From Phytoactinopolyspora halotolerans (lineage in GTDB: Bacteria > Actinomycetota > Actinomycetes > Jiangellales > Jiangellaceae): a DNA stretch of 64,000 bases. Of the stretch, positions 1-64,000 are shown piece after piece. The notes under the pieces were generated by a model. That model worked only from the letters and a program-made list of their open reading frames with translations. It searched no databases and had not been told where the DNA came from. Position 1 is the first letter of the stretch. Every line of letters begins with the position of its first letter. The stretch is taken from positions 1-64,000 of the forward strand of contig NZ_JAAGOA010000027.1 of assembly GCF_010550675.1 (NCBI RefSeq), in the 5' to 3' direction. Both the position numbers and the translations under genes were made by a program.

Positions 1-1
1 C

Positions 2-127
2 GACGTCCGCGCCTGGATCAACGAATGGAACACCAGCCCAAAACCGTTCACCTGGACCAAGGACGCCGACGAGATCCTCGAAACCCTCGCTGCATACTGC
101 CAACGAATTAACGACTCACGACACTAG
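2..127 (+). pseudogene. IS630-type transposase, C-terminal end only
   Basis: The frame opens at the window edge and reads 41 residues to a TAG. It contains W-I-N-E-W-N, P-K-P-F-T-W-T-K, A-D-E-I-L and C-Q-R-I-N-D-S, which is the usual C-terminus of actinobacterial IS630-family DDE transposases. The catalytic domain would lie to the left, outside the window, so whether the element is intact cannot be judged. The adjacent dehydrogenase starts 43 bases later on the same strand, with no visible inverted repeat in between. Confidence 0.7.
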
Positions 128-170
128 TGGCCCTTGACGGTAACTACAGTGTTTGGGGAATCGTGGACGC

Positions 171-1181
171 ATGAGCAAAGCAACCACAGCCATCGGCTAC
201 CACAAGAATCTCCCAGTCTCCGATCCCGAGAGCCTGACCAGCCAGCAGGTAGACGTTCCCGTACCCGGGCCGCACGACCTACTCGTCGAGGTCCAGGCAG
301 TCTCGGTCAACCCCGTGGACGTCAAGCTCCGCGCCGGCGCTTCCGCCGACGGATTCAGAGTTCTGGGATTCGACGCCGCAGGCACCGTCCGTGACGTCGG
401 AGCGAACGTCACGCTGTTCCGTCCCGGCGATGAAGTCTTCTACGCCGGCAGCATCGACCGGCCGGGGACTAACCAGCAGCTACATCTGGTCGATGAGCGA
501 ATCGTCGGCCCGAAGCCGACGGCGGTGTCCTTCGCTGATGCGGCCTCACTGCCGTTGACCGCGATCACCGCTTGGGAGTCTCTGTTCGACCGGTTTGGCC
601 TGACCAGCCAGAGCAGCGGGACACTACTGGTCGCCGGCGCTACCGGTGGTGTCGGGTCGGTCATGCTCCAACTCGCCGAGGCACTGCTGCCAGGTGTGCG
701 AGTCGTCGCCACCGCCTCAGACGCGGAGCGAGAACGCTGGGTGCGAGAGCTCGGTGCCGAAGAGGTGGTCAACCACCACGCTGACCTGGCCGCCCAAGTT
801 CTCGACGTCGCCCCGGATGGCGTGGACTGGCTGTTCACGGCTCATTCCGAAGGCCAGATCGAAACCTATGCCCAGATCGTGCGGCCCTTCGGACAGATCG
901 TCGCCATCGACGACGGACCGCGCGACGTCTCAGCGCTGAAGCCGAAGAGCATCGCCTGGCATTGGGAGCTGATGTTCACCCGCCCGCTCTACCAGACCCC
1001 GGACATGATCGAACAGCACCATTTGCTCAATCAGGTCAGCCGGCTCCTCGATGACGGAAGGCTCCGCCCGACGACGACGCGGACGCTGACCCCGATCACA
1101 CCGGAGACGCTGCGCGAGGCTCACCAGCAGATCGAGGAAGGCCGAGTTGTCGGCAAGATCGTCCTCCACGACTGGCCGTGA
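171..1181 (+). CDS. MDR-family NADPH:quinone reductase / zinc-type alcohol dehydrogenase-like protein
   Basis: A 336-residue medium-chain dehydrogenase/reductase of the quinone-oxidoreductase branch, probably a cytosolic NADPH-dependent reductase of a small carbonyl or quinone. The N-terminal GroES-like domain has V-S-V-N-P-V-D-V-K near residue 46, typical of the zinc-free branch. The nucleotide-binding glycine motif G-A-T-G-G-V-G-S is at about residues 156-163. No structural-zinc cysteine cluster is present, although relatives are often named zinc-type alcohol dehydrogenase-like. A TTG at 153 is in frame, but the ATG at 171 gives the normal family N-terminus and has GGGGA at 155-159 upstream. 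The substrate cannot be inferred from the neighbours. Confidence 0.85.
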   Translation: MSKATTAIGYHKNLPVSDPESLTSQQVDVPVPGPHDLLVEVQAVSVNPVDVKLRAGASADGFRVLGFDAAGTVRDVGANVTLFRPGDEVFYAGSIDRPGTNQQLHLVDERIVGPKPTAVSFADAASLPLTAITAWESLFDRFGLTSQSSGTLLVAGATGGVGSVMLQLAEALLPGVRVVATASDAERERWVRELGAEEVVNHHADLAAQVLDVAPDGVDWLFTAHSEGQIETYAQIVRPFGQIVAIDDGPRDVSALKPKSIAWHWELMFTRPLYQTPDMIEQHHLLNQVSRLLDDGRLRPTTTRTLTPITPETLREAHQQIEEGRVVGKIVLHDWP

Positions 1182-1625
1182 CGACACACGCCGCGACGCC
1201 ACACATCATCGGCCAGAGCAGTGCCCGTAGCCCGGCTGGGCGGACCCAGCCACCGTCACCGTGGGTATCGGCGGTGTCCCGCCCCGCGTCTCCCTCGGTG
1301 GAACATGCGCATATGCCGCCCAGCTCACGCGGCCGTGGAGCCTGCGACGGACACGACGCAACGGCCATAGTCGGAGATCGCGATGCGCAGCCCTCGGACG
1401 GTGGCGCTGCTCCCGATCAACGTAGCCCACACGCAGCGCACTCCACATGGGTGCGGTTGAGAACGGTGATCTCTCACACGCCACGCGCCGACCGCGTAAG
1501 CTGCTTGGCCATCGACGTCACCGAGGAGCTGCCGCCACCCGGCGAAACGCCAGTCGAGCGCTGGCGCGCGAATCCGAGAACCCTTCTGAAGGTTGCAGCT
1601 CTTCACGACACCGCGAAACATGCGA
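1182..1625. other. Intergenic stretch without a recognised gene
   Basis: Open frames exist on both strands (for example 1178-1633 on + and 1325-1621 on -), but none has a recognisable motif, a convincing ribosome site or family-like composition. It separates the end of the MDR gene from the end of the LacI regulator, so it is a convergent spacer, possibly containing old insertion-sequence debris. Confidence 0.5.
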
Positions 1626-2714
1626 TTACGTGATTGGTGGCGGGGCGGTTGAGCTCCGTACGACTAGCTCGGTCGAGTAGGTGACGTCTTCGATGGGACG
1701 CAGGCCGAGAAGCTGTTCGGCGGCGGCCTGGCCCTTCTCCCCGTGGGGTTGGCGAATGGTGGTCAGTGCCGGAGTCGACCACGCCGCCGGCGGTGCGTCG
1801 TCGAAGCCGACGATCGACAGCTGCTCGGGTACGGCGATTCCCCGTTCAGCGGCGGCGCGCAGGGCTCCGAGGGCGAACTCGTCGCTTGCGGCGAGCAGTC
1901 CGGTTGGTCGGTCCGAGCTGTCGAGCAGCTGGGCGCACGCGTGATATGCGGCTTCCCGTCCGTAGGGGGATGCTTCCACGACCGGCACGTCTGCCCACCT
2001 CAGGCCCGCGCCTTCTATCTCGGCGCGGTATCCGCCCAGGCGTTCCCTGCTGACGTGGTATCGGGCAGTTTCTTGGCGGGCTAGGTCGGCTCGTCCGGAG
2101 AAGCCGTCGCCGTGCAGAGACGCGGTTAACACGGCCAAGCGCCGGTGCCCGAGCTCGAGCAGGTGCCGGGCGGCCGCGGCCGCGCCTTCGCGATCCTCCA
2201 CACCGACGTGCCCCGCCCCCGGCCGCGCCGGCCCGTCGACAACCACGACGGGAAGGCCACGGCTAATCGCGACGTCCACCCGGCTGTCGCCGTCGATGTC
2301 GCAGTGGCAGATGAACCCGTCTACCAGGGTCTGTCGGATCAGGTCCTCATGTGGACCGAGCGGGATGAACGCCAGGCCGACGCCGGCGCGTTCGCACACC
2401 TCCCCGATGCCGGTCACGAACAGCACTTCGGCCGGGTCGGTGAGCGCGAAGGTGAGCGGGTCGTCGAAGACGAGTCCAATCGCGCCCGCCCGCCGACGGC
2501 TGAACGTGACGGCGATGGGATCGGGACCTGGATACCCGAGTTCACTCGCCACGTCCAAGACCCGCCCCCGCAGCTGCGCACTGAGCTGGTCTGGACGGTT
2601 GTACGCGTTGGACACGGTGGTCTTCGACACGCCCGCGGCTTTCGCTACGTCAGCGAGCGTGACACCGCGGCCGCGCCGCCCGCCGCCCGCTCGCTGGCCC
2701 TCGTCACCGTTCAC
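1626..2714 (-). CDS. LacI-family transcriptional regulator
   Basis: A 362-residue LacI/GalR repressor. The DNA-binding helix-turn-helix is at about residues 18-42 (V-T-L-A-D-V-A-K-A-A-G-V-S-K-T-T-V-S-N-A-Y-N), followed by the hinge helix and a periplasmic-binding-protein-like sensor (about 75-345) with the D-E-F-A-L-G-A-L and I-V-G-F-D-D motifs. The start is a GTG at 2714; a nearby ATG is out of frame. It diverges from an MFS gene, and the 57-base gap contains two identical palindromes that are very likely its operators. It therefore probably represses the transporter and itself until a ligand, likely the transported solute, is present. The ligand is unknown. Confidence 0.92.
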   Translation of the reverse strand: MNGDEGQRAGGGRRGRGVTLADVAKAAGVSKTTVSNAYNRPDQLSAQLRGRVLDVASELGYPGPDPIAVTFSRRRAGAIGLVFDDPLTFALTDPAEVLFVTGIGEVCERAGVGLAFIPLGPHEDLIRQTLVDGFICHCDIDGDSRVDVAISRGLPVVVVDGPARPGAGHVGVEDREGAAAAARHLLELGHRRLAVLTASLHGDGFSGRADLARQETARYHVSRERLGGYRAEIEGAGLRWADVPVVEASPYGREAAYHACAQLLDSSDRPTGLLAASDEFALGALRAAAERGIAVPEQLSIVGFDDAPPAAWSTPALTTIRQPHGEKGQAAAEQLLGLRPIEDVTYSTELVVRSSTAPPPIT

Positions 2715-2731
2715 CTCTGCATGGTAACGTC

Positions 2732-2762
2732 CTGAACTAGTTCAGAAGCTGAACTAGTTCAG
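2732..2762. promoter_or_regulatory. Double palindromic operator between lacI-type gene and MFS gene
   Basis: Two copies of the perfect 14-base palindrome CTGAACTAGTTCAG lie at 2732-2745 and 2749-2762. Their centres are 17 bases apart, close to but not exactly two helical turns. The second copy overlaps the AGGAGG ribosome site (2761-2766) of the MFS gene. Even-length central-AG/CT palindromes are typical of LacI-family sites, and the LacI gene is adjacent, so assignment to that regulator is a strong inference. Confidence 0.85.
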
Positions 2763-2771
2763 GAGGGTGTC

Positions 2772-3905
2772 GTGTGGCGACTGCCGGCTCATCTGGCGGC
2801 GGCCGGGGCCTTTCTCGTCGCCGGCCTAGTATTCGGTACGTGGGCGGCGCGGATCCCCGCCATCAAGGCTGACCTGGGCCTGACCGACGGGCAGCTCGCG
2901 CTTGTGTTGATCGCGCTCAACGGCGGCGCGGTGGCCGGTCTACAGGTGGGTGCCTGGATCGTCGGCAGGCTCGGTGACCGAGCCACAGTGCGCCTCGCCC
3001 TGCCGGGCTACGCCCTCTTCCTGGTGCCCATCGCGCTTGCTCCCAACCTGCCGGCACTGACGGTGGCGGTGGCCATGTCGGCTGTGGTCAACAGCATCGT
3101 CGACGTGGCAATCAACACGAACGGAATTGGAGTCGAGCGTCGATCCGTACGCCCGGTGCTCTCCCGGCTCCACGCGCTGCTCACCCTCGGCGGAATCGTC
3201 GGGGCAGGCATCGCCGCCCTGGCCGCGCGGCTCGGCATCGGAGTCGTGCCCCATTTTGCGGGTATCGCGGTTGCCGCTGCGGCTGCGGCGATCGCGCTCT
3301 CGCGGTGGTTGGCGCCGGATCACCCGGCCGTACCGGTGACCGACGCGACGCCGGTTAGTGGTCGGTGGATCCTCGGTCTCGGCGCGCTGGCCTGGTGCGT
3401 CACGCTGGGCGAGGGCAGCGGGAACGACTGGACGGCCGTCTATCTCCACCGGCTCGGCGCCAGCGAGGCCGTCGCAGCAACCGGTGTGGTCGCCTTCTTG
3501 GGAGCGATGACGTTCGGCCGGCTGATGGGCGATCACCTGCGCGCCCGCTTCGGCACGGTGATCCTGTTCCGCGCCTCGGCCGCTACGGCCGCCGCAGGAC
3601 TCGGCACAGCTTTGCTGATCAATGTGCCTGCCGCTGGCTTCGTCGGCTTCGCCCTGTTGGGCCTCGGCGTATCTGTGACGCTTCCGCTGTTGCTGGGCGC
3701 GGCAAGTCACCGGGCAGCGAACGCCGGACGGTCACCCGCCAGCGCGGTGGCGCAAGTCTCCATGGTGGCCTACCTGGGAAGCCTCTCCGGCCCTATGCTC
3801 ATCGGCGCACTCGCAACCACGACAAGCCTCCGCACAGCTTTGATGGTGCCCGTCGCTGCAGCTGCCGTAGCCGCCGTCGCCGCGCGCATCATTGACCGAC
3901 ATTGA
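2772..3905 (+). CDS. MFS transporter
   Basis: A 377-residue major facilitator with about 12 hydrophobic segments from residue 8 to the end. It has an early W-A-A-R-I-P motif after TM1 and G-R-L-G-D-R in the TM2-3 loop (MFS motif A-like). It resembles the YbjJ/Cmx-like sugar/drug MFS branch. The GTG start has AGGAGG six bases upstream, and that ribosome site is embedded in the palindromic operator. It probably exports or imports the ligand sensed by the divergent LacI protein. Substrate unknown. Confidence 0.88.
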   Translation: MWRLPAHLAAAGAFLVAGLVFGTWAARIPAIKADLGLTDGQLALVLIALNGGAVAGLQVGAWIVGRLGDRATVRLALPGYALFLVPIALAPNLPALTVAVAMSAVVNSIVDVAINTNGIGVERRSVRPVLSRLHALLTLGGIVGAGIAALAARLGIGVVPHFAGIAVAAAAAAIALSRWLAPDHPAVPVTDATPVSGRWILGLGALAWCVTLGEGSGNDWTAVYLHRLGASEAVAATGVVAFLGAMTFGRLMGDHLRARFGTVILFRASAATAAAGLGTALLINVPAAGFVGFALLGLGVSVTLPLLLGAASHRAANAGRSPASAVAQVSMVAYLGSLSGPMLIGALATTTSLRTALMVPVAAAAVAAVAARIIDRH

Positions 3906-4144
3906 GCGTCGTTGCGGGCCCAGCCCGTCGCCATTCTTGGTATATTCCCGACCAGTGCCGTAACTTTACGACCCGCGTCGCCGGCCGCCGGCGGGGAAGG
4001 CTGTTGATCGCAACAGCGCACCGGGAGACGCCGTCGGCAGAGGCCATCTTGCGCACCGTGACCCCGATGGCCGGTGACGATCGGCGTGGACGTCTCCTTC
4101 GTTGTGGCTCTCGCCGACCGCGGATCGGTGGGTACGTCTGCAGT

Positions 4145-5560
4145 AGTGCCCCATAGAGTGGTGTAGCGCTGGTGGCCAGCCTCGTCGCGGACGTGGGCGC
4201 GGTCACCGTGTGATCCTTCGAGTCAACCTTCCACAGAATCCTCGAACGGAGTCATCACGATGACCGCACCTCATATTGTCGACCCTGCCGGCCTGCTCGC
4301 GGAAGCCCTGTCCGAGGCGTCGCCGGATCTGATGCGCAGCCTGCTGCAGACCATGATCAACGCGTTGCTGTCCGCGGACGCCGACACGGTCGTTGGCGCG
4401 GAATGGGGCAAGCCCAGCCCTGACCGGACGGCACAGCGCAACGGCTACCGGCACCGCGAGCTGGACACCCGCGTCGGCACCGTCGACGTCGCGATCCGGA
4501 AAGCTGCGCTCGGGCACCTACTTCCCGCAAATGGCTGCTCGAGCGCCGCAAGCGGGCCGAGACCGCGTTGATCACCGTGGTCGCGGACTGCTACCTGGCC
4601 GGCGTCTCGACGCGGCGGATGGACAAGCTCGTCAAGACCCTCGGGATCCACTCCCTGTCCAAGTCGCAGGTATCGCGGATGGCGAGCGAGCTCGACGAGC
4701 ACGTCGAGCAGTTCCGCCACCGGCCCCTGGACGAGTCCGGCCCATTCACATTCGTCGCCGCCGACGCGCTCACGATGAAGGTCCGCGAAGGCGGACGAGT
4801 CATCAACGCCGTCGCCCTCATCGCCACCGGCGTCAACGCCGACGGCCGACGAGAAGTCCTCGGCCTGCGGGTCGCGACCAGCGAGACCGGCACCGCCTGG
4901 AACACCTTCTTCGCCGACCTCACAGCGCGCGGCCTGACCGGGGTGCGCCTGGTCACCAGCGACGCCCCACGCCGGACTCGTCGAGGCGTCGCGGCGAACC
5001 TGCCCGGCGCTGCCTGGCAGCGCTGCCGGACCCACTACGCCGCGAACCTGATGAGCGTGACCCCAAAGAGCATGTGGCCCGCCGTCAAGGCCATGCTGCA
5101 CTCGGTCTACGACCAGCCTGACGCCGAGGCCGTGCACGCCCAGTTCGACCGGCTCCTGGACTACGTCGACGGCAAGCTCCCCGACGCATTCGACCACCTC
5201 GACACCGCCCGCGCCGACATCCTCGCATTCACCGCATTCCCCGACACCCCTGTGGTCACAAATCTGGTCGAACCCCCAACGAGCGCCTCAACCGGGAAAT
5301 CCGCCGCCGCACCGACAGCGTCGGCATCGTCCCCAGCCGCGATGCCATCACCCGCCTCGTCGGCGCCGTCCTCGCCGAACAGACCGACGAATCGGCCGAA
5401 GGACGCCGCTACCTCGGCCTCGACATCCTCACCAAAAGCCGCCTCACCCTCGTCCCCGACACCAGAAACGAAGCGACCACCGAACCCGCCCTCGAACTCA
5501 GCGCCTAACACCCAGATCGAAGGACACCCCGCTACACCACTACCAGGGACTTGACCACGT
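4145..5560 (+). mobile_element. IS256-family insertion sequence, inactive
   Basis: The element is defined by the decayed transposase inside it and by matching ends. GTGGTGTAGCG at 4158-4168 is the exact reverse complement of CGCTACACCAC at 5530-5540, and similarity continues imperfectly outward. Outer limits are approximate, and no clear target-site duplication was found by eye. GC and codon use match the host type. Confidence 0.75.
4260..5508 (+). pseudogene. IS256-family (mutator type) transposase, multiply frameshifted
   Basis: The parts of one transposase are spread over three frames. The N-terminus starts at the ATG at 4260 (residues through V-D-V-A-I). A short K-L-R-S-G-T-Y-F-P piece follows at about 4502, then the long central part from about 4538 to 5245 with L-I-T-V-V-A-D-C-Y-L-A-G-V-S-T-R-R and the DDE-region G-L-R-V-A-T-S. 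W-S-Q-I-W-S-N-P is at about 5254. The C-terminus N-E-R-L-N-R-E-I-R-R-R-T-D ends at the TAA at 5506. That requires at least four frame changes (near 4500, 4535, 5250 and 5275, the last at a run of five C), so no functional protein is expected. Confidence 0.88.
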
Positions 5561-6326
5561 CTGCTGCGCAGGTGATGGAGTTTGAGGATCTCGCATGTCC
5601 GCACGTGGTGTCTGTGGAAGGAGCGAAAAATCCTGCGATGCGCGTCGAAACGGGGGGGAGGTCTCCGTCCATACCGCATCGCTGTGCACGCGCTGACGCT
5701 TCTCATCGCTGCTGACTGAGGATCTGCCGCTACGTTGACACATACAGAGCGTCGATCCAACGTCTCAGCTAGCGTGTTTCCTGTCGCCGTCATGCGACGG
5801 CGGGTACGCCACTGGGCCTCACAGGGGAGACTTTAAATGGATCGCGTCGCGAGATCCAAGCCCGCATCGGGCTCGCGATCCGCAACATCATCAGACAACT
5901 CCGCCCCCTTCGCTCAGCGACCATCGCCATCAAACGGCACCCAACGAACCTTCGACACTCAGATCCCGGACGCGACACAGGCCCTCCTCGGCGCGATCCA
6001 CGACCCAAACTCACGCACTAAGCGCATGAGCCAACGCAAGTGAGAGTCTGACCTGGGATGTCGCCAAGTCGTGGCGGTGCCGCCCAGCCATTGCTCGTTG
6101 AATACGACCTGCTCCGCAGACCGTGAGGCTTGTTCCCCCTGCTCATACAACTAGATCAGAGCAGACGTTCCACATGTGGCCATTGACGGAAGGCGCCCCA
6201 CAGATCCTGACCCTAACTCACACCAGGCCACCCGGCCATGGACGTTCGACCTCTGTGACGAGTCCCAGCGGGTTATGCCCGCCATTCAGGAAAGTCCGCC
6301 TGGGGTGCAAGCCGTGCGCAGGATGA
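5561..6326. other. Stretch without a recognised gene
   Basis: About 770 bases between the IS256 remnant and the low-GC gene pair. A small + frame at 5837-6043 and a - frame at 5959-6150 are open but have no recognisable motif. The tail of the gene pair operon points into this stretch, so a terminator may lie near 6320, but no strong stem-loop stood out. Confidence 0.45.
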
Positions 6327-7538
6327 TCAGTAGCCGGCCTCGAAATGTACGTCGCCCTCAAGCCACATCGCGTTACCCCTACGTGTCAGGGCTCCCGTTG
6401 CTGCGACTGGAAGGCGTTGGCGGTGCGCCCTGATGGCATCATCGTATTTCGTTCCAGCCAGGGAAACTTTGGCTTGGCGTCTCGTTGACTTGCCGATCAC
6501 ACCTCGGATTGTGACCACTCCCTCATCATCGTCGCCATCATCGCGCTCGAGGCGAATAACCTGACCGAATATTGTCTCTGTCGCAGGCGCAAGTTCCCTA
6601 AGCCCCAGCCTCTCCTGTAGGGGCTCAAGATTAGGTATTACGTCTCGATTGATCTCCACGTCTTCCAAGTCTGGCCTCATCGCAGGTTCGCTGGGCGCCC
6701 AAGAAAACGAAAGGTCGAGCGACCTAAGTCCTTCATACTTAGTCATGCGTCGAATAGACTTAACTAAATTCGCACTCAGTCCCTGAAATACCGCGTCATC
6801 CACACTAACTGAGCCTGTCTGCATGGCGGCCTCTCTAGCGGCCTGAACACCCGTTGCAAGTGTCGCCATGACCCTCCGCTGAAAAGGCGGGATGTGAACA
6901 TCCACCTGCGGCTCGGCTTCGTCGGTTTCAACAGCGGCTGACTTTTTTGTCACATCACTCTGACTTCGGTCGTCAGTTTCGGATGTTTCACTGCCAGCGC
7001 TGTCTTGATCGTCAGCTTCTAGGCGTGCCAGGATGGTGATGATAAAGCTTCCGCGTTGTGTGTGCCCCATTCGTACATCATGCTCTATGAAGTCCTTCGC
7101 TGCGTTGGGCCGCTTCCCAGAGTAATGTGAACGCGGACTAATGGTGGACCACGCAGCATAGAGCAACATGTCACTCGCGCCATTTAGTAGATTTTCTGCC
7201 TGCCGCAGTGGAATGCTCCCATCGAGAGAAGTCTGGTCTGCACGGATGTAGAATAGGTCCGAGTTAGTTTGAACAATCCTTGTGGCAAGCTGATGCATAT
7301 CCCAATCATAGATAAGACAAAGGCTCCGTAACGTTTCATTATAACGACGCGCAAAATCAACGTAACCATTATCTAAGGGAACCATCACTCTGGCGGCGAG
7401 CTTTCCTGCCTCGTAGAGTTCCCATATCTGCGCAGCCTTGTCCGCGTTAGATAGTTCCCATCCAGCCGTACCTAAGTAGGACGAAATGGCGCGCGGCGTG
7501 ATCTCCAGGTCATTTGCTACGCTATCGAGCAGATTCAT
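6327..7538 (-). CDS. Uncharacterised protein partnered with a DUF4365 nuclease-like protein
   Basis: A 403-residue soluble protein of unknown function. The N-terminal third is helical with tryptophans and an A-I-S-S-Y-L helix near residue 17. Residues about 177-215 are a low-complexity acidic D/E/S linker. A second globular part (about 216-320) is followed by a predicted beta-rich C-terminus (about 325-403, with alternating V-V-T-I-R-G-V-I-G-K strands) that could be an OB-like barrel; this last point is inference. The ATG overlaps the stop of the upstream gene as ATGA, so the two are translationally coupled and probably function together. The base composition is A/T-rich compared with its flanks, indicating acquisition. 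I do not recognise the family. Confidence 0.75.
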   Translation of the reverse strand: MNLLDSVANDLEITPRAISSYLGTAGWELSNADKAAQIWELYEAGKLAARVMVPLDNGYVDFARRYNETLRSLCLIYDWDMHQLATRIVQTNSDLFYIRADQTSLDGSIPLRQAENLLNGASDMLLYAAWSTISPRSHYSGKRPNAAKDFIEHDVRMGHTQRGSFIITILARLEADDQDSAGSETSETDDRSQSDVTKKSAAVETDEAEPQVDVHIPPFQRRVMATLATGVQAAREAAMQTGSVSVDDAVFQGLSANLVKSIRRMTKYEGLRSLDLSFSWAPSEPAMRPDLEDVEINRDVIPNLEPLQERLGLRELAPATETIFGQVIRLERDDGDDDEGVVTIRGVIGKSTRRQAKVSLAGTKYDDAIRAHRQRLPVAATGALTRRGNAMWLEGDVHFEAGY

Positions 7539-8086
7539 GGCACACCACCGTTCCCTATGCGGGACAGTATACCCAAGAGTTGCTCCACGCTGAATATTTG
7601 GGTCTTTGGTATCCTAATAGTCACACTCGACCTATTTGACGTAGCGGGCTCGCTGCGAAGTGACGTCCAGTATGCACCCTTGTGCAAACGAAGGTGTTCT
7701 TCATCCTGAATTAGCCACTCCCCTAGACCTTCTGGAACCAATAGAACGACCAGAATTGCTGGATTGTACCTTTTAATGCTGCGCAGTTCGTCATAGTACT
7801 TGACTTCAAGTGGATATGAGATATGACCGTCTCGAAGTATGTCTCGCGAAGTGCACTTTAGTTGAATGTCCAGTGGAGTATGGTCGTACACGGCGTGACT
7901 CGCCTTTTGCCTCACCTGAACGTCGACCGTCTCATAATCAACGCGAATGGTTTCAAGTGTGCAGCGTGCGGCGGTCGCAACGGCATGTGCGTAGGCGATA
8001 CTAATCTGTTGCCTACATTCATTTGGATCCAGTGTGCCGTAAGGTAAGCCGCAACTGTGGTCAGTTGGAAATGGCGGTGCCGTCAT
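7535..8086 (-). CDS. DUF4365-domain protein (PD-(D/E)XK-like nuclease fold)
   Basis: A 183-residue protein matching the DUF4365 pattern: an early helix with Y-A-H-A-V-A-T-A-A, then V-D-V-Q-V (D55), P-L-D-I-Q-L-K-C-T (D73, Q75, K77), Y-P-L-E-V-K-Y-Y-D-E-L, V-V-L-L-V-P, and a terminal S-V-T-I-R-I-P. The acidic residue plus Q-x-K arrangement resembles the active site of restriction-endonuclease-like folds. DUF4365 proteins are often found in anti-phage or mobile contexts. It is the first gene of a two-gene unit, overlapping the next gene by four bases. Low GC and a location beside an IS element support horizontal origin. Nuclease activity is inferred, not shown. Confidence 0.82.
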   Translation of the reverse strand: MTAPPFPTDHSCGLPYGTLDPNECRQQISIAYAHAVATAARCTLETIRVDYETVDVQVRQKASHAVYDHTPLDIQLKCTSRDILRDGHISYPLEVKYYDELRSIKRYNPAILVVLLVPEGLGEWLIQDEEHLRLHKGAYWTSLRSEPATSNRSSVTIRIPKTQIFSVEQLLGILSRIGNGGVP

Positions 8087-8847
8087 TTTGCATCCGCCCC
8101 ATGCGCTGCATCGTCACATAGAATGTCGTTCACCCACTACCCCTCTTCCCTCATCGCATCATCCGCCCATAAGCGAGCAACCCCATCGGCTCGCTTGTAC
8201 CCCCGCGTGGCGACACGTTGGGACAAATCTACATTGATCACGGTACCCACGGAAGGGTGAAGGTGTACGTTCGCTGCAGACCAACCCATCCGACCCCAGA
8301 GCTGAGCTTCCCTTCATTGAAGGGAGGTCCTCTGAGCTCCCAGACCGGCGCTGAATCACTCATGCGATCCCGCGCATTGAAGCCGGTTTCACCTGGGCGC
8401 TACGTTGGCTAACGATCATGGGCGCACGTGCCCGCGGGGCTTCCCAGTGTGATCGTCATCTGCGACCAGCGCGATCAGATCAGCGGAGCCACTTGAGGAC
8501 CTGTAGCGGAAAGCGGGGCGCAGGTGTCTGAGCTGTCCGGGCCAACGCTCGACGTTCCGTCCGGTGACCTGCCGACGTGGATAGCGACGACGAGGAGCAG
8601 CAATGATGACGGCCACGCAGGATGTGGTGCGACTCGCACCAGTGACCGTGGCCCGGCTGTCGACGGAGGAAGTCCCCTGGCCGATACGGCGATCCAGAGC
8701 GGCGCGCCGATAAGCACCCGTTGGGTCGCTGAGGCGACCCAGGAGGTCATGGATATTGCACGCTGGCTGGTTCGTCCTAGTCGCGACTGGTCGTGGTCAG
8801 GGCAACCGAGGTCCCTATCATCACGTTCCGGAACAGGGAGGCTCGCC
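8087..8847. other. Upstream region of the DUF4365 pair; no recognised gene
   Basis: About 760 bases between the divergent DUF4365 pair and the small zinc-ribbon gene. It should contain the promoter of the pair. A + frame open from 8524 runs into the zinc-ribbon gene, but its first 108 codons are low-complexity and lack a ribosome site, so I treat them as non-coding. Confidence 0.45.
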
Positions 8848-9189
8848 GTGACGCTGTACATCCACGACCTCGAAGAGGCGTACTGCGCCGCCTGCCCCGA
8901 AAAGGGGAACTCGGCGGCCCGCTGCCGGTGGTGCAACCGCAAGCTGACCGAAGCGGTGAGCATCTGGCTGGGCACCGGGTCGACGTGCTTGCACGGTGAC
9001 GAGAGGTCTCAGGCCCGCCTTCTCGACAGTGCGCAAGTCACAGGGCTGGGTCACGTTCAGCCCGCTGCCGCCAACGAGTGCGGATCAGATGCAGGACAGC
9101 ATCGCCGGCTGCCCGGCGTCGAGTTGCACGTCCGCACCGACAACGATGGTGACCTGAAGATCTGGATCAGGATCGTGTCCGACGAGTAA
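8848..9189 (+). CDS. Small zinc-ribbon protein, unknown function
   Basis: A 113-residue protein with C-A-A-C near residue 13 and C-R-W-C near residue 25, a four-cysteine zinc-ribbon-like knuckle, followed by a basic/polar middle and a strand-rich C-terminus (D-N-D-G-D-L-K-I-W-I-R-I-V). The GTG at 8848 is chosen because AGGGAGG lies at 8835-8841, six bases upstream. A start at 8524 would add a low-complexity N-terminus. The gene precedes another unknown gene on the same strand. Such small zinc-knuckle proteins are common in actinobacterial mobile DNA. No function is claimed. Confidence 0.55.
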   Translation: MTLYIHDLEEAYCAACPEKGNSAARCRWCNRKLTEAVSIWLGTGSTCLHGDERSQARLLDSAQVTGLGHVQPAAANECGSDAGQHRRLPGVELHVRTDNDGDLKIWIRIVSDE

Positions 9190-9301
9190 CCCGAAGCCGC
9201 GCGCGGGTGCTGAGGCCGGTCGCAGATGGGACGGGCCTCATTACGTTTGCCCGGGCGCACGTTGCACCCCATGTGTCCGCCCCTGGCAGTACTGTCCGCG
9301 T

Positions 9302-9916
9302 ATGGGGAGCGAGAAGAAGACACCATCGCGACTGCCGCATACTGAGGGCCAGCTTGCGCGCGCCGAGCGCGTGCTCAAAGCGCAGCGACACCGGTCGACC
9401 GTCGGACCCGACTTCGCCGACTACGCGCCGTACGTCCTCGACTGCGCTGCGCACATCGGCCGCGTGTTCAAGATCGAGACGGGACCAACGCGTGGAGCGA
9501 ACAACGCCTTCTCGGTGTGGTGGCACGACCTCCTGCAAGATGACGAGTTTGACTGGCTCCGCCAGTACCGCGACACCGAGCTCAAGGACGTGAAGCGGAT
9601 CACGCGGATCCTGACGACGATCCGGACACAGGACGGCGGAATCCTGCAGGTCCACGACGTGGGTCTATCAGTGACCAAGCCCGACGGCACGACCAAGACC
9701 TCGCGAGCGAAGGATGTCAACAAGCTGCCGCCAGGTGGAACTGCCGAGTACATCATCCGCATCGGGCCGTGGGCGGACCAGGAGTTCACGGCGGCCATAG
9801 GCGGGTTCTTGACCCGGTGGCGGGACGTGCTGTTGCCCGCCGCCCTGGAGTTCGTGCGGCAGACGTCAGAGGCACCGCCAAGGCAGGGCCTGGCGATGGA
9901 AGACGGCCCGTTCTGA
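9302..9916 (+). CDS. Hypothetical protein
   Basis: A 204-residue soluble protein, basic at the N-terminus (M-G-S-E-K-K-T) and helix-rich, with a conserved-looking central W-W-H-D-L-L segment (about residue 64) and a C-terminal hydrophobic helix region (F-T-A-A-I-G-G-F-L-T-R-W). No family recognised. No Shine-Dalgarno sequence is visible before the ATG, so it may be leaderless. It follows the zinc-ribbon gene by 112 bases in the same direction. Codon use is typical of the high-GC host, which supports it being a real gene. Confidence 0.6.
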   Translation: MGSEKKTPSRLPHTEGQLARAERVLKAQRHRSTVGPDFADYAPYVLDCAAHIGRVFKIETGPTRGANNAFSVWWHDLLQDDEFDWLRQYRDTELKDVKRITRILTTIRTQDGGILQVHDVGLSVTKPDGTTKTSRAKDVNKLPPGGTAEYIIRIGPWADQEFTAAIGGFLTRWRDVLLPAALEFVRQTSEAPPRQGLAMEDGPF

Positions 9917-10541
9917 CCGCGCGGGCTTCCTTCAGTCTGGCGACCCGGCTTGGGGGCGGCCCGCAGCCAGTGCGGCACACTGGCGAAAGCGTCGCGGGCA
10001 GTCACCGGAAACACGCCTTCGCTAACACCCGCGACTTGGCGTCGAACTGCGTCGAGACGTTCAGGGAACGCCCGAGTCTGCGCCACCAGGATGGGGACCT
10101 CGTCACGTCATTGAGGAGCCAGGTCCGGATCGGGCGAACGTCGTCACACTTGCGGCGGCCGCCTGGCGGGTGTGAGAGCGGCCCGAGATGCTGCTCGCGT
10201 TCTGGTATAGCTGGCGCTGCCGGTCGGTTTCGACGTCATTGCCAGCTACACCGGAAAGAAGTGGATGCCCGGTTCCGGATCGATCCTCTTCGGCATGACA
10301 CTCATCCTTCCAGCACAGAAAGATGCGGCATCAAACCTGGGGCGCTTCAACCCCGGTCGCTGGAAACGACCGGCAGGGTAGGGCACGATGAGCCATGATG
10401 TCGAAACCGGCCTTGAACGCGTTCGACGGCCGCATCAAACCAGCCGGTAACCAACCATCACCGAGACTGAACCCCTCTGGTACCCCATTCTGGCCCAAGT
10501 CGCGTCTTATGCCGCGTACTCCCCTGTTCGGGCCTCATCCG
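9917..10541. other. Intergenic stretch without a recognised gene
   Basis: About 625 bases between the hypothetical gene and the end of the rhamnosidase gene (convergent). Frames at 9769-10398 and 10395-10943 are open but look like shadows with no motifs. Nothing else was seen. Confidence 0.45.
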
Positions 10542-13415
10542 TCACGCCAACAGCTCCTCGATGGCTTGACGGGCTTCGTCGCTATGGACGGGGGGCCAGC
10601 CCCGCCGCAGGAGCGCTGGAAGTTCAACCGCAGGCCAATCGAGGTAGCGGCCTGCGTGCCGGGCGATCTCCAGAGGGTCGTTGTCAAGTCCGTGTTCGAT
10701 AAGGATGCCGACCGCAGTCGACCAGCGGCGGCTATCAATGAGGTCGCGCACCGTGGATATGCCACCGTCGTGGTTTTCACACGGGTCCGGGACTGCCCAG
10801 GCGTGCATGCCGTGCCGGACGGTGACCGGATCGGCGTCCGGAAGGTGCACCGTGGCCATCGCGCCGACCGGGACGACGACCTTCACGGTGAAGCGGCCGT
10901 CGCTGCGCTCCCAGGCCACCGAGGCTTCCCCGTACGGAGTTAGGTGCCGGGCGGACGCATAGGTCAGCGAACGGTGCGGCAGCGGATGCACGGTGATCTC
11001 GCGGTATCCGGGAAGGCGCGGCGCCAAACCCGCAACCGTGCGGTGCATCCAGTCGGCGACGGCCCCGAGCGCGTAGTGGTTAAATGACACCATCTGCCCC
11101 GGGTTGACCGAACCGTCCGGGCGCATGCTGTCCCAGCGCTCCCAGATGGTCGTGGCACCCATGGTAACCGGATACAACCAGGACGGGCAGGTCTTCTCCA
11201 GCAGCAGCCGATAGGCGACGTCGACATGACCGGTCGAGGTGAGCGCATCGGTCATCAGCGGGGTTCCGAGGAAGCCAGTGCTGATCCGGAAGCCATTGAT
11301 GCGGACTAGGTCCGCCAACCGGTGTGCCGCATGCTCTCGCTGTTCAGGTGTTGGCAACAGTGCCCATTGCAGAGCGAGGGCGTACACGGTCTCTGCGTCG
11401 CTGATGACCAGGCCCGAGCCGGTCACATACTCGCGGGCGAAGGCCTCCCGCGTCCGCTCCGCGAGCTCCGCATAACGGGTCGCAGCGTCGTCGCAGTTCA
11501 GCAGCACGGCTGTCTCGGCGACGATCTGCGCAGACCGCGCCAGATAGGCCGTGGCTACCACGTCTGCATCAGCCTTCGCATCCCATGGATCATCCGGTGG
11601 CGCAGTCGGATCCACCCAGTCTCCCCATTGGAACCCACCCACGCGGACTCCGTTTCTGGTCAGCGAAGCCACCTTGTCCACCCAGGAACGCATGCTGTTG
11701 AACTGCCGGGCCAAGATGTCGAGATCGCCATAGCGCTGGTACAGCACCCACGGCACCACCGTGGCCGCGTCGCCCCACCCGGCCGCCACGGGTGGTTCCA
11801 CCGGCAGCGCGCCAAGGCGGTAGATGTCCGGTATCACGAACGGCACCGACCCGTCGTCCTGCTGATCGACCGCCAAGTCCGCCAGCCACGAGCTAAGGAA
11901 CCCGGCAGTGTCGAACAGGAAACACGACGTCGGGGCGAAAATCTGGATGTCGCCGGTCCACCCCAGACGCTCGGCACGCTGCGGACAGTCCGTTGGAACG
12001 TGCAGGAAGTTGCCCCGTGTACTCCAGACCACGTTCTCGTGCAACTGTTCCAGGTCAGGGTCGGAGCAGGAGAACCAGCCCGTGCGGCGCAGGTCCGTCC
12101 CGACGACGACGGCGTCGACGTCTGCACGCTCCACCTGCGGCGCACCGGTGATCTCGGCGTAGCGGAAACCGTGGAACGTCAGACTAGGCTCCAACACCAC
12201 CTCGCGTGGCCCAGCCAGGACGTAGCTGTCCGTCGCCTTCGCCTTGTGCAGCGGGCGCACGCACAGTTCTCCGTCCTCAAGGACTTCGGCGTGACGGATC
12301 ACGATCTCGTCGCCGGGGTTTGAACCACGCGTGCGCAGGCGCACCCAGCCGACCAGGTTCTGTCCGAAGTCCACCAGGGTCGACCCCGAAGCCGATTCGA
12401 ACACCTTCACCGCGGGCACCACCTCAATAACACGCACTGGCGGCCCCTCTGGCGCGACCAGCCGCGCCAGGTCGGCATCGATCGTCTCGACGCCGCCAGC
12501 AGCAAACTCCCCACGGGTCCAATCAACGCGCTGCCCATCATACAGATCGTTCGCGACGACTGCGCTCTCCCGCGCCGTCCAGGTCTCGTCCGTGCCGACG
12601 ACCTCGATAGAACCGTCCTCATAGGAGACCTCGAGCTGAGCTAGCAGGGCCAGACGTGCCCCGTACAGCGTTTGCGCGCCGTCCCGCCTCTCATCCTGCC
12701 TTTTCAGCAACGTGCTGGGACCGCCGCGATACCATCCTTCTCCAAGTAAGACTTCCACCGTGTTGTTGCCGGCACGTAGAAGCGACGTCACATCATGCGT
12801 GTTATATCGCAGACGCTGGTCATAGCTAGTCCAGCCGGGCGCCAGCACGTCCTTCCCCACCTGGGCACCGTTCACCGTGGCCTCGTAGATACCGTGCGCC
12901 GTGATGTAGAGGCGGGCCTTCGCCACGCCCTTACCGAGCTTTACCTCGCGGCACAGTACAGGGGCCGGGGCGCCGACCGCGCCCAATCCAACTGGAGTGA
13001 TGAACTTCGCAGTCCAATCGTTCGGCTCAAGGAGCCCGACCTCTACCGACACAGGCTCGCTCCACGACGACCACGACTCCTCCGACCGGATGCGTGGCTG
13101 ATGGGACGACGATTTTGCCCCATCCGAGGCCACCCTGACGCGGACAACCGGACGCTCCCGCGACTGCATGGGCCGGAACGGCCATGGGACCAGTACCTGT
13201 TCAGACGACTCGACGCGTACTCTTTCTACACAATTCAGTTCGACCTCGTAAGCACACTGCGACCACGCTGGATTCTCCGTACTCACCTGCCACGACAATC
13301 GCGGCGACGCAACACCGATCCCGAGTGCAGAATCAAAATGTTCAAACCGAACCGCCGTAACCGTGGCGGCACTCAAATTAGCAGACTGCATACCGACATT
13401 TTGCTCCGAAGTCAT
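10542..13415 (-). CDS. Alpha-L-rhamnosidase, GH78
   Basis: A 957-residue inverting glycoside hydrolase that removes terminal alpha-L-rhamnose from glycosides. The N-terminal beta-sandwich domains (about 1-330) are followed by the (alpha/alpha)6 catalytic barrel with the GH78 signature D-C-P-Q-R-A-E-R-L-G-W-T-G-D near residue 475, which carries the general acid region. W-G-D-A-A follows, then T-T-I-W-E-R-W-D-S-M near residue 755 and a C-terminal beta domain. There is no signal peptide, so it acts in the cytosol on imported glycosides, which fits the nearby ABC importer. The ATG at 13415 is preferred over an in-frame start at 13451 because GGAG sits just upstream. Confidence 0.93.
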   Translation of the reverse strand: MTSEQNVGMQSANLSAATVTAVRFEHFDSALGIGVASPRLSWQVSTENPAWSQCAYEVELNCVERVRVESSEQVLVPWPFRPMQSRERPVVRVRVASDGAKSSSHQPRIRSEESWSSWSEPVSVEVGLLEPNDWTAKFITPVGLGAVGAPAPVLCREVKLGKGVAKARLYITAHGIYEATVNGAQVGKDVLAPGWTSYDQRLRYNTHDVTSLLRAGNNTVEVLLGEGWYRGGPSTLLKRQDERRDGAQTLYGARLALLAQLEVSYEDGSIEVVGTDETWTARESAVVANDLYDGQRVDWTRGEFAAGGVETIDADLARLVAPEGPPVRVIEVVPAVKVFESASGSTLVDFGQNLVGWVRLRTRGSNPGDEIVIRHAEVLEDGELCVRPLHKAKATDSYVLAGPREVVLEPSLTFHGFRYAEITGAPQVERADVDAVVVGTDLRRTGWFSCSDPDLEQLHENVVWSTRGNFLHVPTDCPQRAERLGWTGDIQIFAPTSCFLFDTAGFLSSWLADLAVDQQDDGSVPFVIPDIYRLGALPVEPPVAAGWGDAATVVPWVLYQRYGDLDILARQFNSMRSWVDKVASLTRNGVRVGGFQWGDWVDPTAPPDDPWDAKADADVVATAYLARSAQIVAETAVLLNCDDAATRYAELAERTREAFAREYVTGSGLVISDAETVYALALQWALLPTPEQREHAAHRLADLVRINGFRISTGFLGTPLMTDALTSTGHVDVAYRLLLEKTCPSWLYPVTMGATTIWERWDSMRPDGSVNPGQMVSFNHYALGAVADWMHRTVAGLAPRLPGYREITVHPLPHRSLTYASARHLTPYGEASVAWERSDGRFTVKVVVPVGAMATVHLPDADPVTVRHGMHAWAVPDPCENHDGGISTVRDLIDSRRWSTAVGILIEHGLDNDPLEIARHAGRYLDWPAVELPALLRRGWPPVHSDEARQAIEELLA

Positions 13416-13973
13416 GGGATCTCCATATCGACGTCGACAAAGTGGATACATTTGAACCTACGAGTGAAACCGACACCTACGCCGACGGGGCGCTCGCGAG
13501 CACAGAGCATGTGAGGGCAATCTGAGGCGTCCCACGCCTAGACCACCGAACGGGCATGCGCGGGAAGGTATGTCGCGAGTTCTGGCAGTCTGGGTTGCAC
13601 AGCAAGAATGATTGGCCCGGGCTCGGCGTAGAAATCATTCTCCGTCGTGCGCGGTGAGTATCGTCGAATAGCGCTCGCGTAGGCGCGCCAATCGCTCCTA
13701 TCTCAGCCTCCTCCTCGTCAACCATTCGAGCAAGATATATACTGACCTGGGCACCAATCGATAGCAGAGGAAAAACACGACACCAACCTTGGGGTGTCCC
13801 ATCACGTCAGAGCGAACCGTGCAACTCTCATCCCTGCGTTAGCTTTCTGGAGCGCGTTCCGTCTCATGGGCTTAAACAAGCCCCTTCAGCGCACGCATTG
13901 CGCCTGACAATATAGACACAATGATATCCGCAGCTGGGGATGGTCCACATACTCGAGGAGTGTCGCGCTCACA
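13416..13973. other. Divergent intergenic region, rhamnosidase / glycosyltransferase
   Basis: About 560 bases between the divergent GH78 and glycosyltransferase genes. It must hold both promoters. The base composition shifts here from high to lower GC going rightward. No operator palindrome or gene was recognised. Confidence 0.45.
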
Positions 13974-15257
13974 ATGAAGGTCTTGATGATCACTACGGGA
14001 AGTCGAGGTGATGTCCAGCCATTCATAGCGCTTGCGAAAGCACTTGAGAAGCACGGACACTCGACCATATTGGCCGCATCTGCTTCGTCTCAACCGCTCT
14101 CGCGCGAACATGGTCTTTCCATTCACCCATTGGATGATGGCATCATGAACATAATAACCGAGCGCAAGGCACCGCCCTTCGAAAATAACATACTAGCCAA
14201 GGCGAGAGCGTCGGTTCGGTTGATTCAATACTATTCAAGGCAAGTTAGTCAGGTATTAGAGGGTATTGAGAACGCCGCCGAACCCGGCATAGACGCGGTC
14301 GTCTATAGAGCCGATACGCCGGGCGGATTTGATATTGCGGAGTGGCTCGGAATACGTCCCATTCAAGTTTGCATCTGCCCAACCCGAGTTCCGACGCGAT
14401 CATTTCCCGACCCTCTCTTTCCGTATCGAATTCCGAAGCGCTTTAATCGCCTCTCATACACACTCTCACACATGACTTCTAGCAGAATTCTATTCGAAAT
14501 ATTGAATCGGCGTGCAGTTTCCAAGTGGCGCCGGAAACGGCTTTCGTTTCCGCGACGACCATTCCATGGCAGCCATTCTAGTAGAACCGCCGGGACGCGG
14601 ATAACTACTTTGCAGGCTCTCAGTTCCTGCATAATGCCCCCGCCCCGTGATTACCCGCCTTGGGTTCACGCAACGGGTTTTTGGGTGGCCGGAGTTCCAT
14701 CTTCTTGGCAGCCATCAGAAGAGCTCTTAGACTTTCTGGCCAACGGTGAGGACGCACCCATTTACATCGGATTTGGCAGTATGGTCGGCACTGACCCAGA
14801 GGGCACGACAAGAGCTATACTCAAGGCCATTGGTACACTGAACATTCGTGCAATACTGACCGTCGGTTGGGGTGGAATAAGACGTACAGAACAAACTGAT
14901 AATCGAATACTATTTGTTGACGATGTACCTCTGGAATGGCTATTTCCTCGAGTTAGGCTGGCTGCTCATCACGGAGGTGTCGGAACCGTAAGCGCGGCGC
15001 TACGGGCAGGCATCCCTCAAGTAGTAATGCCCTTCATTGAAGACCAGTTCTTTTATGCTCGACGCCTGCATGATTTAGGAGTCGCGCCAGACCCGTTACC
15101 CCAGCATGCATTAACCCCTCAGAAGCTTGCGAAAGTCGTACGAGAGGCACTAGAAGACAATTCTATCTTCATGCACGCTGAAAGGCTGCGCCGACATGTT
15201 CAAGCAGAAGAGGGTGCCGATGGGGCAGTGAGAATAATTGAATCAATTATTAACTAG
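13974..15257 (+). CDS. GT1-type glycosyltransferase (UDP-glycosyltransferase, GT-B fold), low-GC copy
   Basis: A 427-residue GT-B glycosyltransferase of the sterol-/macrolide-glucosyltransferase type, transferring a sugar from a nucleotide sugar to a small acceptor. The N-terminus is M-K-V-L-M-I-T-T-G-S-R-G-D-V-Q-P-F, the hallmark of this subfamily. The donor-binding motif H-H-G-G-V-G-T-V-S-A-A-L-R-A-G-I-P is at about residues 333-349, followed by E-D-Q-F-F-Y-A-R-R. Two closely related genes lie at 35.2 and 37.4 kb, but this one is markedly more A/T-rich, so it is not a recent duplicate of them. It ends 8 bases inside the convergent ABC ATPase gene. Confidence 0.9.
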   Translation: MKVLMITTGSRGDVQPFIALAKALEKHGHSTILAASASSQPLSREHGLSIHPLDDGIMNIITERKAPPFENNILAKARASVRLIQYYSRQVSQVLEGIENAAEPGIDAVVYRADTPGGFDIAEWLGIRPIQVCICPTRVPTRSFPDPLFPYRIPKRFNRLSYTLSHMTSSRILFEILNRRAVSKWRRKRLSFPRRPFHGSHSSRTAGTRITTLQALSSCIMPPPRDYPPWVHATGFWVAGVPSSWQPSEELLDFLANGEDAPIYIGFGSMVGTDPEGTTRAILKAIGTLNIRAILTVGWGGIRRTEQTDNRILFVDDVPLEWLFPRVRLAAHHGGVGTVSAALRAGIPQVVMPFIEDQFFYARRLHDLGVAPDPLPQHALTPQKLAKVVREALEDNSIFMHAERLRRHVQAEEGADGAVRIIESIIN

Positions 15258-16062
15258 TTGCGTGGCCGCTTCTTGTGTTCGCAAGGCGATTTTCATACAC
15301 GCCCGTTGTTGGGAGGCTGACGGCTTGTGCGGCTTCGATTAGGGTGCGAGTGTAGTCGGACTGGGGATTGTGCATGACGTTGAGGGTGGGACCGGATTCG
15401 ACGATGCGTCCGCTCTTCATGACGATCATCTGTTCGCTCATACGTCCTACGATGGCGAGATCGTGGGAGACCATGACTAGGGTGAGTCCAAGGCGTTGGC
15501 GGAGGTTCATCAGGAGGTTGAGGACCTGGGCTTGCACAGAGACGTCGAGGGCACTGGTGGGTTCGTCGGCGTAGAGGACGGTCGGGTTGACACTGAGCGC
15601 CCGGGCAATCGCGATGCGCTGGAGCTGGCCGCCGGAGAGCTGATGTGGGTAACGGGCGAGCACGTCCGAGCCTAGCCCGACAAGGGCGAGCCACTGTTCG
15701 ATCTCTTGCAGTGTCGGGACGCGGCGTTCCAACGCCTTGACCGGTTCAGTCAACGAGGTGCGAATCCGCATCCGGGGGTCCAGTGAGCTAGCCGGGTTCT
15801 GGAAGACGATCTGGTTGTGCCGGCGGAACTGTTTAGCGTCTCGGCGCAACCATTCGGTGATGTCTCGGCCGTCGTAGCGGGCCGTGCCCGATGCTCCGGT
15901 GATCAGCCCGCATAGCAGGCGGACCAGGGTGGATTTACCAGATCCGGATTCGCCCACGATTCCGAGCGTGGCCGACGACTCAACACTCAGCTCGAGCTCG
16001 GCCAGCGTCCATTCCTTACCGTAGCGGAACCACAGGTCGTGGGCTTCAACGAGCATTACCAT
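15250..16062 (-). CDS. Opp/Dpp-type ABC transporter ATP-binding protein (OppF-like)
   Basis: About 270 residues, the second ATPase of a peptide/glycoside importer. Walker A G-E-S-G-S-G-K-S is near residue 36, a Q-loop Q-N-P-A-S-S-L-D-P follows, the ABC signature L-S-G-G-Q-L-Q-R is near 140, Walker B V-L-Y-A-D-E-P-T is near 165 and the H-loop V-S-H-D is present. It starts inside the upstream OppD-like gene (17-base overlap), with a second ATG at 16056 better spaced from GGGAG, so translation is coupled. It powers uptake with the permeases at 21.4-23.3 kb. Confidence 0.93.
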   Translation of the reverse strand: MVMLVEAHDLWFRYGKEWTLAELELSVESSATLGIVGESGSGKSTLVRLLCGLITGASGTARYDGRDITEWLRRDAKQFRRHNQIVFQNPASSLDPRMRIRTSLTEPVKALERRVPTLQEIEQWLALVGLGSDVLARYPHQLSGGQLQRIAIARALSVNPTVLYADEPTSALDVSVQAQVLNLLMNLRQRLGLTLVMVSHDLAIVGRMSEQMIVMKSGRIVESGPTLNVMHNPQSDYTRTLIEAAQAVSLPTTGVYENRLANTRSGHATS

Positions 16063-17053
16063 CGAGCTCCCATTCCTTCGCGGCGATGGTGGGGTTGAAA
16101 CAGGCGAACCGGTGCTCGCCGGCCAGCCGTTCCATCGGCGGATCGTCGGCGCAGGCTGCTACCGCGTGCGCGCAGCGGTCCCGGAAACGGCATCCGATGG
16201 GAAACGCATCGATCGAGGGCACCACGCCGGGGATGGCGGTCAACTGCCGCCCGTTCACCGCCGCGAGGTCGTCGGCGGAGGCGTGGCCGGGGTTGGCGCC
16301 AATCAACGCCTCTGTGTAGCGGTGCCGCGGCCGATGGATCACCGTGCGCACCGGCCCAGTCTCGACCAGCCGCCCGCCGTAGAGCACCGCAACGTACTCA
16401 CACACCGCCCGCACCACCCCGAGGTCGTGGCTGACGAACAACAACGCCATCTGCCGCTCTTCGCTCAGGCGTACCAGCAGCCCGAGGATCTCTTTCTGTA
16501 CGGTCACATCCAACGCTGTAGTTGGCTCGTCCGCGATCAATAGCCTGGGACCAGAGGCGATGGCCATCGCGATCAGCACGCGCTGCCGCTGACCACCAGA
16601 GAGCTGATGCGGATAACGACGCACGAGCCGCTCCGGCTCAGACAACTGCACATGGCTCATCAACTCCAGCACGCGCTCTCGCCGCTCGGCGCGAGAGAGG
16701 TTGGCATGCAGCCGCACGGCCTCGTCGATCTGCCGCCCGATCCGCATCGTCGGGTTCAACGCCCGCAACGGATCTTGAAATATCACTCCCATCTGTGCAC
16801 CCCGGACCCGGGCAAGCTGTTTATCGCCTAGTCCAACCAGCTCATGCCCGTCGAGCACGATCGAGCCGCACTGCCGCGCCTCCGCCGGCGCGAGTCCGGC
16901 TAGGCTCATCGCTGTCATCGTCTTACCCGATCCGGACTCACCGACTAAGCCCAACCGTCGCCCGGCCGGCAAATCCAACTCATCGATCGACACGATCTCA
17001 TGCCTTCCGATACGCACCGACAGATCACGCACTCCCAACACAGCGAACTCCAT
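16046..17053 (-). CDS. Opp/Dpp-type ABC transporter ATP-binding protein (OppD-like)
   Basis: A 335-residue ATPase with Walker A G-E-S-G-S-G-K-T at residues 38-45, signature L-S-G-G-Q-R-Q-R near 153, Walker B L-L-I-A-D-E-P-T and the C-terminal oligo_HPY extension with I-P-G-V-V-P and C-R-F-R-D-R-C, which places it in the OppD/DppD branch. It is the first gene of a two-ATPase unit. The matching permeases and binding protein lie on the same strand about 4 kb upstream, separated by three enzyme genes and by an MDR gene on the opposite strand, so the transporter operon is split. Confidence 0.93.
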   Translation of the reverse strand: MEFAVLGVRDLSVRIGRHEIVSIDELDLPAGRRLGLVGESGSGKTMTAMSLAGLAPAEARQCGSIVLDGHELVGLGDKQLARVRGAQMGVIFQDPLRALNPTMRIGRQIDEAVRLHANLSRAERRERVLELMSHVQLSEPERLVRRYPHQLSGGQRQRVLIAMAIASGPRLLIADEPTTALDVTVQKEILGLLVRLSEERQMALLFVSHDLGVVRAVCEYVAVLYGGRLVETGPVRTVIHRPRHRYTEALIGANPGHASADDLAAVNGRQLTAIPGVVPSIDAFPIGCRFRDRCAHAVAACADDPPMERLAGEHRFACFNPTIAAKEWELDGNAR

Positions 17054-17264
17054 TCATACACCAGGCTCGTGAAACATTGGATCGATACGATCCGATCCGA
17101 ACATTCCTGCGCCTTCAGCGATCCACCGAACCCCAGAATTAAGCGTTCCGAAAACGGCCCCCTCACAGATGACTAGTTTAATCAGGAACAATGATCACCA
17201 GATAGAAGTCACCGCCGCCACCTCTGGGCCTCACGTGTCCGCGCCAACAACGAGGAACCGCGAA

Positions 17265-18221
17265 TTGAAGACTCTCATATACAAAGGCAAAGGGCAGGTA
17301 GAACTACAAGACGTGCCAAAACCCGATTGCCCACCGGGATATGCGCTGATACAAATCGAGGCGTCCGCGATATGTGGATCCGAACGCCAGGCCCTTATCC
17401 ATGGCTATCCAGGAAATACGGGCCACGAAGCGTGCGGAATCGTGGTGTCACCAACAACTCCGTCCTTCGAACGCGGCCAGCGCGTCGGCCTATACGCCAT
17501 ACAGAGCTGTCGAAAATGCACACGTTGCCGATCCGGCCAAGAAATCCACTGTCCAACTGCGAGTGTTAGCAGCGATTGGCACTCCGAATTCGTCGCCTTA
17601 CCCCTCGCCGCACTCCGACGCCTTCCACCCGGCACGCCGCCCGACATCGGCGTCCTTATTACAGGCGACACTCTTGGCCTCCCCACACGCGCCCTCAGCC
17701 GAGCACCGTCTTCGCCCGGCGAAACCGTCCTCGTTGTTGGCCTCGGGCCCACAGGACTTGGCCACATTGCCCTACGTGCCCACTCCGGTGCCAACGTTAT
17801 CGCACTCGGGGGCCCAGAAATCCGACAGCGCCTCGCCTTGAAACTCGGTGCCTCCGAAGTCCTCCGATCCCCGCAACATCTCCGTAGTAAACCAAGTCTT
17901 GTGATCGAATGCAGCGGCCGCGCCGAACAGATAATCGACGCTTTAGAAAGCGTAGCAGACGGCGGAACCGTCATTGAATCGGCCGGATGCAGCACCGAAC
18001 TCCGTCTACCTTCCTCAGATCACTTTGTTCGACGTGAAATCACTCATACGGGCGTGTTCTACTACGCATCTGAAAATTACGACGAAATGTTACGGATAGC
18101 AACTAGCGGCGCCCCTATTCGACCCATATGCACGCACTATGTAACGGCACAGAGGGCCCAACAGTCTATTGACGACTTTCTAGACCGCCAGACTGGAAAG
18201 GTAATTTTGCAGTGGTCGTAG
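17265..18221 (+). CDS. Zinc-dependent MDR alcohol/polyol dehydrogenase, copy A
   Basis: A 318-residue zinc MDR enzyme, likely NAD(P)-dependent oxidation of a sugar or polyol hydroxyl. Catalytic zinc ligands are C in I-C-G-S-E-R and G-H-E-A-C-G. The structural zinc cluster is C-R-K-C-T-R-C-R-S-G-Q-E-I-H-C. The Rossmann motif is G-L-G-P-T-G-L-G. The frame is open from an ATG at 17169, but the TTG at 17265 has GAGGAA seven bases upstream and aligns exactly with the start of the related gene at 20381-21340, so the longer N-terminus is probably not real. It is the only gene here on the + strand and is inserted between the two halves of the ABC importer. Confidence 0.85.
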   Translation: MKTLIYKGKGQVELQDVPKPDCPPGYALIQIEASAICGSERQALIHGYPGNTGHEACGIVVSPTTPSFERGQRVGLYAIQSCRKCTRCRSGQEIHCPTASVSSDWHSEFVALPLAALRRLPPGTPPDIGVLITGDTLGLPTRALSRAPSSPGETVLVVGLGPTGLGHIALRAHSGANVIALGGPEIRQRLALKLGASEVLRSPQHLRSKPSLVIECSGRAEQIIDALESVADGGTVIESAGCSTELRLPSSDHFVRREITHTGVFYYASENYDEMLRIATSGAPIRPICTHYVTAQRAQQSIDDFLDRQTGKVILQWS

Positions 18222-18364
18222 CGCACCCGCCAATGACGCTGTCCTTCACGCCTCGACATCAACAACCAGCTACAAATCTTTAACGCTCGCCTCAGCTCGA
18301 CCACAAATGCCCCAAGCCAGTGGCTTAAAAGATCCTATCTCGCCAACGCTAAGTTATCTCGAAT

Positions 18365-19399
18365 CTATATTCGAAAACTAATGTCGCTCTTTCCGATTGG
18401 CGCATTTTCAATCGCGTCAAGGATTCTCATGGTCTCAATCGCATCGTCTATGCTTGGCGTCACCGACTTCCCCTCAATGATTCTCTCCGAGAAATAGCGG
18501 ACCTCGCCCGCATATCCCTGAATAACCAGGTTGCTGTGCGAGGCCACTGGAATCGTAAACTCCGGTTCCCAAACAGAACTCATCGTCTCCTTCTCACTGA
18601 GTGCCGACCATGCTTCCATCGAAGGCGCACGATGGAATCTCCTCAAATGCGTCAGATTCCGAACTTCAACCAATTCAGAGGCGCCAAAGACATTGACGGA
18701 CTCCTTTACACCAGGCGCGCATGACGATAGATTCAACTGGGTCGTGCCACCATCCACGTGATAAAGTTCAACAGTAAGCACGGAGCCGTCATCAAAGTGC
18801 CGACGATTAACTGTTCCGTCGGTGACATCACCAAGAAAGTATCTCGCCAGATCTACGGGATGAATCCCATAACCCACATTCTCATGCCAATCATCTACTA
18901 CCCAGTGTGCGTAGTTCAATTGCACAAGGCGAGCACCAAAATCAGGCTGCGCTATGATCTCTCGGACGCGCTGGTATGCTGCGGCAAATCTCTTCATAAA
19001 ACCAACCATAATACTAACGCCGGCTTGTTCGGCTGACTCTTTCATCTCCATAGCCTGAGTCAGACCAACCGCCGGCGGCTTCTCTACAAAAAGATGCTTA
19101 CCTGCCTCAACTACATCGATTCCAACGGAATAATGCATCGCAGCAGGACCCACCACAAATACCGCGTCAACATCGGCCTTCTCCAGCAACTGCTCATGAT
19201 CGTAATAAGTCTCGCTTGCTCCGTAGAGGTACGCGCACCGGTCAGCACGATCTCGAGCTATATCTGCTACAGCAACCAGTTCAATCGGCCCATAACGCAG
19301 GCTTGGATATATGGACTGCATAGCATGCGCGCCCGCACCTATGAAACCAACCCTCAACACTTCAAACTCACCACCTGGCTCCACATGTATTTCACCCAT
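18365..19399 (-). CDS. Gfo/Idh/MocA-family oxidoreductase
   Basis: A 344-residue NAD(P)-dependent sugar oxidoreductase. The Rossmann motif is V-G-F-I-G-A-G-A-H-A at about residues 17-26, the conserved catalytic E-K-P-P follows near residue 107, and G-F-M-K-R-F and G-I-H-P-V-D-L-A-R-Y complete the family pattern. Members oxidise or epimerise sugar hydroxyls, sometimes at C3 to give keto-glycosides. It lies ten bases after a TIM-barrel isomerase gene and downstream of an MDR gene, the permeases and the binding protein, forming one operon. A divergent paralogue is at 45.5 kb. Substrate unknown. Confidence 0.9.
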   Translation of the reverse strand: MGEIHVEPGGEFEVLRVGFIGAGAHAMQSIYPSLRYGPIELVAVADIARDRADRCAYLYGASETYYDHEQLLEKADVDAVFVVGPAAMHYSVGIDVVEAGKHLFVEKPPAVGLTQAMEMKESAEQAGVSIMVGFMKRFAAAYQRVREIIAQPDFGARLVQLNYAHWVVDDWHENVGYGIHPVDLARYFLGDVTDGTVNRRHFDDGSVLTVELYHVDGGTTQLNLSSCAPGVKESVNVFGASELVEVRNLTHLRRFHRAPSMEAWSALSEKETMSSVWEPEFTIPVASHSNLVIQGYAGEVRYFSERIIEGKSVTPSIDDAIETMRILDAIENAPIGKSDISFRI

Positions 19400-19408
19400 G
19401 AGCTAAGG

Positions 19409-20239
19409 TTAAAGAACTGACGCTTCTGCCACGAGATTTCTCAGATAATTCCGATCATGCTCGATCAAAGTGATTCTCTCATCTACCAACCGATCTCCGA
19501 GCTCCAGTTCTAACATTAGGTCACCGTCATAACCTTTCTCCATCAGCGCGTTCACAGCCGCACGAACATCAACTTCTCCATCGCCCAGCTTCACAAATCC
19601 AGCCCCCGACGACACAGCATCCGCAACCGCGATGTGAGCTAGCACATCGAAATACACGTCAAGAATCTGTACCGTCGGCACGCCACACGTCAACGCAGGC
19701 CTTAGGTCGACATCCAGGCCAACTTCTGCACCAACATCTGCAGCAGCCCCAAGTATTTCGACCATCCCGTCGTAGTCCTCAGCAAGCGTACCGCCATGGG
19801 GAGCCTCTACCACCAGACGCAAGCTACGCTCTGACGCCACACCGTATTGCATCGCGATTGTCCGCTTAAAACGTTCGATCGCTACGGTCCGCGTCTCGGA
19901 AGGGCGCCAAACTCCGGCCTCGACGATCCAGCTTTTCGCCTCGACTGCCGCGGCGGCGTCGGCCGCGATCACCGAGCGCCTACGTAGCTCATCTAGATCA
20001 TCCCATGCATCGGGTGCCCACAACACGGATATTACCGAGTTAACATCCAATCCCAGATCGCTCACCAGCGTTGCCAGCCGCTTGGCCTGATTCGGAGGCG
20101 GGTCAATGGTTCGTATGTGATCGAATAGCGTGGGCACTGCCGCTATGTCGACAACCTCGAAGTCAAGTGATGCGATCGTCTTCAATGCATCTTCAACCGG
20201 TAGAGGCGCCAACGGTATTGTCGAACACCCAACGCGCAT
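19409..20239 (-). CDS. Sugar phosphate isomerase/epimerase-like TIM-barrel protein
   Basis: A 276-residue protein of the xylose-isomerase-like TIM-barrel / AP-endonuclease-2 superfamily. It starts M-R-V-G-C-S-T-I-P and has metal-ligand-like acids in E-A-P-H-G-G, G-L-D-V-D-L, V-K-L-G-D-G-E and L-M-L-E-L-E. Members isomerise or epimerise sugars, and some cleave 3-keto-glycosides by elimination. Pairing with a Gfo/Idh enzyme ten bases downstream fits either use. GGGAGAAA lies six bases before the ATG. Catalytic role and substrate are inferred only. Confidence 0.82.
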   Translation of the reverse strand: MRVGCSTIPLAPLPVEDALKTIASLDFEVVDIAAVPTLFDHIRTIDPPPNQAKRLATLVSDLGLDVNSVISVLWAPDAWDDLDELRRRSVIAADAAAAVEAKSWIVEAGVWRPSETRTVAIERFKRTIAMQYGVASERSLRLVVEAPHGGTLAEDYDGMVEILGAAADVGAEVGLDVDLRPALTCGVPTVQILDVYFDVLAHIAVADAVSSGAGFVKLGDGEVDVRAAVNALMEKGYDGDLMLELELGDRLVDERITLIEHDRNYLRNLVAEASVL

Positions 20240-20380
20240 CGTATTTCTCCCTAAACTGGAAACGTTCGACTGGTCACTTTCTCGAATTTATGCCCACAAT
20301 GCAGGGTTGCGCTAGGGGATTAGTTTATCCGCCGCTGACCGCTGCGCCTTTCCCCTATCGCACTCAACGTAACAACTCCT

Positions 20381-21340
20381 TCACGGCCACGTAATAATAA
20401 CTTTACCGGAGTTTCCGTCCAGAAAGTCGCGGATTGCACCTTCAGCTTCATGCGGCTTTACGAGGTGGCTACATAGGGACTCTAACGCCAAGCCATTGCT
20501 AACAAGCTCACACATATACGCAAAATCCTCGGATGAATAATAGAAGCTCCCTGTATAAGTGATTTCGCGATCCACTATCATCTTCGATGGGTTTAGTGGC
20601 ACATCCACATCGCAACCGGCAGACTCAATAACCGTGCCACCGTAATCCACGAGATCGAACGCTAACCGAACACAATCCGGTCTGCCGCTACACTCTACGA
20701 CGATCATGGGCGCATCGCCAATTTCTCCCCCTGGGCCTATCACCCGCGTGGCGCCCAGCGCGTTAGCCAGCTCTCGACGATATTGATGGGGTTCTATCGC
20801 AACAACCTCGGCGCCCAAGAACGCACGTAACATCGCGTGCCCAAGACCTATAGGGCCGAGCCCTATGACTAGTACCCTATCTCCCTCATTTGAGGGCACT
20901 CTGCGGAACGCGCGTGCTGGCACCCCAAGGCCATCTCCCGTCAACAGCACGCCAATTTCTGGACCCAAACCCTTGGGAACCCTTCGTAATGCCCTCTCAG
21001 GCACCACCGCGTACTCCGCATGCCATCCGCCCTCGACTCCAGATATTCCCCGGCAGTGAATTTCACGACCCGCCCGACAACGTTCGCAGAAGCCACATCC
21101 AATCACAGCAGCCAGCCCCACCCGGTCGCCAACGCTGAACGTCGACGATGCCGGCTCTGCTACGACGCCACAAGCCTCGTGCCCTCCGTTGCTCCTGTGC
21201 CCAGCTAGCAAAGCCTGTCTCTCGGATCCACAAACTGCCGACGCCTCGATACGCACCAATGCCTCTCCCGGACCCGGTACTGGAGTAGGTACCTCCTCAA
21301 GTACAACGGCGCCTTGGCCCTCATAATGCAGTCGCTTCAT
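20381..21340 (-). CDS. Zinc-dependent MDR alcohol/polyol dehydrogenase, copy B
   Basis: A 319-residue zinc MDR enzyme strongly similar along its whole length to the gene at 17265-18221: same A-V-C-G-S-E-R-Q-A-L zinc region, G-H-E-A-C-G-V, structural cluster C-G-F-C-E-R-C-R-A-G-R-E-I-H-C, G-L-G-P-I-G-L-G Rossmann motif and shared E-S-A-G-C near the end. The start has AAGGAGAG six bases upstream. It follows the permease gene by about 55 bases and is part of the importer operon, so it likely acts on the imported compound. The reason for two near-equivalent copies on opposite strands is unclear. Confidence 0.9.
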   Translation of the reverse strand: MKRLHYEGQGAVVLEEVPTPVPGPGEALVRIEASAVCGSERQALLAGHRSNGGHEACGVVAEPASSTFSVGDRVGLAAVIGCGFCERCRAGREIHCRGISGVEGGWHAEYAVVPERALRRVPKGLGPEIGVLLTGDGLGVPARAFRRVPSNEGDRVLVIGLGPIGLGHAMLRAFLGAEVVAIEPHQYRRELANALGATRVIGPGGEIGDAPMIVVECSGRPDCVRLAFDLVDYGGTVIESAGCDVDVPLNPSKMIVDREITYTGSFYYSSEDFAYMCELVSNGLALESLCSHLVKPHEAEGAIRDFLDGNSGKVIITWP

Positions 21341-21396
21341 AGCCGCTCTCCTTATATGCTTCCAACACCAGGTGCCTCGCTCTTGGCTATATCCAT

Positions 21397-22254
21397 CTAC
21401 GGCCGACTGGCGTTTGCATCGAGTTCTATTCCCTTCCTATGAGGATCCATGAGTGCCTGCACACCATTTCCCATTAGCATGAATCCCATGACAGCAAGTG
21501 TTATTGCGAACCCAGGAAACAATATAAGCGCCGGAGCACGATCAATGAGGGGTTGAGCTTCGTTCAGAAATCGCCCCCACGAGCCAGTCGGCGATTGCGA
21601 TCCAAGGCCCAGGTAAGACAGTCCCGCCTCGGCAAGTATTCCCACTGCAAACATCACTGCTGTCTGCACGATAATCAGAGAGCCAATGTTCGGGGCGACA
21701 TGCCGAATAAGCACAAACCAAGTGCTACGGCCATACGCAAACGCCGCCTCGACATACTCCCTCGAGAGTACCTGTCGAGCCGGGCCAATCGTAACCCGTG
21801 CTGCCCAAGGTACAAAACCAACCAGGAGCGCAATTATCACCGTATCCCTACCAACGCCAAAGACCGTCCCGAGAATAAGCGCAACCAGCAGTCCGGGGAG
21901 CGCGATGCCGACATCTGTGATACGACTAATCACATCCCGAACAACTGGTCTGGAGCCGGCCGCCATCAGGCCGAGGGTGCTCCCAATCGCCATTCCGCCT
22001 AATGCCGCAGTTCCACTCACCAGCAACGACGTTTGCGCCCCCCTCATAAGGGCACTGGCCGTGTCCCGGCCCAATCGATCTGTTCCTAAGATGTGCCCTC
22101 TAGCCCCCGGAGCCAACAGCCGTTTGGAGGTGTCTATTGAATCCGGGTTATAGGGCGTCCACGCGATCGATAGCGTCGCAATAAGTGTCAATAATACAAC
22201 AATTATAGCCCCTGCTATCAACGGAGCAGGAATTGACCCGCGTAGTCGACGCAC
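21397..22254 (-). CDS. Opp/Dpp-type ABC transporter permease (DppC-like)
   Basis: A 285-residue inner-membrane permease. A TM helix near the N-terminus is followed by the P-N/R-D-R-L-G-R-D region (G-T-D-R-L-G-R-D), typical of the OppC/DppC group, then about five more TM helices and the cytoplasmic EAA-like loop E-A-A-F-A-Y-G-R. The GTG start is preceded by a full AGGAGGTGA, the strongest ribosome site in the operon. It pairs with the DppB-like permease 84 bases upstream. Confidence 0.92.
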   Translation of the reverse strand: MRRLRGSIPAPLIAGAIIVVLLTLIATLSIAWTPYNPDSIDTSKRLLAPGARGHILGTDRLGRDTASALMRGAQTSLLVSGTAALGGMAIGSTLGLMAAGSRPVVRDVISRITDVGIALPGLLVALILGTVFGVGRDTVIIALLVGFVPWAARVTIGPARQVLSREYVEAAFAYGRSTWFVLIRHVAPNIGSLIIVQTAVMFAVGILAEAGLSYLGLGSQSPTGSWGRFLNEAQPLIDRAPALILFPGFAITLAVMGFMLMGNGVQALMDPHRKGIELDANASRP

Positions 22255-22338
22255 CTTCGGTCACCTCCTAATACATATCCTCGGAGTCAGCATCCGGTCC
22301 CACGAACCTCGACCGTCTATACGTATCCGCCGGAAGTA

Positions 22339-23295
22339 CTAAGTCCCCTTTCGAGCGTCACGTATCCTTGGGTCCAGAAAGCCGTAGGCGATATCCATAG
22401 CGAAGTTCAGCATCAATATCAGTGCAAGAAACACAAAAGTAACTGACTGTACTACGACAACCTCACGCGCGAACACTGCGTCTAGCAACATCCGCCCCAT
22501 CCCCGGCAGTGAGAACACTACTTCGACTACGACCACGCCCGTCAGCAGACCTCCGAGTGTTAATGTGCCGACCGTTACCAGGGGGACCGATGCATTTCGT
22601 ATGCCATGTATCACAATTGCTTGTCGATACGTTCTTCCTTTTGCCACAGCCGTCTTCAAATAATCTTCACTCAAAACTTCAAGCATAGTCGATCTAACGT
22701 ATCGTGCCAACGCTCCGGCGAGAGATATTGATACCGCGGTCACGGGAAGTACAAGCGATTGTGCAGCGTGCCATGGGTTTATCGCCCAGGGCACATAGCC
22801 GCCAGAAGGGAGCCATCCGAGTTTAACCGACAGGAGGCCAACCAGAAGTATCCCGACCCAGAAACTCGGCATCGCCACCGCCACTTGAGCGAGCATATCG
22901 ACAATAACACCGCGTCGACGATCTGCGTAGACCGCAGCGTATACGCCCGCAAAGAGTGCCACCATGGCCGATACTACGAGCGATATTAGCGCGATGCTGA
23001 CTGTCAGGCCCAGCCGCCTACCTATTTCGTCTGCAACATCGAACACGCCAAAGTGGGGCTTTCCAAGGTCGCCCCGCAGCACGCCATTAATCCACCCCAA
23101 GTACTGTGCGTACCAGGGTTCGTTCAAACTGAGCTCGGCTCGAAGACTCTCCAGCGCTTCGGGTGTCGCGTTCATGCCCAACATGACGAGCGCCACGTCA
23201 CCCCTCAACATTCTTAGCATAAAGAATATGAGAAGTGATCCACCCAACGCAGAAGCAATGAACATCATCAATGACCGTGCGGTCAACCGGAGCAT
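22339..23295 (-). CDS. Opp/Dpp-type ABC transporter permease (DppB-like)
   Basis: A 318-residue inner-membrane permease with an N-terminal TM, the periplasmic loop P-E-A-L-E-S-L-R-A-E-L-S-L (typical OppB/DppB) and Y-L-G-W-I-N-G-V-L-R-G-D-L-G. Four to five further TMs follow, with the EAA-type loop around L-K-T-A-V-A-K-G-R-T and a final G-L-P-G-M-G-R-M. GGAGGAG precedes the ATG. Together with the DppC-like subunit and the ATPases at 15-17 kb it forms a complete importer. Confidence 0.92.
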   Translation of the reverse strand: MLRLTARSLMMFIASALGGSLLIFFMLRMLRGDVALVMLGMNATPEALESLRAELSLNEPWYAQYLGWINGVLRGDLGKPHFGVFDVADEIGRRLGLTVSIALISLVVSAMVALFAGVYAAVYADRRRGVIVDMLAQVAVAMPSFWVGILLVGLLSVKLGWLPSGGYVPWAINPWHAAQSLVLPVTAVSISLAGALARYVRSTMLEVLSEDYLKTAVAKGRTYRQAIVIHGIRNASVPLVTVGTLTLGGLLTGVVVVEVVFSLPGMGRMLLDAVFAREVVVVQSVTFVFLALILMLNFAMDIAYGFLDPRIRDARKGT

Positions 23296-23372
23296 GAATT
23301 CACTCCTCCACTCGCGCAGTATGCAACGACTTTTCGGCTCGACACGAGCCTCCCGGTTGGCAATCGCGCCAA

Positions 23373-24932
23373 CTAATCTCGCCAGCCCAGGTTTCTCAGG
23401 TCAAACTCATCGCCCGACGTACCTAGCGGGCTAATGCCCACAAGGTCATCAGGTACAACAACAAGAATCGGCGTCTGAGTAAGGGGAATCCAGTGCGCCC
23501 ACTCCGCGTGGGCCTCAGCGGCCCTTTCACGGAGTTCGGACCACGTCACAGGATTCGGCGCTACCGCTGCGTCGTTCACAGTGGCTTCCACCTCATCAGG
23601 AACACAGTCGTGCGTCCAAACAGCTGGACACCCCACGATACCTTCGACCGAGATAAAGGCCCCGGTGACCAGCGATAGTTGGTATGCCTTATTCTCAAAT
23701 ACGTCCGCGAACCACGATCCACCTTCCATAGCTCGTGTTTCGACCGTGATTCCCACGTCGGCCATCTGAGAAATAAGTATGTCACCAATCGTCGCGGACA
23801 ACTGGTCGCCTGTAAGTATCTTCAACTCAAGCCGCAAGTCGTCCACGCCTGCTTCCTCCAGCAATTCCCGTGCACGCGCAGGATCATACTCATACGGACA
23901 GAGATCAGGGATCGCATCGCCCGTGGGCGGATCCAGCGGAATGCACGTAGCATCAGTGCGGCCCGCGTATGCGCCGTCCACAATAGCTTGTCGATCAACC
24001 GCGTGCGCCACCGCTTGGCGAATGCGGTGGTCCTCAAACAAGGGCTCGGCGCCATTGAGCCAGATTGCGCTATAGAATGCGCCTCCAACATTCTCTACCG
24101 CTATTCCGTCAGTCTGATCTAGCACGTCCGCCAACTCATATTCGTTCATGCGGTAAGCTACATCCACGTCTCCGGCCTGAGCAGCGTTCGCGCTGGCGGT
24201 GCTGTTCGCAAAAAATTGCCACGTCACCGTAGCGAAGTTCGGCGCGTCTCCCCAATAATCGGCGAATCGCGAAATTTCGACATGCGAGCCGGGCTTCCAC
24301 TCCGAGAACCGATACGGGCCCGTTCCGATCGGCGCTTCTCCATCTCTTAGTTCCTCGTAGCTCCCTTCAGGTATTACGAGACTCAACTCGCCTGCCATTA
24401 GCTGAACCAGAGACTCTGCGGTAGGCGCGTTCAACTTGATGCTTACGCTTCGATCACCAATCGCATCGACGGACTCCACGCCTTCATACGGCCCGGACCA
24501 GAAGGTGTCATCGATTTCACGCATAATTTCTATCGAATAGACGACATCTGCGGCTGACACCTCAGTACCGTCGTGGAACGTGGCCCCACGGATCTTGAAG
24601 GTCACCGACCGACGGTCGTCGCTCACCTCATAGGACTCTGCCAATCTGGGCTGGACAGGTTCACCATTACCGGGCTTCTCGAGCAAGGGTTCTAGAACGT
24701 TTCCGTTTACAATCGGACCTACTTCACCGCCGTCGCCCCAAGCAAAATGCTCGGGCTCCGACGACAGTCCGATCCTGAGTTCGCCTCTCGCGTTCTGCTC
24801 AGTGGACGAGTTCTCACGAGGCCCTGCCCCGCCTCCGCCGCAAGCCGTTACCGTAAGGAATACAGCGACCAATGCGCATATAGAACTACGAGTGTGCCAA
24901 TTGATGGGCCTCAGCCAGTCAACACCGTACAC
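23373..24932 (-). CDS. Extracellular solute-binding lipoprotein, family 5 (Opp/Dpp type)
   Basis: A 519-residue substrate-binding lipoprotein. The signal peptide ends in the lipobox L-T-V-T-A-C (Cys31) followed by a glycine-rich linker. The mature part has the SBP_bac_5 pattern, including L-R-I-G-L, V-T-F-K-I-R-G-A-T-F-H-D-G-T, Y-R-F-S-E-W and I-R-Q-A-V-A-H-A-V-D-R. The GTG at 24932 has GGGGGA four bases upstream; an in-frame TTG at 24944 lacks one. It is the first gene of the importer operon. In actinomycetes this family carries oligosaccharides or glycosides as well as peptides. The neighbours suggest a glycoside. Confidence 0.92.
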   Translation of the reverse strand: MYGVDWLRPINWHTRSSICALVAVFLTVTACGGGGAGPRENSSTEQNARGELRIGLSSEPEHFAWGDGGEVGPIVNGNVLEPLLEKPGNGEPVQPRLAESYEVSDDRRSVTFKIRGATFHDGTEVSAADVVYSIEIMREIDDTFWSGPYEGVESVDAIGDRSVSIKLNAPTAESLVQLMAGELSLVIPEGSYEELRDGEAPIGTGPYRFSEWKPGSHVEISRFADYWGDAPNFATVTWQFFANSTASANAAQAGDVDVAYRMNEYELADVLDQTDGIAVENVGGAFYSAIWLNGAEPLFEDHRIRQAVAHAVDRQAIVDGAYAGRTDATCIPLDPPTGDAIPDLCPYEYDPARARELLEEAGVDDLRLELKILTGDQLSATIGDILISQMADVGITVETRAMEGGSWFADVFENKAYQLSLVTGAFISVEGIVGCPAVWTHDCVPDEVEATVNDAAVAPNPVTWSELRERAAEAHAEWAHWIPLTQTPILVVVPDDLVGISPLGTSGDEFDLRNLGWRD

Positions 24933-25683
24933 AGCGTCCCCCAATCAGTAGGTATTTGGCCGACAGGCTTCGTCGATAGTGCACGCGTGATCCGCTGACG
25001 GCCGGGTTTGTTGATTCGGTTGATTTGCCCAGACTCCGCCTATGTTGAGCCCAAGCTTAGGGAACGGACTTCGCGCTCGAACCGACCGCGTTGAAGGTTT
25101 CCTCAGAGTCAACTGCAATTCAGGAATGTCGGTATATCCATAGGCTAGGTGCCTAGCTAGTAGAGCACTTAATTTGAATATCGAGTCCATTGGTTCACGT
25201 CGGCGAAACCGTGACCGTAAGGCATTCAGGCCTCGGACATTAGCTGGCGTGCTACGCCGTTACCGCACACGCGGTTTCGAGCACCCCATCCTCGACTTAC
25301 CTTCGCCAGCCACTCATCGTTGGGTTCGTACCGATCATACCGAAGTCGTTGGTGAACGTCAGACGAATACGCCCGGATGTCTGACCGGCGTCGCCGCAAT
25401 GGCTGGTGAGGCACCACCGGCCCAAGGCGTGGATCCGCCATTTGCGTCATCCTTTGGAAAGGGCGATAGGACTGGTCTCCGTGCTGCGTCCCTGGTGTAA
25501 GTGTTCCCCATGATTGCGCCCATCTATGTCCCATTTGTACGCTATGCTTGGAATGACTTCGTTGGCGTCCATCAGGCTATTGCTGGCTCGCCTGATGGCC
25601 CGCCACCGAGCCACCCACGAGAGATGGTTCCGTTAGTTCGTGACAGTCCTAGGCAAATCTATGACCGTTAAAGGAGCCCAGCC
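24933..25683. other. Divergent intergenic region, importer operon / GH13 operon
   Basis: About 750 bases with no convincing gene. Frames at 25174-25500 (+) and 25226-25534 (-) are open but motif-free. It must contain the promoters of two divergent operons. GC rises from left to right across it, roughly marking the right edge of the low-GC block. AAAGGAG at 25670-25676 is the ribosome site of the GH13 gene. Confidence 0.5.
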
Positions 25684-27351
25684 TTGTCGCATTGTTCAAG
25701 CCCGACAAACCCGGCGGGTACGCGCGACCCCGACTGGTGGCGACACGCCGTCGTGTATCAGGTCTATCTGAGGAGTTTTGCAGATTCCAATAGCGATGGC
25801 ATAGGCGATCTTCTCGGCCTTCATTCACGCATTACCTACCTGCAGAAGCTCGGCATTGACGCCATCTGGATCAGTCCGTTTTACCCTTCGGCTTTTGCGG
25901 ACGGTGGCTACGATGTCGATGATTACCGAGACGTTGACTCTACTTTTGGCGGATTCCGAGAATTTGCCTTGTTGATTTCATCGCTCCACGCAGCTGAAAT
26001 CAAGGTGCTTTGCGATATTGTTCCGAACCATACCTCAGTTCGACATTCATGGTTCCGTGAAGCGCTCAGGTCTCCCCCGGGATCTCCCGCCCGCGATCGG
26101 TACATATTCCGTGATGGAATCGGTGAAGACAACTCCCTCGCGCCCTCAGATTGGTCGTCAAAGCTTGGGGGGCCTGCGTGGACACGAGTATCTGACGGCC
26201 AATGGTATCTTCATCTCTTCACACCGGCGCAGCCCGATCTAAACTGGCAAAATCTTGAAGTAAGGAAGGATTTCCTCAAAACGATCCGATTCTGGTCAGA
26301 TCTGGGCGTTGATGGCTTTCGCGTTGACGTCGCGCACGGTCTCGCGAAGGATATAGCATCTCCGCTGCCATCCATGGCCGAGATTAACAATCTACCTCCT
26401 GGATCGCACTTATTCTGGGATCGAGATGAAGTGCAAGAGATCTACACCGAGTGGCGTCAGGTCTTCAATCAGTACGACCCACCACGCATGGCTATTGCCG
26501 AAGCGGAGGTTCCCGTCTCTCGCCTGAGCCGCTACGCGAGTCCTACTGGGTTGGGACAAGCTTTTTGTTTCGACTTACTGAGATCCAATTGGGACAAGGA
26601 CGAGTTTCTCGCAGCCATAGACGAGAATCTTGCCCAAGCTGAGCTTGTAAATTCATCGCCAACCTGGGTCATCTCTAATCACGATTCGGTTCGGCACGCC
26701 ACGCGATATGGTCTGCCCCAAGGCACGCTAGGTGCGGGCCAGGATGGCAAGGCGTGGTTGCGGAGCAACGGAATGGAACCGCCGCTCGACACGGACCTTG
26801 GGCTGCGGCGAGCCCGTGCCGCTGCGTTGTTTATCCTCGCCCTTCCAGGATCACCGTACCTGTATCAGGGAGAGGAGCTCGGTTTACACGAGGTCGGTGA
26901 TCTGCCGGCGCATGTTCTACAGGATCCAATATTCGAGCGTTCCGGTCGTACGATTAAGGGCCGTGATGGCTGTAGGGTTCCTTTGCCCTGGACGCGCACG
27001 CGCCCGTCGTTTGGTTTCAGTACGGTGGAGGCGTACCTCCCCCAGCCGGATTGGTTCTCACGCTGTTCAGTTGAAGCGCAGGATGCTGATCCGACGTCAA
27101 CCTTGAACATGTATCGGCGGGCGATCGCTTTGCGAAGGAAACTCGAAGGCCCCGGCGATTTGCATTGGGTGGCAAGCCGGCATCGGGAGCTACATTTTAT
27201 CCGACCTGGTGGTTGGCATTGCGTCGTGAACTTTGGCCCAAATTTGGTTCCCCTGCCTGGAGGAGAAGTAATCATAACCAGTGGGCCGCTGGTGGGCAGC
27301 CGACTGCCCGCTGACACTACCGCGTGGATAGTCCAACCTGAAAGGGTATGA
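25684..27351 (+). CDS. GH13 alpha-glucosidase / oligo-alpha-glucosidase
   Basis: A 555-residue alpha-amylase-family hydrolase of the oligo-1,6-glucosidase type (GH13). It has V-V-Y-Q-V-Y-L-R-S-F, D-I-V-P-N-H-T-S (region II), G-F-R-V-D-V-A (nucleophile about D215), A-I-A-E-A-E-V (acid/base about E273) and S-N-H-D-S-V (about D334), so all three catalytic acids are present. No signal peptide: it acts in the cytosol on imported alpha-glucosides. The TTG start has AAAGGAG seven bases upstream. It heads an operon with an aldo/keto reductase, an SDR and a glycosyltransferase. Confidence 0.92.
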   Translation: MSHCSSPTNPAGTRDPDWWRHAVVYQVYLRSFADSNSDGIGDLLGLHSRITYLQKLGIDAIWISPFYPSAFADGGYDVDDYRDVDSTFGGFREFALLISSLHAAEIKVLCDIVPNHTSVRHSWFREALRSPPGSPARDRYIFRDGIGEDNSLAPSDWSSKLGGPAWTRVSDGQWYLHLFTPAQPDLNWQNLEVRKDFLKTIRFWSDLGVDGFRVDVAHGLAKDIASPLPSMAEINNLPPGSHLFWDRDEVQEIYTEWRQVFNQYDPPRMAIAEAEVPVSRLSRYASPTGLGQAFCFDLLRSNWDKDEFLAAIDENLAQAELVNSSPTWVISNHDSVRHATRYGLPQGTLGAGQDGKAWLRSNGMEPPLDTDLGLRRARAAALFILALPGSPYLYQGEELGLHEVGDLPAHVLQDPIFERSGRTIKGRDGCRVPLPWTRTRPSFGFSTVEAYLPQPDWFSRCSVEAQDADPTSTLNMYRRAIALRRKLEGPGDLHWVASRHRELHFIRPGGWHCVVNFGPNLVPLPGGEVIITSGPLVGSRLPADTTAWIVQPERV

Positions 27352-27352
27352 G

Positions 27353-28411
27353 ATGACGGCACGAGATCCTCTATGGCAGTACTACATACTCGGCTCGACC
27401 GGCATGCGGGTATCACCCCTCGCACTCGGAACCATGACCTTCGGGAACAGGGAGTGGGGCGCTAATGAAGAAGTATCCCGAACGATCTTTCACCACTATA
27501 TCAACTGTGGAGGAAACTTCGTCGATACGGCCAATGCCTACGCCGATGGAACGAGCGAGGCGCTGCTCGGTAAGTTTATCGAAGAGACCGGAAACCGCGA
27601 CGAACTTGTACTCGCAACGAAGTTCACAGCTCCCAGGCGACAGCGGGATCCCAACGCCGGCGGGAACGGCCGTAAGAACATTATAGCGTCGCTCGACGAG
27701 TCACTGCGCCGACTCCGGACTGACTACATTGACCTGTATTGGTTGCACATATGGGACACGTTGACTCCCGCTGAGGAGGTAATGTCGACACTGGATACGC
27801 TCGTCCGCGCGGGCAGGGTCCGGGCCATCGGATTGAGCGACGTTCCAGCATGGTACGCGGCCAAGTCGCACACTATAGCCCAAATTCGAGGGTGGGAGCC
27901 CTTAGCTGCACTACAGCTCCAGTATTCTCTGGTCGAGCGCAATATCGAGCGGGAACACGTTCCCGCGGCCGTCGATTTGGGCGTCTCCATAGTTCCGTGG
28001 TCTCCGCTGGCCAATGGGTTCCTCGCAGGAAAGTATGCACGAGGGTCCGACGGCGTGACGGGGGAAGGTCGAGTACAAACGTTTGGCTCAAAGCCGGACT
28101 GGAACGGACATTCAGATACGGACTGGCATGTGCTGGATACACTGCTTGATGTGGCTTCTGCTCTAGAGCGCAGTCCCGCTCAGGTAGCGCTCAATTGGAT
28201 TACAGGTCGACCAGGCGTCGCCTCGACACTAGTCGGAGCTCGAACGGTCGATCAACTTTTGGACAACATCGCCGCTCTCGAGTTCTCGATACCTGACGAG
28301 CACGTTGAAAGACTTGAAGAGGCCGGTCGCCCGGAGATCCACCACCCGTATGACATGCATCTTCCTGAAGTCAGGCGTTTCCTTCATGGTGGAACCATTG
28401 TCTCAAGATAG
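27353..28411 (+). CDS. Aldo/keto reductase
   Basis: A 352-residue NADPH-dependent (alpha/beta)8-barrel oxidoreductase of the AKR12-like / voltage-channel-beta-like group. The N-terminus has L-G-S-T-G-M-R-V-S-P-L-A-L-G-T-M-T-F-G. Catalytic residues are in D-T-A-N-A-Y (Asp, Tyr), L-A-T-K-F (Lys) and Y-W-L-H-I-W-D (His). The C-terminus has the cofactor loop with G-A-R-T. The start codon lies two bases after the GH13 stop, so the two are co-translated. Related enzymes reduce keto-sugars, in keeping with the neighbours, but the substrate here is not determined. Confidence 0.92.
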   Translation: MTARDPLWQYYILGSTGMRVSPLALGTMTFGNREWGANEEVSRTIFHHYINCGGNFVDTANAYADGTSEALLGKFIEETGNRDELVLATKFTAPRRQRDPNAGGNGRKNIIASLDESLRRLRTDYIDLYWLHIWDTLTPAEEVMSTLDTLVRAGRVRAIGLSDVPAWYAAKSHTIAQIRGWEPLAALQLQYSLVERNIEREHVPAAVDLGVSIVPWSPLANGFLAGKYARGSDGVTGEGRVQTFGSKPDWNGHSDTDWHVLDTLLDVASALERSPAQVALNWITGRPGVASTLVGARTVDQLLDNIAALEFSIPDEHVERLEEAGRPEIHHPYDMHLPEVRRFLHGGTIVSR

Positions 28412-28539
28412 CTTACCTGCGGCTTGGACTACCATCGGGACTACCGCCTACGGTCGATCGCCCGCCGGAAGCCGTCGCCATGCACAGTGCGCGTAACTGG
28501 GGCAGGTTAGCTATATATCCCCATGAGAGGCTTGAGGAA

Positions 28540-29535
28540 ATGCAAACACTTGTGACAGGCGGAGCCGGGTTCATCGGATCTCATCTAGTGGACGTCTTGA
28601 TCTCACGCGGCCAACGCGTCATGGTCGTCGACGACCTGTCATCGGGAAGCCTCGCAAATATCTCGCAGCATCTGGGCGGAGGAAACCTCGACTTTGTCGA
28701 GGCGGATATCTGCTCCGAGCTACCCCTGGCTGGGCCGTTCGATGTGATATTTAACCTCGCGAGTTCTGCGTCACCGCGTTACTTCGTTGAGCGACCGTTA
28801 GAGACCCTGATGGTCGGCTCGATAGGAGTGCGCAACGTCATTGAACTTGCGGTTCAGACCAATGCACGCTTGATCCAGGCGTCGACCAGTGAGGTGTACG
28901 GAGAACCCGAGCAGCACCCGCAGACGGAGTCCTATTGGGGCAACGTCAATCCCATCGGCCCTCGCAGCGTATACGACGAGTCTAAACGTTACGCCGAGGC
29001 CATGATCGCCGCATACGTCAGGCTTGGGCGGCTCGATGCGGGCATCGTGCGCATCTTTAACACCTACGGTCCCCGACTGGCAGCTTCGGACGGCCGTGTG
29101 GTATCTAACTTCATCGATCAGTCGTTGCGGGGGTTACCGCTGAGCATTCATGGTGACGGCAGGCAGACGCGGAGTTTCTGTTACGTCGACGATCTGGTCC
29201 GAGCTCTGTTGATCTTCGCTCGACGACGAGAGCGCCTTGGACCGGTCAATCTCGGCAATCCACAGGAGCTCACCATACTGGAGCTAGCCAGAGCAGTTAC
29301 CGAGCTAACCGGCGCGGAAGATGCGATTGTTCACCACCCACTTCCACAGGACGATCCAACACAGCGCAGGCCGGATATTTCGCGAGCCAGGGAGCTTCTG
29401 GGCTGGGAGCCGGAGGTTAGCCTCCGTGACGGTCTGAGCCGCACGATCGAATGGTTCCGCAGCGAGCTGGATGCGTCCCGCCGACAAGCGACGGAACTGG
29501 GCACTCAGGAGCAGGTCACCGAAGCAGGAGCTTAG
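28540..29535 (+). CDS. NAD-dependent epimerase/decarboxylase SDR (UDP-xylose-synthase-like)
   Basis: A 331-residue extended SDR acting on a nucleotide sugar. NAD motif G-G-A-G-F-I-G is at residues 7-13. The catalytic set is S-T-S at 115-117 and Y145-x3-K149 (Y-D-E-S-K). The stretches S-T-S-E-V-Y-G-E-P, H-P-Q-T-E-S-Y-W-G-N-V and N-P-I-G-P-R-S are typical of UDP-glucuronate decarboxylases, so UDP-xylose formation is the best guess; a 4-epimerase or 4,6-dehydratase is possible. The ATG at 28540 is preferred over 28480 because the family N-terminus begins there. It abuts the next glycosyltransferase, which could use its product. Confidence 0.88.
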   Translation: MQTLVTGGAGFIGSHLVDVLISRGQRVMVVDDLSSGSLANISQHLGGGNLDFVEADICSELPLAGPFDVIFNLASSASPRYFVERPLETLMVGSIGVRNVIELAVQTNARLIQASTSEVYGEPEQHPQTESYWGNVNPIGPRSVYDESKRYAEAMIAAYVRLGRLDAGIVRIFNTYGPRLAASDGRVVSNFIDQSLRGLPLSIHGDGRQTRSFCYVDDLVRALLIFARRRERLGPVNLGNPQELTILELARAVTELTGAEDAIVHHPLPQDDPTQRRPDISRARELLGWEPEVSLRDGLSRTIEWFRSELDASRRQATELGTQEQVTEAGA

Positions 29536-29539
29536 TGCC

Positions 29540-30553
29540 ATGTCCAATCGGATCATCTATGTTGCCCCTGACTTTCCGCAACCAATCGGAGGAGTCCGGG
29601 CGTCCTATCGACACGTCGAGTTGCTGACCAAGGCCGGATACGATGCAGCGGTCTGGCACTGCGGGGCGCAAGTGTCATTGGAGTGGTTCGGCGCCTCAGC
29701 ACCCGTTCTTCGTGGCATGAGTTTGTCTCTAGACCGCACCGATCTACTCGTCCTTCCGGAGGCATTCGTGTTCGAGGGCGTCGACCCGGCTCCGGGGTGC
29801 AGGAAAGCCATCTATAACCAGAACCACTTCCTCACCTTCGTTAGCGTCTCACCTGACAGGTACCCCCGTTGGACGCCCCGGCCGGCTGTGTGGGTGTCAT
29901 CGCTGATGATTCGACATGTTGTCGGACGGCTTCAGCCAGCGCTCGATTTCGCTAGCATCCACGACCTCCCTTACGTCATCGACCTGCAACTCTTTCGACC
30001 GGCCGAGACGCGACGGGCCAAGATTGCTTGGATGCCACGCAAGCGGCCCAACGAAGCCGCATTGATCCACGGCTTGCTCCTAGCCGATTCCCGGTTCGAC
30101 GGTGTCACACTGTCCCCCATCGAGGGATTGAACGAGGTCCAGACCGCTTCGGAGCTCGGTACGACCTCTGTTTTCATTGGGCTCAGTAGAGAGGAAGGTT
30201 TCGGCCTGCCCATAGCTGAGGCATTGGCTGCTGGCTGCGTGGTGGTCGGCTATCCCAGCGGTGGAGGAGTCGAACTCTTCGACGCGCCCGGTACGTTGGC
30301 CTTGCCGGACTCGGACGTCCTCACGCTAGTGGATCAAGTGGCCGAGATCGTCGCCGATCCGCCGGCCGAACAGGATCGTTTCAAATCTCGGGCCTGGGTT
30401 GAACAGCACTACTCTGAATCACGTCTGCTCGATCGGCTGATAGGGGCCATCGACGCTGCGCGCGACATGCCTGGCGATGCGGGGGATGCAATCCATCCGT
30501 GGCCGCAGTTCCAGCGAATCCATGGGTTGACGGGTCAAACGGCAGCCTCCTGA
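29540..30553 (+). CDS. GT4-like glycosyltransferase, copy A
   Basis: A 337-residue GT-B-type transferase. It begins M-S-N-R-I-I-Y-V-A-P-D-F-P-Q-P-I-G-G-V-R. The donor-binding region is S-R-E-E-G-F-G-L-P-I-A-E-A-L-A-A-G (about residues 215-231), the E-x7-E-like motif of family 4. A conserved block K-R-P-N-E-A-A-L-I-H-G precedes it. The gene at 36423-37406 is a clear paralogue. It starts five bases after the SDR stop and overlaps the convergent GH37-type gene by 19 bases. Likely adds the sugar made by the SDR; acceptor unknown. Confidence 0.87.
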   Translation: MSNRIIYVAPDFPQPIGGVRASYRHVELLTKAGYDAAVWHCGAQVSLEWFGASAPVLRGMSLSLDRTDLLVLPEAFVFEGVDPAPGCRKAIYNQNHFLTFVSVSPDRYPRWTPRPAVWVSSLMIRHVVGRLQPALDFASIHDLPYVIDLQLFRPAETRRAKIAWMPRKRPNEAALIHGLLLADSRFDGVTLSPIEGLNEVQTASELGTTSVFIGLSREEGFGLPIAEALAAGCVVVGYPSGGGVELFDAPGTLALPDSDVLTLVDQVAEIVADPPAEQDRFKSRAWVEQHYSESRLLDRLIGAIDAARDMPGDAGDAIHPWPQFQRIHGLTGQTAAS

Positions 30554-31950
30554 CCAGGCGTAGTCGCGGCTGGCGTGTTCGCGAGCCGTTCACGCTCCGA
30601 CCTCAGGTAATGAGTCTCCTCCGAGAACAGTCGCCGCCCAAGCAGCACACCCGCAGCCGCCGTCCAGCTCAGGTACGGGGAGTTGCCGTAGCGTGAGTTC
30701 GGCAGCGTCACGGTCCCGTCGAGAACGTTGTACTTCTCCCACAACTTTCCAGTCTTCTCATGCTGTTCGACAACCGCGGCCAAGAAGCGAGACGCGATCC
30801 GCCGGGCAAAACGCGGGTAGCCGTACATGTCCAGGCCCTCGACAGCTGCGAGCTGCATACACGCCCACCCGGCCGGATACATCCACTGCAGCTGATCCAG
30901 GCCGCCTACGGCGTCCTTGGGAAGATCGGCTACTAAGTCAGCCGAGGACGGTTTGGGATGTGGGTCTCCGTACTTGTGGTCAGTCAGAGCTAGCCCGTAG
31001 CGACACTCGAGCAGCTTCAGGTTGTGTGCCAGATAGTACGCCTGCGGCGGCGTCGCTACACCAGCCCACATGGGCCAGTACGTACAGCCCGACACGTAGC
31101 TGAGCTGCGAGCCGGACACAAAGTCGTACTCTACGAACAAGCCGAACTTCTCGCTCCAGCAGTACTTGCGGATCAGTTCCGTCCGTGTCGATGCCTCGTC
31201 GGCGAACTCCGACGCTTCCGAGTCGCGGCCGAGCTCTCGTGCTATCAGTTCCAGCACCCGCGCATATCGCACCAAGGCACAGTTGGTTATCAACGGCACA
31301 CAACGCCGGACGTCGCCGGTATAGATCGGGGTCCAGTCCAGCCCTGTCTCGGCCTCAGCTGCCATCTGTGGCGTCAGGCCCTGATCTCCGAGATCACGGT
31401 TGGTGGTCAGACCGATGGGAGTCTGGTGATGTGGCGCATTCCAATAGTCGCGGTACTCCCTCTTGAGCAGCGGGTATGCCTGAAACAAGATGTCAATGTC
31501 GCTGCTGGCCAAGTAGTAGCGCCAGATGCCGTCCGGGTACACGGGGGTCTGCGAACGGGTCACCCCCGAGTCGTTGTTCATGTTGGGCATGTAGCCGTAC
31601 CGGTCCACCATGAACAGGTAGTTGCGGATGTGATCTCGCACCAGGTCAAGGCGACCGTGTGCTAGCAGAGCACGATCAACGAAGTAGGTGTCCCACGCGA
31701 ACATCGGCTTGGCAGCGTCACCATCAACGTCAAAGGTTGTGACGAATGGAAATGGCAAGAATCGCATGCCAGTCCCCTGCGCGTCCGTGACCTCGTTCTC
31801 CGTGGCGTGCCGTAACTTGGCATCCCAGGCGCTCCGGACGTCGTCGTCGAGTTTCCTCCAGGCTTCCTGATCCGGCACAGGCAGATCAGGGTCCGACCCA
31901 TCGCGCTTCGTAGTGGCGTCTCGATTGTCGTCAGCAGACAGGCTACCCAC
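30535..31950 (-). CDS. GH37 trehalase-like glycoside hydrolase
   Basis: A 471-residue cytosolic (alpha/alpha)6 hydrolase. F-A-W-D-T-Y-F matches trehalase signature 1. G-L-D-W-T-P contains the catalytic-acid aspartate. Q-L-Q-W-M-Y-P-A-G-W matches signature 2. W-E-K-Y-N-V contains the catalytic-base glutamate. Both catalytic acids seem to be in place. GH37-like proteins include true trehalases and enzymes for other glycosides (the GH63 mannosylglycerate group is related), so the substrate is open. The GTG at 31950 has GAGGGGAG upstream; an in-frame GTG at 31989 lacks a ribosome site. Convergent with the glycosyltransferase. Confidence 0.82.
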   Translation of the reverse strand: MGSLSADDNRDATTKRDGSDPDLPVPDQEAWRKLDDDVRSAWDAKLRHATENEVTDAQGTGMRFLPFPFVTTFDVDGDAAKPMFAWDTYFVDRALLAHGRLDLVRDHIRNYLFMVDRYGYMPNMNNDSGVTRSQTPVYPDGIWRYYLASSDIDILFQAYPLLKREYRDYWNAPHHQTPIGLTTNRDLGDQGLTPQMAAEAETGLDWTPIYTGDVRRCVPLITNCALVRYARVLELIARELGRDSEASEFADEASTRTELIRKYCWSEKFGLFVEYDFVSGSQLSYVSGCTYWPMWAGVATPPQAYYLAHNLKLLECRYGLALTDHKYGDPHPKPSSADLVADLPKDAVGGLDQLQWMYPAGWACMQLAAVEGLDMYGYPRFARRIASRFLAAVVEQHEKTGKLWEKYNVLDGTVTLPNSRYGNSPYLSWTAAAGVLLGRRLFSEETHYLRSERERLANTPAATTPGQEAAV

Positions 31951-32289
31951 CGCTTCATCTCCCCTCAGAACGTCCTCCGGCAACAGCACACGCCAGGAGA
32001 CTCGAACAGTCAGAACGGCCCCAACAAGGGCTTTCGCTAATCAAAAACGTAGGTTTAAGATGGAGGCTACGAAGGTCGTCGTACGGCGTCAAGAGCACCT
32101 CTGAGCGGCATGGCTCAACAGGGCTTCGGCGCAGACCGTATATGACGACGACAGGCCATTGTCTGGTCCACTCTACCCGCAGCAAGCGTGATTTGAAACT
32201 CCCTTCTCTATCGGAGAGCCACGTCGTCGCCTGACGGTACGCCGTGCCACCCAGACCACAAACGCACATCCCGACCGAAAGGATTGCGC
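31951..32289. other. Divergent intergenic region
   Basis: About 340 bases between the GH37-type gene and the divergent MDR gene. It presumably carries both promoters. No gene or clear operator was recognised. Confidence 0.4.
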
Positions 32290-33303
32290 ATGGCGCAAAT
32301 GGTGATCTTTCCGCGTCCGAGAGAAGCTCGGCTTGAAGACGTGGAGCTCGACTCGATGACGGCGGAGACCATCCGCATCCGGACCACGGTAAGCCTGGTC
32401 AGCACAGGAACCGAGACCATCCAATTCGCCGCAAGGTTCAAAGACGACAGCAAGTGGGCCGACTTCGTCACGTACCCGTATCGCCCGGGCTACTCGTGCG
32501 TCGGAGTGGTCGAGGAAATTGGCGCAGACGTGCGGAACGTCGCTGTCGGGGACCGCGTGGTGATCCGGGGACGCCACGCGTCGCATCATGTCACCGCAGA
32601 GCAGGGCGGCTACGGCTACACGCCCTTGCCTCCTGGGTTGGAAGGAGACCACGCCGCTTGGTTCGCGATGGCGAAGATCGCGTTCGTCGGGGCACTCGCG
32701 GCCGAAGTTTCACTCGGGAAGCGTGCATTGGTGATCGGGGCCGGCCCGATTGGGCAGATGGCGACGCGATGGGCCGCCGCGGCGGGCTGTGCGTCCGTCG
32801 TGACCGTCGATCCACTCGCCGAGCGCCTGCCATTGGCCGAAGCGGGCGGTGCGACCGGCACCGTGTGCGACATCGTCTCCGAGGGAGCGGATGCCATCGT
32901 CGAGGCGTTCAACGGACATCGACCCGAGATCGTCATCGACTCCACCGGGAACCCTGCCGTTCTGGCCGAGGCACTGAAGGTCGTCGACGATCACGGGCGG
33001 GTAGTCATTCTGGGCACCGCCACATCTGATACGGCTCAACAAGTCACGTCAGACATCCATTGGCGAGGGGTGACCGTTACGGGCGCTCACGATAGCCACA
33101 CACTCGCTGTCCCGCGCTGGGACCGCGATCAGGAGATATTCCGGCTGTTTTTCCACCTGGCCGCATCCGGCCGTTTTCCCCTGGACGGGCTCACCACGCA
33201 TCGGTTCTCCCCGGTCGAGTGCCAGGAGGCGTTTGAGTTGCTCGAGGATCAGCGAGGGAAGACCCTCGGCGTGATCTTCGATTGGACCGACGTCGATCCC
33301 TAA
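32290..33303 (+). CDS. MDR-family (zinc-binding alcohol dehydrogenase-like) oxidoreductase
   Basis: A 337-residue MDR protein of a different branch from copies A and B: no structural-zinc cysteine cluster, with S-L-V-S-T-G-T-E-T, R-P-G-Y-S-C-V-G-V-V-E-E-I-G and G-D-R-V in the N-terminal domain and a Rossmann motif V-I-G-A-G-P-I-G near residue 150. This resembles the BchC/bi-domain-oxidoreductase group that works on sugar or cyclitol intermediates. The ATG at 32290 follows AAGG at the right distance. Convergent neighbour is the LLM oxidoreductase, which ends within its last codons. Confidence 0.85.
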   Translation: MAQMVIFPRPREARLEDVELDSMTAETIRIRTTVSLVSTGTETIQFAARFKDDSKWADFVTYPYRPGYSCVGVVEEIGADVRNVAVGDRVVIRGRHASHHVTAEQGGYGYTPLPPGLEGDHAAWFAMAKIAFVGALAAEVSLGKRALVIGAGPIGQMATRWAAAAGCASVVTVDPLAERLPLAEAGGATGTVCDIVSEGADAIVEAFNGHRPEIVIDSTGNPAVLAEALKVVDDHGRVVILGTATSDTAQQVTSDIHWRGVTVTGAHDSHTLAVPRWDRDQEIFRLFFHLAASGRFPLDGLTTHRFSPVECQEAFELLEDQRGKTLGVIFDWTDVDP

Positions 33304-34196
33304 CGAGCAAGCTCGATGACACGACCGAAGGCTTCAAGATCATCCTCAGTCACTGTGACGTAGGTGAAGCCGAAGCGCTCCCGATACTCGACAAGCTGAT
33401 CGAGTATCTGGGGCGCTGTTCCTATCAAGACACTCGGCACGTTCAGCATCTGGTCAGCCGATAGGTTACGCAAGGCGGCCAGACGCTCGGCCTCCGCGCG
33501 GCGGTTGCCGGTCACGATGACGCGCCATACGTTGATGTTCAACTCCACGTCGTCATCGCGATCGCGCAATAGGTGGTGCACGTAGGCTGCCCGATCGGCG
33601 AGGCCGTCGCTGTCGATCAGATCGGGGATGTCATGGTCATGACGAGGAGCGAAGCCGCTGAAGCCGACGATGTCGGCGTGGCGAGCCGCCATCCCCAATA
33701 CGCGGCGGCCGTGCCCGGCGAGGAGCAGCGGAGGCCCAGACGGTTGAGACGGTCGCGGCCGGAAATCCGGATCGGCGAGTAGCCGTCCAGTCTCAGCCAC
33801 CAGCCGTTCGAGATGATCAACCCGCTGTGCCGGACTCGGCCGCGAGATCTGAGCAGTGTCGAAATCTATCTTGGCGTAGCCTGTTCCGATTCCAAGCTCG
33901 AACCGCCCTTCCGTCAACTGATCGAACCCAGCGGCATCGCGAGCGAGCAACGCCGGGTTGTAGAAGCCCGCATTGAGAACTGTCGTCGTCAACCGAGGTC
34001 GTTGGGTTACCTCGGCGGCCAACATGAGCGAAGGAAACGGAGCCATGAGGGTCAGATGATCGGCGACACCGATCACGTCATAACCGAGGTCCTCCGCCAT
34101 ACGGCACTTCTCGATAAGTGCCTTCCTCGACATGGAGGTCATCATGTACATGCCGAAACGGAACGGCCTGGTGCCTCGGTCAGTCGCTGAACTCAT
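33300..34196 (-). CDS. LLM-class F420-dependent oxidoreductase
   Basis: A 298-residue luciferase-like monooxygenase-family TIM barrel of the actinobacterial F420 group. It starts with R-F-G-M-Y-M-M-T-S, has V-A-D-H-L-T-L, L-A-R-D-A-A-G-F-D-Q-L-T-E-G-R-F-E-L-G-I-G-T-G (the group signature) and a C-terminal V-P-S-V-L-I-G-T. Its likely cofactor is F420 rather than FMN, from the group assignment. GGAAGGG is eight bases before the ATG. Whether it belongs to the sugar pathway or only sits there is unclear. Confidence 0.87.
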   Translation of the reverse strand: MSSATDRGTRPFRFGMYMMTSMSRKALIEKCRMAEDLGYDVIGVADHLTLMAPFPSLMLAAEVTQRPRLTTTVLNAGFYNPALLARDAAGFDQLTEGRFELGIGTGYAKIDFDTAQISRPSPAQRVDHLERLVAETGRLLADPDFRPRPSQPSGPPLLLAGHGRRVLGMAARHADIVGFSGFAPRHDHDIPDLIDSDGLADRAAYVHHLLRDRDDDVELNINVWRVIVTGNRRAEAERLAALRNLSADQMLNVPSVLIGTAPQILDQLVEYRERFGFTYVTVTEDDLEAFGRVIELAR

Positions 34197-34378
34197 CGAC
34201 GTGCCCTTCCGTTCGTCAGCATGGCACGATCCATGCTCCCCGCGCGATCCACCGGCTCACAGAAGCCGAGTTACGCCGTCCTGCAAGACAGAACATGACC
34301 TCATGACGAACAACGGCCACGTGGCAACAATCGAGACAGATCGCCGCAGAGCCGACAAGACGGGAAGGTCGTCAACGC

Positions 34379-35167
34379 ATGTACGAAGTATCCGCACACC
34401 TTGAGGCGCTATTCACCGAACGAAGGGACAGCTCTGCCGATCCGATTGGCACCCAGGTATACGCTGCCGCGGAGCATCATGTGCCTGCTGTAGAGATCCT
34501 GTGGTGGCGCAACAAGGATCTAGAGCGTCTCTCCGCGGCGTTGACCCAAACCGGAATCGACCTCCAGACCATGGGTGTCGATCCGATCATCTCCCTGGTG
34601 GACCCAGCCTCACATGACTCGTTCATCACCGCTCTTGAACAGTCCGCGCAGGCTGCCCACAATCTCAACTGCCCGTATCTCGTCATCAGCGCCGGAGAGG
34701 TCCTTGATGACGCGACACGCCCTGTTCAGCACCAAGCGGTCGCCGATGTTCTCCACCGCGCGGTGCCCGTGCTTGAACCCACCGGGCGTACTCTCCTGCT
34801 GGAGAACCTGAACTCTCGCGTCGACCACGTCGGCACCTATCTTGACTCGACTGCCGAGTGCCTCGACATCGTCGACGAGGTGAACTCGCCCAGGGTCAAG
34901 GTGCTCTACGACCTCTACCACTCCATCACCATGGGAGAACGCCCCGAGCAGGTGCTCGACGGACGGGTCGACCGTGTAGCGCACGTTCAGATCGCCGACA
35001 CCCCGGGCCGTCACGAGCCTGGGACCGGCACCATCGACTGGGCATCCGAGCTCACCACTCTTCGCAAGCTCGGCTACGAAGGACGGATCGGCCTGGAGTA
35101 CATCCCGACCACGGAGACACCCCGCTCATTCGCCTACATCCGGTCGGTGATAGCTGACCTGGGCTAG
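34379..35167 (+). CDS. Sugar phosphate isomerase/epimerase-like TIM-barrel protein (hydroxypyruvate-isomerase-like)
   Basis: A 262-residue xylose-isomerase-like TIM barrel. Candidate metal ligands are in L-L-L-E-N-L-N (Glu), K-V-L-Y-D-L-Y-H-S (Asp, His), H-V-Q-I-A-D-T-P-G-R-H-E-P-G (His, Asp) and I-G-L-E-Y-I-P (Glu), which is the full hydroxypyruvate-isomerase/tagatose-epimerase set. GGGAAGG lies ten bases before the ATG. It ends four bases inside the convergent glycosyltransferase gene. It is only distantly like the isomerase at 19.4 kb. Confidence 0.85.
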   Translation: MYEVSAHLEALFTERRDSSADPIGTQVYAAAEHHVPAVEILWWRNKDLERLSAALTQTGIDLQTMGVDPIISLVDPASHDSFITALEQSAQAAHNLNCPYLVISAGEVLDDATRPVQHQAVADVLHRAVPVLEPTGRTLLLENLNSRVDHVGTYLDSTAECLDIVDEVNSPRVKVLYDLYHSITMGERPEQVLDGRVDRVAHVQIADTPGRHEPGTGTIDWASELTTLRKLGYEGRIGLEYIPTTETPRSFAYIRSVIADLG

Positions 35168-36426
35168 ATCACCGACTCCACGATTTTGACCGCGGCTGGG
35201 GCGCCGCCCTCCGCACGGACCAGCCGCCCCAGTTCCGCCGCGCGCTGGCCATGCACCGGATCCTTCACGGCCCGGCGCATGGCGACAGCGAGCCTCCTCG
35301 GGGACAGGTCCACCTGCGGAATGACCGCGGGGGCCACGCCGCTGGCACACATACGGCTCGCGAGGAAGCGCGTGGCCTCCTGGAACGGGCACACCACCTG
35401 CGGCCGGCCGGAGGCCAATGCCGATCCGATGGTTCCGCTGCCGCCGTGGTGCACGATCGCTGCCATCCGCGGGAAGAGCCAGTCGAACGGCGCCTGCTGC
35501 AGGACCAAGACATCAGTGCCAGGGCTGTCCAGCTCGATCCCACCCCATCCGGTCACCACCACCGCCCGCGCACCCGCCAGCCGGATCGCCTCGGCGACGA
35601 TCTCACCGGTGCGGCGGGGGTTCAATCCCGCCATGCTGCCGAAACCGACATAGACGGGCGGCTCCCCCGCATCCAGAAAGGCGGTGAGTTGCCGCGGGGG
35701 CTGCCAATCCGCCGGCCTGGGCAGGAACCAGTACCCCGTCGTGTGCACCCAGTCGGGGTAGTCCAGCTCCGCCGGCAGCATGTGCCGGCTGAACGCGTGC
35801 AACACGGTGGACGGTGACCCGTCCGGCTGGCGCAGCACGTCGGCCTGGTGGCGCCGATACGGCAGGCCCAGTTTCCGCGTCCGCCACCGCCGCGTGCCGC
35901 CCATGAACCCCCACAGATACGGCCGGGACCACGCGTAAGACGCCCGATACAACGGCCGCGGCACCCGGTACAAGGACAACGGGTTCGGAAAGGCGCTGGT
36001 CGGCACCGTGTCCGGCACCAGGAACACCGGGATCGAGGGAATCCCTGCCCGCTCGGCGAGTTGGTTCCCCGGAACGGTCGACTGGTGGATCAGCACGTCG
36101 GCGCCGTCCGTGTCCAGCTCGGCCATCCGGTCGCGCGCCTGCTCCATCTCGCGCCGGTGCGCCCGCATCAGCTGGATCATCAGCTTCTTGCCGCGCAGCC
36201 CGCCGTAGTTGGTCTCCAGCGCCTCTCGCACCCGAGGGTCCTTCATGTAGTCACTGAACGTGTCCCCCAGGTGCTCGCACGGGATTCCGTACGGTTCGGC
36301 CAGCGATGCCGACGACCCCGACACCGCCAGCACCGCCTTGTGCCCGGCCGACTGGAATGCCCGTGCGAGCGCGACAAAGGGCTGTGTGTCTCCCCGAGAG
36401 CCGAACGACAGGATCAACACCTTCAC
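35164..36426 (-). CDS. GT1-type glycosyltransferase, high-GC copy 1
   Basis: A 420-residue GT-B transferase with N-terminus M-K-V-L-I-L-S-F-G-S-R-G-D-T-Q-P-F and donor motif H-H-G-G-S-G-T-I-G-S-A-L-A-S-G-R-P (about residues 325-341). Same subfamily as the genes at 13974 and 37417. It is the last gene of a three-glycosyltransferase operon (38673 to 35164) and overlaps the GT4-like gene as ATGA. It likely glycosylates a small-molecule or lipid acceptor in the cytosol. Confidence 0.92.
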   Translation of the reverse strand: MKVLILSFGSRGDTQPFVALARAFQSAGHKAVLAVSGSSASLAEPYGIPCEHLGDTFSDYMKDPRVREALETNYGGLRGKKLMIQLMRAHRREMEQARDRMAELDTDGADVLIHQSTVPGNQLAERAGIPSIPVFLVPDTVPTSAFPNPLSLYRVPRPLYRASYAWSRPYLWGFMGGTRRWRTRKLGLPYRRHQADVLRQPDGSPSTVLHAFSRHMLPAELDYPDWVHTTGYWFLPRPADWQPPRQLTAFLDAGEPPVYVGFGSMAGLNPRRTGEIVAEAIRLAGARAVVVTGWGGIELDSPGTDVLVLQQAPFDWLFPRMAAIVHHGGSGTIGSALASGRPQVVCPFQEATRFLASRMCASGVAPAVIPQVDLSPRRLAVAMRRAVKDPVHGQRAAELGRLVRAEGGAPAAVKIVESVI

Positions 36427-37406
36427 GGGATGACCGGCCTGGTCTCGAACGGATGGACGGCCTCCCCGGCACCGCCCGGCCCGTCGAACGCGGTGCTGAC
36501 AGCCTCCAGCAACGCCTTACGCTGATCCTGATCGGCGTAACGCGCCGCCACCCACTCGGCATAACTGGCGCGCTCACGCTCGGAGGGCTCGTTGCAGAGC
36601 AGCTCCGCCACCTTCTCGACGATCGCCAAAATGTCCGATTCGGCCACCGGATGGGCACCCGGGCATTCGAAGAGCTCGGCCCCTCCCCCGGCCGGATAGC
36701 CGACGACGGCGCAGCCGGCCGCCAGTGCCTCGGCCACCGGGAGGCCGAAACCCTCGTCGCGTCCCAGGGCGACGAAGACCGACGTGGTACCGAGCTCCGC
36801 CGCGGTCTGGCGCTCGGTCAGCCCTTCGATGGGCATCAGGGTCACGCCGGCCATCCGCTCGTCCGCGTCCAGCAGCGCGTGCAGCAGCGAGCCCTCGTTC
36901 GGTCGCTTGCGCGGCATCCAGGAGACCTTCCGTTCCTTCCGGGTAGGCCGGAACAGGCTGGTGTCGATCGACAGCGGGATGTACTCGACGCCGCTCACAT
37001 GCAGCAGATCCTTCAACCGGAGCTGCGCATCGCGGTTGGCCAGCGACGACACCCAGACCGCCGGCCGTGGCCGCCAGACCGGATACTCGACCGGCGGAGC
37101 GCTGAAGAACGTGTAGAAGTGGTTCTGGTTGTAGATGACCTTCCGGCAGCCGGGCGCAGGGTCGATCCCGGACACCACCCACGGCTCCGGCACCACGAGC
37201 AGATCGTCATCGCCGAGCTCGAGCGTCGTCGACGAGATGGTCCGCACGGCGCTGCTGAACCAGTCATGGTTCAGGATCCGTTTGCGATACCAGGCATACG
37301 CACGGTAGCCCGCGTTGGACAGGATCTCGATATGCCGGTACAGCACACGCACACCGCCTGTAGGCACGGTGATATCGGGGATGGCGTAGATGACTCGGTG
37401 GTTCAT
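36423..37406 (-). CDS. GT4-like glycosyltransferase, copy B
   Basis: A 327-residue paralogue of the gene at 29540. Shared blocks are P-T-G-G-V-R-V-L-Y-R-H, C-R-K-V-I-Y-N-Q-N-H-F, R-P-A-V-W-V-S-S-L, W-M-P-R-K-R-P-N-E and E-G-F-G-L-P-V-A-E-A-L-A-A-G. It sits between two GT1-type genes with tiny spacings (10 bases upstream, 4-base overlap downstream), so the three products are made together and may add successive sugars. Donor and acceptor unknown. Confidence 0.9.
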   Translation of the reverse strand: MNHRVIYAIPDITVPTGGVRVLYRHIEILSNAGYRAYAWYRKRILNHDWFSSAVRTISSTTLELGDDDLLVVPEPWVVSGIDPAPGCRKVIYNQNHFYTFFSAPPVEYPVWRPRPAVWVSSLANRDAQLRLKDLLHVSGVEYIPLSIDTSLFRPTRKERKVSWMPRKRPNEGSLLHALLDADERMAGVTLMPIEGLTERQTAAELGTTSVFVALGRDEGFGLPVAEALAAGCAVVGYPAGGGAELFECPGAHPVAESDILAIVEKVAELLCNEPSERERASYAEWVAARYADQDQRKALLEAVSTAFDGPGGAGEAVHPFETRPVIP

Positions 37407-37416
37407 GGGTGCCTCG

Positions 37417-38673
37417 TCATGCGTAGACCAACGACAGTGATTCGAGGATCCCGACGGCCGTCGACACGCCGTTCTCGGCCCGGATCTTGCGCCGCATCTC
37501 CTCGGCGTTGGCGGCCAGCCGCTCGTCGGTCACCGCCTGCCGGATGGCGGCCGCCAGGCTCTCCGGCGTCAGGTCGCGCCGGACCAGCGGCGGTGGTGCC
37601 ACGCCGGTCGCGTGGGCACGCCAGCCGTTGAACCGCTGCCCCGGCTCCGCCGCCGGACACACCACCTGCGGCCGGCCCGCCGCGAGCGCCGTGCCGCTGG
37701 TGCCGCTGCCGCCGTGGTGGACGATGGCGGAGACCCGCGGAAACAGCCAATCGAACGACGCCTTGCCGACGTAGAACAGATGGCCCGTGGGATCCGCCCC
37801 CCGGTCGTCACCCAGGCCTGTGACGACGGCACGGACCCCAGCACGCCGCACGGCTTCGCCGACGATCGTGCGGGCCAGGGCGGGAGGCAGCCCCAGCAGG
37901 CTCCCGAAGCCGATGTAGACGGGCGGTTCATCCGCGCGAAGATAGTCGACCAGGTCACGCGGCGGAACCCACGCGGGCACCTCAGGAAGGAACCAGAATC
38001 CCGTGGTCCGGACCCAGTCCGGATAATCCGTCCCGGCCGGCAGAATGTGCCGGCTGAACGCATGCAGCACCGTGCTGTGTTCGTCTCCCGGCCAGCCGTA
38101 TGGCGACGCGCTGGAGCCGGGCCGCCGGGGCCACCTGCCACCGTTTCCGACAAAGCCGCGGATCCACAGGTCCGTCGCACGGTACGACGCGCGGTTCAGC
38201 GCCCGTGGCAGCCGGAAAGGGAGGACCGGGTTGGTGAACGAGCTGGTGGGCACCCACGCCGGTTCCAGGCAGGCGGTGACGCACGGCACCCCGAGTTCCT
38301 CGGAGACCAGCCGTCCGGGGAGGATCGGATGCGACACGACCAGGTCCGCGCCGTAGCCGGGCATGGTCGCGATGTCGTCCAGCACGCGCGTCATCGCCTG
38401 CCGAAACCTGCCCATCAGCTGTACCAGCAGCTTCTTGCCGCGCAGACCTCGGTAGTTGCTCTCCAAGGCCCGGCGCACGAGGGGGTCCGTGGCCAGAACA
38501 TCCCAGGTCTCGTGGGTTGGGACGAAGTGGATGTCGAACGGCGTGGTCAGATAGCCCGACGCGGCCGGCGCGGCGAGCACAGCGTCATGCCCGGCCGCGT
38601 TCAGCGCCGCAGCCAAGGCTACGAATGGTTGGACATCTCCACGGGATCCCTGGGTGAGTAACAGGATCTTCAT
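37417..38673 (-). CDS. GT1-type glycosyltransferase, high-GC copy 2
   Basis: A 418-residue GT-B transferase: M-K-I-L-L-L-T-Q-G-S-R-G-D-V-Q-P-F at the start and H-H-G-G-S-G-T-S-G-T-A-L-A-A-G-R-P near residue 315-331. The ATG at 38673 has AGGGGA seven bases upstream; the frame is open to 38721, but the family N-terminus begins here. First gene of the three-transferase operon. Its promoter should lie in 38674-38962. Confidence 0.92.
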   Translation of the reverse strand: MKILLLTQGSRGDVQPFVALAAALNAAGHDAVLAAPAASGYLTTPFDIHFVPTHETWDVLATDPLVRRALESNYRGLRGKKLLVQLMGRFRQAMTRVLDDIATMPGYGADLVVSHPILPGRLVSEELGVPCVTACLEPAWVPTSSFTNPVLPFRLPRALNRASYRATDLWIRGFVGNGGRWPRRPGSSASPYGWPGDEHSTVLHAFSRHILPAGTDYPDWVRTTGFWFLPEVPAWVPPRDLVDYLRADEPPVYIGFGSLLGLPPALARTIVGEAVRRAGVRAVVTGLGDDRGADPTGHLFYVGKASFDWLFPRVSAIVHHGGSGTSGTALAAGRPQVVCPAAEPGQRFNGWRAHATGVAPPPLVRRDLTPESLAAAIRQAVTDERLAANAEEMRRKIRAENGVSTAVGILESLSLVYA

Positions 38674-38900
38674 ATATCGGTCCCCTGCACGTGACGAGAA
38701 TTGTCCAGAGCCAGTCAACACATCAGCACATCCATGCGGCTCCTGCGGTAAGTATCGGCTCGACCGTTCACCGAGCCATCCACAGACAATGTCTCATTCG
38801 ATGGCGGTAATGAGCAGGGGGCTACTTCTGCGAGCGCATTCCGGTGCGCAAAGGTCCGCTTAGGATACGTCTCCCAAAGATTCTACGCAGGCCCGTTTAC

Positions 38901-38933
38901 CGTGCGTGTCCCGTGCGTGTGCCGTGCGCACGT
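38901..38933. repeat. Short tandem repeat, about 11 bp x 3
   Basis: Three imperfect consecutive units based on CGTGCGTGTCC, upstream of the glycosyltransferase operon and just beyond the end of the transposase-like fragment. Too short and irregular to assign a role; could be polymerase slippage. Confidence 0.4.
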
Positions 38934-38962
38934 ATGCGTGAGGAAAAACGCGGGCCACGCAA

Positions 38963-39622
38963 CTATTCTTTCTCTAGTTCGTGGTAGATCCGGTAAAGTG
39001 TCCGATCCGAAGGAAACTCGATCCCCTCGGGCGCCGAGGCATCCCATATCTCTCGGGCCCGGCGGAAGACGACGGTTGCCGGGACGGGAGGTCCGTCGCG
39101 ATACTCGTTCACGGCCGTCCGCATGGCTTCGACCACGGAAGGGTGACTCCGTCCGAAGCGGTGCGTCTCCCGGCGTTTGCGGCCGTCGACCATGGCCATC
39201 ACGCCGTCGCGCTCATACCGTTGACGCCGTTTACGGACGCCGCTGGCCCCGATGCGTACGCCCAGGGCGTTGAGTTCTTCCGCCTTCATCCGCTCCCGCT
39301 GGGTCAACGGCACGGCGGCCGGATCAAAGCCGGGGCGCGGCGCGGTTCCGCGCGGGGCCTCCGGCGGCACACCGGTCCGCAGTTCCACCATGTGCCATTC
39401 CCACCACTGCGCCTGTTGCCACGGATCCTCGGGAAATGGGTCGCGCGAATTCACCGTGAGCTCATCTGTACGCGCACCCGTTCCGGCACGCCCGCGTTCT
39501 TGCCGACTAACATTGCCGCTATACATCCTTTCGCCGTACCGCTGTCCCCTTGATGAGCCATGAGTCCGACAGTGAAGCATGCCCGCGCACTCCCGCGTTA
39601 GCGGCGATGACACGGACCTCAA
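38963..39622 (-). pseudogene. Truncated Mu/TniA-like transposase, N-terminal HTH part
   Basis: The frame is 219 codons; probable starts are at 39526 or further in. Residues from W-H-M-V-E-L-R-T-G-V-P-P onward, L-T-Q-R-E-R-M-K-A-E-E-L-N-A-L-G, R-K-R-R-Q-R-Y-E-R-D-G-V and F-P-S-D-R-T-L-Y-R-I-Y-H-E-L match the N-terminal DNA-binding region of actinobacterial Mu-type/TniA-like transposases. The frame then stops, with no integrase core afterward. It is either a remnant or a free-standing DNA-binding fragment. It sits between the glycosyltransferase operon and a Xre regulator. Confidence 0.6.
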
Positions 39623-40089
39623 GAAATGAACAACTCACGCGGACTCACCATCGTTTCCCCGCTCATACAGCTCCCCGTTTTGCCAGTGCTCATTCCACTT
39701 TTTCAGCCACCCTTGCGTGACTGAAACGACAGCTTCACACAAACCCGCGCAGAAGGCAAGCGGCCCGCCAAACCGGACGCGGCGGACTATTCAATGACAG
39801 CCTCGATTCCCCGATATGCGCCGCCATCTCGATTGACAACTCGTAGAAACCGCAAGCGAATCCCCGCAACACTCCACATGACCGCCACACCGCGCGCGAC
39901 GTCAACAATCGTGAGCTCTCTGACCTCGGCCGGGCGAAGCCAGGCGAATCCCGACGCCAGACGACACACGCCGTGCGCGCTGCCGACCTCCGCTGCTCAT
40001 TTCGAGCCTATGTACATCACTACCTGGGATGTAACGATTTTCGCATAACTATTTTAGTCAGACCAAAACAGCTCTGATGAAATTCGCAT
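39623..40089. other. Stretch without a recognised gene
   Basis: About 470 bases. A - frame at 39787-39969 (60 codons) is open, but I see no motif. It includes a local A/T-rich run (about 40020-40085) just upstream of the Xre gene that is a plausible promoter. Confidence 0.4.
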
Positions 40090-40395
40090 GTGGTCAATAT
40101 CCGACGGTCAGAGTACGAGCGGTTGCGTCAAGCGCTACGTGAGATCCGCGAGGAGCGCCGATTGAGCCAGTTCGACGTGGCGCACCGGCTGGAACACAGG
40201 ATCAAGCAGGAGCAGATCAGCCGCTACGAACGCGGCGAGCGCCGGCTGGACGTCGTCGAACTGCTCGACATATGCCGGGCGCTCGAGGTCTGGCTCGGTG
40301 AGGTGCTCGATCGCGCCAATCTCGACTGGCGGCAGGGCGGCCCAGAAGGGAAGCCCGGCTACGAGGCCACGCCGAGGCACAAGCCGAGAAGGTAG
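40090..40395 (+). CDS. Xre-family helix-turn-helix regulator
   Basis: A 101-residue DNA-binding protein. The Cro/CI-type HTH spans about residues 13-67: [16 protein letters not shown], then [15 protein letters not shown] and L-L-D-I-C-R-A-L-E. The tail is a short basic proline/glycine-rich extension. The start is a GTG in an A/T-rich context. Its last 37 bases overlap the convergent rfbA gene. Target unknown; the nearest operons are the glycosyltransferases and rfbA. Confidence 0.85.
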
Positions 40396-41234
40396 GTGCC
40401 GTAACCGGACTTCTCCAGATCCCGGCCGCGCGCCTCCAGCTGGTGGTCTCGGATCAGCCCGAGCCGCCAGGCCACCTCTTCGGGGCAGCCCACCTTCTCA
40501 CCGTGGCGCATCTCGATCACGCGCACATACTCTCCGGCAGCCATCAGGCTCTCGAACGTGCCCGTGTCCAGCCACGCCGTCCCCCGCGGCAACACCTCCA
40601 CCCGGAGCGCACCGGCTCGCAGGTAGGCCATGTTCACGTCGGTGATCTCCAGCTCGCCTCGCGCCGACGGGCGCAGTCCACGGGCGATCTCGATCACGTC
40701 GTTGTCGTAGAAATACAGCCCGGGGATCGCATAGCTGCTCCGCGGCCGGGCCGGCTTCTCCTCCAAGGACACCGCCCGGCCATCGGCGTCGAACTCGACC
40801 ACGCCATACGCGGACGGATTGGCCACGTGATAGGCGAAGATCACCCCGCCGTCCGGGTCGGCGTGCTTGGCCAGCTGCAGGCCGAGCCCCGGGCCGTAGA
40901 AGATGTTGTCGCCCAGCACCAGCGCCACCGAGTCACCGCCGATGTGCCCGGCGCCGATCAGGAACGCCTGGGCGAGGCCTTCCGGCTTCGGCTGGGCAGC
41001 GTAGGTGATGCTGACGCCGAACGCCGAGCCGTCCCCCAGCAGCCTGTGGAACGCGTCGGTGTCGTGCGGCGTGGTGATCACCAGGATGTCCGTCACGCCG
41101 GCCAGCATCAATGTGGTCAGCGGGTAATAGATCATCGGCTTGTCATAGACCGGCATCAGCTGTTTGCTGACCGGAATCGTCAGCGGGAACAGCCGCGAGC
41201 CGGTACCGCCGGCCAGAATGATTCCCTTCACCAC
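40359..41234 (-). CDS. rfbA: Glucose-1-phosphate thymidylyltransferase
   Basis: A 291-residue nucleotidyltransferase converting dTTP and glucose-1-phosphate to dTDP-glucose, the first step to dTDP-deoxysugars such as dTDP-rhamnose. It has [19 protein letters not shown] at the start, [27 protein letters not shown] and the [10 protein letters not shown] motif, all diagnostic for RfbA/RmlA. No rfbB, rfbC or rfbD lies in the window, so downstream steps must be elsewhere. It can supply a donor for the nearby GT1-type enzymes. Confidence 0.96.
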
Positions 41235-41490
41235 ACACCTCTCCTGCTGCGACCGTGCCCACGCTAGGCAGACAGTCGCCAGAAAGCAGGAGGGACCGAT
41301 TGCGCCCTACCCTTTTCACCACCCCGGCTCGGGCGTCGGCCGCGCCGGGCGCAGACGGGCGCCGCCGGCGGACGACGCGTGGCCGCCGGCGAGATAGTAA
41401 CGGGGGAACTACCTCGCCGACGGCCACTGTCCCTTTCCCCACCCCGCACAAGGCGGCCGTGCGTCGTGCCGCGAGGCGCTGAGCGCACAC
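41235..41490. other. Intergenic region upstream of rfbA
   Basis: About 255 bases containing the presumed rfbA promoter. No feature was recognised. If the small zinc-ribbon frame at 41491-41799 is not a gene, the empty stretch extends to 41840. Confidence 0.35.
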
Positions 41491-41799
41491 TCACGACACG
41501 ACATCCCCACACACGCAACGGAGAAAAACTTCCGTTTTGTATTGCGTCTTGAAGTATGCCGGGACAGGGCCGACGTGTAAAGACCCGGAGCCGCATCTTT
41601 CGCACCCATCTTCCGGCATGCGAACGTCGGTGGAATCGAGCACCACGACCGCAAGCAGCGCGCAACAGGCCACCATGACCAGCGACGGGAAACCGGATCG
41701 CCCCTCCCGCGGCAAGAGCACCGCGGTGCACCGAAGTAGACACGGTACGAGCTTCGCAATCCGGTCTCTCAAACCGGCCCTAAACCGTTGTACACTCAC
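41491..41799 (-). CDS. Possible small membrane-anchored zinc-ribbon protein
   Basis: A frame of 102 codons with one hydrophobic segment (L-V-M-V-A-C-C-A-L-L-A-V-V-V-L) and then a clean zinc-ribbon pattern: C-E-R-C-G, about 20 residues with F-K-T-Q-Y-K-T-E-V-F-L, and R-C-V-C-G-D. The two CxxCG/CxCG knuckles are hard to explain by chance, but no ribosome site is visible and the start is uncertain (GTG 41799 or an internal ATG). It diverges from the iclR-type gene with about 40 bases between the starts. Confidence 0.4.
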   Translation of the reverse strand: MSVQRFRAGLRDRIAKLVPCLLRCTAVLLPREGRSGFPSLVMVACCALLAVVVLDSTDVRMPEDGCERCGSGSLHVGPVPAYFKTQYKTEVFLRCVCGDVVS

Positions 41800-41840
41800 G
41801 AAACCTAAGATCCGGCACGCGATACGAAGGAGCCGATGCT

Positions 41841-42701
41841 ATGGCGACCGGCCGAAACAGCCGACGGACCAGCCCGGCCGATGACGCGGACGATTTGGCC
41901 AACGACGAACAATTCGACATGGACGGTGCGCCGCACCCTGCAACCGCTTCCCCGGAGCTGGCCCGGAAATACACGAACCGCTCGGTGGAGCGCGTCATCA
42001 AGATGCTGAACCTGCTGCAGGAGTCGGTGCAGGGCCTCTCGCTGGCGAACATCAGCACGTCGATCGACATGGCCAAGCCAACCGCGTTCCGATACCTCTG
42101 GACGCTCGAGTCGGCCGAGTACGTCGAACGTGACGCGGACGGCTTTTACCGGCTCGGCCTCGGTTTCGTCGGCCTCCAGTCCCGCGGCCTGCAGGTACTG
42201 CACGAGCGCTCGCGACCATGGCTGGAGAAGCTACGCGACGAGACGGGCGAGTCCGCCAACCTGGGCGTGCTTCAGGGCAACTCGATCGTCTACGTCGAGA
42301 CGGTGGCCAGCCGCCGCGCGGTCCGCATGGAGAGCGCGCCCGGCAGCCGGGACCCGATCCACTGCACGGCGCTGGGCAAGGCGATCACTTCGGAGCTTCC
42401 GGACTCCCGCGTCCGCGAGCTGCTGGAGCACACCGAACTCGAGCAGCGGACGTCGAACACGATTGCCTCTGTGCAGGGCTTCCTGGACGAGCTCGGCAAG
42501 GTGCGGGACCGCGGCTACGGCACCGACGACAAGGAGAACGACGTCGACGGCCGCAGCGTGGCGGTGCCGATCCGTGGCACCCACATTCCCGCCGCGCTCA
42601 GCATCAGCGCGCCGGCCAGCCGCCTGACGATCAAGGAGATGAAGACGATCGCCGGTGCGCTGACCGACGTGGCGAACCGCCTGGCGGCGCCTTCTCAGTA
42701 G
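41841..42701 (+). CDS. IclR-family transcriptional regulator
   Basis: A 286-residue regulator. An acidic N-terminal extension of about 45 residues is followed by a winged HTH (S-V-E-R-V-I-K-M-L-N-L-L-Q-E, then L-A-N-I-S-T-S-I-D-M-A-K-P-T-A-F-R-Y-L) and the IclR effector domain with Y-V-E-T-V, H-C-T-A-L-G-K-A and the terminal helix L-T-D-V-A-N-R-L. GAAGGAG precedes the ATG. IclR proteins sense small metabolites and often control sugar or aromatic catabolism. It lies beside the glycoside region, which it may regulate; that is inference. Confidence 0.92.
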   Translation: MATGRNSRRTSPADDADDLANDEQFDMDGAPHPATASPELARKYTNRSVERVIKMLNLLQESVQGLSLANISTSIDMAKPTAFRYLWTLESAEYVERDADGFYRLGLGFVGLQSRGLQVLHERSRPWLEKLRDETGESANLGVLQGNSIVYVETVASRRAVRMESAPGSRDPIHCTALGKAITSELPDSRVRELLEHTELEQRTSNTIASVQGFLDELGKVRDRGYGTDDKENDVDGRSVAVPIRGTHIPAALSISAPASRLTIKEMKTIAGALTDVANRLAAPSQ

Positions 42702-43375
42702 ACCGCGACGCCCTCGTCCGGCGTTCGCTGCCGGACCAACCTGTCAGGTGCCCATTGCCGGACGAGGCCGAGGCTGGCGTCCCGCAGCGTGGGGTCGTTC
42801 AGGTCGACGACGTGTACGCCCTTCCAGTGGAAGAACCCGACCGACTCCAGCAGATCCGACAGGCGGGTGCACGCGAACTCTGCCGCTACCGGGTCGACCG
42901 ACCCGATCGGCAGGCACGACGGCGCGATGCGGCACACCGCTAGCCTCGCGGTACGGGCGAACCGATCGAGCGCGGCGGCGATCAACGGACCGGCCAATCC
43001 GTGCCCGCGCCACTCCGGCGCCAGTTCGAACCAGCGGATGATCACCATCCGCGGCACGCCCGGGGTGATACAGGTATCCAGCTCCGGCACGAGCACGCCA
43101 TCGGCGAGATCGATCACCGACTCGGCGATGTACTCCAACGGTCCCTGCTCCGGCTCGATCTCATCGAGCAGGTTGCGGTCCCGATCCAGGTCCGCGACCA
43201 CCAGGGACATTCCGCCCACGTGCCGATGCCGCGGCGAGCAGGCCTCGTAGTCCCAGACATCGGCCGACACCTCCCAATGCTCGAGGACGTCGTCGTCATC
43301 CCCTGCCTGCCACCACAGTGCGCTGTTCGTGATGGAAAGCTCGATTGAGAGCGGGTTCGCGGGAAGTCCACGCAT
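42695..43375 (-). CDS. GNAT-like acetyltransferase-fold protein
   Basis: A 226-residue protein whose central segment F-E-L-A-P-E-W-R-G-H-G-L-A-G-P-L-I matches the acetyl-CoA-binding motif (R/Q-x-x-G-x-G/A) of GNAT enzymes. The rest is strand-rich and acidic at the N-terminus. The ATG at 43375 has GAGG seven bases upstream and is preferred to the open frame up to 43528. Its stop overlaps the convergent iclR-type gene by seven bases. Acceptor unknown. Confidence 0.65.
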   Translation of the reverse strand: MRGLPANPLSIELSITNSALWWQAGDDDDVLEHWEVSADVWDYEACSPRHRHVGGMSLVVADLDRDRNLLDEIEPEQGPLEYIAESVIDLADGVLVPELDTCITPGVPRMVIIRWFELAPEWRGHGLAGPLIAAALDRFARTARLAVCRIAPSCLPIGSVDPVAAEFACTRLSDLLESVGFFHWKGVHVVDLNDPTLRDASLGLVRQWAPDRLVRQRTPDEGVAVY

Positions 43376-43762
43376 CACGGTCACCTCATCGGCTAAGAGC
43401 GAAATGTTCGACAGGATCCTCCGGCCGCCTCCGCCGCGGCCTCCCGTCACAGCAGGACAGGAAACGAAGTGCCTGCGTACCTGGCACGACCGGGGAATGC
43501 CCCAAAGGCGTCCGTGCTTGAGTCGCACGATGACCGGAGGATCCGCCTTAACTCACCGAGTGGAGATGCGTCCCATACCATCCGATCCGATGACACCATT
43601 GTCCACAACTTGCGGCTACGCGCAAGCGAAAATGATCTTCAGGTGCGCTACTTGTAACCGCCTCCTCACACGATCGTGACATATATCGGGTATTGCGTAA
43701 CGCCCGTTTCTCCGTACTCTAGACAGTCAAAAGTATCGTTTCAATCGACACGCGGAGTGGGC
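43376..43762. other. Divergent intergenic region
   Basis: About 390 bases between the GNAT-like gene and the coiled-coil gene. An A/T-richer part around 43675-43740 is a reasonable promoter for the rightward gene. No operator or small gene was recognised. Confidence 0.4.
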
Positions 43763-45040
43763 ATGAACACCATGTACCGGTCGATCCTGAACGTCGACCC
43801 AGACGAACCGCTGATCGATACCGTCGCCGAACACCTGCATCGGTGGATCGCGACCAAGAGCGTTCATGTCCCCTCGGAAGCGCCAGGGCGCTACCTGCTC
43901 AGCCCGGAGGACATGATCACCGTCCTGCGCGAGAACGTCGACGGTAAGCGCGTCTTCCGCTGGCATCGGGAGCGGCCGTTCGACCGCCGCGATCCAGAAC
44001 TCATGACGACGACGGTCACCGCGGTCGAGGATCCAGACGGCCGCGGATGGCTGTGGACCCAGGTGCAGCCACCGTCGTCACACAGCCGCACGCCGCGCGG
44101 CAAGGGCTTCATGTGCGTGCCCAGCTTTGTGCGCAGCATGCTCGGCTCGCTCGCCTGCTTCGACGGCCAGACACCGATACTGGCCGACCCGCAGTGGATC
44201 TCCACCGGACATCTGCCCGACCTGATGGATTTCCTCGCCGACGACACGCGGCGCGGCCCGATTCTGGTGGTCAGCCCGAGTATCACCGGGCCCAGCGCCA
44301 TCGAAGGGGCCACCGCGCTGACCTTCCGGGAGCTGATCGGCATCGGCACGATGTTCCTGCTCGAGGAAGATGCCGAGGAGGACTTCAACACGATGATGGG
44401 GCCCGACCACGCGCTGCTCCCCGGCACGATCCGCACCTACGCCCCCGGCGTCAACCTGGACGAGCCCGACGACCCCGCCCGCCACCCCACGCTGGGCCGG
44501 CGGCGCATCGAGACCAAGAGCGTCGGTCAGCTCGCCTACCTTCTCGGGCTGTGCCAGCGCAGGCTCACCTGCTCGGCCCCCATCCCGCCGTACCTGGACG
44601 AGATCGACCAGGCACTGATGGATGCCGAGAGCCGGATGGAACAGACCGTGGCCTCCGTCCATCTCTTCCCCACACCGAACGGTCGCGTCCCCGGACAGCG
44701 CACCGGCAGGCCGCACGGCCCGGGAGTCCCGTCCGCACCGACGCTCACCGCCCGGGATGCGCGGGCCCGGCTCCGGCCCGGCGGGCACTACCCGCCGTTC
44801 CTGCGGGTCCTCGACGAGCCGATCCCGTTCCACCACGACGACGAGCGGACGATCGAAGACCTGCACGCCGAGAACGACATGATCCGGCGGCAGATCGAGA
44901 TGTTCACAACCATGGTCCAGGCGTACGAGCAGTGCCAGACCAATATCCGGGAAGCAGTGGAGACGTTTGGCGAGCAGATGCGGAGGCTCCGCAGTCAGAT
45001 CGACAATGTGGCGTCCGGCGGTGGCAGCGCGTCAGGGTAG
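43763..45040 (+). CDS. Uncharacterised protein with C-terminal coiled coil
   Basis: A 425-residue soluble protein of unknown family. Residues about 1-270 form an alpha/beta domain with Y-L-L-S-P-E-D-M-I near residue 50, I-L-V-V-S-P-S-I-T-G-P-S near 170-180 and F-L-L-E-E-D-A-E-E-D-F near 205, then D-E-P-D-D-P-A-R-H-P. A proline/glycine-rich linker follows (about 305-345), then a strongly helical, charged segment (about 365-415, E-D-L-H-A-E-N-D-M-I-R-R-Q-I-E onward) with coiled-coil character. The ATG at 43763 has GGAG five bases upstream. It stands alone with its own promoter region. Function not guessed. Confidence 0.7.
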   Translation: MNTMYRSILNVDPDEPLIDTVAEHLHRWIATKSVHVPSEAPGRYLLSPEDMITVLRENVDGKRVFRWHRERPFDRRDPELMTTTVTAVEDPDGRGWLWTQVQPPSSHSRTPRGKGFMCVPSFVRSMLGSLACFDGQTPILADPQWISTGHLPDLMDFLADDTRRGPILVVSPSITGPSAIEGATALTFRELIGIGTMFLLEEDAEEDFNTMMGPDHALLPGTIRTYAPGVNLDEPDDPARHPTLGRRRIETKSVGQLAYLLGLCQRRLTCSAPIPPYLDEIDQALMDAESRMEQTVASVHLFPTPNGRVPGQRTGRPHGPGVPSAPTLTARDARARLRPGGHYPPFLRVLDEPIPFHHDDERTIEDLHAENDMIRRQIEMFTTMVQAYEQCQTNIREAVETFGEQMRRLRSQIDNVASGGGSASG

Positions 45041-45526
45041 CGGCCGCGTGCCCGGACCCCGGCCCGACGTCTGCCTCCGCCCGGATGCGGAGCGAATCCA
45101 CCGACTTCCTGTACCAGAGGTATACGACCGGAGCCGAGATCAATTCGTCCACAGTTGTCGGCAATGACCCCGTGGCCCGGGACAGCACGGGCGGGCAGTG
45201 CTAACGTCGTCCTCACCACGGTCGATCATGTGGCGCCGCAGGTGACATTAGCTATTAGCAACTATCGCGGGCCGCGGGTATCGACGATCACGATCCATAG
45301 CTATGGCGTTCCAGTCCACCAGGCCCATGGTGCGGTGGACAGACGTGTCGGTTGCCGCCAGCGCGCGGTGACCGGCACGTCGTTGGGCTCATGCAGGCCC
45401 ACCATCTCCTTGTGGCTCCGCTCTGGCCACAACACACGAGTGCGGTCCGCCGTCGGTGGCGTCGATCGACGCCGCCATGCTCCATCCTCGACCACTACCG
45501 ATCCAACGACAGCAAGGGGGCTGCTC
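45041..45526. other. Upstream region of the Gfo/Idh-type gene; no recognised gene
   Basis: About 485 bases. The frame of the following gene is open through most of it, but that part is low-complexity and lacks a family match, so the real start is placed at 45527. Nothing else was seen. Confidence 0.4.
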
Positions 45527-46516
45527 GTGGGTGCAACGGGCATTGACCACCGCGTTCGGCTCGGCGTCATCGGCGCCGGCAAGCATGCCATGGAGAGGAT
45601 CTATCCCTGCCTGCCCTACCTTCCGGTGGACCTCGCCGCCGTGTGCGACCTGGACGAATCGCGTGCGCGGCATATGGCCCGCGCCTTCGCCGGGGAAGAG
45701 GTCTACACCGATCACCGCAAGATGCTCAGCGGGATCGAGGTCACCATCGACGCGGTCTTGATCTGCACCGGCCACGCGTCGCAACCGGCCCTGGCCATCG
45801 ACGCGATGGAGGCCGGCTATCCCGTCTGGACCGAGGCTCCGCCCGGCCCGTCCGCCGCGCACGCCACCGCGATGCTGGAGACGAGCCGGCGGACCGGCCA
45901 GATCTGCATGACCGGGTTCGCCAAGCGGTTCGCGCCCGTCTACCAGCGGGTGCGTACGGCGATCGCGTCGCCCGAGTTCGGCACACCGAGCATGCTCGGC
46001 ATCGACTGGTCGTTCGGGAAGCCGGCCAAAGAATGGCAGGAGTCGTTCGTTCTGGTCTTCGGCATCCACATGATCGACATGGCGCGTTACATGTTCGGCG
46101 AAGTCGATCAGGTCTTCACGCGCGAGCGCGACGGCCACTCGTTTGCGACGACGCTCTCCTTCGCCGACGGCGCGATCGGCACGCTGACCATGACCGCCAA
46201 CCGGGGGCAGCACGTGACCGAAGAGGTCGAGTTGGCCGGGCACTACGGCCAATACATCAAGATCGACAGCTCCGGGCGGATGATCCGCTACCACGGTGGT
46301 GATGTGGTCGAGTTCTACGACCGCCCGCTGTCCATGCAGGACAGCCTGCGAGATCTCGGCTATCTGGGACAGCTCACCGAGTTCGTCGGTGCGGTGCGAG
46401 AGGAGCGCGCGCCGGCAACGTCGACCATCGAATGTGCCTGCCGGACGATGCGCCTGCACGACGCCATCATCCGCTCCGCGCGGGAACGGCACGCCGTTGA
46501 CGTCAGCGACGGATGA
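45527..46516 (+). CDS. Gfo/Idh/MocA-family protein lacking the conserved EKP lysine
   Basis: A 329-residue paralogue of the gene at 18365-19399. They share V-I-G-A-G-K-H-A-M-x-x-I-Y-P, G-F-A-K-R-F-A-P-V-Y-Q-R-V-R, F-G-I-H-M-I-D-M-A-R-Y and the overall layout. At the position of the usual E-K-P-P it has T-E-A-P-P, so the lysine normally involved in catalysis is replaced by alanine. It may be a non-catalytic sensor or use altered chemistry. The GTG at 45527 has AAGGGGG six bases upstream; the frame is open further left but without homology. High GC, unlike its paralogue. Confidence 0.85.
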   Translation: MGATGIDHRVRLGVIGAGKHAMERIYPCLPYLPVDLAAVCDLDESRARHMARAFAGEEVYTDHRKMLSGIEVTIDAVLICTGHASQPALAIDAMEAGYPVWTEAPPGPSAAHATAMLETSRRTGQICMTGFAKRFAPVYQRVRTAIASPEFGTPSMLGIDWSFGKPAKEWQESFVLVFGIHMIDMARYMFGEVDQVFTRERDGHSFATTLSFADGAIGTLTMTANRGQHVTEEVELAGHYGQYIKIDSSGRMIRYHGGDVVEFYDRPLSMQDSLRDLGYLGQLTEFVGAVREERAPATSTIECACRTMRLHDAIIRSARERHAVDVSDG

Positions 46517-46681
46517 CGACGGCGAACTCGGTACTGCGGCGGCCAGGATTCAATCCCACACGGCCGCGAACCGAACGGCCCGGGGCGGCCCCGTGCACCA
46601 TCCCTTCCTCTACCGGCACCATCACGTGGGCTTGCACAGGTTGAGGAAACCGTCGGCACTCCGGGCGTCTCCCGGATAGGA

Positions 46682-48118
46682 CTATTCAGGCGAACCGTCG
46701 GTGTTTTTCCGGGTCATCAGGTCCGCGACTCCGCCCAGGCCGTGTTCGCTGAGCCTCTCGGCGAGCCGGAACGGGGTGATGTGTTCGCGATACCACGGGC
46801 CACCGAACAAGCTGCGCCGATCATCGGGCGTCGTCGTCCCGCCGTGTGCGCCCTCGCCGCGCATCAACCTCACCATCAACCCGGCCAGGCTAGGCACCAG
46901 CGCGACCGTGACGCCGTCGAAGGTCATCCGCACCTCCGAGCCATCGACGATGACCTCACGGCTCGTCAGCGACGCGATCTCCTCGGTGCGCCGGCCATAC
47001 AGCAACACCAAGCAGGCCGCCACCCGGTCGGCGACATCCAGCCCCTCGTCGTCCAGGAACCTGTCCACCATGTTCCAGTAGCGCTCCACGTCGTCGTCGA
47101 GGCGTAGCAGATCCTCGGCCGTCGGGACACGCACCCGGACGCAATAACCCTGCGTGCCCGCCCACATCACGAAGCTGGCGACGTCGTTCGCCTGCGATCC
47201 GCGGCGCAGCCACTCGTTGACGTGCATCTGGCGCAGCTCATGCAGCCCGAGGCCGCGGTGCTCCAGCCAGACCAGGAAGTCAACCGCTCCCCTGACCTTG
47301 CGCTTCGCGCGGACCGTGCCGAGCTGGCGGGTTGCGGCCTCGTCCGCGGCGGCCACGTTCGGCCCGACGTGATTCGACCAGAACTCCTTCACCGTCTGCC
47401 GGTTCCGGGCATCGCGGACGGTGCGCAGATGCCGAAAGACCCATCGTCTGACCCGCTCCAGCCCTTCGTCCCGGCGTTCCAGCACACCGCCTCTGACCAG
47501 CATGTACCGGACGTAATCGGCGGCGTCGTGCTCCTGGTAGGAATCCAGCACGCCGTGTGTCACCGGAGCGACACTCGTCGCCACATCGGTCAGGATCCGC
47601 GGAGTCGCGCCCTCGCGAAGCCAACGTTCCGTCATCCGCGGGTTCGGCGCGGCGCAGATCGCCTCGTACACGCGAGACCAGCGCTCCGGTATCTCCGGTG
47701 TGTCCGGCGCGATCAGCTCCTTGGCCCGCACCTTCAACCCACAGCGATCGCACGGGCCGCGCTCGTCGGCGTCGACCTTCATGCCGCACCTGGCGCATCT
47801 GCCGTTCGCCGACCGGCCGTCGTCGGTGCTGCCCAGCGAGCCGTCCCGGTCCGCGTTCTGCCCCGGCGAGCCATCCCGCGCCGCGTCGTCGCTCATCGAC
47901 TTGTCCCTGGCAGAGCCTCGGTTGGCCGAGGAGCCACGGGAGCCGTCCTCGCCGGCCCGGCCCTTGGGCTGGCGCGGCGTCGGCTCGCCCTCGGCGTATC
48001 TGTCCATATACTCCGTGCACGCATTGAACTTCTCATCTCGACAGACGCGGCAAACCTGGCCAGGCCTGTCCAACGGGTGTCCCTTCGGGCACCGGTACCT
48101 ATGGCGTCCCATGATCAC
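46682..48118 (-). CDS. Zinc-ribbon, tyrosine-recombinase-like protein (catalytic end incomplete)
   Basis: A 478-residue protein. The N-terminus has knuckles C-P-K-G-H-P and C-R-V-C, then a low-complexity S/D/G linker, a second ribbon (C-A-R-C-G, C-D-R-C-G at about 109-126), and a helical core-binding region. Next comes V-L-L-Y-G-R-R-T-E-E-I-A-S-L-T, which resembles the first arginine box of tyrosine recombinases. The protein ends about 90 residues later without a recognisable H-x-x-R box or nucleophilic tyrosine. GTG 48118 (or ATG 48112) directly follows the stop of the AraC gene, so the two are co-translated. It may be a domesticated or degenerate recombinase. Confidence 0.7.
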   Translation of the reverse strand: MIMGRHRYRCPKGHPLDRPGQVCRVCRDEKFNACTEYMDRYAEGEPTPRQPKGRAGEDGSRGSSANRGSARDKSMSDDAARDGSPGQNADRDGSLGSTDDGRSANGRCARCGMKVDADERGPCDRCGLKVRAKELIAPDTPEIPERWSRVYEAICAAPNPRMTERWLREGATPRILTDVATSVAPVTHGVLDSYQEHDAADYVRYMLVRGGVLERRDEGLERVRRWVFRHLRTVRDARNRQTVKEFWSNHVGPNVAAADEAATRQLGTVRAKRKVRGAVDFLVWLEHRGLGLHELRQMHVNEWLRRGSQANDVASFVMWAGTQGYCVRVRVPTAEDLLRLDDDVERYWNMVDRFLDDEGLDVADRVAACLVLLYGRRTEEIASLTSREVIVDGSEVRMTFDGVTVALVPSLAGLMVRLMRGEGAHGGTTTPDDRRSLFGGPWYREHITPFRLAERLSEHGLGGVADLMTRKNTDGSPE

Positions 48119-49150
48119 CTACCGTGAGCGCGGAGTACGCAAGAGTGTGTCATACGGGCGCTCGCCATACCTCTGCCGGTACAACGTCACGAAGCGACCG
48201 TAGTGTTTGAACCCGTAGTGCACGGCTACCTGTCCCACCGTCACCTCACCTCGGGACGCCGCGAGCAAGGCGTCATATACCCGATCAAGCCTAACGTTGG
48301 TGAGGTACGCCTTGGGCGACAGCCCGACGTGTTGCTTGAATTGAGCCTGAAGCGCCCGTGGACTGATAGCGGCGAATTGTGCAAGGCTGCTCGTCGTGTG
48401 TTCCCACTCCGGATTATTGTCGACAATCTGCAACACCTTGCGCAGATACAGTGGGTAGCCTGACACGGCATCCAGCGCCACTCCATTCCGATCGACGTTT
48501 CCCGGCTCGTCACCTTTGATGAGATAACTCGTGTGGTTGTGCGGCTGCACCCGCAACAACGTGGACATCAACTGACGCTCGAACGCTACCGCCTCGTGCT
48601 GCTCCTCGACCAGTGCTCCCGGACGGTCAAGTTCTTCGGTGAGCAACGTCCACCAGCGCAGCCAACTCAGCCCGCGCCCGCTGGCGACATCCATGACCGG
48701 CTGGATGCGAAACGGTTCGCGCAACGGTCCGCGTATCACGTCCATTAATCGAGACTCAACCGCATCCAGCTCCATGCGCAGGACCGACATGCGGCAGTCG
48801 GGGCTCCAGCGCATCATGAGCCGGTCCGTGTCGCAGGTGATGACCGCCCGGCCGGGCGTCAGGTCGAGATCTTCAACACCCAGCCGGATCCGTGCGTGCC
48901 CGGCCATCGGTCGCTGGATGATCAACACCCGTTGATCGGTGTCCACCGTCATCTCGGCGGGACAACCGAACTGAATATAACTCAGTAACAGATTGTGGAT
49001 CCGGTGCCAATGAACCCGCGGCCGTGCCGCACTGTCACAACCTTTCAACTCCAGCAGGTGCCAGCCGAGGACACCGTGCAGCGTTTCAGCAATACCTTGA
49101 GTTCCCACACCCCGAAAGACCTCATACCGCCCCAGCGGTAAGGGTGACAT
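48119..49150 (-). CDS. AraC-family regulator with sensor domain
   Basis: A 343-residue regulator. The N-terminal AraC-binding-like beta domain spans about residues 15-200, and the C-terminal double HTH (about 240-335) includes L-A-Q-F-A-A-I-S-P-R-A-L-Q-A-Q-F, V-A-V-H-Y-G-F-K-H-Y-G-R-F and Y-R-Q-R-Y-G-E-R-P. The ATG at 49150 has GGTGGA nearby; a GTG at 49180 is an alternative. It is translationally coupled to the recombinase-like gene. Its DNA-binding half closely resembles that of the short protein at 49450-50049. Confidence 0.9.
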   Translation of the reverse strand: MSPLPLGRYEVFRGVGTQGIAETLHGVLGWHLLELKGCDSAARPRVHWHRIHNLLLSYIQFGCPAEMTVDTDQRVLIIQRPMAGHARIRLGVEDLDLTPGRAVITCDTDRLMMRWSPDCRMSVLRMELDAVESRLMDVIRGPLREPFRIQPVMDVASGRGLSWLRWWTLLTEELDRPGALVEEQHEAVAFERQLMSTLLRVQPHNHTSYLIKGDEPGNVDRNGVALDAVSGYPLYLRKVLQIVDNNPEWEHTTSSLAQFAAISPRALQAQFKQHVGLSPKAYLTNVRLDRVYDALLAASRGEVTVGQVAVHYGFKHYGRFVTLYRQRYGERPYDTLLRTPRSR

Positions 49151-49449
49151 ATATTCCACCGGGCACGTCGCCTCCCACACTTATCTCCACGCCCCTGACG
49201 CACCAATCTTCGATGAGTTGCCCGACCGGCGCAAGTGTCAGTATGTAGCTCTTCCTCCCGCACCCGAAGGGCAACGCGTGCGCTTATCGGAAGAGAGCAC
49301 CGGCATTCATCGCATGACCTGGCCAGTATTGAGGCAGGCAGGCCTGTGAATAGCTGCGTCGGCGTCCCCACCGGCGAAACTCGCCCCCTCCGTTCAGGAC
49401 TTGTACTCACACGGAATTCGATATCTGTACCGAGCAAACGGTCCGTTTG

Positions 49450-50049
49450 CTACTGTTCGCCATCTGGCGCCTCCGTGGATGGCGCGTGCGGCGGCGGAGT
49501 GGCCCCGGCGCTCTCCGGCGTGTCCGCCACACTCTGCCGTTGCCGCGGTATCGGCGTTCCCGACTCAGCAGCCGACGCCACCACCTGGCCGTTGGGGCGG
49601 GGCGGGCGGTACAGAGCCTGTGCGGGCCGCTCGTTGAACCGCTGGCTGTACATCGTGGAGAAATGCCCGTAGTGCCGGAACCCCCAGCGTTGGGCGATGC
49701 GGTCCGCCGTGACCTCGCCCGGCGACGCCGCCAGCAGGTCGGTTCGCACACGCTCCAGACGGACCGTGCGCAGGTGTGCCTTCGGCGTGGTCTCCAGATG
49801 CCGCTTGAACCGGTACTGCAATGCTCGCTGGCTGATCGAAGCGTACCTGGCCATGCTTGCCGTGGTGTGCTCATACTCCGGGTGCGCCTCGATCAACTCC
49901 AGCACCTTGTGCAGGTACGCAGGCGCCAGCGACAACGGCTCTGTCTCGTCGTGCGAATCTTGCCGCGGCCGCCGGGGTGCCTTGTCACGTTTGCGACGTG
50001 CGGCCGCATCGTCGTCTCCGGGCGTCGCCTTGTCATCGTGCGTGGCCAC
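49450..50049 (-). CDS. AraC-type DNA-binding protein without a sensor domain
   Basis: A 199-residue protein consisting of a basic, low-complexity N-terminus (K-R-D-K-A-P-R-R-P-R), an AraC double HTH (about 45-150, with A-S-I-S-Q-R-A-L-Q-Y-R-F, I-A-Q-R-W-G-F-R-H-Y-G-H-F and Y-S-Q-R-F-N-E-R-P) and a P/S/G-rich tail. No effector-binding domain is present. GTG 50049 has AAAGGA eight bases upstream. The HTH part is paralogous to the preceding gene's, so it may compete for the same sites; that is inference. Confidence 0.85.
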   Translation of the reverse strand: MATHDDKATPGDDDAAARRKRDKAPRRPRQDSHDETEPLSLAPAYLHKVLELIEAHPEYEHTTASMARYASISQRALQYRFKRHLETTPKAHLRTVRLERVRTDLLAASPGEVTADRIAQRWGFRHYGHFSTMYSQRFNERPAQALYRPPRPNGQVVASAAESGTPIPRQRQSVADTPESAGATPPPHAPSTEAPDGEQ

Positions 50050-50782
50050 GTTTCCCGTCCTTTCGTCAGATCTCCCCTTGTGCGATCTCAGCGCGCTCAT
50101 CGACGAGAGCGGCGGAGACCATGTGGTGATGCTCAGGCTCGCGGCCGGCCAGCGTGAGTGCCGCGGTCATGAATGCCGCCGACGCGGTAGGTCGACATGT
50201 GGCGGTCGACGCGACGCCGCGGGTCGTCATGCCGCCGGTCGTCATTGTGAAACGCCGAGTCATGGTGACATGCCGACGGCAGCGCGACACCGGATCCCGG
50301 CATCGTGGCAAGACCAAGCGCGCCAGAACGCCGGTAGACGTCTGGCACGGGGTATCGCGGTCCGTCGCCTGGTGAGGCTTGTCGCGGTGCAGCGAAGCCG
50401 GAAGCAGAAATGTCTAAGATCGATACTCGCCGTCAGCGCGACCTGTCGAATGTTCATCGGTCACGTAACCACCCATCCCCTCACGGGCCTGATCTACCCC
50501 ATCGGGCCCTGTTCGGTTGACTCCGCCCTTAAGCGAACAATCCTTGCCCCACAAGACGGTCCAAGCAATCACAAACGCGCACATTTCCGTCCCTCACGCG
50601 AATGAACCGCGGTACGTGTGCCGGGTCCGCCGGGGTTCGGATGTCTGGTGGCAGTTCGGGGCCGCCGTCCCTCGGAACCGGACCGCCGTCGCTCGGAGCC
50701 CCGGCCCGCCGCCGCTCGCGAACGGGACGGTTGTCCCTTCGAGCCCGGGCCGCGATGCTCCGGATGCGTAGGCATCGGGTGC
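50050..50782. other. Stretch without a recognised gene
   Basis: About 730 bases between the short AraC gene and the MocR-type gene. Several frames are open on both strands, but all are low-complexity. Around 50660-50710 a GGACCGCCGTC-like motif is repeated imperfectly. No gene is supported. Confidence 0.45.
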
Positions 50783-52420
50783 TCAGGCCAAGTGGCTGAC
50801 GCGCTGCGGCTGCAACACGGCCGCCAGATCCGTCGCAAGCCGGCGACCTTCCGCGGGTTCCAACGTCGCGGTCGTGACCCGGACGAAGCTCTCCGAGCGG
50901 ATACGATGCAACTCCCCCGCGCGCAGCCGCCAGCCGCGCGCCTGCATCTCCTGGATCACCGGCGCCTCCTGCGGCACCGGAATCTGGACGTTGAACCCCG
51001 TGCGGCCGTGCGCGACGATCCCCTGCTCGGCTAGGCACGCGAGAAACGCATCCTGCCGTTCTTGATACGTCGCCGCGGCGCGTTCGACGTCCGCCCGCAC
51101 GCGCTCATCGCGCCACAGCTGAACCACGGCGTGCTGCAGAATATGGCTGACCCAGCCGGCGCCCAGCATCTGCCGCCCGGCCACCCGGTTGACCGTGCGC
51201 CGGTCTCCGGTGACGAACCCGAGGCGCAGATCCGGGCCGAGATGCTTGCTCACCGAGCGGACCACCGCCCACGTACGACGGCCGGCGCACACGGAAGCGT
51301 ACGGCACCGAGCTCAACCGCCACGCGTGGTCGTCCTCCACGACGGCGACCTCGGGATAGTCCGCCAGCACCCGCCGAAGCCGCGCCGCCCGTCGCTGGTC
51401 GATGGCGGCGCCGGTCGGGTTCTGCGCGCGGGGCGTCACGACGACAGCAGCCGGGCGTTGCCGCAGGGCCTCGTTGAAGTCGGCCGGAAGTGGGCCGGCG
51501 TCGTCCATGCGGACACCGATCGGCTCCAGTCCCATCGCCTGCACCAGATCCAGGATGCCGGCGTGCCCAGGATCCTCGACGACGACGCGGTCGCCGATCC
51601 GGGTCCACGCCGACATGAGCCGCTCGATGCCGTCCAGCGCGCTGGCGACCAGGCAGATATCCCCCACCGCGCCGCCCGATGCTGCCGCCGATGCCGCAGC
51701 CGGGCGGTGACCGTCGCCATTGCTCTCGGCCGCACCGGGCGAGGCCCCGTCGCCGTCGCTCTCGGCCACGCCGGGCGAGCCCACGTCGTCGGCGCCGAGC
51801 TGCGCGAACACGTCGGCGAACGCGGAACGCACGATCTCCACCAGCGCGGGCAGGATGGTCGCCTCGCCGTACAGGTAATGCCGGACCTCGACGCTGTTCA
51901 GCGCAGCTTGGACGTCCGGCAGCAACCGCGGGTCCGGATTTCCGTCGCTGACGTCGCGCAGGCCGCTGAGTTCGCCGGCAGCATCGGCGCCGCCGTCACC
52001 CGGCTGCCCGGCCGGTCCGCCGCCGGAAGGCCCGTGGTGGGCTCGGCCGCGCGCGTCGTCGGCGGCGGCATATTCGGCGTACCCGGAGATCGCACCGTCC
52101 GGCGGCAGCGGGCCTTCGTACCAGGAAGCACCGGAGCGTGCGGCCTGGGCCGCTGCGGTGGAGACGGGCGGGTGTGTGCCGATGCGGGTGTCGCGGCCGG
52201 CCTCGCTGGTCACCATGCCGCGCAGCCGCAGGTCACGGTAGGCGGTGGCGACGGTCGACGGGCTCACGCCCAGCCGGGAGGCCAGCCCTCTGACCGACGG
52301 CAGTGCCTGCCGGGGACGCAGCACGCCGAGCTCCACACCGGTCTCGATACTCTCCGCGATCTCCCGGGATGTTCGGCCGGTGATCGGTAAGTCCTCGTTC
52401 AGCCGTCTGACTCGCCCCAT
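50783..52420 (-). CDS. MocR/PdxR-type regulator (GntR HTH fused to class I aminotransferase fold)
   Basis: A 545-residue fusion. The N-terminal GntR winged HTH (about 10-80) has L-P-S-V-R-G-L-A-S-R-L-G-V-S-P-S-T-V. A long glycine/alanine-rich linker follows, then a PLP aminotransferase-like domain with T-P-R-A-Q-N-P-T-G-A, V-E-D-D-H-A and the PLP-binding lysine at about K392 in S-V-S-K-H-L-G-P-D-L-R-L-G. Two D/G/E/S-rich inserts near residues 225-260 make the linker unusually long. ATG 52420 has GGAGGG eight bases upstream. Members regulate PLP, GABA or amino-acid genes; the target here is unknown. Confidence 0.93.
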   Translation of the reverse strand: MGRVRRLNEDLPITGRTSREIAESIETGVELGVLRPRQALPSVRGLASRLGVSPSTVATAYRDLRLRGMVTSEAGRDTRIGTHPPVSTAAAQAARSGASWYEGPLPPDGAISGYAEYAAADDARGRAHHGPSGGGPAGQPGDGGADAAGELSGLRDVSDGNPDPRLLPDVQAALNSVEVRHYLYGEATILPALVEIVRSAFADVFAQLGADDVGSPGVAESDGDGASPGAAESNGDGHRPAAASAAASGGAVGDICLVASALDGIERLMSAWTRIGDRVVVEDPGHAGILDLVQAMGLEPIGVRMDDAGPLPADFNEALRQRPAAVVVTPRAQNPTGAAIDQRRAARLRRVLADYPEVAVVEDDHAWRLSSVPYASVCAGRRTWAVVRSVSKHLGPDLRLGFVTGDRRTVNRVAGRQMLGAGWVSHILQHAVVQLWRDERVRADVERAAATYQERQDAFLACLAEQGIVAHGRTGFNVQIPVPQEAPVIQEMQARGWRLRAGELHRIRSESFVRVTTATLEPAEGRRLATDLAAVLQPQRVSHLA

Positions 52421-52813
52421 CGTCGTGCCCTCCGCCCGCTGTCGTCGACGTCCACCACGTCGCTCACTGCCGCGCCCGGCTATAACTGTACTGGTACAGA
52501 TATCTGAACCCACCCTGTGCGCACGTACCGATCCCCTCGTCGCGTCGGGACCCACCGGTTCCCGCGCCCCGGCACCGTCGTCACGGATGTCTCTCGCATA
52601 CGTCGAGAAGCTCCGGACACTCCTTGCGCAACCTCTAGCAACCACAGGCACTGCCGCCCGACTGGTGAAGAACTCGGGTACGCGTCGATCGTGTCGCGTC
52701 GCGGCATCATGCCGACATACACGTTAATCCACATTCGTGCCGATGACGACCGGTTGGCGGCGAAAACTTCCAGCCCGCCGGCGCGAAACATTCGCGCGGC
52801 GGGAACCGGACGG

Positions 52814-53548
52814 TCAGGCCCGGGCGATGACCAGGAACTCGCCGTCCGGGTGGCCGATCGGGTCGCGGTTCCAGCCGCCGTAGATCTGCTCGACGTCGAA
52901 GCCGGCGGCGTCGAGCGATGCGCGCAACTCCTGCTCTGTGCGGAACCGCAACGTCGCCACGCTCAACAGTTCCTCGCCGTCCGGGAACAGGAAGTGCATC
53001 GTCGAGTCGACAGCACCGTCGCGCACCAGCTCGGCGTCGGTCCAGATCGCGACCTCGCGGCCGTCGGGCAAGGTCGCCGTGCGGCGAGAGTTAACCGGGT
53101 TCCAGTCCTCCCACGTGCGAGCGCGCGGGTCGCGGGTGTCGAACACGAGGCGCCCGCCCGGCACCAGGGCACGCTTGAGGTCGCCGAGGACGCCCGCCCA
53201 CTCGTCGTCGTCGACCATGAACTGCGCGACGTGGGCGGACATGACGGCGACGTCGAACGAGGAGTCCGGCAGGACCGAGGAGGTGCCTTCGATCCAGCTC
53301 ACCCGTTCCGCTCCAGGCTTGGCGCGGGCGGCCGCCAGCGACGCGGCCGCCGGATCGACACCGGTGACGGTATGCCCGGCGTGCGCCAAGGCGAGCGTCA
53401 GGCGGCCGGTCCCGCATCCGAGATCCAGCACCCGGGACCCGGGTGTCTCGTTGACGACGGATAAGAAGAAGTCGTCGTCGCGCGCCCAGCCGAACTGGGC
53501 GTCGTAGAGGGGCACGAGGCGGGGATCGTTGAACTCGGCGACAGACAC
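52814..53548 (-). CDS. Class I SAM-dependent methyltransferase
   Basis: A 244-residue protein with the SAM-binding motif V-L-D-L-G-C-G-T-G-R-L-T-L-A, then V-T-G-V-D-P (acidic residue after strand 2), D-V-A-V-M-S-A-H-V-A-Q-F and L-V-P-G-G-R-L-V-F-D-T-R-D. It resembles small-molecule or protein methyltransferases of the UbiE/Methyltransf_25 type. The frame is open to 53647, but the GTG at 53548 matches the usual N-terminus and has AGGG upstream. No neighbour indicates a substrate. Confidence 0.87.
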   Translation of the reverse strand: MSVAEFNDPRLVPLYDAQFGWARDDDFFLSVVNETPGSRVLDLGCGTGRLTLALAHAGHTVTGVDPAAASLAAARAKPGAERVSWIEGTSSVLPDSSFDVAVMSAHVAQFMVDDDEWAGVLGDLKRALVPGGRLVFDTRDPRARTWEDWNPVNSRRTATLPDGREVAIWTDAELVRDGAVDSTMHFLFPDGEELLSVATLRFRTEQELRASLDAAGFDVEQIYGGWNRDPIGHPDGEFLVIARA

Positions 53549-53710
53549 ATCGTGGACCCTAGCCGCGCTGCGCCGCGCCGTCGATCGAATTTCATACGCG
53601 TAGCCGAGCACTATGGTGGGCGAATTCTCGAGGGTGAACATACCCACGGCCGCCAGTGAAGTGGCGCTGATCGAGGCGTGAGCGGCGGCTCGGCGTCTCT
53701 ACTCGAAAGA

Positions 53711-53757
53711 AGCATACGTTGCGGTCGTGATCACGACCGCAACGCATGCTTGTTACA
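53711..53757. repeat. Palindromic repeat family, copy 1
   Basis: Positions 53711-53750 form a 40-base palindrome with a single mismatched pair (53716 against 53745). The core is GCGGTCGTGATCACGACCGC. It shares the core and the right arm AACGCATGCT with copies 2-5. It lies downstream of no obvious gene end. Confidence 0.8.
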
Positions 53758-53851
53758 CCGACTACCACTCACCACCTGGCAGGACACCACACTCCGCGCT
53801 CAAGCAAGCGGTCTACGGTCAACGCACTCCGCCATCAGCACTTCGGCGGAG

Positions 53852-53971
53852 TATCGCAAGCGCCTGATGTCGTAGCGCTACAAGCATGTGTTGCTGTGCC
53901 ATTGCAAGCATTCGATGTTGTGGGATCACAAGCATTCGATGTCGTGCAGCTCCAAGCATCCACTGCATCGC
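53852..53971. repeat. 24-bp tandem repeat, five imperfect units
   Basis: Five consecutive 24-base units carry a common centre CAAGCATTCGATGT. Units 3 and 4 are the most alike. Because the period is a multiple of three, all frames encode eight-residue repeats (for example QAFDVV on +), but no frame has a good start or ribosome site, so I treat it as non-coding. It lies between palindromic copies 1 and 2. Confidence 0.75.
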
Positions 53972-54040
53972 CGCAGGCAGCAGCACGATGAACCCTCGCC
54001 GCACCTGCACCTGGGCCGCCCGAAGAGATGACACTCAACC

Positions 54041-54085
54041 GAACGACATGGCGGTCGCGATCACGACCGCAACGCATGCTCGTTC
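54041..54085. repeat. Palindromic repeat family, copy 2 (inside MFS 3' end)
   Basis: The outer arms GAACGA and CGTTC and the core GCGGTCGCGATCACGACCGC are all present. The TGA stop of the MFS gene (54061-54063) falls in the palindrome centre, so the last eight codons of that gene come from the repeat. Confidence 0.85.
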
Positions 54086-55233
54086 ACGGGCACGCGGTCA
54101 CGGCGCGCTGAGAAGATCGCGATCGCCAGGCCCACCAGGGTGAGTGCGGCGCCGACCAGGCTGATGGAGCGTAGCCCGAGCGCGTTACTATCGATGACCC
54201 GCCCGCCCAGCCAGCTGGCCAGAGCCGCAGCCACCTGGAAGCCGGATGCGTTGACGGCGACCGCGAGCGTGGGTGCGGCGGTAGCAGTGGAGATGACATG
54301 CGTCTGCATGCCCGGAATGATCGCGAACGCCAGCGCACCGACGACGAAGGTCAGCGCTACGGCAAGCACCTGCACGCCACTGACCGCCCAGAACACGACG
54401 AGGATGGCGGCGAGGACGGTCAGCAGGCCGACCAGTGACGGCATCAGTGCCCGGTCCGCGAGCCAGCCACCGAGGAAATTCCCGACCACGGCGCCCGCGC
54501 CGTACACGAGCAACAGGACCGGGACCGCGCCCGAACCGAATCCGCTGACGTCGGTAAGCAGCGGCGCGAGGTAGGTGAAGACGGTGATGATGCCGACGTT
54601 GCCGGCGGCGGTGAGCAAGATGGCGAGTTGGACGTCGCGGTTGAGCAGGATGCGCAGCTCGGAGGCGACGGAGCCAGTTGACGTCGGCGGCTGATCAGGC
54701 AGGAAGCGCAGGATCAGGAGCAATCCGACGGTGCTGACGGCCGCGATCGCGACGAACGTGGCGCGCCAGCCGAGATTCTGCCCGACGAACGTGCCCAGCG
54801 GCGTGCCCAGGATGATCCCGAGATTCATACCGAGCGTCAGTTTCGCCACGGTGGAGGCTTGCCTGCCGGCCGGCGCCATCGAGACGGCCGTGGTGATGGC
54901 GACCGCGAAGAACGTCGCGACAACCAGGCCCGCAACGAAGCGGGTGGCGAGGAGAACCGCGTAGTTGGGGGCGAGCGAGGAGCCGAGGTTCGCGATCACC
55001 GAGACGGCGACAAGGCCGGTGGTGACGCGCTTGCGTCCGATGCGCGCGGTGGCGACGGTGACCGTCGGCCCGCCGGCGATCATGCCGAGCGCGTAGGCCG
55101 TGACGAGGATGCCAGCCGCCGAGATCGACACGTGGAGGTCGTCGGCGACCTCCGGGAGGATACCGACGATCACGAATTCCCCGGTGGTGAGGCTGAACAC
55201 CACCAGCATGAGCGAGAAGACAGAAATGGGCAT
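54061..55233 (-). CDS. MFS transporter (AraJ/Cml-like drug-type)
   Basis: A 390-residue 12-TM major facilitator of the arabinose-efflux/chloramphenicol-resistance branch: F-S-L-T-T-G-E-F-V-I-V-G-I-L-P near the start, motif A-like G-R-K-R-V after TM2, and G-Q-N-L-G-W-R-A-T-F. It likely exports a small toxic molecule. It diverges from an HxlR-type regulator, the usual arrangement for inducible efflux. The last residues N-E-H-A-L-R-S are encoded by a palindromic repeat that has run into the gene and supplies the stop. Confidence 0.9.
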   Translation of the reverse strand: MPISVFSLMLVVFSLTTGEFVIVGILPEVADDLHVSISAAGILVTAYALGMIAGGPTVTVATARIGRKRVTTGLVAVSVIANLGSSLAPNYAVLLATRFVAGLVVATFFAVAITTAVSMAPAGRQASTVAKLTLGMNLGIILGTPLGTFVGQNLGWRATFVAIAAVSTVGLLLILRFLPDQPPTSTGSVASELRILLNRDVQLAILLTAAGNVGIITVFTYLAPLLTDVSGFGSGAVPVLLLVYGAGAVVGNFLGGWLADRALMPSLVGLLTVLAAILVVFWAVSGVQVLAVALTFVVGALAFAIIPGMQTHVISTATAAPTLAVAVNASGFQVAAALASWLGGRVIDSNALGLRSISLVGAALTLVGLAIAIFSARRDRVPVNEHALRS

Positions 55234-55600
55234 GGCGAAGTGGTCCTATGGGCGCAGGGTGCGGTGGCAGGGAGGGTTGTTAAGCGCTGCCGTTCATTGC
55301 CGAAGGGCAGCGCTGAGATGGGTGTGGGTGGCCGGGCGTCAGGTGTGGTGGTGACCGCGGCGGCCAGCACGCGACGTGTACGGCTCGGATTCGAGCGCGT
55401 GGACCGGCCGGATTTCAGATCGCTGAGCCAGTGCCCGCGGTATTACGAGGTCATCTCACGGTTGGCGCGAGCATGGGTGCGGCGCGGGATGCACGGCGGC
55501 GGACTTGGTCGTCCGCCCCTTTGCAATGCGCACATATACGCAACGGGGTCATGGATCGATCATCGCGCGGTGGTTACGATCAGACAAGAACCGACTAAAT
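55234..55600. other. Divergent intergenic region MFS / HxlR
   Basis: About 370 bases without a recognised gene. Holds the MFS promoter. The right end leads into the HxlR operator-like palindrome. Confidence 0.4.
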
Positions 55601-55601
55601 A

Positions 55602-55614
55602 GTAAGGTACCTAC
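55602..55614. promoter_or_regulatory. Possible HxlR-type operator
   Basis: GTAAGGTACCTAC is a near-palindrome centred on GGTACC, set in an A/T-rich run (ACTAAATAGTAAGG) directly upstream of the HxlR gene. HxlR-family sites are commonly of the GTAC(N)GTAC-like or GGTACC type, so autoregulation is plausible. Confidence 0.5.
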
Positions 55615-55631
55615 CGAAAGGTGTGTACAAG

Positions 55632-56000
55632 GTGTCGCAGCGCAATCCTCAGTCGTACGTGTGCGGGCTCGACGCCGCGATCGACGTCGTCGGTGGGAAG
55701 TGGAAGGTCCTCATCCTCTGGACGCTGAGCGAGGGCCGGAAACGGTTCGGCGAACTGAAACGCTGCTTGGACGGGGTCAGCGAGAAGATGCTGATCCAGC
55801 ACCTGCGCGAGCTGGAACGGGACGGCGTCGTCCATCGTGAGGTCCACAACGTGGTGCCGCCACGGGTCGAATACTCGCTGACCGAATACGGCGTCGCGCT
55901 GAACGAGGCGCTACGTCCGCTCGGTGCATGGGGATGCGAACACAAGACGCGTCTCGAGACCATCCGCAACGCGCCGGAGGACACACCCACCGCAGTGTGA
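55632..56000 (+). CDS. HxlR-family transcriptional regulator
   Basis: A 122-residue winged-HTH regulator. C-G-L-D-A-A-I-D-V-V-G-G-K-W-K-V-L-I-L-W is the family hallmark with an N-terminal cysteine, followed by R-F-G-E-L-K-R, V-S-E-K-M-L-I-Q-H-L-R-E-L-E and P-P-R-V-E-Y-S-L-T-E-Y-G. GTG 55632 is chosen because AAAGG (55617-55621) is ten bases upstream; a GTG at 55623 is too close to it. Members respond to reactive aldehydes, quinones or oxidants. It likely controls the divergent MFS pump. Confidence 0.92.
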   Translation: MSQRNPQSYVCGLDAAIDVVGGKWKVLILWTLSEGRKRFGELKRCLDGVSEKMLIQHLRELERDGVVHREVHNVVPPRVEYSLTEYGVALNEALRPLGAWGCEHKTRLETIRNAPEDTPTAV

Positions 56001-56092
56001 ACGGGATCCGCAGTCAACAGCAGGGACCGACGCATCCCCCGCTGCTGCGCCTGCGCCACGTCCCCGCTCGTTCCTGCCCGGCCGGCGAAACG

Positions 56093-56137
56093 GAACGACA
56101 ATCGGGTCGCCATCTTGACCACAATGCATGTCCGTCG
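56093..56137. repeat. Palindromic repeat family, copy 3 (at a gene breakpoint)
   Basis: GAACGACA at the left, a degenerated core GGTCGCCATCTTGACC and the right arm AATGCATGTCCGT. It is the most degraded copy. It directly abuts the point where the esterase-like pseudogene on the - strand stops resembling its family. Confidence 0.7.
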
Positions 56138-56420
56138 CTACCGGCGAGCCACCCTCATTGGCGATCATGGTCACCGACGCATCCGGGGCGAAGACGACGG
56201 AGTCGGGCGGGACCCCGGTCTCCGTCCGCCCGACGACCTCCAGGGAATCGGCGTCGAGGAACACCACAGTGTCGGCTCGCACTGGGCGTCGTCGTGTGGA
56301 TCGTGACTGCGGCAAGGCCGTCGGCGGCGGCGAAGCTGTACGGGCGGTGAACATCTGAAGCCTTGGCCGCTGCAAGGTTACCGGCGCCACCCCAGAGCGG
56401 CGCCGAGTTCACCAGACGTA
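56138..56420 (-). pseudogene. Fragment of a secreted choice-of-anchor I / esterase-like beta-propeller protein
   Basis: On the - strand, 56267 to 56138 reads V-V-F-L-D-A-D-S-L-E-V-V-G-R, then G-V-P-P-D-S-V-V-F-A-P-D-A-S-V-T-M-I-A-N-E-G-G. This is the typical start of choice-of-anchor I (esterase-like) domains, in which LPDM-V-x-F-T-P-D-G-x-x-V-x-V-A-N-E-G-E is conserved. Upstream in another frame A-A-A-D-G-L-A-A-V-T-I-H continues the fold, so at least one frameshift is present. The rest of the protein is missing. Such proteins often sit near secreted phosphatases, like the one to the right. Confidence 0.6.
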
Positions 56421-56525
56421 CATCAGCCCGGCGACGTGTGTTGAATGGGCCGGCCAAGTCATGGTGCAGGCTCAAGCCCGTCTGACCGAAACACCTTGGG
56501 GCTATCGACGAGAGGCGGGCAAATC

Positions 56526-58490
56526 GTGAACAACGATCCTCGACACACGGATGGGCAGGGCGACACGACGACGACGTCCGGAATCTCCCGACGGGCATTC
56601 TTCGCAGGTGGCGGAGGCGCCGCGGCAGCGGTGATCGTCGGTCTCGGCGCGTCGCCAGCGCTGGCGACGCCCACCACGGCGACACCGGCGAGGCGGGCGT
56701 CGGCGCACGGCCTGCAGGAGGCCGACCCGCACGCGTCGACAGGGCGGAGCGCGGCGTCGAATGCGCGTCGTCCAGCATCGCCCGAGATCCGTATCCTCCC
56801 GATCGACCGGGCGAAGTTCCGCGCGGGCGCCCGGTTCGACCTGCGGGTAGAGGCCGCCGGCGTAGACCCACAGACGGCGCGAATCGACATCTCCGTGCAG
56901 GGCCCCAACGGGCCCGCGCCGATCCTCACCGGAGACCCCGTCCGCACCAGCTCACAGGAGGACAGCCTAGAGGTGACCTACCCGGGCGTGTTCTACGCCG
57001 AGCCAGGCGACTACCGCGTCTGGGTCAACGTGCGTTCGCGCGGGCGCACCGCAAGGCAGCAGGTCGATCATGACGTGGTGGGCGTGCCGGCTGAGGGGCA
57101 GCGGGCGAAGAATGTGATCTTCTTCCTCGGCGACGGCATGGGCTCGCCCGCGATCACCGCAGCACGGATCCTGTCGAAAGGGCTGACTGAGGGCAAGTAC
57201 CACGGGCTCCTCGAGATGGACCAGATGCAGTACCGCGGCTTGGTGGGCACCTCCGGCGTGGACTCGATCGCGACCGACTCGGCGAACTCCATGTCGGCCT
57301 ACATGTGCGGGCACAAGTCTTCGGTGAACGCGATGGGTGTGTACGAGTCGAACGAGCCGGATCCGAACAAGCACCCGCGCGTGGAGACCATAGCGGAAAT
57401 CGTCAAGAGGACCCGCGGCATGTCCGTCGGCGTGGTCACCACCTCGGAGGTCCAGGATGCCACCCCGGCTGCGGTGTTCGCGCACACCCGCCGCCGCTCC
57501 GAATACGCCGAGATCATGGACCAGGCTCTCGCCGCCGGGCAGACTCCGGACGTCTGGATGGGCGGCGGCCAGGCATGGTTCCTCCCCCAGTCGCAGGACG
57601 GATCGAGGCGTGACGACGACCGCGACATGATCAAGGAGTTCGAAGACGCGGGCTACACGCATGTTGCCAACCGTGCCGACCTCGAGGCCGCCATGAGCGG
57701 CGGCGCCCCAGAGAAGCTGCTCGGCCTGTTCCACCCGGGCAACCTCAACGTCTACCTCGACCGCCAGCACATCAAACAACCAGAGGTCCTCGGGGACTGG
57801 GACGACCAGCCCACCCTGATGGAGACCACCGAAGCGGCGCTGAAGGTACTCGAGCAGAACGAGAACGGCTTCTTCCTGGCCGTTGAGGGCGCATCGATCG
57901 ACAAGATGGAACACCCGATGGACGGCCCGCGGGTTGCCTACGACACCATCGAGCTCGACCGGGCCATCGGCGTGGCCCGGAAGTGGGCGGAGGGCCGCGA
58001 CGACACCCTGATCGTCGTCACCGCGGACCACAACCACTCGATGAGCATCGTCGGTACCCACGACCGCCGCAACGCCGACGGCCGTCAGGCCAACGGCGTC
58101 TACGCCGACGCCGGGTTCCCCACCTATGTCGACGATGACGGCGACGGGTTCCCGGACGACCCGAACCCGGACGTGCAGCTGTTCTTCGGCTGGTCCAACC
58201 ACCCCGACCACTCCGACGACTTCCAGCACAACTCGGTGTTCGCACAGCCCGCGCTCATCGACCCGGACACCGGTGTGGCCGTGGACAACCCCGAACGCGA
58301 CCCGGACGCCGACGTCCAGATCGGCAACCTGCCGTACAACCAGACCAACTGTGTCCACACCGTCGAGGACGTCTCCGTCTTCGCCAGCGGACCCGGAGCG
58401 GAGCGGTTCAACGCATTCCTCGATAACACCGAGGTCTTCCACGCGATGATCGACGCCCTCGGCCTCGACCCACTCAACGAGAAAGCCTGA
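56526..58490 (+). CDS. Tat-exported alkaline phosphatase (PhoA superfamily)
   Basis: A 654-residue secreted metallophosphatase. A Tat signal S-R-R-A-F-F (residues 21-26) is followed by a hydrophobic stretch ending A-L-A (about 47). A beta-sandwich-like domain comes next, then the catalytic domain: F-L-G-D-G-M-G (metal ligand D203), T-D-S-A with nucleophile S252, E-G-A-S-I-D-K-M-E-H (E454, D459, H463), and T-A-D-H (D501, H502). An EF-hand-like D-D-D-G-D-G-F-P-D-D loop follows. It releases phosphate from organic esters outside the cell, using Zn/Mg. Start is a GTG. Usually induced by phosphate limitation, but no Pho box was recognised. Confidence 0.94.
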   Translation: MNNDPRHTDGQGDTTTTSGISRRAFFAGGGGAAAAVIVGLGASPALATPTTATPARRASAHGLQEADPHASTGRSAASNARRPASPEIRILPIDRAKFRAGARFDLRVEAAGVDPQTARIDISVQGPNGPAPILTGDPVRTSSQEDSLEVTYPGVFYAEPGDYRVWVNVRSRGRTARQQVDHDVVGVPAEGQRAKNVIFFLGDGMGSPAITAARILSKGLTEGKYHGLLEMDQMQYRGLVGTSGVDSIATDSANSMSAYMCGHKSSVNAMGVYESNEPDPNKHPRVETIAEIVKRTRGMSVGVVTTSEVQDATPAAVFAHTRRRSEYAEIMDQALAAGQTPDVWMGGGQAWFLPQSQDGSRRDDDRDMIKEFEDAGYTHVANRADLEAAMSGGAPEKLLGLFHPGNLNVYLDRQHIKQPEVLGDWDDQPTLMETTEAALKVLEQNENGFFLAVEGASIDKMEHPMDGPRVAYDTIELDRAIGVARKWAEGRDDTLIVVTADHNHSMSIVGTHDRRNADGRQANGVYADAGFPTYVDDDGDGFPDDPNPDVQLFFGWSNHPDHSDDFQHNSVFAQPALIDPDTGVAVDNPERDPDADVQIGNLPYNQTNCVHTVEDVSVFASGPGAERFNAFLDNTEVFHAMIDALGLDPLNEKA

Positions 58491-58513
58491 CAACTCCTCA
58501 GCTCACATCGACA

Positions 58514-58548
58514 GGTGGCCCGGCCGGTACTGCACCAGCCGGGCCACC
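58514..58548 (+). terminator. Stem-loop terminator after alkaline phosphatase
   Basis: An 11-base perfect stem GGTGGCCCGGC (58514-58524) and GCCGGGCCACC (58538-58548) with a 13-base loop, 23 bases after the stop codon. No T tract follows, as is common for actinomycete terminators. Confidence 0.8.
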
Positions 58549-58678
58549 GGCCCCTAATCCGGCACCCTGCGAGGGCGGCGCCCGCGGGCCCCAGTGGCGG
58601 ATGGTCGCCCGGGTGTCACCAGGCCAGAGTGGCCCTGGGCTTGAATCCGATACTTAGGTACAGGTTTATCGTCGAGAC

Positions 58679-59101
58679 ATGGACCTTGCACACGAATCGT
58701 TGTTCGTCCCGGACGCGTGCGAGCTGCCGACCGCGCAGCGGCCACTGCGAGTGGCCGAGTTCCAGGATCTGTTCGCCTCGAGCCTGTATGAGGTCAGGCG
58801 ACCTGCCGCCACCCGGCTGGACCTCGTTCTCGATGCCGATCCGGCGGTGGAGCGTATCGCGCGTGACCTGGCGGCGCGGGAGAGCGAGTGCTGCTCGTTC
58901 TTCACCTTCAGCTTCAGCACTGTCGCGGGCCCCGGGCCCGATGGACCGGCAACGCGGCCGGGCGAGCCGTCGTCGGCGCACGTCCTGAACGCGGTGGACG
59001 TCCTGGAGATGGAGATCACCGTGCCCGAGACCTACGTCGAGGTGCTCGACGGCGTCGAGCGATTGGCGGCGTCGTCGATGCGGTCAGGAGAGCCGGGATG
59101 A
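58679..59101 (+). CDS. MerR-associated small protein with E-C-C motif
   Basis: A 140-residue soluble protein. It has L-R-V-A-E-F-Q-D-L-F near residue 22 and the conserved R-E-S-E-C-C-S-F-F-T-F-S at about 68-79, where the cysteine pair could bind a thiophilic ligand. Proteins with this motif are found next to MerR regulators in actinobacteria, often in metal or organomercury contexts. It overlaps the merR-type gene as ATGA, so the two are co-translated. Exact role not established. Confidence 0.75.
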   Translation: MDLAHESLFVPDACELPTAQRPLRVAEFQDLFASSLYEVRRPAATRLDLVLDADPAVERIARDLAARESECCSFFTFSFSTVAGPGPDGPATRPGEPSSAHVLNAVDVLEMEITVPETYVEVLDGVERLAASSMRSGEPG

Positions 59102-59541
59102 CCGTCGCCACGCAGGTCGAGCCACCGCACGGGCTGCGCAGCGGTGCGGTGGCCGACGCCGCCGGAGTGAACCTACAGACGCTGCGGTACTACGAGCGCC
59201 GAGGACTGTTGGACCCGCCGGCGCGGACTCTGGGCGGACATCGGCTGTATCCGCCCGAAACCGTCACAGTGGTCAAGGTGATCAAGGCGGCCCAACGTCT
59301 GGGCTTCACCCTGGACGAGATAGCGGAGATGATCGACGTCGGCGCTCATCGTCATCGGACGCCAGGGCTGCAGGCGCGGGTGACCGACAAGCTTGCCGAG
59401 ATCGAGGCGCGTATCGCCGATCTGACGGTGGTCAGGGACACGCTTCGCAAAGCGCTCCATGCGGGCTGTGACGATCTTGAAAGCTGCGCGCTGAGCCCGG
59501 ATTGCCCGTTGCCGTTCACCGAGATCGCGCGCGATGCCTAG
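59098..59541 (+). CDS. MerR-family regulator with C-terminal cysteines
   Basis: A 147-residue regulator. The HTH is V-A-D-A-A-G-V-N-L-Q-T-L-R-Y-Y-E-R-R-G-L-L (about 18-38), followed by a dimerisation helix and a metal-loop-like end with C124, C130 and C136 (C-x5-C-x5-C-P-L-P). Compared with mercury-responsive MerR, C124 and C136 match the second and third mercury ligands, but the first (C82) position has no cysteine nearby, so a different metal or ligand is likely. No mercury reductase or transporter lies next to it; a YnfA-family gene follows. Confidence 0.88.
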   Translation: MTVATQVEPPHGLRSGAVADAAGVNLQTLRYYERRGLLDPPARTLGGHRLYPPETVTVVKVIKAAQRLGFTLDEIAEMIDVGAHRHRTPGLQARVTDKLAEIEARIADLTVVRDTLRKALHAGCDDLESCALSPDCPLPFTEIARDA

Positions 59542-59562
59542 AGTGATGCCTACAGTGCTGGC

Positions 59563-59898
59563 ATGACTGTTGGCCGGTCCATCGCGCTGTTCGTGCTCGC
59601 TGCTATCGCCGAGATCGGCGGAGCGTGGCTGGTCTGGCAGGGTGTGCGCGAGCATCGTGGACTGCTGTGGGTCGGCGCCGGCGTGATCGCTCTCGGCCTC
59701 TACGGGTTCGTCGCCACGCTGCAACCGGACCCGCACTTCGGGCGCATCCTGGCGGCCTATGGGGGTGTGTTCGTCGCCGGCTCCCTGACGTGGGGCGTGG
59801 TGTTCGACGGCTTCCGCCCGGACCGCTTCGACATCATCGGTGCTCTCGTCTGCCTGCTCGGTGTCGCGATAATCATGTACGCGCCACGCCCGTCGTAG
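59563..59898 (+). CDS. YnfA-family (UPF0060) small membrane protein
   Basis: A 111-residue integral membrane protein with four TM segments. [10 protein letters not shown] is in the first, [11 protein letters not shown] in the middle, A-A-Y-G-G-V-F-V and F-D-I-I-G-A at the end: the YnfA pattern of SMR-like small exporters. It starts 21 bases after the merR-type gene and is likely part of the same operon, so a metal or cation efflux role under MerR control is plausible. Confidence 0.92.
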
Positions 59899-59926
59899 AC
59901 ACCGCCGACCGTGACGAACAGCTTCC

Positions 59927-59971
59927 GAACGACATTGCGGTCGCCATCGCGACCCCAACGCATGCCCGTTC
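59927..59971. repeat. Palindromic repeat family, copy 4 (at a gene end)
   Basis: GAACGACATTGCGGTCG on the left and CGACCCCAACGCATGCCC plus GTTC on the right. The TGA of the convergent AbiEi/DUF559-like gene (59970-59972) overlaps its outer arm. It lies between the convergent YnfA and AbiEi-like genes, a position suited to a bidirectional terminator. Confidence 0.85.
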
Positions 59972-60914
59972 ACTCCGCGCTTTGGCCTTGCCAGCCGCCG
60001 TTGCGGAGCGCGCGCACCAGCAACGCTCCGACGCGCGCCTTGCGATGCCGTACCGAATACGACGTGAACGGCAGGATCCGATCGCCGCGAGCGCTGAGCT
60101 CAGCCTGACGGTCAAGATCCGCGTCCCAGTTGAGGATCTCCATGTGCTGGAAGCCGTGCACTTCAGCTCCGACCTCGTACTGCTTCCAGTAGGCGTCGAG
60201 GTAGAACCGCCCGTCGGCACGCCGCACGATCGCCTGACGCTCTGGCTCCGGCAGATCGAATGCCCGGCAGATCTGCCGGAAGTCGCGCTCGGGCACGGAC
60301 GCGATTCCGCCCTCGGCGTCATCGATCGACTCGGAGATCAGTGCCCGATGCCGACACCTGATACGTCGGCTGAGGGCGTCCCGCAGATCATCCGGACGGA
60401 CAAGACGCTGCTGCACGCCAGCGAGAATGACAGCTCGGGCCCGCACCTCGCTCGACGTCCACGACGCGCCGTCGATCAGGCTGCGCGGGAGCCGCGTGCG
60501 GCGCGGCTGACGGACCGGGTGGACGTCGGCGGGGTTCAAGGTTCGGGACTTCTTGACGACCAGGCCGTCACGTACAGGAGGGCGAGCGCCGATCGGGACC
60601 ACCACGTACACCTCAGGCGTCTCGAAGCCTTGCAGGCCATCCAGTTCGGCCGCCGTCAATCCGGCAAGCGCTGAGCCCGGCGGCGACGCACGCAGGCACA
60701 CCAGTAGCTCCTGGTTCCGCGTGAGCTCCCCATTGTGTGCGACGTACACGCCACGCTGCGGGGATTGCCACCGGCCGGATCTCACCGCGTGCCGGACCTG
60801 CGCTCGAGTCATGATGTGCGCGATGTCGCCGAGCCGTACTACTCCGTCCTGCTCGCGCAGGATGGAGTCCAGCGAGCGGCGATCATCCTCACGGGACGCC
60901 AAGTAAACGACCAT
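59970..60914 (-). CDS. AbiEi-like wHTH plus DUF559-like (Vsr-fold) protein
   Basis: A 314-residue protein of a common actinobacterial type. The N-terminal winged helix (about 15-60, I-L-R-E-Q-D-G-V-V-R to S-P-Q-R-G-V-Y-V) matches the AbiEi antitoxin domain. A middle beta domain follows, and a C-terminal DUF559/Vsr-like nuclease fold has F-Y-L-D-A-Y-W and Y-E-V-G-A-E-V-H-G-F-Q-H, where the Asp and Glu would be metal ligands. No partner toxin is adjacent. Its stop codon is supplied at the edge of a palindromic repeat. Role unknown, possibly defence-related. Confidence 0.83.
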   Translation of the reverse strand: MVVYLASREDDRRSLDSILREQDGVVRLGDIAHIMTRAQVRHAVRSGRWQSPQRGVYVAHNGELTRNQELLVCLRASPPGSALAGLTAAELDGLQGFETPEVYVVVPIGARPPVRDGLVVKKSRTLNPADVHPVRQPRRTRLPRSLIDGASWTSSEVRARAVILAGVQQRLVRPDDLRDALSRRIRCRHRALISESIDDAEGGIASVPERDFRQICRAFDLPEPERQAIVRRADGRFYLDAYWKQYEVGAEVHGFQHMEILNWDADLDRQAELSARGDRILPFTSYSVRHRKARVGALLVRALRNGGWQGQSAE

Positions 60915-61058
60915 GGATCAACTTGACGCCATGTGAACCCAAACATGCCACCCCTAACGGCCACATGTGGATAACTCACGGTCTTCGACTCCGAACCGTC
61001 CGCCCCTGTGGATAGCCGCATCGTCGCTCGCACAGCCGGACTCGTATGGCCCACAAGA

Positions 61059-61103
61059 GAACGACACTACGGTCGCTATCACGACCTCGATGCATGTCCG
61101 TTC
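61059..61103. repeat. Palindromic repeat family, copy 5
   Basis: GAACGACACTACGGTCGC on the left and CGACCTCGATGCATGTCC plus GTTC on the right. It lies in the gap upstream of the small gene starting at 61144, about 40 bases from its start, and could affect that gene's expression. Confidence 0.8.
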
Positions 61104-61143
61104 GCTGCCTTTACGCCGCCGCCCGACCGTCTACCATACGGGC

Positions 61144-61419
61144 ATGACCTGGGCCGAGGCAGACTACGTCGAGTACCTGCAACAGGAACGCCGACTTTTC
61201 GCCTGGGTGATGCAGCGCCATGGGGGCTTGTCGCCGGACGAGTCCGAGGCGGCAGCGCTTGAGCAGTATCCGTACGAACCAAGCGACGCACCGTTTCGTG
61301 GGCTCGTCTTCCACGACGAGGCGTGGCATTGGGCAATGCTGGCCATTCACGGGGACCGCTACTGGGCAGATCATCCCGAGTTCGCCCAGGCGTCGGCGGA
61401 GTACCGGGCCCTAGGCTGA
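61144..61419 (+). CDS. Small conserved-type hypothetical protein
   Basis: A 91-residue acidic protein rich in aromatic residues (A-E-A-D-Y-V-E-Y-L, F-A-W-V-M-Q-R, E-Q-Y-P-Y-E, F-H-D-E-A-W-H-W-A-M). Compositionally it looks like real protein with codon use typical of the host. The ATG follows an ACGGGC stretch without a clear Shine-Dalgarno. Family not recognised. Confidence 0.65.
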   Translation: MTWAEADYVEYLQQERRLFAWVMQRHGGLSPDESEAAALEQYPYEPSDAPFRGLVFHDEAWHWAMLAIHGDRYWADHPEFAQASAEYRALG

Positions 61420-61447
61420 GAAAGCGCAGGGCTCGAAGTCGCCGCGT

Positions 61448-62095
61448 TCACCTCCGGCGGGCCAGCAGCTGCACCGCTCGCGATTGATGACCGTTCATCG
61501 AAGCGACGTCGAACTCGCGCTCCTGCAGCACATCGAAACCCGACAGCAGGGCGCGAAGGTTCGATCGTTCGTGGTGCCGGCACGCCGCACCGTCGTCCGT
61601 GGCGAATACGCCGTATGGAGTGCCGGATCGCGCAGCATGGGCCTCGTAGCGGTCGCGGCTTCGTTCGTCGTCCTGCAGAGGCACGTCGCTGACGTAGAGC
61701 AGGCCGCCCGGCCTCAGGACGCGGACCACCTCGTCGATGAGCGCGCGCCGAGCGTCATCCTCAGGGACGCACGTCAGCACCGCGAACAACAGGATGACGT
61801 CGAAGCTCGCCGCTTCGTACGCCAACGCCGGCGGGCGCTCCATCACGTCGAACCGGAGGTCCGGCCTCGACCGGCGGCCCCGGTCGATCAGCGCCGGCGA
61901 CGGGTCTACCCCGCGTACATCGGTGAAGCCGTGCTCGCTCAACTCGGCCATGACGCGGCCGTAGCCGCAGCCATAGTCGAGGATCCGAGCATCTCGATTC
62001 AGCTCAGCCAGCCATGCGTGGTTCACCGGATGGGTGAAGGTCTTGGTGGCGCCGACGCCGTCCCAGTACGCGACCTGGGTGCCGTGCTCATCCAT
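61448..62095 (-). CDS. Class I SAM-dependent methyltransferase
   Basis: A 215-residue methyltransferase with I-L-D-Y-G-C-G-Y-G-R-V-M, V-R-G-V-D-P-S-P-A-L-I and V-L-R-P-G-G-L-L-Y-V-S-D, the standard motifs I, II and III. ATG 62095 is taken because upstream codons are low-complexity. Different subgroup from the methyltransferase at 52.8 kb. Substrate unknown. Confidence 0.87.
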   Translation of the reverse strand: MDEHGTQVAYWDGVGATKTFTHPVNHAWLAELNRDARILDYGCGYGRVMAELSEHGFTDVRGVDPSPALIDRGRRSRPDLRFDVMERPPALAYEAASFDVILLFAVLTCVPEDDARRALIDEVVRVLRPGGLLYVSDVPLQDDERSRDRYEAHAARSGTPYGVFATDDGAACRHHERSNLRALLSGFDVLQEREFDVASMNGHQSRAVQLLARRR

Positions 62096-62232
62096 ACAGG
62101 CCGAGCATACGGGCGGTAGAACCCTCCCAGCACCCGGGCCTGAGGCGCGCGGATCCGACCCGGTAGCCGGCGTGCCAGCGCTCCAATAGCCCAGCACGGG
62201 GCGTAGCCACGCGCGACCGGGTGAGCGATTCG

Positions 62233-62937
62233 TCAATTCCTGTGTATCGATGAGTGTGGTCGGACTTCCCAGGTCGGGCGTTGGAGCTGATCGTTGTACA
62301 CGATGATGTCGGCGTGATCGGTTGGGCTGGCTGTGGCGAAGTAGAGCTGTTGGGAGGGGATATAGCGGTTGCGCCAGGACCGTTCGATTTCAGCGGCGTC
62401 GGCGGTGGAACCGGCCAGCGCTGTGCCTCGGTCCCGGGCGCGATCTATCGTCTGCTCGAATGGGACGGACACGAAGATGCGCAGGTCCCACCGGTCGATG
62501 AGTTCTGGGCGCAGGAGGAAGACGCCGTCGAAGAGCAGTACGGCGTCTGCGGGAGCGGTCTTGGTCGGCGGGGACGACGGGGTATCGGTGTCTCTGTCGT
62601 AGACCGCGTGCCTGAACCTTCGATCTCCGCCTGGGCCCAGCGGGTCGAGCAGGACCCGGCACAGCGCGGCGTGGTCGTGGGCGTCGAAGTAGCAGCCCTC
62701 GGCCGAGTACTTCCCGCGTCGGTAGCGCTGCGCGCGGGGGTGGAGGAAGTCCTCGATGGTCGCGCGGATGACGTCGCGGGCGTGCGCGCGCAGCACGACG
62801 GCGAGCTCGTCGGCCAGTGTGGTCTTGCCGGCGGCGGGTGGCCCGTCGATGGCGACCCGCAACGGGTGTGCGGTCGTGACGGACCTGATCGCCTCGGCCA
62901 GCCGACTGATGAGCTCGCCGCGGGTGCCTTGGTCCAT
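62233..62937 (-). CDS. Uridine-kinase-like P-loop kinase
   Basis: A 234-residue P-loop NTPase with Walker A D-G-P-P-A-A-G-K-T-T at about residues 31-40 and T-I-E-D-F-L-H-P. Next come Y-F-D-A-H-D-H (substrate region typical of uridine/cytidine kinases), L-L-F-D-G-V-F-L-L and R-D-R-G lid residues. It probably phosphorylates a nucleoside or a similar small molecule. ATG 62937 has GAGGGAG immediately upstream; 62970 is an alternative start. Confidence 0.87.
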   Translation of the reverse strand: MDQGTRGELISRLAEAIRSVTTAHPLRVAIDGPPAAGKTTLADELAVVLRAHARDVIRATIEDFLHPRAQRYRRGKYSAEGCYFDAHDHAALCRVLLDPLGPGGDRRFRHAVYDRDTDTPSSPPTKTAPADAVLLFDGVFLLRPELIDRWDLRIFVSVPFEQTIDRARDRGTALAGSTADAAEIERSWRNRYIPSQQLYFATASPTDHADIIVYNDQLQRPTWEVRPHSSIHRN

Positions 62938-63294
62938 CGCTCCCTCTCTGACGGTGTCTCTGTTTAGCATCGCACGTCCAAGCCTGAGGTCGCCGGCTCG
63001 CGTTCGACGAGGACGTCTCGTTCGAAGCGGGTGCCAGACGCGCGGTCTGGACGGTCAGGCCCTGGGAGTGGTGTATCGGGTGATGCATTGGTCGTAGCTC
63101 AGGCGGTGAGGCTTCCGGCGTCGGATGTGGCTCCTTGGAGGACTACGGCACCAACCTGTCAGCCAGCACTGCCAATCACACTACAGCGTGGCGTCGAAAC
63201 ACGTGCGTCTTTTCGCCGCAAGCAGGCGTCCTGGCCATGATCGCCGAGCGGCCGGGATGGTGGAGCCGCGCCGATTCCTGGCGAAGGTTAGCGC
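62938..63294. other. Intergenic stretch without a recognised gene
   Basis: About 360 bases upstream of the kinase and downstream of the alpha/beta hydrolase. Overlapping short frames show no motif. The kinase promoter should be here. Confidence 0.4.
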
Positions 63295-64000
63295 TTAGCC
63301 GACCTCGTCGGCCAGGCGTGCCACCGCCCCCGCCACTCGAGGCCCGAACATCACGGCGTCGTTGTGGTCCGCTCCCGCGATCACCACCCGCTCGGATAGC
63401 GCCGGCGCCTTGTCAGCCACCCGTGCGCTGAGGTCTGGGGGCACGACCGAGTCCCGGTCGCCGTACACCACGGTTACCGGCACCTCGCTGCCTGCGAGGT
63501 GCTCCACCACGCGGAACCGGTCGCGCAGCAGCAGCCGGACCGGCAGCCATGGGTAGTGTCGGGACCCGACATCGGCGAGCTCGGGGAACGGCGACCGCAG
63601 CACCATCCCGGCGGGCGGCCGCAGCGCCTGCAGCGCTGCCACGACGCCGCTGCCCAGCGATTCCCCGAAGTAGATCGTGCGCTCGGCCGGATAACCCAAA
63701 TCCTCCAGCGCCTCCACCGCGGCCATCGCGTCGCGCGCCAGGCCCTCCTCGCTCGGGCTGCCCGGGTTGCCGCCGTATCCGCGATAGTCCATCAGGAGTA
63801 CGGCGAGCCCGCGCCGCTGCAACTCCTGCGCCAGACCGGCCCGGCCGGCTCGGTTCCCGCCGTTGCCCGGCGCGACCAGAACCGCCATCCGATAGTCGGT
63901 CGCTGCCGGCCCGGACGCCGGCGGTACGAACCACGCGCCCAAATCGAGCCCATCCTCGGTGTACAGCGTGACGTCACGCGCTCCCTCGATCACCTCACCG
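63295..64000 (-). CDS. Alpha/beta hydrolase (BAAT/dienelactone-like), N-terminus beyond the window
   Basis: At least 232 residues, reading through the right window edge without a stop, so the true start is outside. It has L-V-A-P-G-N-G-G-N-R (oxyanion region), M-D-Y-R-G-Y-G-G-N-P-G-S-P, the nucleophile elbow G-E-S-L-G-S, the acid in Y-G-D-R-D-S-V-V-P and the His in G-A-D-H-N-D. It is thus a complete serine-hydrolase triad of the bem46/YqiA-like group, typically with an N-terminal membrane anchor. Substrate unknown. Confidence 0.87.
   Translation of the reverse strand, partial: GEVIEGARDVTLYTEDGLDLGAWFVPPASGPAATDYRMAVLVAPGNGGNRAGRAGLAQELQRRGLAVLLMDYRGYGGNPGSPSEEGLARDAMAAVEALEDLGYPAERTIYFGESLGSGVVAALQALRPPAGMVLRSPFPELADVGSRHYPWLPVRLLLRDRFRVVEHLAGSEVPVTVVYGDRDSVVPPDLSARVADKAPALSERVVIAGADHNDAVMFGPRVAGAVARLADEVG

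What the first reader, a model, noticed from the sequence alone, without database searches (positions are those of the whole stretch)
6327..8086. Low-GC overlapping gene pair: DUF4365 nuclease-like protein plus unknown 403-residue partner
The two genes overlap by four bases (ATGA). The first has the D55 / D73-x-Q75-x-K77 layout of a PD-(D/E)XK-like DUF4365 protein; the second is unrecognised, with an acidic linker and a beta-rich C-terminus. The pair is A/T-rich against its flanks and sits beside a dead IS256, as expected for an acquired defence cassette. I know of no named system with this composition.
Basis: partly seen in the sequence, partly recalled or inferred. Interest (0 to 1): 0.65.

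Follow-up and report, generated by a model that had tools for sequence, protein, structure and literature searches.

The report
PDC-M02 nuclease plus OB-fold partner pair
This is a horizontally acquired two-gene cassette, a DNA-cutting enzyme of the kind used by an Argonaute defence system plus a partner protein that probably senses nucleic acid; it belongs to an already catalogued but, as far as found here, untested anti-virus candidate called PDC-M02.

Summary
The two overlapping genes are real. Gene A (7535-8086, minus) is a DUF4365 protein. Its predicted fold matches the DREN nuclease of SPARDA short-Argonaute systems best (Z 13.4); D55, Q75 and K77 are invariant in the 51 sequences aligned and correspond to SPARDA's catalytic D41, Q60, K62. 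Gene B (6327-7538, minus) has no Pfam family; AlphaFold gives alpha/beta regions, a disordered acidic linker and a C-terminal OB fold. The pair is not unnamed: PADLOC-DB lists both as candidate system PDC-M02. The genes are a unit: an A match lies before B in 82 of 85 loci found by B, and B follows A in 50 of 50 loci examined of 57 found by A. The pair is AT-rich and unmatched in the 21 other genomes of its order; relatives lie near Druantia and restriction genes. Unexpectedly, a diverged copy is widespread in Streptomyces just before thrS. Most likely a sensor-effector defence: B detects nucleic acid and licenses nuclease A. Trigger and defence are inferred.

The parts
7535..8086 (-). Gene A, 183 aa: DUF4365 / DREN-type PD-(D/E)XK nuclease (PDC-M02A); catalytic candidates D55, Q75, K77
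   Evidence: Pfam E 2.4e-19; PADLOC E 5.1e-57; fold Z 13.4 to SPARDA 9qbq_C; D50, D55, Q75, K77 identical in 51 of 51 aligned sequences
6327..7538 (-). Gene B, 403 aa: PDC-M02B partner; N-terminal alpha/beta region about 1-172, acidic disordered linker about 176-214, middle alpha/beta region about 217-316, C-terminal OB fold about 318-403
   Evidence: PADLOC E 2.4e-127; AlphaFold mean pLDDT 88.7; OB-fold matches, best Z 8-10, for residues 314-403
7535..7538 (-). ATGA overlap joining A and B
   Evidence: with my choice of start codons, 62 of 82 related pairs have the same 4-base overlap
4227..5621 (+). Interrupted IS256-family element beside the pair (context, not part of the system)
   Evidence: Transposase_mut in two frames; inverted ends 4227-4250 and 5598-5621, 79% complementary; 79% identical stretch in the same genome

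Best explanation
A mobile two-gene sensor-effector cassette of the PDC-M02 candidate family. Gene A is a stand-alone DREN-type PD-(D/E)XK nuclease. Gene B is a multi-domain control protein whose OB fold binds a nucleic acid, most likely single-stranded DNA or another exposed intermediate of phage replication. The two are made together from overlapping genes and probably form a complex. B keeps A idle until it meets its trigger, then lets A assemble and cut DNA (possibly also RNA), destroying the invader or shutting down the infected cell. Shown by computation: nuclease fold and catalytic residues, OB fold, obligate pairing, shared evolutionary history, signs of horizontal acquisition. Inferred: complex formation, trigger, activation by assembly, and phage defence.
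For: Nuclease: Pfam DUF4365; DREN fold Z 13.4, 138 residues, rmsd 3.5 to SPARDA; invariant D55/Q75/K77 corresponding to the DREN residues D41/Q60/K62 whose mutation abolishes or impairs activity (PMC12205087 passages). OB fold: best rows SilF Z 10.0, then SSB and PriB Z 8-9 on residues 314-403; one of 61 relatives gives a weak Pfam tRNA_anti-codon OB match, E 0.023. Unit: 82 of 85, 50 of 50 examined, 4-base overlap in 62 of 82, distance-matrix correlation 0.90 against a best of 0.21 in 1000 permutations. Mobility: lower G+C than flanks in 80 of 81 loci, on plasmid and prophage records, no match in 21 of 22 genomes of the order. Defence context: Druantia, Type I REase, MTase_II and HerA families matched near relatives and not among the 25 of 47 families shown for controls. 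Catalogued defence candidate.
Against: No experiment. OB-fold Z 8-10 is modest, the tool warns that Z under 8 may mean only a common arrangement, and OB folds also bind protein or metal (SilF is listed first). The fold of residues 1-316 was barely tested. No defence gene was recognised by Pfam in this window's own flanks. A diverged form is widespread in Streptomyces next to thrS. Much of the Actinomycetota tree groups by family, so not every copy looks recently mobile. Two other PADLOC PDC candidates, PDC-M63AB and PDC-S04, showed no defence when tested (PMC12409345 passages).
Confidence: 0.5

Rival explanations
1. Toxin-antitoxin or addiction pair: A is a toxic nuclease neutralised by direct binding of B, and the pair is kept for its own persistence or acts by abortive infection when B is lost.
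For: Two overlapping genes, mobile, A never seen without at least part of B in the 50 loci examined. Several loci keep B while A is interrupted or gone.
Against: B is large and multi-domain with an OB fold, unlike a simple antitoxin. Two of 50 loci keep an apparently intact A with an incomplete B (L146 and L148).
Confidence: 0.2
2. A restriction-like system that reads the invader's DNA directly: B recognises a DNA structure or modification and A cuts at or near it, like a type IV restriction enzyme.
For: PD-(D/E)XK fold; methyltransferase, Type I REase and HerA families among neighbours of relatives.
Against: No gene besides A and B recurred in the neighbour family tallies (at most 5 of 122 ORFs for any Pfam family; at most 4 for any PADLOC family); closest fold is DREN, used for collateral cutting, with restriction enzymes scoring far lower (DpnI Z 5.9).
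Confidence: 0.15
3. A housekeeping nucleic-acid processing pair that is sometimes mobile, the thrS-linked Streptomyces form being the ancestral role (for example RNA or stress-related processing).
For: A of this kind matches in 67 of 81 genomes of one genus taken to be Streptomyces, at E 1e-20 or better; A, B and thrS lie together in 5 of 5 named Streptomycetaceae stretches fetched; a thrS start motif lies 89-250 bp downstream in 32 of 41 partly redundant extracts; dN/dS medians 0.14 and 0.26.
Against: The window's form is patchy, AT-rich and plasmid or prophage borne elsewhere; relatives sit by defence genes.
Confidence: 0.12

Closest known systems
PADLOC-DB candidate system PDC-M02 (A and B)
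   Same: Both proteins match its models at E 5e-57 and 2e-127 over nearly full length
   Different: Nothing found that excludes membership; PDC-x are described as unpublished candidates (PMC11811056 passages) and no main text in the library names PDC-M02 (supplements not searched)
SPARDA (short prokaryotic Argonaute with DREN/DUF4365-APAZ)
   Same: Nuclease fold and D/Q/K active site
   Different: A is 183 aa with no room for an APAZ domain; B was not recognised as an Argonaute, though its N-terminal part was barely tested by fold
Streptomyces thrS-linked DUF4365 pair
   Same: Both genes homologous, adjacent, D and QxK kept; the copy scanned matches PDC-M02 models
   Different: Widespread in Streptomyces and placed before thrS; in the sequences read B lacks the GHTxxGSF motif
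DUF6575 proteins
   Same: Foldseek match of B to a phage protein named DUF6575, E 3.2e-6; a DUF6575 protein is in a tested E. coli defence set (PMC9519451 passages)
   Different: TM-score only 0.29, rmsd 15.6; no sequence match; relation unproven

Membership tests
PDC-M02 | First gene matches PDC-M02A models | tested here: met
   E 5.1e-57, residues 10-182 of 182
PDC-M02 | Second gene matches PDC-M02B models | tested here: met
   E 2.4e-127, residues 10-400 of 403
PDC-M02 | The two genes adjacent on one strand (PADLOC's own system rule was not on hand; adjacency is my reading of it) | tested here: met
   4-base overlap
PDC-M02 | Shown to protect against phage | not testable with these tools
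   No main text in the library names PDC-M02
SPARDA | DREN/DUF4365 nuclease with D-QxK active site | tested here: met
   Z 13.4; D55, Q75, K77 in 51 of 51
SPARDA | Nuclease fused to an APAZ domain | tested here: not met
   The DUF4365 match fills 26-174 of 182 residues; the matched SPARDA chains have 387-423 residues
SPARDA | Partner is a short Argonaute (MID-PIWI) | tested here: inconclusive
   No Pfam, NCBIfam or PDB sequence match; fold search dominated by the OB domain
OB-fold nucleic-acid-binding proteins | C-terminal domain has an OB fold | tested here: met
   In a predicted model: SSB, PriB, telomere-protein and tRNA-synthetase OB domains at Z 7-9 over about 70-90 residues
OB-fold nucleic-acid-binding proteins | Binds nucleic acid | not testable with these tools
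   Needs binding assays
Toxin-antitoxin system | A toxic alone and neutralised by B | not testable with these tools
   Needs expression assays

The most novel reading that the evidence does not exclude
PDC-M02 is an Argonaute-free route to switching on the DREN nuclease: the same effector module that SPARDA couples to an RNA-guided Argonaute is here coupled to an OB-fold protein that senses exposed single strands or tRNA-like RNA without a guide, and Streptomyces has adopted one such pair as a long-kept immune or RNA-surveillance locus beside thrS.
Probability: 0.25. Interest if true: 0.65.

Novelty: new member of a known kind. Interest (0 to 1): 0.42.

Why it matters
PDC-M02 is catalogued but, as far as the papers searched here go, unexplained. 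Linking its first gene to a nuclease with solved structures and its second to an OB fold turns an anonymous candidate into a testable sensor-effector model. It also suggests that DREN is a portable effector used with very different sensors. The thrS-linked Streptomyces copy matters in practice, because PADLOC PDC-M02 models match it strongly (one copy scanned), so routine scans may count a common chromosomal locus as a defence system; and biologically, because it may be a retained immune or RNA-processing pair in a heavily studied genus.

Tried and rejected
SPARDA membership: rejected because A has no room for APAZ. A housekeeping identity for B: no Pfam, NCBIfam or PDB sequence match supports it; the TerL_nuclease match (E 0.13) was treated as chance. 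An internal repeat in B (residues 55-176 against 212-318) was tested by hhalign and not found. Scans with the single B sequence found no relatives in genome contigs or viral contigs; the alignment scans did. Scanning 61 B sequences against Pfam gave scattered weak matches, at most 3 members for any family, the best YbjN E 0.00044 in one member whose identity I did not trace. DUF6575 could not be compared by profile: no member was found in 198 genomes or in the control genomes, and an attempt to centre the search elsewhere failed. The viral fold search gave, besides phage LE1, a 270-residue phage protein (E 1.4e-6), DUF6575 (E 3.2e-6) and a 101-residue Nodularia phage protein (E 4e-4); none was followed. 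An idea that broken-A loci outnumber broken-B loci, as a toxin-antitoxin model would predict, was not supported: about 8 of 85 against 2 of 50, with different ascertainment. The tally lists 10 of 85 with incomplete A: L072 is at a contig edge, L053 and L064 are partial matches; L031, read as frame-shifted, is not in that list. The 8 apparent A losses in the second set are a distance artefact of my script, since A is present there. A sigma-70 promoter scan found none.

The invariance of G158, T160 and G163-S164-F165 in B is partly built in, because the search pattern used that motif; the invariance of W27, P54, D94, A129 and G382 (61 of 61) is not.

Full report
Observation. Both ORFs are present as described, on the minus strand and joined by a 4-base ATGA overlap. 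The pair is 52.4% G+C against 63.1% for the window; 1.6% of overlapping windows of equal length, the pair's own included, are as low. Next to it lies an IS256-family element whose Transposase_mut matches fall in two frames, with 24-nt imperfect inverted ends and a 79% identical stretch elsewhere in the genome.

Gene A. Pfam assigns DUF4365 (E 2.4e-19). AlphaFold on 51 sequences gave mean pLDDT 90.2. The best structural matches, the top six rows, are chains of SPARDA complexes (Z 13.4 to 10.2), aligned over their first 150 residues or so, which is where the DREN nuclease lies; Holliday-junction resolvases follow at Z about 9 and DpnI at 5.9. D50, D55, Q75 and K77 are identical in 51 of 51 sequences; position 73 is D or E in 47. 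The 51 are the window and 50 of the 82 loci with an A match. In NbaSPARDA the catalytic residues are D41, Q60 and K62; D41A and Q60A abolish and K62A impairs collateral activity (PMC12205087, passages). In TmuRE-Ago the proposed equivalents are Q62 and K64 (PMC10810196, passages). A is therefore very likely an active nuclease of this type; the activity itself is inferred.

Gene B. No family in Pfam or NCBIfam, and no PDB relative by sequence, passes a meaningful threshold. AlphaFold on 61 sequences gave mean pLDDT 88.7, with low-confidence runs within 179-205. The C-terminal residues 314-403 match OB folds: SilF Z 10.0, SSB and PriB Z 8 to 9, several tRNA-synthetase OB domains Z 7 to 8; one relative gives a weak Pfam OB match (E 0.023). 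Foldseek found no PDB match at E 0.001 or better. The N-terminal three quarters remain of unknown fold; the tool itself warns that they were barely tested.

Known status. PADLOC-DB matches A to PDC-M02A (E 5.1e-57) and B to PDC-M02B (E 2.4e-127), the best of many models of the same names. PDC-x are described as unpublished candidates from Payne et al. 2021 (PMC11811056, passages). No main text in the library names PDC-M02 (supplements were not searched). Of the ten papers that mention DUF4365 I saw two as passages and the rest as listing only; none concerns this pair by title. Two other PDC candidates, PDC-M63AB and PDC-S04, showed no activity in one native-host test (PMC12409345, passages).

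Pairing. Searching genome contigs with an alignment of B alone gave 199 relatives, of which the best 80 were kept, and viral contigs gave 5. A DUF4365 match lies just upstream in 82 of these 85. The exceptions are L072 (contig edge), L069 (none seen) and L097 (only end fragments, read by eye). With my choice of start codons the overlap is 4 bases in 62 of 82. L031, L056, L073 and L081 read as interrupted in A, and L040 and L093 as well by coverage. On plasmid and phage records, 13 loci were fetched from 18 records (several are duplicates); 11 of 13 have an A match. L017 has a transposase-like frame there, and L024 a DUF4365-like frame read by eye. In the other direction, a profile of A found 5 places in 4 of 385 genomes of the class of G515, itself already a known carrier, and 52 places in 47 of 393 genomes of the window's class. 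I examined 50 of these 57 places, the window's own included, and all 50 have a B match on the same strand; it is incomplete in two. Of the 50, 23 are of the thrS-linked kind described below. The A and B distance matrices of 51 loci correlate at 0.90; the best of 1000 permutations reached 0.21. The two genes are one unit.

Spread. In the B tree 38 Actinomycetota rows form one group, with Pseudomonadota, Chloroflexota, Planctomycetota, Myxococcota, Gemmatimonadota and Binatota rows outside; within Actinomycetota many rows group by family, so part of the history looks old or local rather than freshly mobile. The window's closest relatives in B are Pseudofrankia and Amycolatopsis at 42-46% identity. 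B has no match in the other 21 genomes of the order. Records include 14 plasmids, two Mycobacterium abscessus prophage records and two of Leptospira phage LE1. Pair G+C is below the flanks in 80 of 81 loci with enough flank, by 6.6 points on average; amino-acid composition may explain part of this.

Neighbourhood. From 21 relatives with handles I took 20, with one control stretch each from the same contig. I gene-called both sets with a simple script keeping up to seven longest ORFs each, and dropped L039 and L083 and their controls to fit the size limit. The 122 neighbouring ORFs of 18 loci matched 192 PADLOC families at E 1e-10, of which 25 are shown, including DruA and DruE (2 members each), Type I REase (2), MTase_II (3), HerA (3), PD-Lambda-5_B (3), mad2 (4) and kinase-type PD-T4-6 (2). 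The 126 control ORFs matched 47 families, of which 25 are shown: mad2 (2), and PD-T4-6, mad6, PDC-M37B, DolB and a kinase with one member each. Family counts are not gene counts, and the output does not say in which locus each match lies, so this is supportive, not a formal enrichment. Single annotated cases agree: cas3 (L014), DUF262 and Abi genes (L018), and a specificity-subunit-like frame read by eye before L097.

The Streptomyces copy. A B model matched 9 of 396 phylum genomes at E 1e-10: the window's own and eight of one unnamed genus, there only over the C-terminal half. With the family-wide profile both halves of B, and A, are seen in 17 of 18 extracts (A missing in L011). I take the genus to be Streptomyces: four of five named Streptomyces genomes and one named Kitasatospora genome that carry the window's type also have a second match of this kind, and in 5 of 5 of those places A (71-86% identical), B (53-80%) and thrS (80-92%) lie together, with A up to 93% identical to the unnamed extracts. 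A of this kind matches in 67 of 81 genomes of the genus at E 1e-20, a few of them split or with a stop inside. In the unnamed extracts a thrS start motif lies 89-250 bp after B in 32 of 41, many of them overlapping extracts of the same genome; one was scanned and is thrS by NCBIfam (E 1.7e-112; 377.2 bits, just under the cut-off of 383.65, the gene being cut). D and QxK are kept in all 17 A sequences read; median dN/dS is 0.14 for A and 0.26 for B. The copy scanned matches PDC-M02 models strongly, B at E 4e-176.

Mechanism and verdict. I think this is a sensor-effector cassette: B binds a nucleic acid through its OB fold and licenses the DREN-type nuclease A. The effector identity, the obligate pairing and the foreign origin are well supported and the OB fold is fairly supported; the trigger, the complex and phage defence are inference. 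The finding is a good and largely correct observation, but of a catalogued kind. What this work adds is the DREN assignment with an Argonaute-free partner and the thrS-linked Streptomyces form.

Noticed in passing
L004-L011, L110-L119, L158-L178, L192-L198: Diverged DUF4365 plus partner pair upstream of thrS: A matches in 67 of 81 genomes of a genus taken to be Streptomyces; A, B and thrS together in 5 of 5 named Streptomycetaceae stretches; PADLOC PDC-M02 models match the copy scanned.
   Followed up: partly
window 13974-15257: A glycosyltransferase gene with 51% G+C and GC3 48%, a second AT-rich, probably acquired segment near the pair.
   Followed up: no
window 8524-9916: Two ORFs, one with a borderline DUF6011 match (26.2 bits, cut-off 26.6), the other without a Pfam match at E 0.01; perhaps remnants of an element.
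   Followed up: no
window about 10274-10467: Short stretch with copies of about 73-90% identity scattered in several genomes of the family, five of them in G011; looks like a dispersed repeat.
   Followed up: no
L097, upstream of the partner: A specificity-subunit-like frame followed by what look like only the ends of the DUF4365 gene: an apparent internal deletion of the nuclease with the partner kept (read by eye).
   Followed up: no
L055, L076: Very large ORFs (about 1855-1866 aa) ending just before the pair, probably the DruE matches, suggesting PDC-M02 beside Druantia.
   Followed up: partly
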